This document shows positions 1 through 43,380 of a stretch of DNA of 43,380 nucleotides, piece by piece. Source of the DNA: a virus; the IMG/VR virus record IMGVR_UViG_3300009161_006335, positions 1 to 43,380 of that record, one strand, 5' to 3'. The translations under genes and the position numbers were made by a program. Under the pieces are notes generated by a model. The model saw only the letters and a list, made by a program, of their open reading frames with translations. It did not search any database and was not told the origin of the DNA. Each line of letters starts with the position of its first letter. Position 1 is the first letter of the stretch.

Positions 1-1070
1 CTTGTTAGTGTATCCCAATTGTACTCTGTGATACCATTCTCTTTGGCATATGTCTGAATCAAAGAAAGAATAACTTCAGGAGACGACAAATCTGACTTTG
101 CAATAGTTACACTTCCTGCCTTGATAGTTTCGCTTTCGGCTTTATATTCAGATTTAAATGTTACCTCTGTCGCATTATATTGATTCTTTAAAACATCATT
201 AAAGAAACTGACGTCATCTTGGCTTAAAGCATTAGACGTTTTAATTCTAAAACGAGACTGCTTTGGATAGTTTTGTGCTTCCTTTAAGAAATCTTTCTGT
301 GAACCAGACCAGCTAAGCGTAACAAAGGGCTTAGGATTAGGTAGCTTTCTAAAGCTAATGTTCCAATCATCTTTAGATTTGATATCCCATAGAAGGTAGC
401 CGTGATCCACTTCCTCAGCATAGTTCTGCTGTACAGGACAACCGCTATAAGCTATCCACGGCTTTTTCTCTCCGCTAGCTGTGTCTCGATAACCTAAAAA
501 TTGCATTTTGTGAATATCGCCAAGAAATGTATAGGGATAATCCTTAAAAAAATCAACCTTTATGTGAGTCTCGTCTATCTCCCATCCCGTTTCGGTTACA
601 CAACCTAAAACAGGCCCGTGATAACATGCAATATTAATCTTGCCAGGTTCAGGTTTGACATTTTCCCAGCCTTCTTCATCAAAAAGGCTGTAGACGCAGA
701 AATTATACCCTGGCTCAAACTCATATACACCACTCTTCTTGTAGAGATGAATATTTGGATTATTAATTGCTTGAACTATAGGTGATACTGCATCTTGTCT
801 AGAGAGATTCGTTAGGTTGCCATCATGATTGCCAAGTATTAAATGGACAGGCGCTACTTGTGCCAACGACTTCAACCACCATGTTAGTTGTTCAATATAC
901 TCAGGCGATATTCCAGTGGTTTTTGTATGAAAAATATCTCCGCCAACAAAGATGTGGTCGACCTTATTCTTCTTGCAATCTTTAACAAATGCCGAAAATA
1001 CCTCGCGATATTCGTCGTGTCGGCTTAGGCCTCGCCAATGTACATCGGCAGTATGTGCTAATTTTACCAT
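1..1070 (-). CDS. SbcD/T4 gp47-like recombination exonuclease subunit (3' part cut by window edge)
   Basis: Partial gene: it begins at the ATG complementary to 1068-1070 and runs out of the window at base 1, leaving about 356 codons visible. The product is a calcineurin-like metallophosphoesterase of the SbcD/Mre11/T4 gp47 type. Visible metal-binding motifs in order are D9-x-H11, GGD at 43-45, GNHD at 80-83, H151 in CYHGP and GDIH at 184-187. That order and spacing are the Mre11 nuclease signature. In known systems it pairs with an SMC-like ATPase (SbcC/gp46) to resect DNA ends for recombination-dependent replication. The partner would be expected just beyond the left edge but cannot be seen. 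It lies 46 bases downstream of the primase gene on the same strand, so the two are probably co-transcribed. Family assignment is confident; the exact gene name is not. Confidence 0.9.
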   Translation of the reverse strand, partial: MVKLAHTADVHWRGLSRHDEYREVFSAFVKDCKKNKVDHIFVGGDIFHTKTTGISPEYIEQLTWWLKSLAQVAPVHLILGNHDGNLTNLSRQDAVSPIVQAINNPNIHLYKKSGVYEFEPGYNFCVYSLFDEEGWENVKPEPGKINIACYHGPVLGCVTETGWEIDETHIKVDFFKDYPYTFLGDIHKMQFLGYRDTASGEKKPWIAYSGCPVQQNYAEEVDHGYLLWDIKSKDDWNISFRKLPNPKPFVTLSWSGSQKDFLKEAQNYPKQSRFRIKTSNALSQDDVSFFNDVLKNQYNATEVTFKSEYKAESETIKAGSVTIAKSDLSSPEVILSLIQTYAKENGITEYNWDTLT

Positions 1071-1116
1071 CTAATTAATTAATTTTAATACACGCTAATC
1101 TGATTGTTCAATTTCA

Positions 1117-2088
1117 TTAAAAATTGAATTTTTTTGTTATTGCCTTGTCAAGCTTATTAAAAAATAAATCGTTCCATCCGTAAGTACTTGCACTCAATAG
1201 TGCAACTCTAAATTGTTCTTTGGTCATGTTTCCAGGATCACCCCAAGCTCTCACATCTACAACAATGACATCAATTCCATATTCTTGTAATTTCTTAACT
1301 ATCTTTGGCATCTTTGTGTTCCACATGTCGCCATCTAGTGCTAGTGCTACGGGCGTGTTGTGGAACAATATCTTGTTAAAGAGTTCATGACGTTCATCGA
1401 GATCAGACCCAAGCATTGCTGTGGAATTTTCTGGGCATTTGACAAGATCAAATGGGCCCTCGCAAAGAACTATTCTTTTTGACCAATCTATATTAATCTC
1501 ATTGAAGACGATAGGATTCTTGTCAACATCCGGATTATCGTACTTTGGTTTTCTATTGCTATCAATAGCTCGAGCAACAAAATAGTTTAATCGACCCAAT
1601 TTGTCAAACGAAGGCATTAATATTCTTCTTTTCCAACGTTGTTCATTAGAAAATCCAAATTTAAAATACCAGGCATCTTTTTCGTCTAAGCCTCTATCAT
1701 TAACATATCGCCATAGTGCTTTAACATCAGGATCTCTTACGTTACCCAAAGTTAACAAGCAAAAATCTTTAGGCAATTCAATCTTCTTTTCTTCTTCTTC
1801 TTCTACAAATACAAAGTCATTATAGATTCCTAGCTGCTGCTTATAGCATTCAACTTGATCTTGAGTGCAATATTTTCTAAGCAGCGGAAGCAGACTTCTT
1901 GACTTCCAACCACACGTCCAACAATGATTTGCATCGTCAGACGTTCGAATAGCAAGTTTTTTCTTTGTGGGATCAGACGAAGCACAGATAGGACATCGAA
2001 CATCAAAGTTTTTCCCATTGCCTGATAAACGGCCGCGTCCAAAAAGAGACTCATAAAAATTGACTTTATCAGTCAGAGATAATACCAC
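1117..2088 (-). CDS. DNA primase, zinc-ribbon plus Toprim (T4 gp61/DnaG-like)
   Basis: 323 residues, close to T4 gp61. The N-terminus holds a zinc ribbon with C32-x2-C35 and C56-x2-C59, the template-recognition module of DnaG-type primases. The C-terminal half has a Toprim core: E210 in CEGPFD, then D252 and D254 in LDGD, which bind the catalytic metals. It would make RNA primers for lagging-strand synthesis and normally works with a hexameric helicase, not seen here. The start chosen is GTG at 2088; an ATG at 2093 is out of frame and stops quickly, and no ATG lies in frame before the zinc ribbon. No clear Shine-Dalgarno sequence precedes it. A run of five glutamates near residue 96 separates the two domains. 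It sits between the RuvC-like and SbcD-like genes, a replication/recombination neighbourhood. Confidence 0.88.
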   Translation of the reverse strand: MVLSLTDKVNFYESLFGRGRLSGNGKNFDVRCPICASSDPTKKKLAIRTSDDANHCWTCGWKSRSLLPLLRKYCTQDQVECYKQQLGIYNDFVFVEEEEEKKIELPKDFCLLTLGNVRDPDVKALWRYVNDRGLDEKDAWYFKFGFSNEQRWKRRILMPSFDKLGRLNYFVARAIDSNRKPKYDNPDVDKNPIVFNEINIDWSKRIVLCEGPFDLVKCPENSTAMLGSDLDERHELFNKILFHNTPVALALDGDMWNTKMPKIVKKLQEYGIDVIVVDVRAWGDPGNMTKEQFRVALLSASTYGWNDLFFNKLDKAITKKFNF

Positions 2089-2106
2089 AACATAACTGTA
2101 ACACGT

Positions 2107-2679
2107 CTAAGCGTGAGTGTTCACAGTCTTAATTGAAGCAGCTCTAGCTATCACATATGAATCAGTAGCATCTCGACTCCAATCGACAAGCGCTCCGTTC
2201 TTTTTAGTTGGCCAGTTAATGTGAGAAAGATCATTTTCTTGCATGTACTTAAAGACTTGCTCCTTGCCATTCATGCCTGCGATAGACGTTCTTTGCATCT
2301 TTATTCCACAAAGTTTTCTTGCATGAGATGCTGAAATATATTCAGGATCAACTTTGAATATTTCCCTAGAAATGTAGGAGCATATTCCGTTAAATCTCAT
2401 TAATGTTGTGATTGTTGCTGCTGATGACATTCCTGTGCGAAATCCCATTAGTGGTTCTTCGACGGATACTCGATATTCCCCAGGAAATTTCTTTAGCAAT
2501 TCAGAGAACTCAACTGCAGTTAGATCAGCTTTGTCCCATAACGTCTTACACTTCTTAAATTCAATTCTGTCTAGATGAATAATATGGGAGCCGTTATTAT
2601 CAGGCTGAATGTCAGGATTAATGATGCAAATACCTGTCACTGATGTTGAAACGTCAAGGCCTAAGATTAATTTATTCAC
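2107..2679 (-). CDS. RuvC-like Holliday-junction resolvase
   Basis: 190 residues with the RNase-H-fold RuvC pattern: D9 in the LGLDVSTSVTG strand, E74/E75 in VEEP, and D170-x2-D173 before the final helix. These match the four acidic residues that bind the two catalytic metals in RuvC. It would cleave branched DNA made during replication and recombination, before or during packaging. T4 itself uses the unrelated endonuclease VII (gp49), so a RuvC-type enzyme points away from a close T4 relative. The start is GTG at 2679, immediately followed by the beta strand carrying D9. The stop lies 18 bases before the primase start, so the two are likely one transcript. Family confident; substrate specificity not visible. 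Confidence 0.82.
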   Translation of the reverse strand: MNKLILGLDVSTSVTGICIINPDIQPDNNGSHIIHLDRIEFKKCKTLWDKADLTAVEFSELLKKFPGEYRVSVEEPLMGFRTGMSSAATITTLMRFNGICSYISREIFKVDPEYISASHARKLCGIKMQRTSIAGMNGKEQVFKYMQENDLSHINWPTKKNGALVDWSRDATDSYVIARAASIKTVNTHA

Positions 2680-2718
2680 GCTCTAATTGTTAACAACAGA
2701 TGCTTCGTGTAAATTCTG

Positions 2719-3120
2719 TTAAATCAAACCCATATTCTTTAATTCTATTTCTGTTAATATAATGTAAGTGGCTCCGTTGCTTATACACCATTGGTCTGCC
2801 GCTGCCGCCTTCTTCTTAACAACAGCTTGACAAAGTTTTCTCTTTTGCTTAATCTCAATAAGCTTCTTAGTTCCATCACGAAAAATAACAAAAAAGTCAG
2901 GATAGTATTTTCTAATCTTCTTGGTCTTTTGATTTGACACATATTCAATTATTATCTTTTCATATGACCATGAATCAACATCTAGACTGGCATCTAAGTG
3001 AATCATGTACTTTTGTTCCCATGATGACCTAAACTTGCATTCACCGGCAATAGGCGAGCGATAAGTGCCACGTATATAATGACCCTTTCTCTTCTTCTTT
3101 CGCTTCTTAGGTGTGGCCAT
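2719..3120 (-). CDS. T4 gp4-like head-completion nuclease (TnsA-like PD-(D/E)xK fold)
   Basis: 133 residues with a strongly basic start (about eight Lys/Arg in the first 12). It shows a PD-(D/E)xK nuclease core: E35 in SSWE, D75 in YYPDFF, then E89-x-K91 in IEIK. The phrases FRSSWE and YPDFF are typical of the T4 gp4 (gp50/65) head-completion family and of TnsA N-terminal nucleases. In T4, gp4 is a minor head protein needed to finish DNA-filled heads before tail joining. Location fits: it is the last gene before the block of virion proteins and lies 14 bases after the 849-residue structural protein. An alternative reading is a generic TnsA-like nuclease with no head role. Confidence 0.72.
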   Translation of the reverse strand: MATPKKRKKKRKGHYIRGTYRSPIAGECKFRSSWEQKYMIHLDASLDVDSWSYEKIIIEYVSNQKTKKIRKYYPDFFVIFRDGTKKLIEIKQKRKLCQAVVKKKAAAADQWCISNGATYIILTEIELKNMGLI

Positions 3121-3134
3121 AATTTAGTAAAATG

Positions 3135-5684
3135 TCAATAATCTATAGCAATCTTAAACAAGATTTTATCAGCAAAACGCTTAATTATCGGTTGTGCTAA
3201 TTTAACTTTAGCAACAACGTTCATGTTTTCATCATGTAAATTAACAGAAGAGATGTACACAAATACGTCCTTGTCGACAGGGTCGCCAGATGCTCTTAAA
3301 TTATTTTTTTCAAGTGCATAGGATGGATTTGACGAAGAATTAAGTTGACCTGATCCTGCTAGAATCTCATATTTTGTTGAATATATGTTACTTACGCCCT
3401 TAAAAGCTACTTCATATTGTTGCTTTCCAAAGAAGAACAAGTGAGGATTCTTTATTACTACTATTCCTTCATCATAGAAAATATTACCGACAGAATTTTG
3501 TGTATACTGCTGTGTGATAGAATCAGCACGGTAGAGATTACCTAAACTGTCATCTTTGATAGTTATCTTGACAGCGCCCTGTGAACCAGATATTGCTGAG
3601 TCAGTTAAAGTAAAGCTTCCTGGTAATATTCTTTTACCGTAGAAGATGTTACTGATATTGAAAATAGTAGCTTGATTTGAAGATGCGTCCCGCAAGTTAT
3701 CAAATATTGGCAAGGGTAAGTCTTTAAAGATGCCTCTGTTTAAATCACTGTCTGATATGGAATTATCTATTGCTGCACCAAGCTTATTGTAAGCATTTTG
3801 TAGTTTGGAACCTATCGCTACATTTAAATTATCTGGTGTGGGACCATAAAGCTGACTAATAAAACCTGAATAATTCGATGTATTGGGATCGGAATTGTTT
3901 AAGATTGTAGAAGAAGTCATAACAAGATCTTCCAGCAAAATTGCACTCAGATCAGTTAGTCTGCCCGTCTTATTTCTGTACTTATCTTGGTATCTTTCTG
4001 ATTTTAGAATTTCAAAGCTGGGTTCAAAACTTCCATCATCACAAGGCAATATAGATAAATTTCGCTTAGCCACATTATTCATTTGATAAAGAATATTGTT
4101 AGCATTAACTTGACTATTATTACTTGTCTGCACTGAGCCTGTTAAATTTATTAGCCTTGGATACTGTGAGTTTGTAAAGTCTCTTACGAAATTTTCAAGA
4201 TTGATATAATGACCGTTCACACCGAAAGCCATAGCAACATTAAATGGATCGTCTGTAGTACCGCTAATTGTATGAAATGGAGTCTGCAATACGCCGCCCT
4301 GAGTTGTTTTATGCTTTCTTCTAATCGCTGACTCTTGAACAAAAAATGGAGGTAGATAGAACGCTAAATCATTTCTATCAGATGCTAGTCCGCCAATGCC
4401 TGAAGATCCGGATACACTTATTTCGTTATCATCTACGTAGTATCGTTTAATCATCAAGTCATGCATTTCTGCTTTTAAAGGATGATTAAAAGCATATGCT
4501 GTTGGCTCATCTAAAGATGATGCAGATGCAGATAAAAGAGGCGTTGCTCCATTTGCTCTTGATATGTCATATGCAAAAAATCTATTTTGTGACGCATTGT
4601 CTATATTTGTTCCTTCATAAAAATTTCCAATGCATAAAGAATCTGGGTTACTTTTTACGTTTGATGTATTAACATTAATTGTACCAGAAGGAACTACGAA
4701 ATAACCTCGTTTTACACCATCAATTATAAATGAACCGCTTCCATCATTAATAGTATTAGTACCCCATCGCACAGCAACGTGGTGCCAGTTATTCCATTCT
4801 AAGCTATTGTCATCAGAAACAAATACAAGATTAGAAGGATACGTTCCTTGACTTGCAAGTGAAGGTGAAATATCAGCACTATGACTTAATTGTAGCTGTA
4901 ATCTAAATCCGACGGGGAGACCGGTAGGATCTTTAGCAGACCCTGTTATAAGTGATAATGCATAGCTTGATGATAAATGAAAGATTGTGCCGGCTTTAAA
5001 ATGCCCAGAGTCAAGACCATCAGTCTGATATCTGGGATTAATATGAAATTCAAATGAGAAAGCCCCAGATAAGCAATAAGTTCCGGAAGCATATCCTGTT
5101 TGTGTAGGCAATAAGCTATTTTGCACATTAGGATAAAGTAACACAGACGAAGTAGGAATTGTTTGCGACGTCTTTGAAACTGTAAAAAAATTTAATGAAT
5201 GATAATTTGAATATGACCAATTTGCATGTGGATACTGTGTCCTATAGTAAGGCATCAAAGTGTCTTTAATCGTATTCTTGGCCAATGTGTATCGACTAAC
5301 AGAACGTGTATCAGAATAGAAATCAAGAGGTGAAAATCTTTCGATTGAAGATGTATAGTTTGTTCTTATTCCTACATTATGAACTTTGTCTAAGTACGTG
5401 TTTAAGTTCACAAGAGAATTAGTCTTTAATGAGCCAGAACTTCTTTCTTGTCTAACGCTGTTATTGATAGTATCATAATCAGCTATAAAAGTTTGATCAT
5501 TAGCATTGCCTTGTTCAAAAACAGGTAACACATCTTTCTGATTAGTAGAGTATCTAGGGTAGATCTTAATTGACCCAGTTACTCTCTGGCCGTAAGACCC
5601 AGAAGAAAAAGTAAAAGTTCTTCTGGGTGTTGTGACTATAGTAAAATTTTCTACGTCATCTTTAGTAACAGGTATGATTGCCAT
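3135..5684 (-). CDS. Virion structural protein with LamG-like domain
   Basis: 849 residues. Three regions can be seen: an N-terminal part rich in Ser, Tyr and Thr (1-190); a LamG/concanavalin-like jelly-roll at about 196-415, with FSFEFHINPR, a central NNWHHVAVRW strand and a later SFIIDG strand, typical of sugar-binding or adhesive modules; and a C-terminal module (about 670-849). The C-terminal module is shared with the 426-residue protein encoded next to it: both have a G-N/R-I-F/Y-Y-D-x-G-I-V-V strand (here 733-743) and near equal-length endings that finish in I/L-D-Y/F. I infer a tail or baseplate-associated protein in which the shared module attaches to the particle and the LamG domain faces the host or a glycan. 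No signal peptide or membrane segment. The exact structural role is unknown. Confidence 0.72.
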   Translation of the reverse strand: MAIIPVTKDDVENFTIVTTPRRTFTFSSGSYGQRVTGSIKIYPRYSTNQKDVLPVFEQGNANDQTFIADYDTINNSVRQERSSGSLKTNSLVNLNTYLDKVHNVGIRTNYTSSIERFSPLDFYSDTRSVSRYTLAKNTIKDTLMPYYRTQYPHANWSYSNYHSLNFFTVSKTSQTIPTSSVLLYPNVQNSLLPTQTGYASGTYCLSGAFSFEFHINPRYQTDGLDSGHFKAGTIFHLSSSYALSLITGSAKDPTGLPVGFRLQLQLSHSADISPSLASQGTYPSNLVFVSDDNSLEWNNWHHVAVRWGTNTINDGSGSFIIDGVKRGYFVVPSGTINVNTSNVKSNPDSLCIGNFYEGTNIDNASQNRFFAYDISRANGATPLLSASASSLDEPTAYAFNHPLKAEMHDLMIKRYYVDDNEISVSGSSGIGGLASDRNDLAFYLPPFFVQESAIRRKHKTTQGGVLQTPFHTISGTTDDPFNVAMAFGVNGHYINLENFVRDFTNSQYPRLINLTGSVQTSNNSQVNANNILYQMNNVAKRNLSILPCDDGSFEPSFEILKSERYQDKYRNKTGRLTDLSAILLEDLVMTSSTILNNSDPNTSNYSGFISQLYGPTPDNLNVAIGSKLQNAYNKLGAAIDNSISDSDLNRGIFKDLPLPIFDNLRDASSNQATIFNISNIFYGKRILPGSFTLTDSAISGSQGAVKITIKDDSLGNLYRADSITQQYTQNSVGNIFYDEGIVVIKNPHLFFFGKQQYEVAFKGVSNIYSTKYEILAGSGQLNSSSNPSYALEKNNLRASGDPVDKDVFVYISSVNLHDENMNVVAKVKLAQPIIKRFADKILFKIAIDY

Positions 5685-5704
5685 ATCTTAACTTGCACAT
5701 TACG

Positions 5705-6985
5705 TCAGAAGTCAAGTCTTACTCGGAACGTTAAATCTCTTCCTGCACTCTTTTCAACAGGTCGACTTAGTTTAGAGACAGCCAATAGACCACCTGATGC
5801 ATCATAAAGTCCAATAGTTGTTACATATGCAAATGTCTCCTGAACTTCATCTGGTAAGGCAGGATCGTATATAACTAGTCTACCTTCATTAGATGTGCCA
5901 GCAGCTTCAACATATGTTGGATTTGATGAGAAATTAAAGTCATCAGGTAAAGCTCTGCAAAATATCAATGAAGAATTAATGTTTGTGATGTTTTGAAATG
6001 TGATCGCAGTATTAGAAGTATTCCCAAATCTTGCATAACAGAAATGATCAACTATATTATCAATGCTTGCTGATGTTATTAAATCAGGAACGAGCTTGGC
6101 CTTTAGCGCTGTTGCAGTTCCTGCTGCACCAAGCATCATCTCGCCTGTTGCAGTCATAGCATCAATTGTTCCCGACATAAATTGAGATCCGGAAGTCACC
6201 TTCTCAATATCAAGCACAACTATGCCATGATCATAATAGATTCTACCAACAGCCTGCGTAGTGTTTGAAGCATCGACAAGATAACCAAATTGACCTCCCA
6301 CACTGAAGAATTTTTGGTCAGATGCTCCGACGTCAGTAAATATGGTTGAACCACTGTTGGCCGCATTAATATATAGATTTGTTCTTCCTCCCGCGCCAGC
6401 ATCAGGAATACTTTGAGCAGAACCTGTTGATGTAAAAGATGCTGATTTAAACATCTTCATTGCAAACGTCTCTCGCTTTAGTTGGTCTCTAGTAAAAAGA
6501 CGCTTAAATGCCAAGAATAAACCTGCATCAATTTCAGTTGTTGTTGTATTTGAAGAAGTGGCTGAAGCATCTACAGGGAGCGTGAAGACTTCTGTTCTAT
6601 CTCCAAGAAGAATCTGTGCAAATTGACTATAGAGATCCGTTTTTTCTCTCATCATAAGAGAGCTGCTTGGATACAAATATTTACCGCCTGAGTCTTGCGC
6701 AGTCGTTGTCAATGCTGCAACTCCATTAGTTTTAGCATCAGGCGGAGCAAGCCCTACTGTAATATCAAAGACAGGATTTGCAGTTTGCAAAGTAAAGTCT
6801 TGGTCATAGACAGTTTGAAAGAGCGACGAAGTAACGCCCGGGCCAATGCCGCCAGTAACAAAGACTTGATATTTTCTTCTTGATACTGATGCTGATATAT
6901 CTTCTTGTAGAACATCAATTAATTGATTAAGAAATGATCTTGTTGTCTTTTTGTCGCCGGCACCGATCTGTTTTGATAAAGGCAT
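5705..6985 (-). CDS. Virion structural protein, paralogous C-terminus to the LamG protein
   Basis: 426 residues, rich in Ser, Thr, Ala and Gly with short beta-type segments, as in tail and baseplate proteins. From about 240 it carries the same module as its 849-residue neighbour: GRIYYDHGIVVL (247-258), SSNPTYVEAA (about 353-362) and a final 42-residue stretch that aligns without gaps to the neighbour's end. The N-terminal 120 residues hold SKQIGAGDKKTTRSFLNQL and a VFVTGGIGPG turn. The start follows an AAAGAG Shine-Dalgarno-like sequence and lies 14 bases after the stop of the next upstream gene. No enzymatic motif seen. It may be the minimal form of a baseplate or tail building block, with the neighbour carrying an added adhesive domain; that is inference. 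Confidence 0.7.
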   Translation of the reverse strand: MPLSKQIGAGDKKTTRSFLNQLIDVLQEDISASVSRRKYQVFVTGGIGPGVTSSLFQTVYDQDFTLQTANPVFDITVGLAPPDAKTNGVAALTTTAQDSGGKYLYPSSSLMMREKTDLYSQFAQILLGDRTEVFTLPVDASATSSNTTTTEIDAGLFLAFKRLFTRDQLKRETFAMKMFKSASFTSTGSAQSIPDAGAGGRTNLYINAANSGSTIFTDVGASDQKFFSVGGQFGYLVDASNTTQAVGRIYYDHGIVVLDIEKVTSGSQFMSGTIDAMTATGEMMLGAAGTATALKAKLVPDLITSASIDNIVDHFCYARFGNTSNTAITFQNITNINSSLIFCRALPDDFNFSSNPTYVEAAGTSNEGRLVIYDPALPDEVQETFAYVTTIGLYDASGGLLAVSKLSRPVEKSAGRDLTFRVRLDF

Positions 6986-6999
6986 TTTTTCTCTTTAGA

Positions 7000-7749
7000 T
7001 TATGAAAGAAGTGTGTAAGTTATAGGAAGCTCTAATGTTACACCGTGTCTATTACCTATTACTGTAATATTAGATGTAATTGTTCTCTCAGTTGCACTTG
7101 TTTTTTTACCATAGATTGTAGCTGTGGTGGAATCAATTGATCTGGCATTTACAGTAAAACCAATTGGTTGTGTTGGATCTGATAAAACTATTGTATATGT
7201 TGCCATTCTTGAAGGGTCACTAGACACAATGGTTGTGGCTGCAGCATCTACTGTTGACAAGCTTCCGTTAATAGGATTTGATAGCGTAAAAAATCTATCT
7301 GATACTTTAATGCTATACGCAGTCTGTACAACATCTGCAATGTCAGTTGGATTAGAACTACCCTTATACTTAAGCGTTAGCGTAATCTGCTTTGACGTCG
7401 TATTATTATTATTATTATTAACTAATGCTACTGATGCCGGACTTGCAGTTAAAATAGGCAGATATATTTGTGAAATAGCTGCGCCGCCGTTCTCTCTTCC
7501 TATCAACCTAAACTTAAGCGCTACTGCTGGGTTTGTTAGGGCTTCAAAGATAGGCGTATTCTTTTCAATCTTATCTTTACCAACAGCTCTTCCATATCGC
7601 TTAATCGATCTATAGTCAACTTCATCATCTGCTAGCGCAAAATGTGTAATATTGAAGCTGCTATTAGAAAGTGATAACTGCTGTCTACCATAATCAGTTA
7701 ATACTGCATCTAAAATTATATTATTTGTGCTGTGATCAAGAAATCCCAT
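7000..7749 (-). CDS. Virion-associated protein of the MG[FI]LD family (short paralogue)
   Basis: 249 residues from ATG 7749; a TTG at 7755 is in frame, but the ATG gives the MGFLD start that matches the related 496-residue protein (MGILD). The first 80 residues share a pattern with that protein: MG-F/I-LD, I-x-D-x-VLT-x2-GR, F-A/S-D-D/N-EV-x-Y and a later IFEA. The remainder is a beta-rich region ending in Ile/Thr strands that reads like an Ig-like domain (about 130-249). Five consecutive Asn codons come from an AAT run. It lies between two larger structural genes and probably forms part of the tail or baseplate. Function not known. A candidate promoter (TTGTATTATAT) lies 19 bases before the ATG. 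Confidence 0.68.
   Translation of the reverse strand: MGFLDHSTNNIILDAVLTDYGRQQLSLSNSSFNITHFALADDEVDYRSIKRYGRAVGKDKIEKNTPIFEALTNPAVALKFRLIGRENGGAAISQIYLPILTASPASVALVNNNNNNTTSKQITLTLKYKGSSNPTDIADVVQTAYSIKVSDRFFTLSNPINGSLSTVDAAATTIVSSDPSRMATYTIVLSDPTQPIGFTVNARSIDSTTATIYGKKTSATERTITSNITVIGNRHGVTLELPITYTLLS
7401..7420. repeat. Trinucleotide run (TAT)n inside a structural gene
   Basis: About 6.7 perfect copies of the trinucleotide TAT (AAT on the coding, minus strand) encode five Asn in a row at the start of the Ig-like part of the 249-residue protein. Length changes would keep the reading frame, so this is a likely site of length variation in a linker. Confidence 0.85.
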
Positions 7750-7768
7750 TGTCAAATCCTATGTCAAG

Positions 7769-7779
7769 ATATAATACAA
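7769..7779 (-). promoter_or_regulatory. Candidate -10-like promoter element TTGTATTATAT
   Basis: Minus-strand TTGTATTATAT ends 19 bases before ATG 7749 in a 98-base gap, one of the larger gaps in the structural block. The same 11-mer lies before the helicase gene (22162-22172), and a variant, TTGTATAAT, before the 496-residue protein. It resembles a bacterial -10 box (TATTAT/TATAAT) preceded by TTG. No convincing -35 box was found, so a phage-specific or extended -10 promoter is possible. Confidence 0.4.
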
Positions 7780-7847
7780 CAAAAATATACCTGTGCTTAA
7801 CTAATTGCCAAATTTAATTTATGAACCTACAAATTTAGCAACATTAA

Positions 7848-9779
7848 CTAATTTCCTTCAGCAACTTGAAGAAAGTCAAGAACTTCAATTTCAGCTGGTG
7901 GTGCTACTAATACAGTAATGATGTCTGCTGGTGGTGGTGGTTGCTCAATATTCATTTTCAAGACTTTCATTTTTTGATTATCAAGATTAATGATTTGCAT
8001 TTGATAAAAAGGCTTTTCTATCTGTTGCTGTTTATCAGGTAGCTGAATATTAACAACTTTAAAGTTTGTTCCGCTTTCGTCAATTACCTCATAATGATCC
8101 GGTGAAAAATAAATATCTAGGCTTTTTATTTTCATTCCTGTTGTATTAATAGAATCTTTAAAAGTGTCTGAACGTAAGTTCATATTAGGGTACGTTCTAG
8201 GTGCACCTTCATCGCAGATAAGCTGTGATATGAGTCTGTTCTTATAGAAGTCAAAATTAACTTTGTATTGTGATGAATAATTCGATATCATTCCGTGAGC
8301 ATCAACTGAACAAATTGCATAGATGTAAGAAGTTGACTCAAAAAACTCATTGTCAATTACAAAATCTACATCAACGTGTTTGTAAATGGGTAAGTCAGAG
8401 TCTTTAACAAGATGTTTAAATTCTGAACTCATACTTGAAATATTATTTGCATCTACTATTTCTCCGGTTATAAACCGCCTATTTGCAAAATTTCCGCTTG
8501 TTTGATCTGAATCAGCAGCATTCAAGCCTAACTCTGAGCTTAATTTAGATTTGGCCTCAAAACTTGTAGTTGATCTATCAAAGCCATATTGTGCTATTAA
8601 CTCAAAAGGCTGATCTAAAATAGCTCTTCTAAAAACTTGAAACTGTTTAATATCAGACTGCGGATTGACTGGGAAATCCCAAGTTATTATAACATTTCTC
8701 TTTACATAGTCAAAATTAAATTTAATGTCGGCCGGCGGAGGTGGTGGTTTAAATTCATAACACGACACGTCTGTTAAAACTGACCTTGAAGCAATTTTTA
8801 CAGTGAGTATATCGACTTTTCCGTCATTGTCGGAATCACCAAGAATATCAATTTCTGCTACAACATTTAAAGTGTATACATACTTTCCACCATAAACAAC
8901 GCCTGAATCATTATAAGAACTTAAAGCTGAATTTTTTAGATATTTGACAAACTCTTCTGTTAAACCGCCATCACTATCGTATCTATATCGCCTAATGATA
9001 TAGCCTTTAATTCTTGGACGAGGGGTTGTGCCAGTTCCTGTGTTAATATTTTTTAATTCAGAAGCAGGTAATATGACGTCTTTGCTTTCATCGATGCTCG
9101 GTATTAATTTTTTTAATTGTTCAAGCTCTTCATTTCCTATTTCAGCATTTGACAGAACATCTTGTGCCACTAACTTATTTATCTTAACATTTAAAGATAA
9201 AGATGATGTTAAGGTTTTAAATAAGTTTCCTTTATCAACAATAATACCTTGCGCATCAACAACTTGGAGACCGAGGACTTGAGTCGGTAAATCAGATAGC
9301 GCATCATATTGATCATATATACCTTTGATTTTTTCATCAATTGCAGATTTCTTTTTTGTAAAGGTATCAGAATTTGCGATTATTTTTAATAAAGCATTTT
9401 TGTTTGAGATGTCAAAAAAGTCATTTACGAAATTAAGTCCAAAATAAACATCTAAGTCTACAGCAGCTTTCTGAATGTCTGTGACTTCAGAAAAATTTCT
9501 AGAATAATAGAAACGTGAAAATGTGTCGTCTTCTGAAACTATGCTGTTAATGAGAGCTGCAGTCGACTCATTTCCATCAACATAATCATAATTTTCAGAT
9601 CTGCTCAAAGGATTCCACGAGAGTGCAACGTACCTTGGAGATAATTGAGAATTTATATCATTTATTGATTCCGTTCTCTCTTTTATTGTGTAAAAATTAT
9701 AGACAAAGTCACTCGAAAAATTAGTAACTTCAGGAATGTTAACTACATAAGTTGATCTAGATATTTTTGAGTTTGGCAT
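7848..9779 (-). CDS. Virion protein with fibronectin-III-like domains and a calcium-type loop
   Basis: 643 residues. A first beta domain at about 258-340 (IKGYIIRRYRY ... YTLNVVAEI) ends in DSDNDGKVD (315-323), an EF-hand/dockerin-type calcium loop. A proline linker PPPPPA (345-350) leads into a second fibronectin-III-like domain (about 352-505) with VIITWDFP, FQVFRRA and SYIYAICSVDAHG strands. A second proline run PPPPAD follows near 614. The first 240 residues are alpha/beta with coiled segments. Such modular proteins are usual in tail fibres, baseplate rims and adhesins. It shares domain type but not obvious overall sequence with the 809-residue protein upstream. No catalytic motif seen. 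Confidence 0.7.
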   Translation of the reverse strand: MPNSKISRSTYVVNIPEVTNFSSDFVYNFYTIKERTESINDINSQLSPRYVALSWNPLSRSENYDYVDGNESTAALINSIVSEDDTFSRFYYSRNFSEVTDIQKAAVDLDVYFGLNFVNDFFDISNKNALLKIIANSDTFTKKKSAIDEKIKGIYDQYDALSDLPTQVLGLQVVDAQGIIVDKGNLFKTLTSSLSLNVKINKLVAQDVLSNAEIGNEELEQLKKLIPSIDESKDVILPASELKNINTGTGTTPRPRIKGYIIRRYRYDSDGGLTEEFVKYLKNSALSSYNDSGVVYGGKYVYTLNVVAEIDILGDSDNDGKVDILTVKIASRSVLTDVSCYEFKPPPPPADIKFNFDYVKRNVIITWDFPVNPQSDIKQFQVFRRAILDQPFELIAQYGFDRSTTSFEAKSKLSSELGLNAADSDQTSGNFANRRFITGEIVDANNISSMSSEFKHLVKDSDLPIYKHVDVDFVIDNEFFESTSYIYAICSVDAHGMISNYSSQYKVNFDFYKNRLISQLICDEGAPRTYPNMNLRSDTFKDSINTTGMKIKSLDIYFSPDHYEVIDESGTNFKVVNIQLPDKQQQIEKPFYQMQIINLDNQKMKVLKMNIEQPPPPADIITVLVAPPAEIEVLDFLQVAEGN

Positions 9780-9811
9780 GTTACTGTGTCTTTAAATGCT
9801 TAAGTCTATTT

Positions 9812-12800
9812 CTAAAAAACATAATAGTCAGATGCAATTTCTACCCAATATTCATCAATAAATATTTCACTTTGACTAGAAGGTATTACTCGTTTAAAAG
9901 ATTCATTGTTGGCAGCTAAAAGTCCACTTTTGAATATGCCTTTATCAACTTGCGCGTTATATATCGCTTCGAGGCCCACATTACCTTTAATTGTGTCCTT
10001 GTCTAATTCAAAATCATCTGGGTCTATTGCAACTGTAAATGTTCTATCAAATTTCTTAGGTAAAAAAATCTTTTTTCTAATTTCGTCCTCAGGAAGAAAA
10101 ACTGTCTCATTCATAAAATATCGCTTAACAGATTCTTCTCTACGTTTGATAAAACTCACAACATTTTGTGGCGAAACATTCGCATTCGCAGGTATTGGTA
10201 TATCTAAATTAGAAGCGTTAAATGTGTTGTCAGTGGTTCCAATATAAAAATTAAACTGATCACTTACGTTCTTTAAAGATTTTTCTAAGTCAATGTAATG
10301 ATAAAAATGTCCTTCATCGACACGTGCGCTAGTAAACAAATTTATATATTCTTCTAGCAAAAAACTCTTAGCATGGTTTTTATAAATCTCTGTATATTCG
10401 GCTTTTTTATTTTGTTCTACAGCTTTCAAGGCGAGTTGGAGCGCGGTGTCGGGTTTAAGCGTTTGGTTTAAGCCAAAAGATTTCGCGCCTGCCAAAGAAA
10501 AAATCTTTGTTGGAATATTATTAATAAAATCATCTGCATAGCTATAAGCGTTAATGTCAAATTTGTCCCAGTTGCTAATCACCCGGGTTGGATATCTCAT
10601 TAAATCAAATTTAAATTCTTTTGGCAAATAAGGCAGACCGGGGTTTAGCAGGTCTGCCTTATATACTCTTAATGTTATTATATTATTAGCGAGAGTGCTA
10701 GCTTTGTCTAAGGATGACATTATGCTCGGGGTACCTGAAAGTTTTCTAGCCATTCTTGGAGGAATTCCAACTGTTATAAGTCTAACATTGTTACCATCTT
10801 TTTTGTTAAGCGTTGGCTCAATTGTGAAATATTTTCTTATAACGCTGTAAGAAAATGCATCAAAGCTGTTCACAGGAAGAAAGTCGATATTTTTAATATC
10901 ATAGCTGTTATCATTACTCATTGTTCCTGTTAGTGGAAACATTGCTGCGGTGTTGTACTCGGGTCGTACCCCTGCAGCAGCAAGATTTTGTATAGCAAGC
11001 TGTGCCAAAGGTCGATGACCTTCAGAAAATCTATCAATAACTTCACTAGCAATATGACTTGAATGTATAAGCTGTTCTTGAGAAAAAGCTTGAGAAACTA
11101 AATAATTTTTCATTTTAGAATCAGACCCAGCTTCAGAAGCTACAGCTGAATAAAATTGATTGTAATAATCTTTTAATGGGTGATTTTTTTCATTAATCTT
11201 GTCTAAATACACCTTAAACTTCTCTACTTTGTCTGACATATTGCTTATAAAGCTGTTTAATGTCAAAGTTCTTTTTTTCATAGAGATAATTTCAGATAAT
11301 GCAATAGAATTAGAGCTGTTTAACGTTACGGGATTTAACGCAGTCTCGTATAAAAAAGAAGTACCGGGAAGAAGTTGAAACGGTGAAGTGCTCGAAGCAA
11401 CCGTTTTAATGTTACTAGACCCTTGATGGGATATTGTAGAATTAGAAAATACAGTTGAATAACCACCTAAAAGTGATCCACCTTTTTCTAATTCACATGG
11501 ACCAACAAATTCTTCTGGCGTCAATACAGATATTGCATTAACAAGAACTAAAAAATAATTCCACATGAATGAAATTTTTGATATGCCACCATAAGTTGTC
11601 GTAGAATCATCTATGCCGCCGGCAAGCTTGACACCGGCCGCAGGAAAATCACCATCTAATCTAAATAATCCGGGCCGTCTTCTAATCATGTGTAGACACG
11701 AAGCGATAGAATCAAATAAAATATTGTCGGAAATTGATACATAATTAGAAAAAAGAGAATTACCTTTCTGCAAAAGATTGATTTCATTGGCCGAGGGCGA
11801 GCTGTAGTTGTCCAGGTCGTTTGCCGAGACGAGCTTAAAATTTGTAATTACAAAGTCGAGTAATCCATTCGGTTTAAAGCTAGTTTTATTTGTATCAGCT
11901 GTTATAACAGGAAACATTTCTGGGTGAGCAAAAATTAATCCGTCGATGGCTAATCCAGGTCTATTAGCATTTCCATTGGCGTCAATAAGCGTTAAATATT
12001 TAGCTTTTCTAAGTGTAGCTGATTCTTTAAAATTATTTTCAAGCGTCGGATTGCCTTGTGCAAGCTCTTTTAAATCAAGTGTGGATGTTGCGCCGACATA
12101 TTTTATTCTTGAGCTTTGTTTAAAAGGTGAATATCCGCTAGACTCAATTTTGCTGTTAGAATCATCAAAATCTAATTGGTACATTCTGTTAAGACAGATC
12201 GAAAAAATAGCTTTTAATATACTTTCACCCACCCGCTTTTCATTAAGCTTTTCACTAAATGCTAATGCTTTAGTTCGCTTAATTAATGATGCCAATAGCC
12301 TGCCTGAACGGTGGACGGGATTTAATTTAAGAAATTGATCATGATTAATAACAATCAGATTATCTTTGTTTAAAACATTTTTAGCGTCGGATTGGGTTTT
12401 GGTAGCAACTTTGATAAATTTAGTACTAAAATATATTTTATCTAAAGCTGATTTAATTCCTTTAGAAGGATCATCTAACATACTATCATAAAGCGCACCG
12501 CCGAAGATGCCGGCGGAGATGCTGTTGTTGGTAAAGAGATCGGCGTAAGACAGCGCACCGCCGGCGGTGAGGCCCTCGTTTAAACCACTCACAATTTCCA
12601 TTGAGCGATTTGCATTGTTTATTTTTGTTAATAACTCATTAGCTTTTTCAGGGGATAAGCTGATGCTCTCATTGGATGTATTGGCTGCATTAATTTTACC
12701 AGCGAGTGCAGCTTCTAAGTAATAAGTTGCTCCATTCGTGTCGCCTGGGTTGAAATCAACTATTTCTGGGTTATCATTGACTTCAAGCGATAAAATTCTA

Positions 12801-14203
12801 GACTCATTGTCAACTCCGGCGGGGGCGGGCACCTGGGAGTTTAATTGCTTTACTTGTTTTGTTAACGACAGAAGTGAGATACCGGGATCTGTTTCATCTG
12901 CAACTGTAAAATTAGTAATATTTTGTTGGAATACGCCAATTAAACTATCCCATATGGCAAAGTTTGGATCTCCAGCTGGTTGTATATTAAATGTAATATT
13001 AGCTTTGTCTAATTTATTTTGATTTTGTGGGACGCTTAACCATCTAGAATAAGACTCTTCTTTTAAAAGATTGAAAAGTGTCAATCCAAATAGCCTATCC
13101 GTTTTATCCTTATAACCAGAAATTTCTTTTGCTATGTTACATTGTAAAAGTGGAACTATAGACAAGCCGAAAAAGGGATCACCCGAGAAAAGGGGGGTTG
13201 ATGAAATATAAGGTGAAAATGATGCCAGCACTTGTTGCTGGCTGTTGGTGGTGATAGGTGGAGAATAAGCTACTTTTGTTTGTGGCTGTAAACCTGTCGC
13301 TTTAGGATTTGCAAGACCTACAGTAGCTATAAGTAGCAAAGCACCGTTAGTTGACGAGTTTAAATTTTTATTTAAAACAACGTGACTTTTTACAGGTGCA
13401 TTTGAAGAAAAGCTTATTAAACCTAATTTATTTTGTGTGCTGGGTATTGTCAATAGATCGTATAAAGTGTTTTTATATAAATCTAGATTTGAATAGCCTT
13501 GTTCAACCGCGCCATCAATAACAGAATCATTATTATGAAGAATAATTTGTTTTTTAAGCAGTAATAGAACAGTAGCATAAATTGTGGTATTAGAAAAATT
13601 GCTAGGGCTTGTTGTATCTAAATCTTTAATGTTCTCTGAAGATAAAAGATCATCTATTGGGTACTGAAAAACGTTTTTCTGCAGTTTTCTAATATCTAGA
13701 GAAAAAACTGCTTCTTCAAATTTGGTTAATAATTCGCTGACAGGCGCTAATTGTTTGTTAGCGATATTAACAAAAGATATTCTTTTTTCAACAATCTTTT
13801 TGAGCGTACTATCTTTTACTACAATAATTTTAGCTGCTGTTGATGCTGTTAAAGTTTGAGCTGCCTCTTTAACTGAGAGCGCATAATCTCTATCTTGAGC
13901 TTGATTAAATCCAAAGCTTGTAATGTTACCTGTATCTTGCAAGGGAAGATATTCAGCAGACGAAATTATTACAGGTTCATCCTGCGGCAGCAATGTGTAG
14001 ATTGTAAATTCTGTAGCTGCGGTTGCCTGTGCTTGTAAGCCAGGGTCAGTCACATTATTCTGAGTATATACACTTGATGGAGGTGAAGGCACTATTTTGG
14101 GAAGCAATGAGGGGCTGAGAACGACGAGAGGCGTTTGTATTATAGTTGTTGCCTTAGTGTTATAGCCGTTTTGCGCGGGTGATGCTTTGCTTGGTTTTCC
14201 CAT
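9812..14203 (-). CDS. Giant virion protein of unknown fold (1463 aa)
   Basis: The largest gene in the window. The start ATG (14203) lies 7 bases after the stop of the 809-residue gene, so it is translated from the same message. The N-terminus (1-70) is low complexity, rich in Pro, Thr, Gln and Ala. Most of the rest is Asn/Ser/Leu-rich, with alternating predicted helices and short strands and no recognised enzymatic motif, signal peptide or membrane segment. Its size, position among tail-type proteins and lack of repeats suit a baseplate hub/wedge or long tail-associated component. It is not clearly a tape measure, because it lacks an extended coiled coil or transmembrane helices. I do not recognise the family. 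Confidence 0.6.
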   Translation of the reverse strand: MGKPSKASPAQNGYNTKATTIIQTPLVVLSPSLLPKIVPSPPSSVYTQNNVTDPGLQAQATAATEFTIYTLLPQDEPVIISSAEYLPLQDTGNITSFGFNQAQDRDYALSVKEAAQTLTASTAAKIIVVKDSTLKKIVEKRISFVNIANKQLAPVSELLTKFEEAVFSLDIRKLQKNVFQYPIDDLLSSENIKDLDTTSPSNFSNTTIYATVLLLLKKQIILHNNDSVIDGAVEQGYSNLDLYKNTLYDLLTIPSTQNKLGLISFSSNAPVKSHVVLNKNLNSSTNGALLLIATVGLANPKATGLQPQTKVAYSPPITTNSQQQVLASFSPYISSTPLFSGDPFFGLSIVPLLQCNIAKEISGYKDKTDRLFGLTLFNLLKEESYSRWLSVPQNQNKLDKANITFNIQPAGDPNFAIWDSLIGVFQQNITNFTVADETDPGISLLSLTKQVKQLNSQVPAPAGVDNESRILSLEVNDNPEIVDFNPGDTNGATYYLEAALAGKINAANTSNESISLSPEKANELLTKINNANRSMEIVSGLNEGLTAGGALSYADLFTNNSISAGIFGGALYDSMLDDPSKGIKSALDKIYFSTKFIKVATKTQSDAKNVLNKDNLIVINHDQFLKLNPVHRSGRLLASLIKRTKALAFSEKLNEKRVGESILKAIFSICLNRMYQLDFDDSNSKIESSGYSPFKQSSRIKYVGATSTLDLKELAQGNPTLENNFKESATLRKAKYLTLIDANGNANRPGLAIDGLIFAHPEMFPVITADTNKTSFKPNGLLDFVITNFKLVSANDLDNYSSPSANEINLLQKGNSLFSNYVSISDNILFDSIASCLHMIRRRPGLFRLDGDFPAAGVKLAGGIDDSTTTYGGISKISFMWNYFLVLVNAISVLTPEEFVGPCELEKGGSLLGGYSTVFSNSTISHQGSSNIKTVASSTSPFQLLPGTSFLYETALNPVTLNSSNSIALSEIISMKKRTLTLNSFISNMSDKVEKFKVYLDKINEKNHPLKDYYNQFYSAVASEAGSDSKMKNYLVSQAFSQEQLIHSSHIASEVIDRFSEGHRPLAQLAIQNLAAAGVRPEYNTAAMFPLTGTMSNDNSYDIKNIDFLPVNSFDAFSYSVIRKYFTIEPTLNKKDGNNVRLITVGIPPRMARKLSGTPSIMSSLDKASTLANNIITLRVYKADLLNPGLPYLPKEFKFDLMRYPTRVISNWDKFDINAYSYADDFINNIPTKIFSLAGAKSFGLNQTLKPDTALQLALKAVEQNKKAEYTEIYKNHAKSFLLEEYINLFTSARVDEGHFYHYIDLEKSLKNVSDQFNFYIGTTDNTFNASNLDIPIPANANVSPQNVVSFIKRREESVKRYFMNETVFLPEDEIRKKIFLPKKFDRTFTVAIDPDDFELDKDTIKGNVGLEAIYNAQVDKGIFKSGLLAANNESFKRVIPSSQSEIFIDEYWVEIASDYYVF

Positions 14204-14210
14204 AAAAATC

Positions 14211-16640
14211 TTAAATTTTGTCGACAGTATCTGGGGATATTAAAAGGGGATTACTACTAGTAGACTCACCTAATGAGTAATCATTTTTTACAGGGACGAC
14301 ATCATAATACATAGTACCTATATCAGAATCAAAATTAATTTTGTGGTATATGTAAAAATCACTTGTTGTTCCTATTATAGACTTTTTACCATTTACAACT
14401 TTAGAAACGATAAAACAATCAAATGCACCGTTTACGCTTGGCCATGAAATTTTCATCATGGTTCTAGTAAGTCTTTCAACAGAAACACTTTGCACTAAGA
14501 TGTTAGTAGACTCAGTATTGAACTCAATATTTTGAGCGATTGTTATACCAATAAAATCTGTCATAAACAAGTCTTTTTCAAGCTCATTATCTTCGTCTGC
14601 TTGAAGTATTCCTGTATTAATAACATTTGGACTTTTCCATTTAGACGGCTTATAAAACCATTCTTTACCGCTAACTGACGTTCCAGTAGATAAAAAATTC
14701 TTTATTAGATTGACAGGATTTCGCTTGTAAGACTCAACTTCATATGTGTATTGTCGTCCTGGTACTAGTGAAGAAATACTTGATTGTATCTGTGTTTCTT
14801 GATTATCAATAAATGTTCCGTTGGTAATAATATCAAAAGATTCTCTTCTACCGTCTATCTGATCAATTCTTGATACTTTATGATAGAGCGTCTCTTCAAA
14901 GTCTTTTTCTTCACTTGAAATTTGCTGAGTAACAGAGCCAATTATTAATTTATCTTCCTCAGCTTTTAGAAGCGCTATCTTTGAATTCTTTTTTAGTTTT
15001 GTTGAGCTTATGCTAAACTGTATGCTATCATTATTGATGTTTATATTGTTTAGCTCAACAGAATAAGCATTAGTATTGATATATTTGACTTCAACAAATT
15101 GAGGTAAAGTTACACCCACGAGTATATTGTTATTATCAAATACTTCTATGAAATATTCATAAAAATGACCTAATAAAATATTATTATCATTTAAGATAAA
15201 AGAGTTGATTGTTTCTGTAATATTACTTGTTCTAATGACTTCAAAGTCTGAATTAGAAGAATTAGTACAGTCTCTTCTATGAATTTTTAATTTATTTATA
15301 TTTGATAAAGTATTAAGCTTTATATTAAGCTCAATATTGCTGATATCGATTTGTCGAACATGAAAAAACAAGGACTTTGATTTTAGGCTTACATTATTTG
15401 GCAAAGATGAAAAAAGTACATCTGAGAAAATGTTAGACTCGCCAAAAGCAGTAACTGGCTTTACTCTATAACACGCTTGATAGTTCGAGATAGTATCAAA
15501 AAACTCTGTATAGACTTCATTCTTTTCCAGATTTTTAATAAAAGCAAATTTTCCGTTATCGTTTGAAAAGTTCTTTATGTAAAGATTAAATCCTCTTATC
15601 TTTTTTTCATCTACTGCAGTTAAAAGTGGAGAAATTGAAACCGAATTAACAAGACTGTTTACATGAGTCTTGCTAACATTTGTATTAATAGCTTGTATGT
15701 TATTATAGTAAGCTTCAAGGCACCTAGCTAAATTAATTGGAATAACCAGCTGCTCGTCTTCTGTGTTTGGAGCGTTGCCAGCAAATAAAGATAATTTTAA
15801 AAAAACAGAACCTTCTTGAAGTAATGATATTGGAAGATTAACAACTTCAGAAAGCGTTAAGCTTTCAAGATATTTTGATGTGTTTTGTTTAACATAATAG
15901 TTTAAGCTTTGATTATTAATTTGAGCACTATTATTTGTGTTTAGAATTGTGTCAATTAACTGACTAGAAAAATGAGAGTTTAAATTAATTGAATCACTTA
16001 TATAGTTTAAAACAATTTGACTAATGCTTAAATTTTCTCTAATTAATTCATTTTTAAAATCTTGAAAAGTTATACTTCCTGCACTAGAGTATCTCTTTTC
16101 TTGGTAAGTACTAACAAATTCCGGCAGAATCAAATCTGTAAAGTAAACTTTTTCTTTTAGCGCTTTGATAATCTTGTCACCAATAAACGCTGTTTTTGAA
16201 GCTATTGAATTAACTTGGCCGGGCTTATTAACAAAATTATTAATTAAAGTAGCTGCTATGTCATATTTTGCTTGTGAAGTAGGAGAAATTGTAGGCTTAA
16301 CTAAAAAAGTCTTTTTAAAATTAGAATTTTGAACAAAATTTGACGTAGATGAATTTCTTTGATAATTTTTACTAATTAAGTTTCTTTTTACAAATGAGCT
16401 ATTTAAATCTTCTGAATACTCTTTCGTATTGACTTGAGAATTTTGCTGCTGTGAAGTAAATGTTAATTTAACTTTTGTGTATTGTAGTGGATTTTTTGCT
16501 GAATTATTTAAAATCAGCGTATAATAAACTTTTAAAGTAAAAAATTGTTCGCTTACATCTATTATCTCAGGTAAAGCTTCGCTATCTAGAGTGAGAATCT
16601 TTGATGCCGAGTTTTTTATAGTTTTTAGTTTAACTGACAT
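14211..16640 (-). CDS. Virion protein with several fibronectin-III-like domains (809 aa)
   Basis: 809 residues, very Asn/Ser/Ile-rich. The N-terminal 320 residues are mixed alpha/beta. The rest reads as a string of Ig/fibronectin-III-like domains at about 325-410, 425-515, 525-650 and 715-800; the last is clearest, with MMKISWPSVNGAFD, CFIVSKVVNGKK and MYYDVVPVKNDYSLG strands. It starts 3 bases after the stop of the 496-residue gene, with an AAGAAGA Shine-Dalgarno-like sequence. It is followed after 7 bases by the 1463-residue gene, so these three form one translational unit. Likely a tail or baseplate component with an elongated beta-domain stalk; the role is inferred only from domain style and context. 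Confidence 0.68.
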   Translation of the reverse strand: MSVKLKTIKNSASKILTLDSEALPEIIDVSEQFFTLKVYYTLILNNSAKNPLQYTKVKLTFTSQQQNSQVNTKEYSEDLNSSFVKRNLISKNYQRNSSTSNFVQNSNFKKTFLVKPTISPTSQAKYDIAATLINNFVNKPGQVNSIASKTAFIGDKIIKALKEKVYFTDLILPEFVSTYQEKRYSSAGSITFQDFKNELIRENLSISQIVLNYISDSINLNSHFSSQLIDTILNTNNSAQINNQSLNYYVKQNTSKYLESLTLSEVVNLPISLLQEGSVFLKLSLFAGNAPNTEDEQLVIPINLARCLEAYYNNIQAINTNVSKTHVNSLVNSVSISPLLTAVDEKKIRGFNLYIKNFSNDNGKFAFIKNLEKNEVYTEFFDTISNYQACYRVKPVTAFGESNIFSDVLFSSLPNNVSLKSKSLFFHVRQIDISNIELNIKLNTLSNINKLKIHRRDCTNSSNSDFEVIRTSNITETINSFILNDNNILLGHFYEYFIEVFDNNNILVGVTLPQFVEVKYINTNAYSVELNNININNDSIQFSISSTKLKKNSKIALLKAEEDKLIIGSVTQQISSEEKDFEETLYHKVSRIDQIDGRRESFDIITNGTFIDNQETQIQSSISSLVPGRQYTYEVESYKRNPVNLIKNFLSTGTSVSGKEWFYKPSKWKSPNVINTGILQADEDNELEKDLFMTDFIGITIAQNIEFNTESTNILVQSVSVERLTRTMMKISWPSVNGAFDCFIVSKVVNGKKSIIGTTSDFYIYHKINFDSDIGTMYYDVVPVKNDYSLGESTSSNPLLISPDTVDKI

Positions 16641-16643
16641 AAA

Positions 16644-18134
16644 TTAGTCTTCTTCTGAACCTTGCGAAAACACTAAAGTGAATATATTAGTAAAACAAGT
16701 TGTTCCTCTGTCATCTAAAAAGACTTTTCCTGCAAAATAAACTCTCTTTTTTATAATTGCGCCAGGTTCTTGTCTAATAAAGCCATAATCGATTATATCA
16801 AGCTTATTAACACCCATTGAGTTAACGTCAAATAGTTGGCATAAAAGATTATTTTGTCTAGTAGTATTTTCAAAATTTACTGTCTTTTTTATGAATCCCT
16901 TCAAAGATGTCAATAAATCTTTATAAAACATCGGTGTTGTATTATTACCAAGTGGACTGAAATTAGAAAGTTCTTTAGCTATACCATCACTAGATTTGGC
17001 AATAGGCGGAAGAAATTTAAAGTTAGGTATGCTTGTCATCCTTTTGTCAGCGAATAACGAGTTAATTGAATTAAGCGAGGGTTTTTGAGTTAGAACGCTG
17101 CTTATGCTATTTGGAATTTGACTTAAGTCAAAAGTTATCTCTTCAGGAAAGATATCAAATCTATCTTCTTGAAATATGGAATCTATTGTTGAGATAATTC
17201 CAATCTCTTTAAAGTTGTCAAATGAAGATGTTAATATACCCACAATTTTAGATGCAAAGTCTGCATTAGTCAGTTCTATTCTGTCTTTTCTGCCACCAAG
17301 AAAAGAATTCTCAATAACAAATGGGTGTATTCCAGTACTTGAATTAAGAATAAATGCGCCTGATCCTGTTAGAAGGCTCAGCGTAACTTTATCATGACTG
17401 CCGCTAGTGTCTGTTATATAAATGTAATTGTCTCTATCGACTGATTCTATATGTGGACCTGGCGATGGGCCGCCGATATACGTTGATCCTACTTGTGAAG
17501 CAGAGAAGATTGTCGCCTGAATAAGTGTTGTGAAGTCTCTTGCATTTATTCCTCCTTGAATTCCGATATAGTAAGAACTACTTTCGATCGCTGAGCTTCT
17601 ATAAGAACTAGAAACAACACCTGGAAATTTACTGGGATCTAGTATAAAATCAGCTTTTTTCTTATCACTGTCTGTGATAGAAAATCCTATTCCTGTTCCG
17701 CCAACAACTGGGTATTCATCTGCAGATCCCAGGAGCGAGGGATCGATGCCAGGCTTTCTAATCTCTAAACGCGGACCAAAATTTAACTGATAAGCTGATG
17801 GTTTTCCACTTTTTTCAAATAAAATTTCAAGAGGCTTTGGGAGAAGAGTACTCGAGTCTAATTGGTCAAAGATAATTTGATCATCTCTAAAAGCAATAAT
17901 ATTACCATCATCATTGGCTTCAAATATAACCTGATCTTGAGGTAAATTACATGCTTCAAGGTAGATTTTTCCAACTGGATCTATGTGGCCTTCAATTTCG
18001 TCAGCCTTATAACCGACCTCATTATCTGAAAAAGTTGCAAAGGATACTCTAAATGTACCTTCTGCCTTCTGCCTTCTGCCTTCAGAAGTCAAGATGACAT
18101 CCATGATTCTAGACTTACTATCGAGTATTCCCAT
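16644..18134 (-). CDS. Virion-associated protein of the MG[FI]LD family (long paralogue)
   Basis: 496 residues. The N-terminal 80 residues match the 249-residue protein at 7000-7749 (MGILD, I-M-D-V-ILT-x2-GR, FATFSDNEVGY, VIFEA). The remainder differs completely: a Gly/Ser-rich beta region (100-290) followed by a helical C-terminus. It is first in the run of structural genes, with a 53-base gap before it that holds the candidate promoter TTGTATAAT. Within the shared segment the coding strand carries three perfect copies of a 7-base repeat, encoding EGRRQKAEG exactly where the paralogue has an unrelated loop. I infer that the shared N-terminus docks both proteins on the same virion partner. 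Function otherwise unknown. Confidence 0.7.
   Translation of the reverse strand: MGILDSKSRIMDVILTSEGRRQKAEGTFRVSFATFSDNEVGYKADEIEGHIDPVGKIYLEACNLPQDQVIFEANDDGNIIAFRDDQIIFDQLDSSTLLPKPLEILFEKSGKPSAYQLNFGPRLEIRKPGIDPSLLGSADEYPVVGGTGIGFSITDSDKKKADFILDPSKFPGVVSSSYRSSAIESSSYYIGIQGGINARDFTTLIQATIFSASQVGSTYIGGPSPGPHIESVDRDNYIYITDTSGSHDKVTLSLLTGSGAFILNSSTGIHPFVIENSFLGGRKDRIELTNADFASKIVGILTSSFDNFKEIGIISTIDSIFQEDRFDIFPEEITFDLSQIPNSISSVLTQKPSLNSINSLFADKRMTSIPNFKFLPPIAKSSDGIAKELSNFSPLGNNTTPMFYKDLLTSLKGFIKKTVNFENTTRQNNLLCQLFDVNSMGVNKLDIIDYGFIRQEPGAIIKKRVYFAGKVFLDDRGTTCFTNIFTLVFSQGSEED
18059..18083. repeat. 7-base tandem repeat (CTTCTGC)x3 within a coding region
   Basis: Three perfect copies of CTTCTGC plus a fourth partial CTTC lie near the 5' end of the 496-residue gene (coding strand GCAGAAG). 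Because 7 is not a multiple of 3, gain or loss of a single copy shifts the frame around codon 18-25. Only a change of three copies keeps it open. Confidence 0.85.
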
Positions 18135-18153
18135 ATAGCAACTTCTTCATCTA

Positions 18154-18164
18154 AAATTATACAA
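18154..18164 (-). promoter_or_regulatory. Candidate -10-like element TTGTATAAT before the structural operon
   Basis: Minus-strand TTGTATAATTT lies about 20 bases before ATG 18134, at the head of the structural block. TATAAT is an exact sigma-70 -10 hexamer preceded directly by TTG. No good -35 box is seen at the usual distance. It may drive the late structural operon that runs to the left. Confidence 0.42.
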
Positions 18165-18187
18165 CAACTAAAGTATACAACCTAACT

Positions 18188-19564
18188 TTATAGTATTTTC
18201 GATGCCAAAGTTGCTAATTCACTTCTTTCACCCTTTAGAAGTGTAACATGGCCTGAGATATCATAGTCCTTAAATTTCTCTATAGCATGTGTTAAACCGT
18301 TTGTAAAAGAATCAACGTGCACGTTATCAATTTGCTCAAGATCACCGGTTAGAACTATCTTAGTGCCTTCGCCAGCACGTGTGATAATTGTTTTTAATTC
18401 ATGCGTAGTTAAGTTTTGTGCTTCGTCTATTATGATGAAAGCATTAGGAATAGATCTGCCTCTGATATAAGTGATGGCTTCTATTTCAATAAGCCCTTTT
18501 TGTTGCATTAGATCGAGATATGGATCATTAAAAAGATTTTGAGAATCTTCAGATTTCTTACTTCTTGTTCTTGTTAGCTTTTTATTAGAAGCGATAGAGT
18601 TAAGAAGATACTCAAGATTATCTCTAACGGGTGCAACCCATGGCGCCATCTTTTCAGCAAGCGTACCTGGTAAAAATCCTATGTCTTTGCCAACAGGATG
18701 AATAGGACGGGAAACAATTAGTTTTTGATAAGTTTGATGTGTACCGATAGAATCCAGCTGTGCTAGCCCAGCTGCTAATGCTAGCAGTGTTTTACCGCAA
18801 CCTGCTCTACCAGTAAGTGTTAGAAGTTTAACTTCAGGGTTCATCAGAAGATCAAAAGAAAAATTCTGCTCTTTATTCCTTGGTTTTATACCAAAGATAT
18901 TATCGAATTTTTGTAGCTGTAACAATTGCCCACTCTTGCTCAATCGACAAAGCGCTGAAGTTGTCGTAGAGTCAGAAGATTTGAGAACAAATAATTGATT
19001 AGGATATGTTACATCTTTTGTGATTTCTTTAATGTTGACCTCTTTGTCAGCATAGAATCTATTAATCACATCATTAGGCGCAATTAAAACTTTGACACCC
19101 GTGTATAGCGAATCAAAACTGTCAGATGCTCTCATACTCAGATAGTCTTGAGCTTGAATGGCTAATGATGAACATTTTATTCTAACATTAATGTCTTTAG
19201 AAACCAAAAAGACTTTGTCCGAGCATTTTTTAGAATACTCCAACGCAAAATTAATGATCATATTGTCAACAATCGTTGAGTCAAGATCACCTTTTTTAGG
19301 TTTTTTTTCTAAAGAAGTCATCACCCGAAGTGTTCCTCCGGATGGTAACTGTACGCCGTCTTTCAACGATCCGGATTTTGACAATTCGTCAAGAGTTCTA
19401 GAAACTTCTCGACAATTTCTACCGACCTCGTCTGAACGCGATTTATGTTTATCGAGTTCTTCCAAGACAAGCATAGGAATTATTAAGTCATTATCTTTAA
19501 AGTTATTAAAGAAATGCGGATCGCTCAGCAAAACATTTGTGTCAAGTATATAAGTTTTTCTCAT
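18188..19564 (-). CDS. PhoH2-type PIN domain plus PhoH ATPase
   Basis: 458 residues in two domains. Residues 1-140 are a PIN nuclease domain: YILDTNVLL with D8, then E35/E36, D93/D95 and D124, the acidic metal-binding set. Residues about 220-458 are a PhoH ATPase: Walker A GRAGCGKT (252-259), Walker B FIIIDEAQN (376-384) and a LTGDLEQID sensor motif (406-413). Bacterial PhoH2 proteins have been described as RNA helicase/ribonucleases, and PhoH genes are common in large marine phages, where the role is still debated. The start ATG gives the full first PIN strand. It is divergently transcribed from the small sigma-like gene, with a 65-base control region between. Family assignment is very secure. 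Confidence 0.93.
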   Translation of the reverse strand: MRKTYILDTNVLLSDPHFFNNFKDNDLIIPMLVLEELDKHKSRSDEVGRNCREVSRTLDELSKSGSLKDGVQLPSGGTLRVMTSLEKKPKKGDLDSTIVDNMIINFALEYSKKCSDKVFLVSKDINVRIKCSSLAIQAQDYLSMRASDSFDSLYTGVKVLIAPNDVINRFYADKEVNIKEITKDVTYPNQLFVLKSSDSTTTSALCRLSKSGQLLQLQKFDNIFGIKPRNKEQNFSFDLLMNPEVKLLTLTGRAGCGKTLLALAAGLAQLDSIGTHQTYQKLIVSRPIHPVGKDIGFLPGTLAEKMAPWVAPVRDNLEYLLNSIASNKKLTRTRSKKSEDSQNLFNDPYLDLMQQKGLIEIEAITYIRGRSIPNAFIIIDEAQNLTTHELKTIITRAGEGTKIVLTGDLEQIDNVHVDSFTNGLTHAIEKFKDYDISGHVTLLKGERSELATLASKIL

Positions 19565-19598
19565 GAATTTATTAGTATTTTGTACAAGACCCTGTCTA

Positions 19599-19612
19599 AG
19601 ATAAAATATACT
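19599..19612 (+). promoter_or_regulatory. Candidate promoter element AGATAAAATATACT
   Basis: AT-rich element on the plus strand, 17 bases before ATG 19630 of the sigma-region-4-like gene. The minus strand has AGATAAAATATCTACT at the same 17-base distance before ATG 25587. TAAAATAT could serve as a -10 box. A copy of the core also occurs inside a coding region at 12433-12443, so chance is not excluded. Confidence 0.38.
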
Positions 19613-19629
19613 GTTTAAGAGAAGATGTC

Positions 19630-19908
19630 ATGTTAAACACTATAATAAAAAAAAGATTACCAATTATTACACAAGATCAAACTTGCTTTGATTTAGTTGA
19701 TTCATCTAGTTTTAATTGCCAAAAGAGTTCATGTAAGCAATGGATACCATACGAAGGTGGTAAAAATTGTGTGTTAATAACAACAAGAAAAGGTCCCCTA
19801 ACCCTTAGAGAAATAGGGGACATCTATGGTTTAACTAGAATGAGAATCTGTCAAATTGAAAAGAAAATTTACAAGAAAATTAGAGATCACATAATTTTAG
19901 CAATGTGA
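19630..19908 (+). CDS. Small sigma-70 region-4-like regulator with a four-cysteine N-terminus
   Basis: 92 residues. The C-terminal half is a clear sigma-70 region 4.2 helix-turn-helix: PLTLREIGDIYGLTR followed by MRICQIEKKIYKKI, close to the housekeeping-sigma consensus (T-x2-EIG ... G-V-TR-x-RI-x-QIE). The N-terminal half has C19, C30, C35 and C47, which could bind a metal. Regions 2 and 3 are absent, so it cannot be a complete sigma factor. It may contact the RNA polymerase beta-flap or the -35 region, as region-4-like phage coactivators do (T4 gp33 is a functional analogue), or act as a simple DNA-binding regulator. It is the only plus-strand gene inside 25 kb of minus-strand genes, with its own upstream element and an AAGAGAAG ribosome site. 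HTH is confident; exact role inferred. Confidence 0.75.
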   Translation: MLNTIIKKRLPIITQDQTCFDLVDSSSFNCQKSSCKQWIPYEGGKNCVLITTRKGPLTLREIGDIYGLTRMRICQIEKKIYKKIRDHIILAM

Positions 19909-19928
19909 TTAAATCAATATGCCTTGGT

Positions 19929-20225
19929 TTATTTTGATTTGACAGATTTTTTCTTTTTTAAATTTGTCTCTGAGCTATTTGCTTCAACAAGGCTGGGTGT
20001 TTCTTCAGCAAGATTAAGATCAGGTGTTTCTTCAACAAGGCTGGGTGTTGAGGATATAACTACAGGTTCTGCTATAGCTAAAACTTCATCCACAACCCCA
20101 GCCTTGTCATTATCTGTCTGCTCAATTAACTGAATAAACTTACCATTGACAAACTCAAATGGCTTTCTAGGATTTACACCATCTCTAGCCATCTGCTGTA
20201 AGATTTTTATTTGTTGCCTACTCAT
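19929..20225 (-). CDS. Small acidic-repeat protein with basic tail (hypothetical)
   Basis: 98 residues, convergent with the sigma-like gene after 20 bases. The N-terminus (MSRQQIKILQQMARDGVNP, then FEFVNGKFIQLIE) is compact. The middle (about 55-80) is a degenerate repeat (TPSLVEE, TPDLNLAEE, TPSLVEA), acidic and unstructured-looking. The end is a lysine cluster (KKKKSVKSK). No family recognised. A plus-strand reading frame over the same bases is a shadow: this frame has an ATG preceded by GAGGA and sits in the same-strand gene series. The acidic repeat with basic tail could suit a DNA- or protein-binding accessory, but nothing specific can be claimed. Confidence 0.6.
   Translation of the reverse strand: MSRQQIKILQQMARDGVNPRKPFEFVNGKFIQLIEQTDNDKAGVVDEVLAIAEPVVISSTPSLVEETPDLNLAEETPSLVEANSSETNLKKKKSVKSK
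19982..20049. repeat. Degenerate tandem repeat in small gene
   Basis: A 20-base sequence (starting CTTCAACAAGG) occurs perfectly at 19982-20001 and 20030-20049, with a degraded copy between them. On the coding (minus) strand it gives the TPSLVE-type repeat. The 48-base offset keeps the frame, so repeat number can vary without breaking the gene. Confidence 0.85.
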
Positions 20226-20234
20226 ATTAAAAAA

Positions 20235-20438
20235 TCATTCCTCAGATTTTTTTCTCTTATCGCTCTCCAACGTAAGCTTAACAAGCTCCTTTGAAGATGC
20301 TGCAACTTGTCGAAGACCTTTTCTAACTCTTACGCCTGCAGCTGCAACGCCACGAGCATTTTTAGCGACGTCGACCTCGAGCGCTTCAACTAGTGTCTTA
20401 AGTTCATTCCATTTATCTAAAACTGTTTCTGATGACAT
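20235..20438 (-). CDS. Small basic histone-H1-like (Hc1-type) protein
   Basis: 67 residues. A helical pattern with the central stretch AKNARGVAAAGVRVRKGLRQ followed by VAASSKELVKLTLESDKRKK resembles the N-terminal part of bacterial/chlamydial histone-H1-like proteins (Hc1), with Ala/Gly/Arg/Lys spacing suited to binding DNA non-specifically. It is short and lacks the Lys-rich tail repeats of full Hc1. A clear CAGGAG ribosome site lies 11 bases before ATG 20438. It lies 9 bases before the repeat protein on the same strand. In a phage it could compact phage or host DNA. Resemblance is by pattern only. Confidence 0.55.
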   Translation of the reverse strand: MSSETVLDKWNELKTLVEALEVDVAKNARGVAAAGVRVRKGLRQVAASSKELVKLTLESDKRKKSEE

Positions 20439-20490
20439 TGTATATCAATCTCCTGAATCTTTAATATAACTTCTTCATCAGCTGTGTAAA

Positions 20491-22149
20491 TTATGTACAA
20501 ATTTTTCCAATATGTCCTTCAAACATTTTTCTATTCTTTGAATAAAACATAGACCAATCAGCATCTAAAATATAAGACTCAGCATGATCTGTCTCATTTC
20601 TAATAGATCTGCCTAAAGATTGAATTAAAGATTTGGAAGTTGCATATGCGTACCACTCTTTATTTTTTTCAAGACGTTTTTTTACTACAGCATCACCAAG
20701 ATATGGAAATGGCACCTTACATATAATCTGAAACCTGCTAAGCTCATCTGAAAGATCTACACCTTCCATCATAGAGGGACTTACTAAAACAGTAGGTTCG
20801 CTGGAAGTCATATGATGCTTAAGCACTGCGTCTCGATTAGTCGACTCGTGTGAAAGAAGTCTATCTGTTTTAATATTTTCCATGAGATATTTGGAAATCT
20901 TATAATTCACAGTGTGAATGACGCCCTTTTCATTCTTGTGCTTTTCAAGCAACATCTTTATAGCTTCTACAAGGATAGGTAAACTTGTCTCAATATTGTT
21001 TCTTGACATGCTTCCTACAGGCATAAAGTGCACAGGTCTATTATCGTCTGAAAATGGACTGCGTCTCTTCATATAAGCTATGTCTAGTGCATTCAGGCCA
21101 ATTGACTCACAAAAAACGTTTTTGTCTACAATAGTAGCAGACATCATTAAAATTCTTGTAGCTTTTGAAAAGAGATGTTTTTCGCAATAAGGAGAAACAT
21201 CAACAGTTTTAAATTCAAATCGATGTGTAATATTGGTCTTGCTTCCTTGACCATATAATTTCTTTTCTATGTTCATGACCCAGCTCTTGTAATCATGCAC
21301 TTCAATAAACTTTTCAAGTTTTTCTAAATGCTTCTGTACTAACTCGTAGCTTTTTGATGAATCTATACACTTGTTCAAAGAAGAAGAATTTTTCTTAAGC
21401 GTTGACTCAAGCTTTACTGCATACTTTTTTAAAACACTCAAATAAGTGTCTTTAACCCAGTCAAATATAGCTTTCTGCTCGTGAATTTTAGGCACTTTAA
21501 TTTTTAAGACATCGTTGCAGAATTTTTCAGAAAAGCTAACTTCAATAAATCTTCCAACTTCTGATTCTATATTATGTGCCTCGTCAATGACTAGTAGCGC
21601 ACGAGGCGTTAACTTACCTGAATGAGATGTTTCTGCAAGAAAATAAGAAAAATTTGTTATAGAAATGGATGAGTCAATAAACTCCTGTTTTTCTTGACTA
21701 TACTGGCATTGTTTAGTGCAGTGGTCTTGAAATTCTGTGCCCTTTAAGCTTTTAGACAAACGGCTTAGAAGCATTTTTGATTCTGCACACGTTTGATCAT
21801 CATAGAAAGAACAAGCGTAATTTGAAGAAGACTTGATTGTTCTTAATAACGGAAGTTTAGTATTTGGGCCAAAGTCTCTTACATATTGTTCTTGTAAGAT
21901 TTTTTGCGTGGTAAGAACATATGCACCTGACATTGATTCACCGCTCTCATCAGTCTGACAAGGGAAATGATCGTTTAGGTATCTAGCGATTGTAATTCCT
22001 ATTACAGATTTACCTGTGCCTGTTCCTAACTCAAGCAAAACATGTTTTTTACCTGATTCATAGGAATCAATAGCAAATTCAATCGCTTCTTTTTGTTCCT
22101 TTCTCATTTCTTTAAAAGGAAAATAGTGTCGATATTCGTGTAGAGGCAT
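20491..22149 (-). CDS. DinG/XPD-like superfamily 2 helicase with Fe-S cysteines
   Basis: 552 residues. Motifs in order: Q-motif-like RKEQKEAIEFA (16-26), Walker A LGTGTGKS (41-48), four cysteines between motifs I and II (C113, C121, C144, C148) in the place of the XPD/DinG Fe-S cluster, DEAH at 189-192, a later MMSAT motif and the motif VI arginine finger QSLGRSIR near the end. This is the XPD/DinG 5'-3' helicase layout; the length is below E. coli DinG (about 716) but normal for phage members. It could unwind R-loops or recombination intermediates. A further FPYLGD segment precedes motif VI as in DinG. A TTGTATTATAT element lies 12 bases before the ATG, suggesting its own promoter. Confidence 0.88.
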   Translation of the reverse strand: MPLHEYRHYFPFKEMRKEQKEAIEFAIDSYESGKKHVLLELGTGTGKSVIGITIARYLNDHFPCQTDESGESMSGAYVLTTQKILQEQYVRDFGPNTKLPLLRTIKSSSNYACSFYDDQTCAESKMLLSRLSKSLKGTEFQDHCTKQCQYSQEKQEFIDSSISITNFSYFLAETSHSGKLTPRALLVIDEAHNIESEVGRFIEVSFSEKFCNDVLKIKVPKIHEQKAIFDWVKDTYLSVLKKYAVKLESTLKKNSSSLNKCIDSSKSYELVQKHLEKLEKFIEVHDYKSWVMNIEKKLYGQGSKTNITHRFEFKTVDVSPYCEKHLFSKATRILMMSATIVDKNVFCESIGLNALDIAYMKRRSPFSDDNRPVHFMPVGSMSRNNIETSLPILVEAIKMLLEKHKNEKGVIHTVNYKISKYLMENIKTDRLLSHESTNRDAVLKHHMTSSEPTVLVSPSMMEGVDLSDELSRFQIICKVPFPYLGDAVVKKRLEKNKEWYAYATSKSLIQSLGRSIRNETDHAESYILDADWSMFYSKNRKMFEGHIGKICT

Positions 22150-22161
22150 TCAGTCTACACA

Positions 22162-22172
22162 ATATAATACAA
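22162..22172 (-). promoter_or_regulatory. Candidate -10-like promoter element TTGTATTATAT
   Basis: Identical 11-mer to the one before the gene at 7000-7749, here 12 bases before ATG 22149 of the helicase, in a 43-base gap. Reads as a TATTAT -10 box preceded by TTG. Confidence 0.4.
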
Positions 22173-22192
22173 AGAGATAAATTACAAATTTA

Positions 22193-22795
22193 CTATTCAC
22201 CAATGATCTTATCGACAATTCCCATCTTTATCGCTTCTTGCGGCGATAAATAGACGTCATGGCCACGCTTCATAATATTTTCAATATCTTCTTTTGATAG
22301 TTTGGTTTCTTTTGCAATAGCAGTTGCCATTTGCACTTGCAATCGCTTACTTTCTTCTACATCATTCATTAACTCAAAGATATTTCCAGCAGACCCACCA
22401 GATATTGGATGCATCATAATTCTAGCTGATCTACCAATCATTCTTTTTCCTTTTTCGCCTGATGCAAGTAGAAGTACACCGGCAGACATAACTTTGCCTA
22501 AAGCAATCGTATGAACTGGACATGGTAAAAACTTTATAGCATCATATAAAGTAAACATCTCATCAACAGATCCACCGTATGTTGAAATGACAAGATGAAT
22601 TGGTTTATGATTTTGACTAGCAAGATGCAACATTTGCATCATTACTGTTGATATTGATTGTTCATTAACATCGCAGTGAAGTACTAATAACCGAGAGCTA
22701 TCTCCTACTTGAATATGAACACCTGATGACTCGTAGTCATAATTTCCTCTTTTAGATGCATCACCATGATTGCTGATTATGTAAGATCTACCCAT
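22193..22795 (-). CDS. ClpP-like serine protease (S14)
   Basis: 200 residues, normal ClpP length without a propeptide. The catalytic triad is visible: S104 in VMSAGVLLLASG, H129 in MMHPISGG and D180 in GHDVYLSPQEA. The oxyanion-hole glycines precede (STYGGSVDEM). ClpP forms a tetradecameric barrel and needs an AAA+ partner (ClpX/ClpA), which is not encoded here, so it may use the host's. Alternatives are regulated degradation of host proteins or head maturation, since S14-fold proteases also act as phage prohead proteases. Its start overlaps the end of the 93-residue gene by 8 bases, with a GAGGA ribosome site, so the two are coupled. Confidence 0.92.
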   Translation of the reverse strand: MGRSYIISNHGDASKRGNYDYESSGVHIQVGDSSRLLVLHCDVNEQSISTVMMQMLHLASQNHKPIHLVISTYGGSVDEMFTLYDAIKFLPCPVHTIALGKVMSAGVLLLASGEKGKRMIGRSARIMMHPISGGSAGNIFELMNDVEESKRLQVQMATAIAKETKLSKEDIENIMKRGHDVYLSPQEAIKMGIVDKIIGE

Positions 22796-23069
22796 TTTTA
22801 TTTACTTCTTCCTCGGCCCAATTATCTTCACCATGACTGTACAACTTAGAAACAAAAATATCTTTTTCTTTTTTAGTTTTAATAAAAGAAATCATGTCTT
22901 TCATGTCTTGAATGTTTTCTATTTCTAAGCTTAGCAAATGAAGAATCATCCATCTTTGCCTGTCACTAATTCCAAACGTATTAATCTCGCTTACAATCTG
23001 TAGCGCAATTTTTTTATCTTCGGCAATTTTTTCAGTTTGTAATTGACCGTAAAGCATCTCATTCATCAT
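22788..23069 (-). CDS. Hypothetical small helical protein upstream of ClpP
   Basis: 93 residues, almost all predicted helix (MMNEMLYGQLQTEKIAEDKK, then several Leu/Ile-rich helices), acidic end. Two adjacent ATG codons; GAGGT lies 4-8 bases upstream. The 8-base overlap with clpP makes translational coupling likely, so it might be a ClpP-linked adaptor or modulator, but no known adaptor motif is seen. Family not recognised. Confidence 0.65.
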   Translation of the reverse strand: MMNEMLYGQLQTEKIAEDKKIALQIVSEINTFGISDRQRWMILHLLSLEIENIQDMKDMISFIKTKKEKDIFVSKLYSHGEDNWAEEEVNKNG

Positions 23070-23075
23070 TTTACC

Positions 23076-23603
23076 TCAAATTGTACTGATAAATTCGTCT
23101 CTAGAAAAATTTTCTACTTTAAAGAAAGACTCCCCTAAAATTCTAACGTATTTTCCTTGTTTGGTATCACCATCATCTTCTTGCTCTAGCACAATAAATT
23201 CACCCCAACTTTTGTGCTCTACAATAAACTGAGCTTGCTCCCAAGAAGGCAATTCAAGACGATATTTTTCAAGTATATTAGACAAATCTCTTGGTAACGA
23301 CAGCTTAATATCTTCAACTGTTAATATTGACGAGGAGTGCTCTTTACCTAATTGAATTTCAGACTTACAGATGTCTATAACTTTATGTATTAATCCGCAA
23401 TTATTGCACTGTGCGTATTTCAAATCTATACTATCATTTTCTTTCAAGACAGAAAAAACAATAAATTTGTGCTTTGGCGGATCTTGCCTATTCTTAAATT
23501 GTGGAAGTACACATCGGCACTCTAAAAGATGTCTAAAACCTCTCTTTTGCTGTACAACGACGCTAGTATCTTTTTTAGTTTCAGAAGACTTTTTCTTGGC
23601 CAC
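23076..23603 (-). CDS. Hypothetical protein with CxC ... CxxC cysteine pairs
   Basis: 175 residues from a GTG start; the first 20 residues are basic (AKKKSSETKK). Cysteines at about 29 and 31 (ECRCVLPQF) and again at about 66 and 69 (CNNCGLIH) could form a zinc ribbon. The second half is alpha/beta with no known motif (QFIVEHKSWGEFIVLEQ). It sits in a run of small same-strand genes, 6 bases before the 93-residue gene. The zinc-ribbon idea is an inference from cysteine spacing. Confidence 0.62.
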   Translation of the reverse strand: MAKKKSSETKKDTSVVVQQKRGFRHLLECRCVLPQFKNRQDPPKHKFIVFSVLKENDSIDLKYAQCNNCGLIHKVIDICKSEIQLGKEHSSSILTVEDIKLSLPRDLSNILEKYRLELPSWEQAQFIVEHKSWGEFIVLEQEDDGDTKQGKYVRILGESFFKVENFSRDEFISTI

Positions 23604-23606
23604 TGT

Positions 23607-23858
23607 TCACTTTTTAGTTGTTTTTTTTGAAGATGCTAAATCAATCTCTTCGTTTATCTTATTATGTAAACTTGTAAAAACAGATTGATACGAATTATCT
23701 AAAGAAGTTTTTACAAGTAATAAAACTATTTGTAAATCTTTTTCAGATAGCGATATCGTTCTCTTAGTATTTTCATTAACTAAAAGACGCTGCAATTGAT
23801 CATTAGAAAAAGTAACTAGATTCAGAACTTCTTTACAAATTTTATCAGCATGATTCAT
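23607..23858 (-). CDS. Hypothetical small helical protein
   Basis: 83 residues, mostly helical (CKEVLNLVTFSNDQLQRLLV; then two Leu/Val helices) with a basic C-terminal tail (ASSKKTTKK). Its stop lies 3 bases before the GTG of the 175-residue gene. No family recognised. It is counted as real because it fills the space between neighbours exactly and has normal spacing and composition. Confidence 0.6.
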   Translation of the reverse strand: MNHADKICKEVLNLVTFSNDQLQRLLVNENTKRTISLSEKDLQIVLLLVKTSLDNSYQSVFTSLHNKINEEIDLASSKKTTKK

Positions 23859-23894
23859 GAACAGATCATACTTTTTAAAATTAATAAGTAAAGG

Positions 23895-25022
23895 TTAGAC
23901 TACATCTGCAATACTTTTTAAAGTATTTTCTAAGGAATTATAATAAAGCGCAACTGCTTGATTAAGCACAAAGCTTTTATTCATAACAGACAGAATAAGA
24001 CGAATTCCTTCGTCTATTTCTTGTGATCTTGAAAAGTAATTTATGTCATCAGGTATTGCAATTTCAATGCTATTTCCTGAAAGACCTCTTAAACGTTTAT
24101 GTATAAAATCTTTTTCTAGCTCACTACAATCAAGAAGTTTTTTCTTTAAGTTTTTTGAATGCAAAAAAACTGACTTTTTTGTAGTTTTACATGTAATAGC
24201 TAAACTAGAATCAGTAATAGTAATTGAGTCAATTATAGCAGATTTTTCTAACTTTATTGAAGAGATTAAATCACCTTTTAAGCTAGATGTTACATCAACT
24301 CCGCATGTTACAGCTATGTCAACAAGTAGATTAACATTTTCAACAGTAAAATCAACTTTAAAAATATAACATCTGAACGCATTTCTTGTATTATTGACGT
24401 TAATTGTACTTAAAATATCATTGGATGCACCTCTACAAAATAAGACAAAAGGCGTATTCTGCGCTTCAGTTGAAAAATATTGAAGAATATGGTGTATTTC
24501 AGATACGCTTTCTAGATAACCGTCAATGACAAAGATCTTGCAATTTTTATCTTGATTCCTTTTGACAGGTAATAAAGACGCAACATCGAACTGGTAATCA
24601 TTTGAGATTTCTACGTAAGATTTTTCATTAATTGACTTTACTAGTTTTAGTTTAGTTTCTGAGTTACAGAAATTTAATATTTCTATTAAAATAGATTCTG
24701 AAATTTTGCTAAGTCTAAGATTTTCTAGCTGATCAATAACAGCTTTTTTATCTATAGGATTAGAATAATTTTCAATATTACTTCCAGCAAATTTTTTTAA
24801 AAGCATCACCCCAGCTTTAGGGCATGATCTTTCTGCCTTTTCGGCATGATCTAGAACCAACTCAAAAATTTTTTGTTTACTACCCGCAAATCTTTTAGAA
24901 AAGATGTGTTGAAGACACCTCTGCGTTCTTAGCTTATGATTATCAAATTTTAGCGAGCTAGTAACTTCAACGTTCTTGATAAGAAAACTTTTAATTAAAT
25001 TTATGTCTTTGTCGATCGACAT
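23895..25022 (-). CDS. Degenerate GroEL/chaperonin-like protein
   Basis: 375 residues against about 548 for GroEL. Several segments follow the GroEL order. [19 protein letters not shown] (162-180) reads like [20 protein letters not shown]. The next stretch (191-255) reads like the apical segment around [41 protein letters not shown], then [18 protein letters not shown]. Finally [20 protein letters not shown] (302-321) reads like the REKLQERVAKLAGG strand, and a helix plus [10 protein letters not shown] (about 353-362) sits where GroEL has AGGGVALIR. The GroEL nucleotide motifs (DGTTT and the GGG of AGGGVAL) are missing, so ATP hydrolysis looks lost. Possibly a substrate-binding remnant or a partner of host GroEL for virion folding. 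Similarity is remote. Confidence 0.5.
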   Translation of the reverse strand: [375 protein letters not shown]

Positions 25023-25059
25023 GCGTCAAATTATTGTCTGTCTTTGGTAAAATTTATAA

Positions 25060-25587
25060 TTAAAATTTTGTCTCTATCCATTTAAATAATAAAGTCAAAG
25101 ATCCGCCGGTTAATGCAACTAACACCCAGCGAACAGCAGAGCTAATTGTATTTTTACTCTTAACAAGATCATCTACATTTTTTTGTATAATTTGTACTTT
25201 TTCCGACGTCTCTTCAAGCTCTAAATCTGACTTTTCAGATTCTTTTTCTTTATGCTTTTTCCACCCTGATAATTCGATCAATTTTTGTTCTGTTTCGTTT
25301 ATCTTCTGTGAATTTTTAGCATTTGAATCACTAATCTTTGAAAATATACCATCATCAGGATCATAGATCGCATCATGTATTTTGTCGACTTTACCTACAA
25401 GCTGCTCTTGATTCTGTTCGATTTTTTCAATCTTAAACATTAAGATATCAAATCCACCATTTAAAGCAGCGCTGCCAATAATCTTTTTATGAATGTCATC
25501 AAGTACAAAATTTTGTGCTGTAAAAGTATTTTTAACTCTCTGCGACTTTGGACTCGAAATTTTAATATTTTCGGTTTTTTTTGCCAT
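25060..25587 (-). CDS. Coiled-coil protein with C-terminal membrane helix
   Basis: 175 residues. Residues about 45-145 are strongly coiled-coil-like and charged (KIEKIEQNQEQLVGKVDKIH; SEKSDLELEETSEKVQ). A single hydrophobic helix at about 150-167 (AVRWVLVALTGGSLTLLF) is followed by KWIETKF, so the protein is probably C-tail anchored with the coil in the cytoplasm. Architecture resembles hemolysin-XhlA-like phage membrane proteins, but sequence identity is not claimed. It could assist lysis, or tether phage complexes to the membrane. First gene of the minus-strand run; element AGATAAAATAT lies 17 bases upstream of the ATG. Confidence 0.65.
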   Translation of the reverse strand: MAKKTENIKISSPKSQRVKNTFTAQNFVLDDIHKKIIGSAALNGGFDILMFKIEKIEQNQEQLVGKVDKIHDAIYDPDDGIFSKISDSNAKNSQKINETEQKLIELSGWKKHKEKESEKSDLELEETSEKVQIIQKNVDDLVKSKNTISSAVRWVLVALTGGSLTLLFKWIETKF

Positions 25588-25603
25588 TATACAAAGCTCA
25601 TAA

Positions 25604-25619
25604 AGTAGATATTTTATCT
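25604..25619 (-). promoter_or_regulatory. Candidate promoter element AGATAAAATATCTACT
   Basis: Minus-strand element whose first 11 bases equal the one at 19599-19612, and at the same 17-base distance from the ATG (25587). The sequence around TAGATA/TATCTA is also palindromic. Confidence 0.38.
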
Positions 25620-25640
25620 ATAACTATCTAGATTAGTAAA

Positions 25641-25664
25641 GCTATTAAGCTATTAAGCTATCTA
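25641..25664. repeat. 8-base tandem repeat GCTATTAA in divergent promoter region
   Basis: Two perfect copies of GCTATTAA (25641-25648, 25649-25656) and a third variant GCTATCTA (25657-25664), directly upstream of the first glycan-cluster gene. Could be an operator or a spacer that alters promoter geometry. Confidence 0.7.
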
Positions 25665-25682
25665 ATTTATTATTAAGAGGTT

Positions 25683-27596
25683 ATGTTGACAGATTTTAAA
25701 GAAGCTATATTTATTAATCCAAATTCTCAGCTAGAGCCTGAAGCTGATATTATATTTGTTGCTGATTTATTTGTAGAAGACTATGTTGGAGGCGCAGAGC
25801 TCACTTCTGAAGCATTAATTGAAGCTTCACCATTTAAAATACAAAAAATTCATTCCTCAAAAGTCAATCTATCAACATTGACACAAGGCTCCCAAAAGCA
25901 TTGGATCTTTGGGAATTTTGCGCAACTTAATCCAGAACTCATACCAAGCATAGCTGCAAATCTTAAATATTCAGTACTTGAATATGATTATAAGTACTGT
26001 CGTTTCAGATCGCCAGAGAAACATGAAGCATCAACCAAGCAACCTTGTGACTGTCATGATAAAATTAATGGCAAATTAATATCAGCTTTTTACTATGGTG
26101 CACAATCTCTATGGTGGATGTCAGAGAAACAAAAGCAGCGATATCACACATTATTTCCATTTTTAGCAGAAAAAGACAACGTGGTATTATCCAGTGTTTT
26201 TTCAAAAGCTACACTGGCTTACATAAACCACCTTACTAAGTTATCTGCAGACAGTCTAATTGATAGAAAAGGTTGGGTAGTTCTTGGATCTGACTCTTGG
26301 GTTAAAGGTGCACAAGCAGCTAAAGAATGGTGCGAGAATAATCAAAAGCAGTTTGAAGTAGTGTGGAACTTATCGTACGATAAGCTTCTTGAAAAACTCT
26401 CTCATGCTGAAGGTTTTGTTTATCTTCCAGCCGGTGCAGACACATGTCCTCGAATGGTTATTGAAGCAAAGCTTTTAGGCTGCAAGCTTCAACTCAATAA
26501 TAATGTCCAGCACGCTTCAGAAGAATGGTTTAATGCCGACGATATCAACTCAATAAGCGAGTATCTCTTTGCTGCACCTACTCTTTTTTGGAAATGCATA
26601 GAAAAAGTCATTAATCATATTTCTAGAATCAGCGGTTACACAACTGCCTACAACTGTATTAATCAGGACTATCCATTTATAGCATGTATTGAATCAATGC
26701 TTAGATTTTGTGACGAAGTTTGTGTAATTGATGGTGGATCAACAGACGGGACTTGGGAAAAATTAAACGAATTATCACAAAAGAATGAAAAATTAAAAGT
26801 CAAACAAGTTGTAAGAGATTGGTCTCATCAATATCATGCTGTTTTTGATGGAGCACAAAAAGCTGAAGCAAGAGCAATGTGCACCGGTGACTTTTGTTGG
26901 CAAATGGATTCTGATGAGATTGTTCATGAAGATGATGCAATTAAGATCATTGAGCTGTGCAAGAAGATACCGCCTAAGGTTGATATTGTGTCATTGCCTG
27001 TTATTGAGTATTGGGGTGGGCCTGACAAAGTTAGATGTGATATACAACCCTGGAAGTGGAGACTTAGTAGAAATCTCTCACACATTACGCATGGTATACC
27101 AACTGATCTGCGTAGATTTAATGAAAACAAGCAACTATATGCTGCAGAAGGCACTGATGGATGTGATATGATTCATAAAATGACAGGAGAAAGACTGCCT
27201 CATGTGACTTTTCACACATTAGATTCAGAGAAAATGAGACAATCAGCCTGTGCAGGCGATCTATCAGCACTATTGCAATATAGAACATGGTTTAACTCTG
27301 TCATTAAAAGCCTCCCAGGTGTACACCATTATTCGTGGTATGATCTTTCAAGAAAGATAAAGCTTTACAAGAATTACTGGACAAAACACTGGAATTCTCT
27401 GTACAATAAATCGCTTGAAGATTCTGCTGATACAAATATGATGTTTGACTTACCATGGTCACAAGTTACAGATGAGATGATAGAGACAAGAGCGAAAGAA
27501 TTAAAAGGCTCAACAGGCGGCTGGGTTTGGCATAGAAAATGGCATGGTCAAAGAACACCGCATATTACAGTTGATGTGTCGGAACCAAAGAAATGA
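25683..27596 (+). CDS. Two-domain glycosyltransferase: GT-B (GT4-like) fused to GT2
   Basis: 637 residues. N-terminal domain (about 20-300) is GT-B: VADLFVEDYVGGAELTSEAL near 26-45 (the GGAE motif of GT4-type enzymes) and a C-terminal half with VYLPAGADTCPRMVIEAKLL (246-265), the sugar-nucleotide-binding E-x7-E-like region. C-terminal domain (about 315-560) is GT2 GT-A: NCINQDYPFIACIESML, VCVIDGGSTDGTW (346-358) and the metal-binding DSD in WQMDSDEIVHEDD (406-418). Two transferase domains in one chain suggest two consecutive sugar additions. It is the first gene of the plus-strand cluster; an AAGAGG site is unusually close to the ATG (2 bases). It overlaps the next gene by 4 bases. Confidence 0.85.
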   Translation: MLTDFKEAIFINPNSQLEPEADIIFVADLFVEDYVGGAELTSEALIEASPFKIQKIHSSKVNLSTLTQGSQKHWIFGNFAQLNPELIPSIAANLKYSVLEYDYKYCRFRSPEKHEASTKQPCDCHDKINGKLISAFYYGAQSLWWMSEKQKQRYHTLFPFLAEKDNVVLSSVFSKATLAYINHLTKLSADSLIDRKGWVVLGSDSWVKGAQAAKEWCENNQKQFEVVWNLSYDKLLEKLSHAEGFVYLPAGADTCPRMVIEAKLLGCKLQLNNNVQHASEEWFNADDINSISEYLFAAPTLFWKCIEKVINHISRISGYTTAYNCINQDYPFIACIESMLRFCDEVCVIDGGSTDGTWEKLNELSQKNEKLKVKQVVRDWSHQYHAVFDGAQKAEARAMCTGDFCWQMDSDEIVHEDDAIKIIELCKKIPPKVDIVSLPVIEYWGGPDKVRCDIQPWKWRLSRNLSHITHGIPTDLRRFNENKQLYAAEGTDGCDMIHKMTGERLPHVTFHTLDSEKMRQSACAGDLSALLQYRTWFNSVIKSLPGVHHYSWYDLSRKIKLYKNYWTKHWNSLYNKSLEDSADTNMMFDLPWSQVTDEMIETRAKELKGSTGGWVWHRKWHGQRTPHITVDVSEPKK

Positions 27597-27955
27597 AAAC
27601 AAATAAACTTCACGAGACAATCTCAACGCTAGTAACAGAACGCTTAATAAGGCGAAAAGGTGAGAAATTCAATACTTCCGTTTGTAGTGAAATCTATCAA
27701 GATATATTCTTTTCTTTGACAGAAATTTTCAAAGAAGCAAAAACGCCACTTTGTAATGAATCAGTTAATTTTCTAGCTCAGATGTATTATGATTCTGTAA
27801 CAATTAATGATAATCAGCAACTTGACCCGGCTATCTTTACTCAAAGAGCTAAACTAAATAATCTTGAAATAAGAGAATTGGCCCTTCTTGCAACTATGAT
27901 GAACGGTACACCATTTGCCTCCCCATTTATTGGTGAGATAAAGAGACGCTCGTGA
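27593..27955 (+). CDS. Hypothetical helical protein in glycan cluster
   Basis: 120 residues, helical, overlapping its neighbours by 4 bases at both ends (ATGA upstream; its TGA inside the next GTGA). Contains KLHETISTLVTERLIRRKG and a LNNLEIRELALLATMMNG helix. No domain recognised. Tight coupling between two transferase genes suggests a shared role, for example scaffolding, but none can be demonstrated. Confidence 0.6.
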   Translation: MKTNKLHETISTLVTERLIRRKGEKFNTSVCSEIYQDIFFSLTEIFKEAKTPLCNESVNFLAQMYYDSVTINDNQQLDPAIFTQRAKLNNLEIRELALLATMMNGTPFASPFIGEIKRRS

Positions 27956-28626
27956 TATCGGTAGTTATACCTGTTAGAAATGCTTCTGCAACAATTCAAG
28001 AATCAATACAATCAGTCTTATCTCAAGAAGTCAAGGATCTAGAAATTCTCTGCGTTATAAACGGCACAAATGATAACACAGAAGAAATAATTAGAACCAT
28101 TAAAGACGATAGAATTTTAATTCTACATTCAGAGCCAGGTATAGTGCCAGCGCTTAATATGGGTCTAAGAAATTGTAAAGGTGATATTATAGCTCGTCAA
28201 GATTCAGATGATATTTGGCTTTCAAATAAGCTAAAAAAGCAGTTAGATTTCTTTGATAAAAATTCTGATATTGACATTTTAGGCACTCAATTAAACGTTG
28301 TTGATGGTGACAATAAACACATAAGACTAACAAGTTATCCAACAGAACATAGTCAAATAATCGCGAGCCTTCTTGTAGGTGAAAATGCTATTGGTCACCC
28401 TAGTGTAATTTTTAAGAGAAAGATTTTAGATAAGTGTGCCGGGTACTTTGATCTTTTTCCATTTGCAGAAGATTTAGACTTATGGTCCCGTTCAATTCCT
28501 TGGTACAAGTTTGCAAATCTAAATGAACCGCTAATTAGATACAAACATATTCCAAATCCAAATTATAACCCCCACGTACCAAAAATTGTTTCTGCATGGT
28601 ATAGAATGGTTTACGGAATTAAATGA
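27952..28626 (+). CDS. GT2 family glycosyltransferase
   Basis: 224 residues from GTG 27952. Classic GT2 layout: ISVVIPVRNASATIQESIQS at the N-terminus, DDRILILHSEPG strand, LNMGLRNCKGDIIARQDSDD with the DxD metal motif (about residues 85-87), and GHPSVIFKR plus PFAEDLDLWSR (the ED motif) in the acceptor half. Inverting GT2 enzymes add sugars from UDP or TDP donors. No membrane segment. Overlaps the preceding and next genes by 4 bases. Confidence 0.88.
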   Translation: MISVVIPVRNASATIQESIQSVLSQEVKDLEILCVINGTNDNTEEIIRTIKDDRILILHSEPGIVPALNMGLRNCKGDIIARQDSDDIWLSNKLKKQLDFFDKNSDIDILGTQLNVVDGDNKHIRLTSYPTEHSQIIASLLVGENAIGHPSVIFKRKILDKCAGYFDLFPFAEDLDLWSRSIPWYKFANLNEPLIRYKHIPNPNYNPHVPKIVSAWYRMVYGIK

Positions 28627-29384
28627 TAACTTACTCACAGCTTGGCAAAAATGGCAGACTTGGAAACCAGATGTTTCAATATGCAACTTTATTTTCTGCT
28701 GGTTTTACAAGAGGATATCAAATTGGAATTCCAAAAGACCAAAAGCTTAATCAAGTCTTCAGCACTGATAGCGCAGAAAAATTGGATGTTGTTTCATGTA
28801 ATTCTGTTTATAAAGAAAAAGATTTCTCTTTTGACCCAAATATTTTTTTAATTCCTGACGGTACTGATCTATATGGTTATTTTCAATCAGGCAATTATTT
28901 CAACCATTGCGAAGAAGCGCTTAGAAAAGAATTTCAGTTTTCACAAGAAATTGTGCAAAGAGCAAATGACATTATAGCCAAGCATGGAAATATACCCTTA
29001 TGTTCTATCCATGTAAGAAGAGGAGATTATACAAATCTTTCTCACTATCACACAAACTTAGGCTCTGACTATTACATCCCAGCTTGCAAGTTAGTTCATG
29101 AAAATATACCAAATGTTAAATTTTTAGTATTTTCTGACGATGTCGAATGGTGCAAAAATTCTTTTAAAGATGAAAAATTTATTATTGTTGATACTAAAGA
29201 TGATGCTCTAGACTTATGCATTATGTCTCAATGCCCAGTACATGTAATTGCAAATTCATCTTTTAGCTGGTGGGGCGCTTGGCTTAGCAGATCAACTGCA
29301 GTAGTTGCGCCTAAGCAGTGGTTTGGGAAAAATGGGCCACAAAATTGGCAATCAGTTTACCAGCATGGTTGGATTTTATTATGA
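28623..29384 (+). CDS. GT11 alpha-1,2-fucosyltransferase (or colitosyltransferase)
   Basis: 253 residues with all GT11 motifs: GRLGNQMFQYA (11-21), HVRRGDY (130-136, GDP-fucose-binding), FSDD (170-173) and NSSFSWWGAWL (211-221). GT11 enzymes transfer L-fucose from GDP-fucose in alpha-1,2 linkage to galactose; some family members in E. coli O-antigens transfer colitose (3-deoxy-fucose) instead. The next gene, a GT6 transferase, starts inside this gene's stop (ATGA), so the two are translationally coupled. The donor sugar could be made by the SDR and dehydratase genes farther down. Family very secure; donor not determined. Confidence 0.92.
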   Translation: MITYSQLGKNGRLGNQMFQYATLFSAGFTRGYQIGIPKDQKLNQVFSTDSAEKLDVVSCNSVYKEKDFSFDPNIFLIPDGTDLYGYFQSGNYFNHCEEALRKEFQFSQEIVQRANDIIAKHGNIPLCSIHVRRGDYTNLSHYHTNLGSDYYIPACKLVHENIPNVKFLVFSDDVEWCKNSFKDEKFIIVDTKDDALDLCIMSQCPVHVIANSSFSWWGAWLSRSTAVVAPKQWFGKNGPQNWQSVYQHGWILL

Positions 29385-30106
29385 GCATCGCAGTCATCTT
29401 TGTAGGCACAGCAAAATACAAACAATTCTTTGATGGTTACTATGAAGGAATAACAAAGAATTTTCTACCAAACAAGCAGAAGACTATCTTTGCTTTTACT
29501 GATGATCCTTCAGACATTGTCTTTAATAAGCCAAATGTTATCACAAAGAAGATAGAACATCTAAAGTGGCCCTTCATCACTCTGTATAGATTTAAATTCA
29601 TGAGAAGCATTAAACAAGATCTGCAAAAGTTTGATAACATCTTCTTCATTGATGCTGATTTATGGGCTACAAATCCTATCAGTGAGGATGAATTACCCCT
29701 AGACAAAGAACTCATAGGCGTGCAACACCCAGGTTTTGTTAGTAGAATCGGTACATTTGAGACAGACACGCGTTCCAAAGCTAATATCTTTGATGGCAAG
29801 TACGATGTGAAGCAATACAGACAAGGATGTTTCTGGGGAGGTAGGAGAAAAGATGTGCTCGATATGGTTGATACTGCAGACGACTGGGTCGAAGAAGACC
29901 TTCAAAATAAAATCGTAGCTGTCTGGCACGATGAGTCGCACATGAACAAGTACTTCTTGCTCAATCCTTCCAAGGTGCACACACTGCATGCAGGTTTTGC
30001 TCAACCTCAGCTTGGTTATGACGACATTAGAAAGACGTGCCCAACAAAGTTTGTGCATCTTCACAAAGAAATGAATGAGTTTCCAAGATTTGCAGGTGTC
30101 AAATGA
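29381..30106 (+). CDS. GT6 family glycosyltransferase (ABO/alpha-1,3-Gal type)
   Basis: 241 residues from ATG 29381, chosen because it overlaps the previous stop as ATGA; a longer start upstream would run 66 bases into the GT11 gene. GT6 motifs: a FVGTAKYKQFFDGYY start, IDADLWATN with the DAD metal motif, QGCFWGGRRKDVLDMV and AVWHDESHMNKYFL, very close to animal and bacterial GT6 catalytic loops (WHDESHLNKYF). GT6 enzymes transfer Gal or GalNAc in alpha-1,3 to Gal, often to fucosylated Gal (H antigen). With the coupled GT11 this makes the A/B-antigen order. Phage GT6 members are known but rare. Confidence 0.92.
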   Translation: MSIAVIFVGTAKYKQFFDGYYEGITKNFLPNKQKTIFAFTDDPSDIVFNKPNVITKKIEHLKWPFITLYRFKFMRSIKQDLQKFDNIFFIDADLWATNPISEDELPLDKELIGVQHPGFVSRIGTFETDTRSKANIFDGKYDVKQYRQGCFWGGRRKDVLDMVDTADDWVEEDLQNKIVAVWHDESHMNKYFLLNPSKVHTLHAGFAQPQLGYDDIRKTCPTKFVHLHKEMNEFPRFAGVK

Positions 30107-31050
30107 AGTTTTGTATCGTAGGACCGGGAACAATGCCTATCCCACCAAAGGGTTGGGGTGCCGTAGAAATTCTTATCGACGACTATAGAAAGACGTTAAT
30201 TGATTTAGGGCACCAAGTTGAGATAGTAAACACTAGAAATCCTAATTTAATTGCTGGGTTAGTCAATGCATTAAACCCCGACTTTGTTCACGTTCAGTAT
30301 GATGAACACGTTAATGTAATTCCCTACCTTGACTGCAAAAATGTTGCTATAACTAGTCATTATGGTTACTTAGAACAGTCGCATAGGTGGGACCCAGGTT
30401 ACAGAAACATCTTCTGGGGATTTGTTAATACTACTGCGAAGATCTTCTGTTTGTCTCCTGGTATAAGAGATGTCTATTCTAAAGCCGGTATACCGGATGA
30501 AAGACTTTTTGTAGTACCGAATGGAGTGAGAACAGATTTATTTAAGTTTGAAAAAGAGTGTAAGTATCCGGACAGAACACTCTATCTTGCAAAAGTCGAC
30601 CCGCGCAAACGACAAGCAAAACTTCAAAATATAGACGGTTTGTACTTTGCAGGAAACTGTGTAGATAATGAATTTAATACAAATAGTCCAAGATATCTCG
30701 GAGAGTGGAACAAAGATAAGCTGTACAATAATCTAACAGAGTATGCAAACTTAGCTCTATTGTCAGATGGTGAAGCACATCCGCTCGTCTGTCTTGAAGC
30801 AATGTCAGCAGGTCTAGGTCTTGTTCTATCGGAATGTGCGACTGCAAATCTTGACCTTAATAAATCATTTGTCGACGTAATTCCCGAAGCAAAGATTGGA
30901 GATATCGAGTTTATTTCCAACGCCTTAGAAGCGAATAGAAAGAAGTCTGTGACTCAAAGAGGCAAGATTAGAGAGTATGCAAAAGAGTTTGACTGGAAAA
31001 ACATTATAACTAAGAATTATCTTGCATCAGTGCAAAGGATATTAACATGA
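30103..31050 (+). CDS. GT4 family glycosyltransferase
   Basis: 315 residues, GT-B fold. N-terminal PIPPKGWGAVEILIDDYRK carries the acceptor loop typical of GT4 (PPKGWGAVE); FVHVQYDEH follows; the C-terminal half has VPNGVRTDLF and LLSDGEAHPLVCLEAMSAGL (about 221-240), the donor-binding E-x7-E. Retaining enzyme; donor unknown. Overlaps its neighbours by 4 bases (ATGA). Confidence 0.88.
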   Translation: MKFCIVGPGTMPIPPKGWGAVEILIDDYRKTLIDLGHQVEIVNTRNPNLIAGLVNALNPDFVHVQYDEHVNVIPYLDCKNVAITSHYGYLEQSHRWDPGYRNIFWGFVNTTAKIFCLSPGIRDVYSKAGIPDERLFVVPNGVRTDLFKFEKECKYPDRTLYLAKVDPRKRQAKLQNIDGLYFAGNCVDNEFNTNSPRYLGEWNKDKLYNNLTEYANLALLSDGEAHPLVCLEAMSAGLGLVLSECATANLDLNKSFVDVIPEAKIGDIEFISNALEANRKKSVTQRGKIREYAKEFDWKNIITKNYLASVQRILT

Positions 31051-31862
31051 ATGCAACTGTAGTAACTGCGCTATACGACATTGGAAGAGAGAAAATTGAT
31101 GGAAGAGGGATGAATCAATACTACGATTGGTTTAAGAAAACTCTTCTTTTGCAATGCCCAATGGTAATTTATTGTGAAAGCAGTCATATAGATTTTATTC
31201 AAAAGAATAGACCGAATAATCTACAAACAAAAATTGTAGTGCAAGAGCTTGTTGACATTCCATATTATCACTTGAAAAATAGAATGGATGAAGTTCTATT
31301 AAATGAAGACTATCAAAAAAAAGTCTCAGACCCTAATAGAATAGAATGTAAAACAAGTCTATATTCTATAATTCAATACTCAAAGTTTCCTTGGGTTCTT
31401 AATGCAGTCAGAGAGAACTATTTTAATAGTGATTACTTCTTCTGGCTGGATGCAGGAGCATCTCGATTTATCCCAGACTTGGATATATCTTCTCTAAAAT
31501 TTCCGGGAGAAAATTTCATGAACCAAGTTAAGATGCACACAGGAAAAATACTGTACCAGATGTACTTATTTCCATATACAGATCTCTCGCTTAAAAGCGA
31601 AGATATAACGCATGATTATCTTTATGACAACAGATCTTATGTGTGGGGCGGCATGTTTGGCGTAGATGCATCGTCAATTGAAAAATTAGCTAGTCTTATT
31701 GACATCGTTCTAAAGCAAGAAATGCTTGAAAAAAACCTTTTGAATAATGAACAAATTGCTATTGGATTCTTGTTAAAAGATCACAAAGATAAATTTCTAA
31801 TTCTAAAAAATGATAATAGAATTCATAGAAATTTTGAGTTGATTTATCAATCATTTGTGTGA
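31047..31862 (+). CDS. HtrL/YibB (WlaTC)-type glycosyltransferase
   Basis: 271 residues. The start VTALYDIGREKIDGRGMN, FFWLDAGASRF (metal-binding D-x-G) and YVWGGMFGVDASSIEKL followed by NEQIAIGFLL match the HtrL/YibB family of LPS-core/oligosaccharide proteins. Biochemical role in this family is little studied; a GT-A-like fold is assumed. Overlaps the previous gene by 4 bases. Confidence 0.72.
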   Translation: MNATVVTALYDIGREKIDGRGMNQYYDWFKKTLLLQCPMVIYCESSHIDFIQKNRPNNLQTKIVVQELVDIPYYHLKNRMDEVLLNEDYQKKVSDPNRIECKTSLYSIIQYSKFPWVLNAVRENYFNSDYFFWLDAGASRFIPDLDISSLKFPGENFMNQVKMHTGKILYQMYLFPYTDLSLKSEDITHDYLYDNRSYVWGGMFGVDASSIEKLASLIDIVLKQEMLEKNLLNNEQIAIGFLLKDHKDKFLILKNDNRIHRNFELIYQSFV

Positions 31863-31884
31863 ACGAAGCACTGTAGAAACTAAT

Positions 31885-32241
31885 ATGAAAATTTTAAGAA
31901 TTTGTTTTGATATTGATAAAACTCTTGTTACATTCCCAGATGTTGAGGGAGATTATTCTACTGTTAAACCAATCCATAAGAATATTGAATTTGTAAGACT
32001 GGTAAAATCTTTGGGACACACAGTTATTCTTTATACTGCGAGAAAAATGGGAACTTATTCAGGTAACTCTGGTCGTGCACTAGCTGAAATTGGTAAAATA
32101 ACTTTTGAAACTTTAGAAAAATTTAATATACCTTATGACGAAATTTATTTCGGTAAACCTAGCGCAGATTTTTACATTGATGATAAAGCAGTGTATGCTT
32201 TTGACAACCTTGAACATGCAACAGGTATTAAAAATAATTAA
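31885..32241 (+). CDS. Small HAD-like phosphatase of capsule-type
   Basis: 118 residues from ATG 31885; a TTG at 31855 is in frame but overlaps the previous gene and adds a low-quality extension. Motif I is FDIDKTLV (catalytic D-x-D), motif II is the T in ILYTARKMG, and ADFYIDDKAVYAF is the acidic motif IV. The size matches small HAD hydrolases found in capsule loci. A second gene of the same kind lies at 37806-38192. May dephosphorylate a sugar phosphate, substrate unknown. Confidence 0.75.
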   Translation: MKILRICFDIDKTLVTFPDVEGDYSTVKPIHKNIEFVRLVKSLGHTVILYTARKMGTYSGNSGRALAEIGKITFETLEKFNIPYDEIYFGKPSADFYIDDKAVYAFDNLEHATGIKNN

Positions 32242-32268
32242 TAATTTAATAAGGAAAATGGAAAATGT

Positions 32269-32946
32269 ATGAACTATAAGAGAGATAAAAATTTCCCTAT
32301 TTCTTGGACAGAGTGGGACGAATGTCAAAAATATGAGTTAGACTCGTGGAGTTACAACTTAAATAACCCAGAGCTTTTTTTAGGAATTGAGAACCATATC
32401 TTTATCGGTGGATTTATGGGTCTTGAGTTTGAAGATAACAAAGTATCAAATGCAAGAGGTAAAAGAATTATTGAGTATGGAGCCGGTGTTGTTGGCTATA
32501 CTGTTAGATCAGATAATTTAGGTCCATCATTTGCTGTTGAACCGCTTAATATGCCGCAGTGGGTGAAAGATAGATACGAGCAACATAACATAAAATTTAT
32601 TCAAGCGCCGGGGGAGATTGTTAATTTGGATTTTCTTGGCCTAACTGAAAAACTTGATGAGTCGTGGATGGCTGGTGTTTTACAACACGTCTTGGACCCA
32701 ATTGCAATATTAGAAAATATGGCAAATACTGCTAATTTAGTGAGAATTAGTGAATGGGTTGATCTTCCTCCGCACGAAGGGCATCCATGGACTGTAACTG
32801 AAGATATGATTACTTCGACTCTAGACAAGCTTGGGTCTAGAATAAAAGTTGAAAAAGTTTTTGTTGACCAAATGTGTCACACTCAACTAAGGGGCTGGTT
32901 AGTAAATGTGATTTACGATACATCGGCGTCAAATAAAAAACTTTGA
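32269..32946 (+). CDS. SAM-dependent methyltransferase-like protein
   Basis: 225 residues. IIEYGAGVVGYTVRS resembles methyltransferase motif I (E/D-x-G-x-G), followed by an acidic strand end AVEPLN and later ESWMAGVLQHVLDPIAILEN, like the motif IV/post-loop of class I enzymes (VLQHVLDP). C-terminal part holds HEGHPWTVTEDM. Likely methylates a sugar or acceptor in the glycan. Preceded by AAGGA in a 27-base gap. Donor fold confident to moderate; target unknown. Confidence 0.68.
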   Translation: MNYKRDKNFPISWTEWDECQKYELDSWSYNLNNPELFLGIENHIFIGGFMGLEFEDNKVSNARGKRIIEYGAGVVGYTVRSDNLGPSFAVEPLNMPQWVKDRYEQHNIKFIQAPGEIVNLDFLGLTEKLDESWMAGVLQHVLDPIAILENMANTANLVRISEWVDLPPHEGHPWTVTEDMITSTLDKLGSRIKVEKVFVDQMCHTQLRGWLVNVIYDTSASNKKL

Positions 32947-32951
32947 TTTAA

Positions 32952-33968
32952 ATGACAATGAATTTAAAGTACACAAAAGTAATAGTTTGGGGATACCCAC
33001 TTCATACACACACACAATCTTACACGCATGCAATGTGGCATAGAGTTTTTTCTCATTTAGGATTTAAGTCATATTGGTTTGATGACGAAAATTATCCTAA
33101 AGACTTTGACTACAGTAATTCTATTTTTATCACAGAAGGGTGGGGCGATAAGAATATTCCTGTAAATGACTCTAGTATATATTTCGTTAATTTTGGTATT
33201 AATCCAAAAAAATACCTTGACCGAGGAGCAAAATTTGTCGACATTAGGCTGAACGTTGATCATATTAATGATTTAAACTATTCATATGAATTGGACAGAA
33301 ACAAAACAGAAAAATTAGGAGAGTGCGCATTTTTTCTAAAGAATGCTAATGACTCTGCTATATCTGAGCAATTTAGAACAGGCGTTGAAAACTACAGCGC
33401 TGTTTATCTTTCTTGGGCAACTGACAAGCTTCCTCATGAGTTTAACTTTGATGATAGGTTTATTAGTCGTGAAAATGGCTGCTTTTATATTGGATCAGTT
33501 GGAGAAAATAACGTTAATCAAATAATGTTATTTAATAAAGCCCTTCAAGAGTTTGGAGTACCTCTTTATCATGTAGATCCATGGAAATCACCTGTATCTT
33601 TTGAAGATGCAATTAAATTAACACAGAGGTCTTTTATAGCACCTGACATAAGAGGTAGTTTTTTAAGAAAGGATGTTAACGGAAAGCCTGATACAGGAGT
33701 TGATCATAAAAAAATTGGTTACATACCTTGTAGAACTTTTAAAAATATTAGTTATGGGCAAGTTGGAGCAACTAACTCTAAAGCAGTTAAAGATTTATTT
33801 GGAGAATTGATTTTATACAGCGATAATGAATATGAAATGGCTTACATAGCAAAAGAAAAATCAAAAGACTACGACTACATCTTAGAACAAATGAAATATG
33901 TTCAAGCTAATCATACATTTGTGAATAGAGCTGAAGCTTTACTTCAAGTCATAGAAAGGATTCAGTAG
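32952..33968 (+). CDS. GT-B-like glycosyltransferase (divergent)
   Basis: 338 residues. KVIVWGYPLHTHTQSYTHAM starts a Rossmann-like domain; the second half (FYIGSVGENNVNQIMLFNKA, SFIAPDIRG and NISYGQVGATNSKAV followed by LYSDNEYEMA) reads like the donor domain of GT-B/CgeB-type transferases. No classical E-x7-E, so identification is tentative. Two ATG codons (32952, 32958) start it; five bases separate it from the methyltransferase. Confidence 0.55.
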   Translation: MTMNLKYTKVIVWGYPLHTHTQSYTHAMWHRVFSHLGFKSYWFDDENYPKDFDYSNSIFITEGWGDKNIPVNDSSIYFVNFGINPKKYLDRGAKFVDIRLNVDHINDLNYSYELDRNKTEKLGECAFFLKNANDSAISEQFRTGVENYSAVYLSWATDKLPHEFNFDDRFISRENGCFYIGSVGENNVNQIMLFNKALQEFGVPLYHVDPWKSPVSFEDAIKLTQRSFIAPDIRGSFLRKDVNGKPDTGVDHKKIGYIPCRTFKNISYGQVGATNSKAVKDLFGELILYSDNEYEMAYIAKEKSKDYDYILEQMKYVQANHTFVNRAEALLQVIERIQ

Positions 33969-33972
33969 ATAT

Positions 33973-34734
33973 ATGACAGATTTAGGTATGTTCTTTACAG
34001 CCTACAAAGAAGGTAAAGCTGTAGATTTTTCTATAAGCACATTTTATGAGTTTTATCCTAATAGACCTGCATTTATCTACTCTGAAGGGGACGATTTTTC
34101 ATACCTACAAGAGAAGTACAGCAGTCTAACATGTAAAGTTGTAGATGACGCCATGGCCAGCTGGCTTGTGAGAAATGTCAATTCTAACAATTTTAGACAA
34201 GTAGAAATTCAAAAAAAAATTAAAGACTATCTTGATATTGCAATTTCAAGGCACGTAGAAGCAACTATTAAGTGTAATACAGAATACATGTTATGCTCAC
34301 AACCGGACGTTATGCTTCGTGGAAAATTAACTATCCCAAACAGTGTTTCTATGCTACAGTCTCACGTTAATCATTACGCGTCTAGGCCGGATGGAAGCTG
34401 TATTCAAAAATTTTTAAGTAAAATACCAGGATCAGCAAATTTTGAATGGTGGGGATATCCACAAATTTTTTCTTCAAAATCTTTTCTTAAAGGTGTTGAT
34501 GTTGTCTATAAAAATAAAGAACTATTTCATGATCTTCTCATGACAGATGAAAGAGTACATCATAGCGATATTTGGCTACCAGTATTTTTAGCTGCTGCCG
34601 GATATCATTCTGTTCATAATCCAGAAGTCGTCGAATGTTTGCGCGATTCAAGTTGGAGAATTAGCAGTCACAAGCTTGTTCACCAGTTTAGAGACTATTA
34701 TCCAAAATCTGGCTATGATGGATTTCATGCATAG
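33973..34734 (+). CDS. Hypothetical protein of glycan cluster (possible GT-A-like)
   Basis: 253 residues. SISTFYEFYPNRPAFIYSEG, YMLCSQPDVMLRGKLTI (a D-x-M-x pattern) and HSDIWLPVFLAAAGY suggest a GT-A-like transferase with acidic metal-binding residues, but no family can be named. Starts 4 bases after the preceding stop. The end overlaps the next gene by 8 bases (or more, depending on its start). Confidence 0.5.
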   Translation: MTDLGMFFTAYKEGKAVDFSISTFYEFYPNRPAFIYSEGDDFSYLQEKYSSLTCKVVDDAMASWLVRNVNSNNFRQVEIQKKIKDYLDIAISRHVEATIKCNTEYMLCSQPDVMLRGKLTIPNSVSMLQSHVNHYASRPDGSCIQKFLSKIPGSANFEWWGYPQIFSSKSFLKGVDVVYKNKELFHDLLMTDERVHHSDIWLPVFLAAAGYHSVHNPEVVECLRDSSWRISSHKLVHQFRDYYPKSGYDGFHA

Positions 34735-35512
34735 CAGTCTATTAAAAAATGACTTAATAATTGGTGAAAGCTCTCAGATATCCAATTACATGTCCTCAGA
34801 ACTAGTAAGAGTGTCTTCTAGAAATATACCCAATCATATTTATCAGACTAATTGGGAAAGAGTTTACATCTGTTTTGCAGAACAAAGAACAGTAAATGCG
34901 CATGATATAGCTTTTAAAGAAGAGTTTAATAAAATTAATGTTGACTTAACGCTAGAAGTTGCAAAAAAAATTAATGCAAAAGAAATTGTATATTTTTCAA
35001 CTGTAGAACTTTGGAGTAATTGTTCCGGAGCTATTAGCTTAAATACGGACTTTGACTTTGAAGAAAACTATTACACTATTTCAAAATACAAAGCTGCTAA
35101 AATTTTAAAAGAAATAGAAAATGTAATAATTTTATATCCTTTCAATTTTAATTCAAGATACAGAAGTTCTAATTTCTTAATGGGCAAGATTTTTCAGTCA
35201 TTGCTTTGTAAAAAAAAGATAGAAGTTGGAAATCTAGACTGGAATAGAGATATTTTACACGCTAAATGGGTTGCTAGTCAGGCTGAAATTACAAAACAAT
35301 CACAGATTATAGGGTCCGGTACCTATTTTAATGTCAGAGAGTATGCTAAAGATCTCTATAAAAAATTTAATATGAACTATGAAGAATATGTCTTTGAGTC
35401 TAGTCAAAGCTCTCAAAAAAAATTAACGTATCTTAGCTCAGAAAAAATTCTTTATTCATACGATCAGCTTCTCTCTGATACATTACTAGACTTAAAGCAG
35501 GCTTATCTCTAA
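34727..35512 (+). CDS. Divergent NAD-dependent epimerase/dehydratase (SDR)
   Basis: 261 residues from ATG 34727; ATGs at 34715 and 34718 and a TTG at 34676 are also in frame, but 34727 gives the usual small overlap (8 bases). Rossmann start LIIGESSQIS is a degenerate G-x2-G-x-I motif; IVYFSTVELW and YYTISKYKAAKIL carry the Ser/Thr and Y-x3-K pair of extended SDRs. So it probably still binds NAD(P) and acts on a nucleotide sugar; specific reaction not visible. Followed by a 45-base gap with a possible promoter for the next gene. Confidence 0.6.
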   Translation: MHSSLLKNDLIIGESSQISNYMSSELVRVSSRNIPNHIYQTNWERVYICFAEQRTVNAHDIAFKEEFNKINVDLTLEVAKKINAKEIVYFSTVELWSNCSGAISLNTDFDFEENYYTISKYKAAKILKEIENVIILYPFNFNSRYRSSNFLMGKIFQSLLCKKKIEVGNLDWNRDILHAKWVASQAEITKQSQIIGSGTYFNVREYAKDLYKKFNMNYEEYVFESSQSSQKKLTYLSSEKILYSYDQLLSDTLLDLKQAYL

Positions 35513-35557
35513 ATCTCTAATACACTTTCTATCTAACTTATTATATTTGAGAAAAAC

Positions 35558-35959
35558 ATGAATAGAAGATATCTGCCTACGCTATCAGAGCTAATTGATA
35601 GACTCTCAATTCTTCAGCTAAAAGAAGTCTTTATTACTGAACATAAAAAAGAATATTCAGAAGAAATTAAAGACATTGTTCACGATATACAAGAATGTTT
35701 AAACGATACAAATACTGTTTTATCTGCTGAAGATGTAAGAGCTATTGTTGTACTTTCACAAATGAATCTTCACATATGGCATAATGAGTCAAACTATAGA
35801 AAAGGCATTAAAGACGGTAATGATCTAGCGCTTACTCATGGCCTTAATGGAATACGAAATACAGCCAAGAATAAGATTCAAGAGTCAGCAGCCGGAAGAA
35901 AAGATTATAAAATTGACTGTTTAGCAGCAGACTTTAAAGATTGGGAGGTAAGCTGGTGA
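35558..35959 (+). CDS. Hypothetical protein, LIDRLSIL-type family
   Basis: 133 residues, helical. LPTLSELIDRLSILQLKEVF and QMNLHIWHNESNYRKG are conserved-looking (the pattern L-H-I-W-H-N-E is typical of a small uncharacterised family near sugar genes, possibly DUF4254-like). C-terminus is acidic and ends inside the next gene. AACTTATTATATTTGAG in the gap before it could be a promoter. Function unknown. Confidence 0.6.
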   Translation: MNRRYLPTLSELIDRLSILQLKEVFITEHKKEYSEEIKDIVHDIQECLNDTNTVLSAEDVRAIVVLSQMNLHIWHNESNYRKGIKDGNDLALTHGLNGIRNTAKNKIQESAAGRKDYKIDCLAADFKDWEVSW

Positions 35960-36603
35960 TTATTACATTAAAAGATAAGATTTTAGAAAGACTAAACTTT
36001 TACTCCGATAGATTTTATCAAGAAGGATCTTGTGGAGCTAGACCGAATGGATGTCATTCTATAGAATGCGCTAATAGAAAAAGGCATTATACTGACAAAA
36101 ATCTATACCACTCATATGGTGAATTTTATGCAAGCCTAATAGCAAATTTACTTGGAAGTCAAAAAGAAGAAGACTTTTCAATAATGGAATTAGGAACATA
36201 TTTTGGCGGATCAATTGCTGCGTGGTGCGAATCATTACCACAAGCTTTTGTTTGCGGTATTGATCAAAATCTAGATAGATTATGGATCGATCCAAACAAC
36301 TATCCTAACTTAAAACTAATTTCAGGCAATCATGAAAATCTACTAACATATGAGTCACTAGGAAGTAGAAAATTTGATCTTATAATCGACGATGGCTCAC
36401 ACATAGCCGATAATCAAATTAGTAACTTTTCTATACTCAAGAGCAAACTAAAACCAGACGGTGTCTATATTATTGAAGACATTTATCCTGAAAACGTCTA
36501 TCCTGAAAATTTTTTAAATCAATTTGAGCGAGTTGATTTCTCTAAAGACTCTGGTAGGGGAGACGATACACTGCTTGTTTACAAACACACTGAGAAAAAA
36601 TGA
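35956..36603 (+). CDS. SAM-dependent methyltransferase (class I, capsule-type)
   Basis: 215 residues from GTG 35956, chosen because GGGAGG at 35943-35948 lies 7 bases ahead; a TTG at 35941 would sit inside the ribosome site. Motif I is IMELGTYFGGSIAAW; CGIDQNLDRLWID follows; the FDLIIDDGSHIADNQISN segment and YIIEDIYPENVYPE match sugar O-methyltransferases of the Methyltransf_24/cephalosporin-hydroxylase-like group. Probably methylates a glycan residue. Overlaps both neighbours by 4 bases. Confidence 0.82.
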   Translation: MIITLKDKILERLNFYSDRFYQEGSCGARPNGCHSIECANRKRHYTDKNLYHSYGEFYASLIANLLGSQKEEDFSIMELGTYFGGSIAAWCESLPQAFVCGIDQNLDRLWIDPNNYPNLKLISGNHENLLTYESLGSRKFDLIIDDGSHIADNQISNFSILKSKLKPDGVYIIEDIYPENVYPENFLNQFERVDFSKDSGRGDDTLLVYKHTEKK

Positions 36604-37127
36604 ATAAAAGAGCATTAATATTAACATATGAAAGTTACCAAGACCATGAGGTCATCTATCCATACTATCGACTAACAGAAGATGAGTATGATGTTGAAAT
36701 TATGTCTAACAAACAGGGAAGATTTTATGGCATATTAGGAACATATATGAACGGAACTCATCTACTAAGTGATCTGTCTGATGCAAGCAAAAGAGAAAAC
36801 TTTTTTAAGTATGACTTACTTGTAATTCCGGGCGGAGTCAAAGCGCTAGAGTATCTTAGGCAAGAAAAAGATGTTCTCGACTTTATTAATGAGTGGGATA
36901 AGAGAAAAAAAGTCATAGCTTGTATTTGTCATGGCGCTCAACTTTTAATTTCTTCAAAAGTTGTTGAGGGAAGACAGATCTCTGGGTACTATAGTATTAA
37001 GGATGATATTAACAACGCAGGCGCAATATATGTTGATGCGCCCTTTGTTGTCTCTGACAATATTGTCACATCTCCGCATTATAAGCACATGGGTCCTTGG
37101 ATGAAAAAAGCGATCAGCATGGTGTGA
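36600..37127 (+). CDS. DJ-1/PfpI family protein
   Basis: 175 residues. The start ALILTYESYQDHEVIYPYYR and catalytic cysteine in IACICHGAQLL (nucleophile elbow) with LLVIPGGVKAL (GG motif) define the DJ-1/PfpI family. Members are proteases, chaperones, glyoxalase III/deglycases or amidases. In a sugar cluster a deglycase or glyoxalase role protecting against reactive carbonyls (such as those from keto-sugar or TPP chemistry) is conceivable. ATGA overlap with the methyltransferase. Confidence 0.88.
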   Translation: MNKRALILTYESYQDHEVIYPYYRLTEDEYDVEIMSNKQGRFYGILGTYMNGTHLLSDLSDASKRENFFKYDLLVIPGGVKALEYLRQEKDVLDFINEWDKRKKVIACICHGAQLLISSKVVEGRQISGYYSIKDDINNAGAIYVDAPFVVSDNIVTSPHYKHMGPWMKKAISMV

Positions 37128-37128
37128 T

Positions 37129-37803
37129 ATGAGTTATAAGACGAATATTGTTAAGAAACCATGGGGCTATGAATATCTAGCATATGAAAATGAAAATGTA
37201 GCTTTGTGGTTTCTTAGTATTTTAAGGGACCAAAAAACTTCAATGCACTGTCACCCAAATAAAACTACGGGCCTGATGGTAATTGATGGAGATGCAGAAG
37301 TTTCTTTCTTATCTAATAAGTTAAGTCTATCTACAAAAGAAAAGACAATGATAAGAAAAGGACTTTTTCATTCTACACATGCAATTGGTTCTAATTTATG
37401 CATATTTGAAATTGAAACACCTGTCAACAAGCACGACCTTGTTAGACTTGAAGACAAATATGGAAGAACAGGTCAACCTTATGAAGATGAATCAAATGAA
37501 TTACCAAAAGCAAGTGAATGTATTTGGATTGACGAACCAGTTAAAGGATTGAGTAATTTCTATAATCTTGGTGGAAAAAAAATAGCTGTTCATCACATTG
37601 ATAGCATGCAACATATGCAAAGTCTATTAGCACAAACTAACTCACACATTATGTTTTTAAGAGGAGGTCTCTTAACAGCATATGACATTAATGTTGCAGG
37701 TCCCGGTGATATTGTGACCAAAGACGTCTTAGAAAAATTGTTAAAAGTTTTTTCTAATATGTCTAATAACACGATTGTTTTAACCCATGAAGGTAACTTT
37801 TAA
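37129..37803 (+). CDS. Cupin-fold sugar isomerase-like protein
   Basis: 224 residues. VKKPWGYEYL start, then SMHCHPNKTTGLMVIDG with metal-binding H-C-H, and LFHSTHAIG (second histidine) are cupin motifs. The ending pattern ETPVNKHDLVRLEDKYGR is typical of cupins beside LPS genes and resembles mannose-6-phosphate isomerase-like proteins. It could isomerise or epimerise a hexose phosphate. Two bases after the DJ-1 gene, two before the next. Confidence 0.72.
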   Translation: MSYKTNIVKKPWGYEYLAYENENVALWFLSILRDQKTSMHCHPNKTTGLMVIDGDAEVSFLSNKLSLSTKEKTMIRKGLFHSTHAIGSNLCIFEIETPVNKHDLVRLEDKYGRTGQPYEDESNELPKASECIWIDEPVKGLSNFYNLGGKKIAVHHIDSMQHMQSLLAQTNSHIMFLRGGLLTAYDINVAGPGDIVTKDVLEKLLKVFSNMSNNTIVLTHEGNF

Positions 37804-37805
37804 TT

Positions 37806-38192
37806 ATGAAAGATTTCCCACCAGGATTTGAAAATGAGTCAAACAATATTGCAATTGACTTTGATGGTGTAATACACGATTTTAGTAAAGGTTTTTATGA
37901 TGGAACATGCTATGGAGAACCCTTACCTGGATCAATTGAGTCAATCAAGAAACTATCTAAAAAGTTTAATATTGTTATCTTTACCGCAAAAGCTAAACCA
38001 AGTAGGCCTCTTATTCAAGGAAAAACAGGAAAAGAGCATGTAGAAGACTGGCTTAAAAAGCATGAAATATTTTCTCTAGTAAAAGAAGTAACATCTGAAA
38101 AACCAAGAGCTTTTCTGTACATTGATGATAAAGGTTATAGATTTAGCAACTGGGATGATGCCTTGCTTTTTATAGAAAAAAATTATGAGTGA
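37806..38192 (+). CDS. Small HAD-like phosphatase
   Basis: 128 residues. AIDFDGVIHDF (catalytic D-x-D), IVIFTAKAKPS (motif II Thr), and AFLYIDDKGYRF (acidic motif IV). Related in type to the 118-residue HAD at 31885-32241. Could be a sugar phosphatase. Overlaps the TPP alpha subunit start by 8 bases. Confidence 0.75.
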   Translation: MKDFPPGFENESNNIAIDFDGVIHDFSKGFYDGTCYGEPLPGSIESIKKLSKKFNIVIFTAKAKPSRPLIQGKTGKEHVEDWLKKHEIFSLVKEVTSEKPRAFLYIDDKGYRFSNWDDALLFIEKNYE

Positions 38193-39018
38193 ATACAGTC
38201 TAAATGTATTTAAGCGAGCTTCGCTTTGCAGAAATTTTGAGAAAAAAGTTTTTGATCTTATAAAACTCAATACTTTTAAATTTCCAATTTATCTGTCTGC
38301 AGGCCAAGAATATATTGCAGCTTCAATTGCTGAATGTTTATCTTTGGCAAAGATTAATCCTAATATCTTTATTCAACACAGAGGACATTCAACTTATCTA
38401 TCTTTTGAAGCGCCCATAGAAGAATTAATTGATGAACTTTTAGGAAGAAAAACAGGTTGTTCAAATGGCATGGGTGGATCTGCTTCAATTCAGTCTAGAC
38501 TTAAAAATATTTATGGTCACGATGGTCTGATGGGAAGTCAAGTCCCAATCGCAGTTGGGCACTGTTATTCAACAAAAAAACCTACTATAGTTTTTATGGG
38601 TGATGCCTCTGCAGAAGAAGACTATGTTTTAGGTGCACTTGGCTGGGCGGCTACTAAAAAACTACCAATATTATTTGTTGTTGAGGATAACAATCTTTCA
38701 ATTCTCACAGAGAAAAAAGTTAGAAGAAGTTGGGAGATGGATGATGTTGCTAAATCTTTTGGAATGAATGCGTTTAATATAAATGATGATCCGCACGAGA
38801 TTCAAGAAGCTTTGACATCTGTGTTTGCTAGCCCGTTGCTTATAAACGTCAATACGCATAGAAAATATTGGCATGCTGGTGCAGGTATTGATGACGAAAC
38901 TATCTATGACCGCTATGAAAATGAAATGAAGACATTAGGCATCAAGGCACAAGAAATACATGAAAAAACACGTCTACATGTAGAGGAATTATGGCAAAGA
39001 ACGTTAGAGAAACAATAA
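38185..39018 (+). CDS. Thiamine-diphosphate E1 alpha-like subunit
   Basis: 277 residues, shorter than pyruvate dehydrogenase E1 alpha (about 350). FPIYLSAGQEYIAASI, IQHRGHSTYLSFEAP with H65/H68, NGMGGSASI, and the diphosphate-binding GDASAEEDYVLGALGWA (139-155) ending in EDNN (167-170) are the E1 alpha signature (GDG-x(n)-NN), here with GDA. Pairs with the beta subunit, whose gene overlaps by 28 bases. In antibiotic and LPS clusters such pairs can add a two-carbon unit to keto sugars; lipoyl and E3 genes are absent. Confidence 0.85.
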   Translation: MSEYSLNVFKRASLCRNFEKKVFDLIKLNTFKFPIYLSAGQEYIAASIAECLSLAKINPNIFIQHRGHSTYLSFEAPIEELIDELLGRKTGCSNGMGGSASIQSRLKNIYGHDGLMGSQVPIAVGHCYSTKKPTIVFMGDASAEEDYVLGALGWAATKKLPILFVVEDNNLSILTEKKVRRSWEMDDVAKSFGMNAFNINDDPHEIQEALTSVFASPLLINVNTHRKYWHAGAGIDDETIYDRYENEMKTLGIKAQEIHEKTRLHVEELWQRTLEKQ

Positions 39019-39902
39019 AGTCTCTTACTAAGAAACATCTAGAAAGCGGAAAAAGATGTTTTGGGCAGTGTCTAACAGCTGTTGGATGGGTTGGCGGAAC
39101 ACTACCAGAGCTATATGAAGAAGACGGAATGGTTGAACTTTCGATGGCCGATGTCTCAGGAGGTTCTATTGTTACAGGAATTGCGCTTGCAGGTGAAAGA
39201 CCAATTTACGTTGTTAGATATCAGGGTTTTCAATGGTATAACGCACCGTCAATTGTTAACTATGCTGCCAAGTCAAAAGAAATATGGGGAATACCCTGCC
39301 CTATCTTTGTCAGGAGTATTGCGATGGAAGGTGGCGTAGGACCAGTTGCTGGCTCTTCACATCATTCACTATATGATAGAATGCCAGGTTTAAAAATTGC
39401 TGCACCCATGACCCCACTTGAGTATGAAAAAGTTTATGACTCTTTCATGAAAGATGACGTACCATATTACGTTTCAGAGCATAAAAAAAGTTATGATAAT
39501 TGTGAAGAACTCGAAGATGAAATACATGAAAATTCCGACATAGTATTATTTCCAATATCAATTACAAGATTTTCAGCAAAAGATGCAAAACTAAAATTAG
39601 AAGAGCTAGGATACACTGTAAGTATCGTTCATCAATTATGGATAAAACCTTTTACTGGGAAGCAAAAATCGGTAGATGCATTAAAAAACTCAAAAGCAGG
39701 TTTAGTAATTGATGATGACTACGCTCAAGGAGTTGCTACAAATATCGCTCATCAGCTTATGTTATCATCTAAAAAAACAGTTGATGTTTTAGGCTTAGAA
39801 GAAAGAACAGCGGGTTTTCATCCAAGCGTTGACTTATTTCCACCAAGCTCTGAAAACATAATCAATAAATGTCTAGAGTTACTATCAACTAAATTAACAT
39901 GA
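38991..39902 (+). CDS. Thiamine-diphosphate E1 beta-like subunit
   Basis: 303 residues from ATG 38991, with AGAGGA at 38982. ELSMADVSGGSIVTGIALAG followed by ERPIYVVRYQGFQ, the GGVGPVAGSSHHSLYDRMPG stretch and APMTPLEYEKVYDSF match E1 beta (transketolase-like) subunits. At the spot where E1 beta has the conserved Glu that contacts thiamine N1' this protein has D54. The C-terminal domain (KAGLVIDDDYAQGV) is also present. Forms an alpha/beta complex with the preceding gene. ATGA overlap with the RmlC-like gene downstream. Confidence 0.85.
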   Translation: MAKNVRETIKSLTKKHLESGKRCFGQCLTAVGWVGGTLPELYEEDGMVELSMADVSGGSIVTGIALAGERPIYVVRYQGFQWYNAPSIVNYAAKSKEIWGIPCPIFVRSIAMEGGVGPVAGSSHHSLYDRMPGLKIAAPMTPLEYEKVYDSFMKDDVPYYVSEHKKSYDNCEELEDEIHENSDIVLFPISITRFSAKDAKLKLEELGYTVSIVHQLWIKPFTGKQKSVDALKNSKAGLVIDDDYAQGVATNIAHQLMLSSKKTVDVLGLEERTAGFHPSVDLFPPSSENIINKCLELLSTKLT

Positions 39903-40381
39903 TATTTTCTGATGTCAAAGAGTATGAAGCAAGTTATTACAGTGACTACAGAGGAGACTTGTGGACACTGTGGAAAGAGGATGAAACATATCCATCTATT
40001 AAATTTAATCATGACAAAGTTTCAACATCAAGAAAGAATGTGTTAAGAGGCATTCACGGTGATTTTAAGTCAACTAAATTGGTAACATGTTTGTTTGGAG
40101 AAATTTATTTTGTAGTTGTTGATAACCGTCCAGACTCACCTACATTTAAAAAGTGGGATTGGACTATGCTAAGTGATAAGAACAAGAAATCTATACTACT
40201 TCCACCTGGTTTCGGCAATGGATTTCTTGCAATGAGTAAACATTCTGTATTCCACTATAAATGGTCTTATGAGGGATCGTATCCTGATGTTGATGAGCAA
40301 TTTACTATTAAATGGAATGATTCTACTATCGGAATTGACTGGCCGATTTTAAATCCAATTTTACAAAAAAGAGACAAGTGA
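39899..40381 (+). CDS. dTDP-4-keto-6-deoxyhexose 3,5-epimerase-like protein (RmlC family)
   Basis: 160 residues, slightly shorter than RmlC (about 185). SRKNVLRGIHGDF holds the catalytic His (H53), FHYKWSYEGSYPD holds the Tyr (Y120/Y124), and LLPPGFGNGFLAM is the RmlC P-x-GF-x-HGF motif with Asn in place of His. The WSYEGSYPD and GIDWPI phrases match the family. It would epimerise a 4-keto-6-deoxy sugar; with the Asn change it could be a 3- or 5-specific form. Coupled between the TPP pair and the 3-dehydratase. Confidence 0.82.
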   Translation: MIFSDVKEYEASYYSDYRGDLWTLWKEDETYPSIKFNHDKVSTSRKNVLRGIHGDFKSTKLVTCLFGEIYFVVVDNRPDSPTFKKWDWTMLSDKNKKSILLPPGFGNGFLAMSKHSVFHYKWSYEGSYPDVDEQFTIKWNDSTIGIDWPILNPILQKRDK

Positions 40382-40385
40382 CATT

Positions 40386-41567
40386 ATGCAAAACTTTAAA
40401 TGGCCGCTAATCAATGATAACGTTTCAGACAGCGATAAAAAAGCTTTAATAAAATTTCTTTCTGAGCCTGGTGTAAGACTAACCCAGGGAAAAAAGGTAC
40501 AAGAGTTTGAAAAGAAATGGTCCGAGTGGCTCGGTGTTTCTTATAGCGTATTTGTTAACTCGGGTGCCTCCGCAAATTACATTATGACTGCAATTTGCCG
40601 CGACGTAAAAGGAGTAGGCGAGATAATTGTACCTCCTCTTGGCTGGGTCTCTGATATTGCTGCCGTCGTAAATCTCGGCATGATCCCTGTATTTGTTGAC
40701 ATCTCAATGGAAAATTTAGCAATTACTGCTGAAAATATTGAAGAGGCAATAACAGAAAATACAAAAGCAATAGTTTTAGTTCATACGCTAGGATTTAATG
40801 GCATAAATGATAAAATTATTGAAATTGCAAAAAAATACAATTTGATGTTGATTGAAGATTGCTGTGAGTCACATGGAGCAACCTTCAATGAAAGAAAAGT
40901 TGGAACGCTTGGAGATATATCAAATTTTTCATTCTACTTCGGTCATCATATGACTACAATTGAAGGCGGAATGATATGCACAAATGATAAAGAACTTTAT
41001 GATCTTGCTAAACTCTACAGATCACACGGTATGATTCGTGAGCTTGACGAAGAAACTAAAACAAAATACTCAAATGAAAATCCATCTCTAAATCCTCTGT
41101 TCACTTTCGTAGTGCCTGGATTTAATATGAGGAGCACTGAAATCAATGCAGTAATTGGATTAGAACAGCTAAAACATTTAGACAGTGCAATTCAAAAAAG
41201 AACTAATAATCTTTTAAGCTGGCTTTCTAAGCTTGACTCTAAGCTATTCATTACAGAGTTTCACACATTAGGCAGCAGTAATTTCTCTCTACCTCTAATT
41301 TTGCGTAAACCAAACGAAGATGCTTTTAAAAAGATATGTGATATTCTTGATAGTGAAGGAATTGAATACAGAAAAGGTACAGCCGGCGGAGGTAATCAAG
41401 CACGTCAACCTTACTTAAAAAAGTTTATTCATAAAATTGTAGGAAATTTAAAAACAGTCAATCACGTACACGATTTTGGACTTTACATTGGTAATCATTC
41501 TGACGTTAATGATGAAGATATTGAAAAAATTTGTCTTAAATTTTCTCAGGAGATTACTAATGTTTAA
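40386..41567 (+). CDS. ColD-like sugar 3-dehydratase of the DegT/DnrJ aminotransferase family
   Basis: 393 residues, same as ColD (about 388). The family fold is clear: NSGASANYIM, VPPLGWVSDIAAVVNLGMIP, LIEDCCESHGATF (D158 contacts PLP). At the place of the Schiff-base lysine (in SFF-x-x-K-x3-T-x-EGG) it has GHHMTTIEGG: H187 aligns with the lysine. Histidine there is the hallmark of PLP/PMP-dependent 3-dehydratases (ColD H188, CDP-sugar dehydratase E1 H220) rather than aminotransferases. The four Fe-S cysteines of E1 are absent, so ColD is the nearer match. It would remove the 3-OH of a 4-keto-6-deoxy sugar. Overlaps the next gene by 8 bases. Confidence 0.85.
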   Translation: MQNFKWPLINDNVSDSDKKALIKFLSEPGVRLTQGKKVQEFEKKWSEWLGVSYSVFVNSGASANYIMTAICRDVKGVGEIIVPPLGWVSDIAAVVNLGMIPVFVDISMENLAITAENIEEAITENTKAIVLVHTLGFNGINDKIIEIAKKYNLMLIEDCCESHGATFNERKVGTLGDISNFSFYFGHHMTTIEGGMICTNDKELYDLAKLYRSHGMIRELDEETKTKYSNENPSLNPLFTFVVPGFNMRSTEINAVIGLEQLKHLDSAIQKRTNNLLSWLSKLDSKLFITEFHTLGSSNFSLPLILRKPNEDAFKKICDILDSEGIEYRKGTAGGGNQARQPYLKKFIHKIVGNLKTVNHVHDFGLYIGNHSDVNDEDIEKICLKFSQEITNV

Positions 41568-42534
41568 AAACAAGAAAGTATTAGTTACTGGTGGGAATGG
41601 GATGATTGGCAGGCATCTCATTGACCTTCTACAAAAGAGGGGAGCAAATATTAGAGTTGCCGACATTAGACAAGCCCCTGATGTAAAAGGCGTAGAATTT
41701 GTCAATGTTGACCTCAGAGACTTTAATTCATGTAAAAAAATATGTGACAATATTGACTACGTCTTTAATTTAGTTGGAATTAAATGCTCGCCAAAAGTGT
41801 GTATTGAAAGACCTGCTGATATTATGGGCCCAATGCTTCAGTTTAATACAAACATGTTAGAAGCAGCAATGCAAGCAAATATAAAATGGTACTTGTATAC
41901 AAGCACAGTAGGTGTTTATGCACCAGCCGAAGTCTTTCATGAAGATGATGTTTGGTCTTCTCAGCCTTCTAAAAACGACTGGTTTGGCGGGTGGGCAAAA
42001 AGAATGGGTGAACTTCAGTGTCAAGCATATGAAAAACAATTCGGTGAAGGAAAATGCAGCATTGTGAGACCTGCTAATGTTTATGGTCCATATGATAACT
42101 TTGATCTTGAAAGCTCAATGGTCATACCATCATTAATTAGAAAAGCATTTTCAAATGGAAAGCTTTCTGTTTGGGGTGACGGATCAGCTGTAAGAGACTT
42201 TATTCATGCAAAAGATGTTGCAGAAGGTATGATCTTTGCAGTTGAAAATAAGATAACAGATCCTTTAAATTTAGGATCTGGGAGTGGAGTTACAATAAAA
42301 GAAGTTGCAGACTGTGTTGCTGAGATAGTTGGAGTTGATGTAGAGTGGGATCTATCTAAACCAACAGGTGATGCTAAGAGAATTTTTGATACTAAGCGTG
42401 CACAAAAATTAGGTTTTGCACCAAAGATAACAATTAGACAAGGCATAGAAGAAACTGTTAAGTGGTATGTGAAAAATATTCAAGAAGCGAATACAAGACT
42501 TGACACATTTAAGCTCTTAAAAGAAAAAGTTTAA
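41560..42534 (+). CDS. NAD-dependent sugar epimerase/dehydratase (extended SDR) with altered catalytic site
   Basis: 324 residues from ATG 41560, with AGGAG at 41548-41552; an upstream in-frame start would overlap the dehydratase heavily. VTGGNGMIGRHL (9-20) is the G-x2-G-x2-G motif; STVGVY (115-120) has the Ser/Thr; RPANVYGP and RDFIHAKDVA are extended-SDR motifs. The usual Y-x3-K is changed: K147 in WAKRMGEL is present but position 143 is Gly (DWFGGWAKRMGEL), with Phe at 142. So the catalytic Tyr is missing. Perhaps another residue serves, or it catalyses only reduction/epimer binding. Confidence 0.85.
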   Translation: MFKNKKVLVTGGNGMIGRHLIDLLQKRGANIRVADIRQAPDVKGVEFVNVDLRDFNSCKKICDNIDYVFNLVGIKCSPKVCIERPADIMGPMLQFNTNMLEAAMQANIKWYLYTSTVGVYAPAEVFHEDDVWSSQPSKNDWFGGWAKRMGELQCQAYEKQFGEGKCSIVRPANVYGPYDNFDLESSMVIPSLIRKAFSNGKLSVWGDGSAVRDFIHAKDVAEGMIFAVENKITDPLNLGSGSGVTIKEVADCVAEIVGVDVEWDLSKPTGDAKRIFDTKRAQKLGFAPKITIRQGIEETVKWYVKNIQEANTRLDTFKLLKEKV

Positions 42535-43110
42535 ATGAATAGAATTCTAGTCACAGGCGCGAGTTCAGGTCTAGGCAAATATTTGTCAAAAAAGTTTGAA
42601 GACGAAGGTCATTTTGTTCTAAAGCACAATGGAAAAAATCACTTTAATCTAATTAATTTAAACGACTTAAACAGACTAATTTGTCTTGCAAAAGAAAATA
42701 AAATTGATGTATTAATCAATAACGCAGCCATTACATGCCCAGGAAAGAAGCTACATGAGTATAGCCAGGACGAGATAGTTGATATGACAAGTGTTAATTT
42801 GCTTGCCCCTATTCTTCTTACTCATGGTCTAGTTGATCAATTAAATTGTGTTATCAACATAAACTCAATGGTTGGTCTAGAAATAAAGCCAAAAAGAACG
42901 TTATATTCAGCTACGAAATGGGGACTAAGAGGATTCTCTCAAAGTTTTTCGTCTGAGAATGAAAGAATTCATATTCTTGACGTATATCCAACTAATATTA
43001 AGACAAGTCCTGAAAAAGAAAACGCGATGGATATAAACTTTGTTCTAGATGAAATCTATAATGCATTTTTAAATAAAGAGAAACGGCTGGTTTTAGATGG
43101 AAGAAAATAA
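42535..43110 (+). CDS. Classical short-chain dehydrogenase/reductase
   Basis: 191 residues, shorter than typical (about 250). VTGASSGLGKYLS (6-18), LINNAAI (60-66), SMVG (S111) and YSATK (Y124, K128) form a complete active site. Likely reduces a keto-sugar. It begins right after the previous stop and its end overlaps the next gene's start by 14 bases. The C-terminus is compact, which suggests a reduced substrate cap. Confidence 0.85.
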   Translation: MNRILVTGASSGLGKYLSKKFEDEGHFVLKHNGKNHFNLINLNDLNRLICLAKENKIDVLINNAAITCPGKKLHEYSQDEIVDMTSVNLLAPILLTHGLVDQLNCVININSMVGLEIKPKRTLYSATKWGLRGFSQSFSSENERIHILDVYPTNIKTSPEKENAMDINFVLDEIYNAFLNKEKRLVLDGRK

Positions 43111-43380
43111 AAAGCTGATGCTAATTTGTGGTGCTACTGGCTTTATTGGTAGAAATTTACTTGACTTCTTTGTCAAGAAAGACATCTATAAAATTAGAGC
43201 AACTCATTTTTCTAGAACCGCACCCAAAGGTTATGAAAATGTCGAATGGGTAAAGTGCGATCTAAAAGATCATAATTCTGTGAAGTCAATCATGAAAGGA
43301 GTTGATGTTGTTCTACAATTTGCAGCAACAACGTCGGGCGCAAAAGATATTATTGCTAAACCCTATATTCATGTAACTGA
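43097..43380 (+). CDS. Extended SDR, nucleotide-sugar epimerase/reductase (3' part cut by window edge)
   Basis: Partial, about 94 codons visible. The N-terminus MLICGATGFIGRNLL is an intact G-x2-G-x2-G Rossmann motif; LKDHNSVKSIMKGVDVVLQFAA is the expected second strand. The start is ATG 43097 (14-base overlap with the previous gene); ATG 43118 is an alternative. Resembles GDP-fucose synthase/UDP-sugar epimerase-type SDRs; the catalytic Tyr-Lys lies beyond the window. Confidence 0.75.
   Translation, partial: MEENKKLMLICGATGFIGRNLLDFFVKKDIYKIRATHFSRTAPKGYENVEWVKCDLKDHNSVKSIMKGVDVVLQFAATTSGAKDIIAKPYIHVT

Follow-up and report, generated by a model that had tools for sequence, protein, structure and literature searches.

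Gene content of the locus

The window, i.e. the whole stretch of viral DNA analysed here (43,380 nt; IMG/VR record IMGVR_UViG_3300009161_006335), carries on its + strand a tight run of four genes, for which the original prediction had proposed a branched deoxy-sugar pathway spanning 38185-41567. All four open reading frames are present; namely, an E1-alpha-like subunit of a putative ThDP carboligase (38185..39018, 277 aa; PF00676 E=6e-20; TIGR03182), an E1-beta-like subunit (38991..39902, 303 aa; PF02779 E=3e-10), an RmlC-family epimerase of the GDP-4-keto-heptose type (39899..40381; PF00908 E=4e-38; PDB 8db5) and a ColD-type PLP-dependent 3-dehydratase (40386..41567; PF01041 E=7e-73; PDB 2gms). 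The claimed spacing of 28, 4 and 4 bases corresponds to a 28-base overlap, a 4-base overlap and then a 4-base gap. The proposed span, correct for these four genes, is too narrow, as the conserved unit begins at 36600 and the pathway passes the window end. Three upstream + strand genes absent from the original prediction travel with the E1 pair: a DJ-1/PfpI-family protein, the first gene of the conserved module (36600..37127; PF01965 E=1e-34; TIGR01382 123 bits), a cupin related to the phosphomannose-isomerase domain (37129..37803; PF01050 E=7e-6) and a small HAD-like protein, probably a phosphatase, with DFDGV and YIDDK motifs and no Pfam match (37806..38192). On the same strand, the run is followed by a GDP-fucose-synthase-like SDR, a reductase/epimerase candidate (41560..42534; NF047922 164 bits; PDB 7ll6 116 bits) in which motif counts did not place the SDR Tyr at its usual position, and by a short-chain dehydrogenase conserved behind this epimerase (42535..43110; PF00106 E=5e-23; present in 19 E1 loci). 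The pathway runs off the window, since the last + strand frame, read from the sequence as the start of an NAD-dependent epimerase (43097..43380, start approximate), is cut at 43380; in the sister locus L003, the NAD-dependent epimerase is followed by PhyH, a GDP-heptose dehydratase homologue and an HldE-type kinase. GT2, GT4, GT6 and GT11 glycosyltransferase genes lie upstream.

The E1 pair recurs with the same neighbours in 57 viral loci (after deduplication) and 34 cellular ones, so this run of genes is far beyond chance. The cassette is indeed carried by a phage, as proposed, but not by phages alone, since SAR11, SAR116 and other marine bacteria have it too. The helicase of the window showed 32% identity at best to cultured phages, none of which is close. 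In an annotated phage collection, no close relative of the E1, PfpI or YerE-like proteins was found (best matches <35% identity); many of the matches there lie evidently on host-type contigs. The E1-alpha scan of genome contigs also returned a match on a Streptomyces plasmid, with no interpretable cluster around it.

Exchange of the E1 pair with a YerE-like enzyme

YerE-like enzymes install acetyl branches in LPS sugars, and the same function is established or has been proposed for the E1-type pairs AviB1/B2, Pau11/12 and KbDH (PMC12247030, PMC4753412, PMC4425429). The ThDP enzyme behind the PfpI-cupin-HAD module is of one of two kinds, depending on the locus: the E1 pair or a YerE-like protein. 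No locus has the two together. Among the 60 viral loci with PfpI-cupin(-HAD) and at least 5 kb on each side, 40 carry the E1 pair, 18 a YerE-like protein of about 590 aa, none both and two neither; Fisher tests on these partner counts ignore the relatedness of the loci. Single-seed scans returned E1 and YerE-like partners in 33 vs 11 loci (PfpI only) and 26 vs 17 loci (cupin only). In the PfpI tree the partner changes seven times, with at least three of these changes forced by well-supported branches. Both arrangements also occur within SAR11, where 12 genomes with the cupin comprise seven with the E1 pair, four with the YerE-like enzyme and one assigned to neither. The YerE-like protein of the sister loci is closest in the PDB to 8rph (396 bits), which is the YerE-like enzyme JanthE, with AHAS next at 265 bits. 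The acceptor gene follows the ligase: ColD is present in 32 of the 40 E1 loci vs 0 of the 20 others, and RfbH in 16 of the 18 YerE-like loci.

The best reading of this exchange is that the E1 pair replaces the YerE-like enzyme in the same pathway slot. The swap behind one and the same module provides the strongest support for a sugar carboligase, and it also favours the predicted link of a ThDP carboligase, free of any dehydrogenase complex, to a 4-keto-3-deoxy-sugar dehydratase. We therefore regard it as probable that the E1 pair is a ThDP carboligase that would branch a GDP-4-keto-3,6-dideoxy-heptose at C4, in place of YerE, for a surface glycan.

The PfpI-cupin-HAD module

The PfpI and cupin genes were found in 78 and 82 of the 90 E1 loci, respectively, and the HAD gene is conserved beside the cupin with either ThDP enzyme. 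Alignment showed that Cys110, the catalytic residue of PfpI, is invariant and that the cupin retains phosphomannose-isomerase motifs (PWGxE, HxH and DLVRLxDxYGR). A PDB profile search and a fold search with the cupin gave only general cupin matches; the matches to its AF2 model (pLDDT 95) included a phosphomannose isomerase and a D-lyxose isomerase, none of them decisive. Six YerE-type viral loci, which lack E1, have alpha-hydroxy-acid dehydrogenases directly behind HAD, four of the sulfolactate/ureidoglycolate type (L334, L335, L356 and L360) and two of the LldD type (L357 and L364).

Since the three genes stay constant while ligase and acceptor genes change, and since some loci add alpha-hydroxy-acid dehydrogenases, the PfpI, cupin and HAD proteins probably prepare the alpha-keto-acid donor. 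They suggest a keto acid made to order, in which case the branch may exceed two carbons. A variant compatible with the core of the carboligase explanation has these proteins acting after the ligase to reshape the branch by isomerization, dephosphorylation or rearrangement of the acyloin; such tailoring would fit the constancy of the module equally well, but the position of the alpha-hydroxy-acid dehydrogenases directly behind HAD is that expected of donor supply, and we consider the variant rather doubtful.

Acceptor genes and the nucleotide sugar

In the ColD-like protein, the PLP Lys of aminotransferases is replaced by His (FGHHMTTIEGG), and motif comparison across loci found the same His in the copies of the E1 loci. 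A sequence search of the PDB ranked ColD first (2gms, 203 bits) vs 164 bits for the Fe-S enzyme DdhC/E1 (3bcx), and inspection of the sequence revealed no RfbH-type Fe-S cysteine motif. The His and the proximity to 2gms agree with the predicted 3-dehydratase identity.

The predicted 3,6-dideoxy-hexose product, on the other hand, found no support in that form. The best solved relative of the RmlC-like protein is 8db5, a GDP-D-glycero-4-keto-D-lyxo-heptose 3,5-epimerase (167 bits; 93 bits for the dTDP-RmlC 1dzr). The 4,6-dehydratase homologue, encoded in sister loci and outside the window, scores 389 bits to the GDP-heptose 4,6-dehydratase 7us5 vs 152 to GMD, and the sister-locus kinases are of the heptose types HldE-I and HddA; a nucleotidyltransferase gene is also among the neighbours of the E1 loci. 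Epimerase, dehydratase and kinases all indicate a GDP-heptose, and the sugar is accordingly more likely to be of this kind than a hexose. Some viral loci have the ColD, RmlC and heptose dehydratase genes with neither E1 nor PfpI nor cupin; these genes can therefore be separated as a module of their own, which might contribute to a different sugar within that glycan.

These findings weigh on the reading of the original prediction, in which the E1 pair adds a plain C2 acetyl from pyruvate to a 4-keto-3,6-dideoxy-hexose and the PfpI, cupin and HAD proteins serve something else. The E1-type sugar-branching pairs that have been characterized or proposed form C2 branches, with pyruvate as the preferred donor (PMC12247030), and ColD, to which the dehydratase comes closest in the PDB, has a GDP-hexose as its own substrate; nevertheless, the heptose type of the RmlC, dehydratase and kinase proteins, the frequency of PfpI and cupin in the E1 loci, unneeded for a pyruvate donor, and the alpha-hydroxy-acid dehydrogenases of the six viral non-E1 loci make it unlikely.

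A transketolase-like role early in the pathway was weighed after the heptose kinases had been found. LmbR acts as a transketolase in the lincosamide octose pathway. By analogy, the E1 pair would make a ketose phosphate, the cupin would isomerize it, and the heptose-type kinase, the HAD phosphatase and the nucleotidyltransferase would activate it, as the phosphomannose-isomerase motifs of the cupin and the adjoining kinase, HAD and nucleotidyltransferase genes might suggest. However, 10 of 11 cellular genomes have a GmhA-type isomerase gene that scores over the family cut-off, and its position places it within the cluster in some of the cellular loci, so an ordinary heptose supply exists there; moreover, the pair is swapped for YerE-like enzymes, whose substrates are the ketones of completed nucleotide sugars, and PfpI and cupin are retained in the swap. 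Lowered by both observations, the octose/transketolase role is now very improbable.

Family and active site of the E1 pair

The E1 pair of the window falls in a separate marine clade of 90 loci, viral and cellular, which in the E1-alpha tree stands on its own long branch (SH-aLRT 100). In the alignment, the E1-alpha ThDP/Mg site comprises a GDA...NN motif and the retained His65, His68 and His230, along with a family-specific His112-Asp113; GD...N, His65, Arg66, His68 and His230 are retained in essentially all of the 90 family rows, i.e. the ThDP/Mg site is intact. The AF2 model of E1-beta has the E1-beta fold (TM 0.84-0.86 to PDH E1-beta chains). The position of its catalytic Glu, set by the family alignment and by alignment to Bst PDH-E1beta, is occupied by Asp54: Asp in 90 of 90 family rows, Glu in all five comparison E1-betas. 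A search for a precedent of Asp at this position in E1-beta found none, and the replacement throughout the family is a counterpoint to the carboligase reading.

That the pair is a pyruvate or acetoin dehydrogenase E1 serving as an auxiliary gene to boost host energy metabolism is hardly credible: its family-model and PDB matches are mainly known dehydrogenase E1 subunits, but curated-model scores lie far below the cut-offs (111 bits vs 394 for E1-alpha with TIGR03182, and 46 vs 321), the catalytic Glu is changed in the whole clade, the sugar-gene context is constant in viruses and cells, and, in line with the original prediction, no E2 gene (PF00198) accompanies the pair in the window or in 17 further viral records of 39-197 kb (18 records in all). 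The pattern that the original prediction had named as refuting it, an acetoin or branched-chain dehydrogenase as nearest homologue with E2/E3 genes alongside, did not appear in these comparisons.

Proposed pathway

From the observed gene identities, conservation and exchange we infer the following route for the carboligase, with all of its chemistry, GDP as carrier, C4 as branch point and the nature of the donor. Host GDP-D-glycero-D-manno-heptose would be the start, possibly with supply helped by phage kinases and nucleotidyltransferase. The 4,6-dehydratase, whose gene in sister viruses lies past the point where the window stops, would act first on the GDP-heptose, and the ColD-type 3-dehydratase and the RmlC-type epimerase (at C5) would then yield the acceptor GDP-4-keto-3,6-dideoxy-heptose. 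The PfpI, cupin and HAD proteins would make the keto-acid donor, e.g. by phosphatase, aldose-ketose isomerase and glyoxalase-III-type steps. The E1 pair would decarboxylate this alpha-keto acid and transfer the acyl unit to the ketone at C4. The resulting C4-branched higher sugar, meant for a surface glycan, would be finished by the Fcl-like and other SDRs and placed by the GT2, GT4, GT6 and GT11 products.

More broadly, and tentatively, marine phages and SAR11-type bacteria may share a modular route to undescribed C4-branched 3,6-dideoxy-heptoses of at least nine carbons, in which the PfpI-cupin-HAD donor unit feeds either of two unrelated ThDP ligases, the Asp-type E1 pair or the YerE-like enzyme, each with its own 3-dehydratase and nucleotide sugar, and phages remake the host surface during infection. 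If true, E1-type sugar-branching enzymes, known in a review from antibiotic clusters, would gain a connection to the surface glycans of highly abundant ocean bacteria and of the phages of these bacteria, and two ThDP enzyme superfamilies would replace each other in one pathway. It would also predict a branched deoxyheptose that can be searched for, propose for the PfpI and cupin partners a first role in such pathways that can be tested, and offer enzymes for making chiral tertiary alcohols. The proposal is also relevant to the way in which phages modify the O-chains of their hosts against other phages.

Comparison with known systems

In the literature searched, no description was found of 3-deoxygenation, heptose enzymes and a ThDP ligase combined. 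By description, AviB1/AviB2 (avilamycin), Pau11/Pau12 (paulomycin) and KbDH-alpha/beta (kibdelomycin) are the same kind of two-gene E1-alpha/E1-beta ThDP enzyme in a deoxysugar cluster; also by description, the window family is set apart from them by its occurrence in phage and marine Gram-negative glycan clusters, its GDP-heptose-type context, the invariant Asp for the catalytic Glu and the PfpI, cupin and HAD companions. The YerE-like enzymes YerE, ErwE and JanthE resemble the pair in that, in sister loci, a YerE-like enzyme fills the slot behind PfpI-cupin-HAD together with a 3-dehydratase, but they are single-chain enzymes of the acetolactate-synthase type, from another ThDP superfamily, and the partner is mainly RfbH, not ColD. 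PDH/BCKDH E1 shares with the window pair the fold (TM about 0.85) and most ThDP-site residues, whereas the window pair has no E2, shorter subunits, Asp for the catalytic Glu and GDA instead of GDG. Finally, the ColD-type dehydratase is held in common with the colitose pathway, and the GDP-heptose-type epimerase, along with the dehydratase of the sister loci, with GDP-6-deoxy-heptose pathways (7us5; 3,5-epimerases 8db5 and 7m14).

The four-gene run and its phage setting

All four genes of the run, encoding E1-alpha (38185-39018), E1-beta (38991-39902), an RmlC-like protein (39899-40381) and a ColD-like 3-dehydratase (40386-41567), were confirmed, with the order and spacing of the original prediction. 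The ColD-like protein of the window carries His where the PLP-lysine would be, and its best PDB score was obtained with ColD (2gms, 203 bits, against 164 bits for the Fe-S dehydratase). The run belongs to a glycan cassette that starts at 25.7 kb on the + strand, includes GT2, GT11, GT6 and GT4 enzymes, and extends past the end of the source record, a 43 kb virus fragment. The remainder of the window is phage, with DNA primase, helicase (at most 32% identity to cultured phages), PhoH-like and head-protease-like genes, including a ClpP-like/head maturation protease-like gene (22193-22795, - strand). A small conserved protein (35558-35959) adjoins the cassette in 36 viral and no cellular loci. 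The Fcl-like SDR (41560-42534) has lost the YxxxK Tyr or carries it at another position (the window reads WFGGWAK, most of its close relatives WYGGWAK) and may therefore differ in chemistry from a normal reductase.

A separate clade of E1 pairs

Its own clade, an altered catalytic residue and the lack of E2 set the E1 pair apart from normal dehydrogenase components. Scans of viral contigs recovered 44 loci for one subunit and 63 for the other, and a genome scan found 34 close cellular relatives (51-64% identity, with one exception at 47%) in SAR11, SAR116, Betaproteobacteria, Thiothrix-like gammaproteobacteria and one Sungiibacteriota genome. The E1-alpha tree, built by a quick method and containing long branches, unites the family in a single clade at the end of a very long branch (SH-aLRT 100), where viral and cellular sequences fall into adjacent groups. 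The E1-beta model adopts the fold of PDH E1-beta, and the ThDP-site residues are kept across the 90 family rows, all of which have Asp (Asp54 in the window) in place of the catalytic Glu found in 5/5 other E1-betas. The earlier observation that no E2 lies beside the pair extends to 18 viral records, none of which contains an E2 gene.

Exchange of the E1 pair and YerE-like enzymes

Among 90 viral and cellular loci, the commonest neighbours of the E1 pair were the cupin (82/90; window 37129-37803) and PfpI (78/90; 36600-37127), followed by a DegT-family dehydratase (71/90). Where the similarity is clear, the dehydratases have His in place of the lysine; the few copies of Lys type are distant aminotransferases located elsewhere in the loci. 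Searches run outward from each companion gene separated the modules. Close ColD relatives are accompanied by RmlC and the heptose dehydratase in loci that lack E1, PfpI and cupin, so the acceptor module is independent. PfpI, cupin and HAD (37806-38192) also occur without E1, and the next gene then usually encodes a ~590 aa member of the acetolactate synthase superfamily; among solved structures this protein is closest to the YerE-like JanthE (396 bits, against 265 for acetolactate synthase). In the 60 deduplicated viral loci with at least 5 kb of sequence on either side, the ThDP partner was the E1 pair in 40, a YerE-like enzyme in 18, both in none and neither in two; the type of dehydratase changes with the ligase, ColD accompanying E1 and RfbH the YerE-like enzyme. 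Fisher values for these associations are uncorrected for relatedness among the loci and are therefore not read as probabilities. Companion-seeded scans on their own gave agreeing counts. In the PfpI tree (quick method) the two states interleave, which requires seven changes, at least three of them on well-supported branches. The cupin was present in 12 of 297 SAR11-family genomes, seven with the E1 pair, four with the YerE-like enzyme and one without a clear call.

Proposed reaction and sugar

All chemical steps of the cassette are predicted from sequence. YerE-like enzymes join an acyl unit, derived from a keto acid, to a ketosugar (PMC12247030); since two ThDP superfamilies replace each other in the same slot, they most simply catalyse the same kind of reaction, and the E1 pair would perform this carboligation on a 4-keto-3-deoxy sugar supplied by ColD or RfbH. 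PfpI, cupin and HAD stay constant across changes of ligase, dehydratase and nucleotide sugar, so their most likely role is on the donor side; a role after ligation is less likely. A donor-side role of this kind agrees with ErwE being known to prefer long hydroxylated keto acids (PMC12247030) and with the alpha-hydroxy-acid dehydrogenases (sulfolactate/ureidoglycolate-dehydrogenase-type or LldD-type) immediately 3' of HAD in six YerE-type loci lacking the E1 pair (L334:11047-12081, L335:11041-12081, L356, L360, L357:11001-12191 and L364).

Similarity and gene context make a heptose the probable sugar. The window RmlC-like protein scores 162-167 bits with GDP-4-keto-heptose epimerases and 93 with classic dTDP-RmlC, and the 4,6-dehydratase homologue of 40 loci scores 389 bits with GDP-D-glycero-D-manno-heptose 4,6-dehydratase against 152 with GMD. 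The cluster kinases are of HldE domain I or HddA type and are followed by a cytidylyltransferase-like gene; in L003, the most closely related complete viral locus (72-78% identity in cassette genes), dehydratase and kinase lie downstream. Cellular genomes also carry a GmhA-type isomerase gene, which in some (L107 and L115, for example) falls within the cluster by position; its gene family is present in 13 cellular loci, and 14 viral records lack such a gene. In a second cluster type, a B12-binding radical SAM protein (506 aa), possibly involved in C-methylation or dehydration of the sugar, is encoded 5' of PfpI, adjoining an HddA-like kinase (L097:6240-7757, L093:4361-5890 and 33 other loci).

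Other ThDP pairs

E1-type sugar-branching pairs are known or proposed in antibiotic clusters (PMC12247030, PMC4753412, PMC4425429). An Azospirillum thermophilum plasmid (L150:4815-9012) encodes E1-alpha/E1-beta, then a ColD-type dehydratase (HH motif) and an epimerase, with no lipoyl genes nearby. This E1 pair is more ordinary, with GDG and the catalytic Glu; its position directly 5' of the ColD-type gene suggests that the E1 and ColD combination may have arisen more than once. Finally, a miniature ThDP pair, with an E1-alpha of ~200 aa and an E1-beta of ~178 aa lacking the C-terminal domain (L117:11709-12314 and 12321-12854, L036:12781-13922, L343:8276-9446, and also L123, L084 and L125), is present in E1-type as well as YerE-type clusters and may provide the pathway with a third ThDP enzyme.
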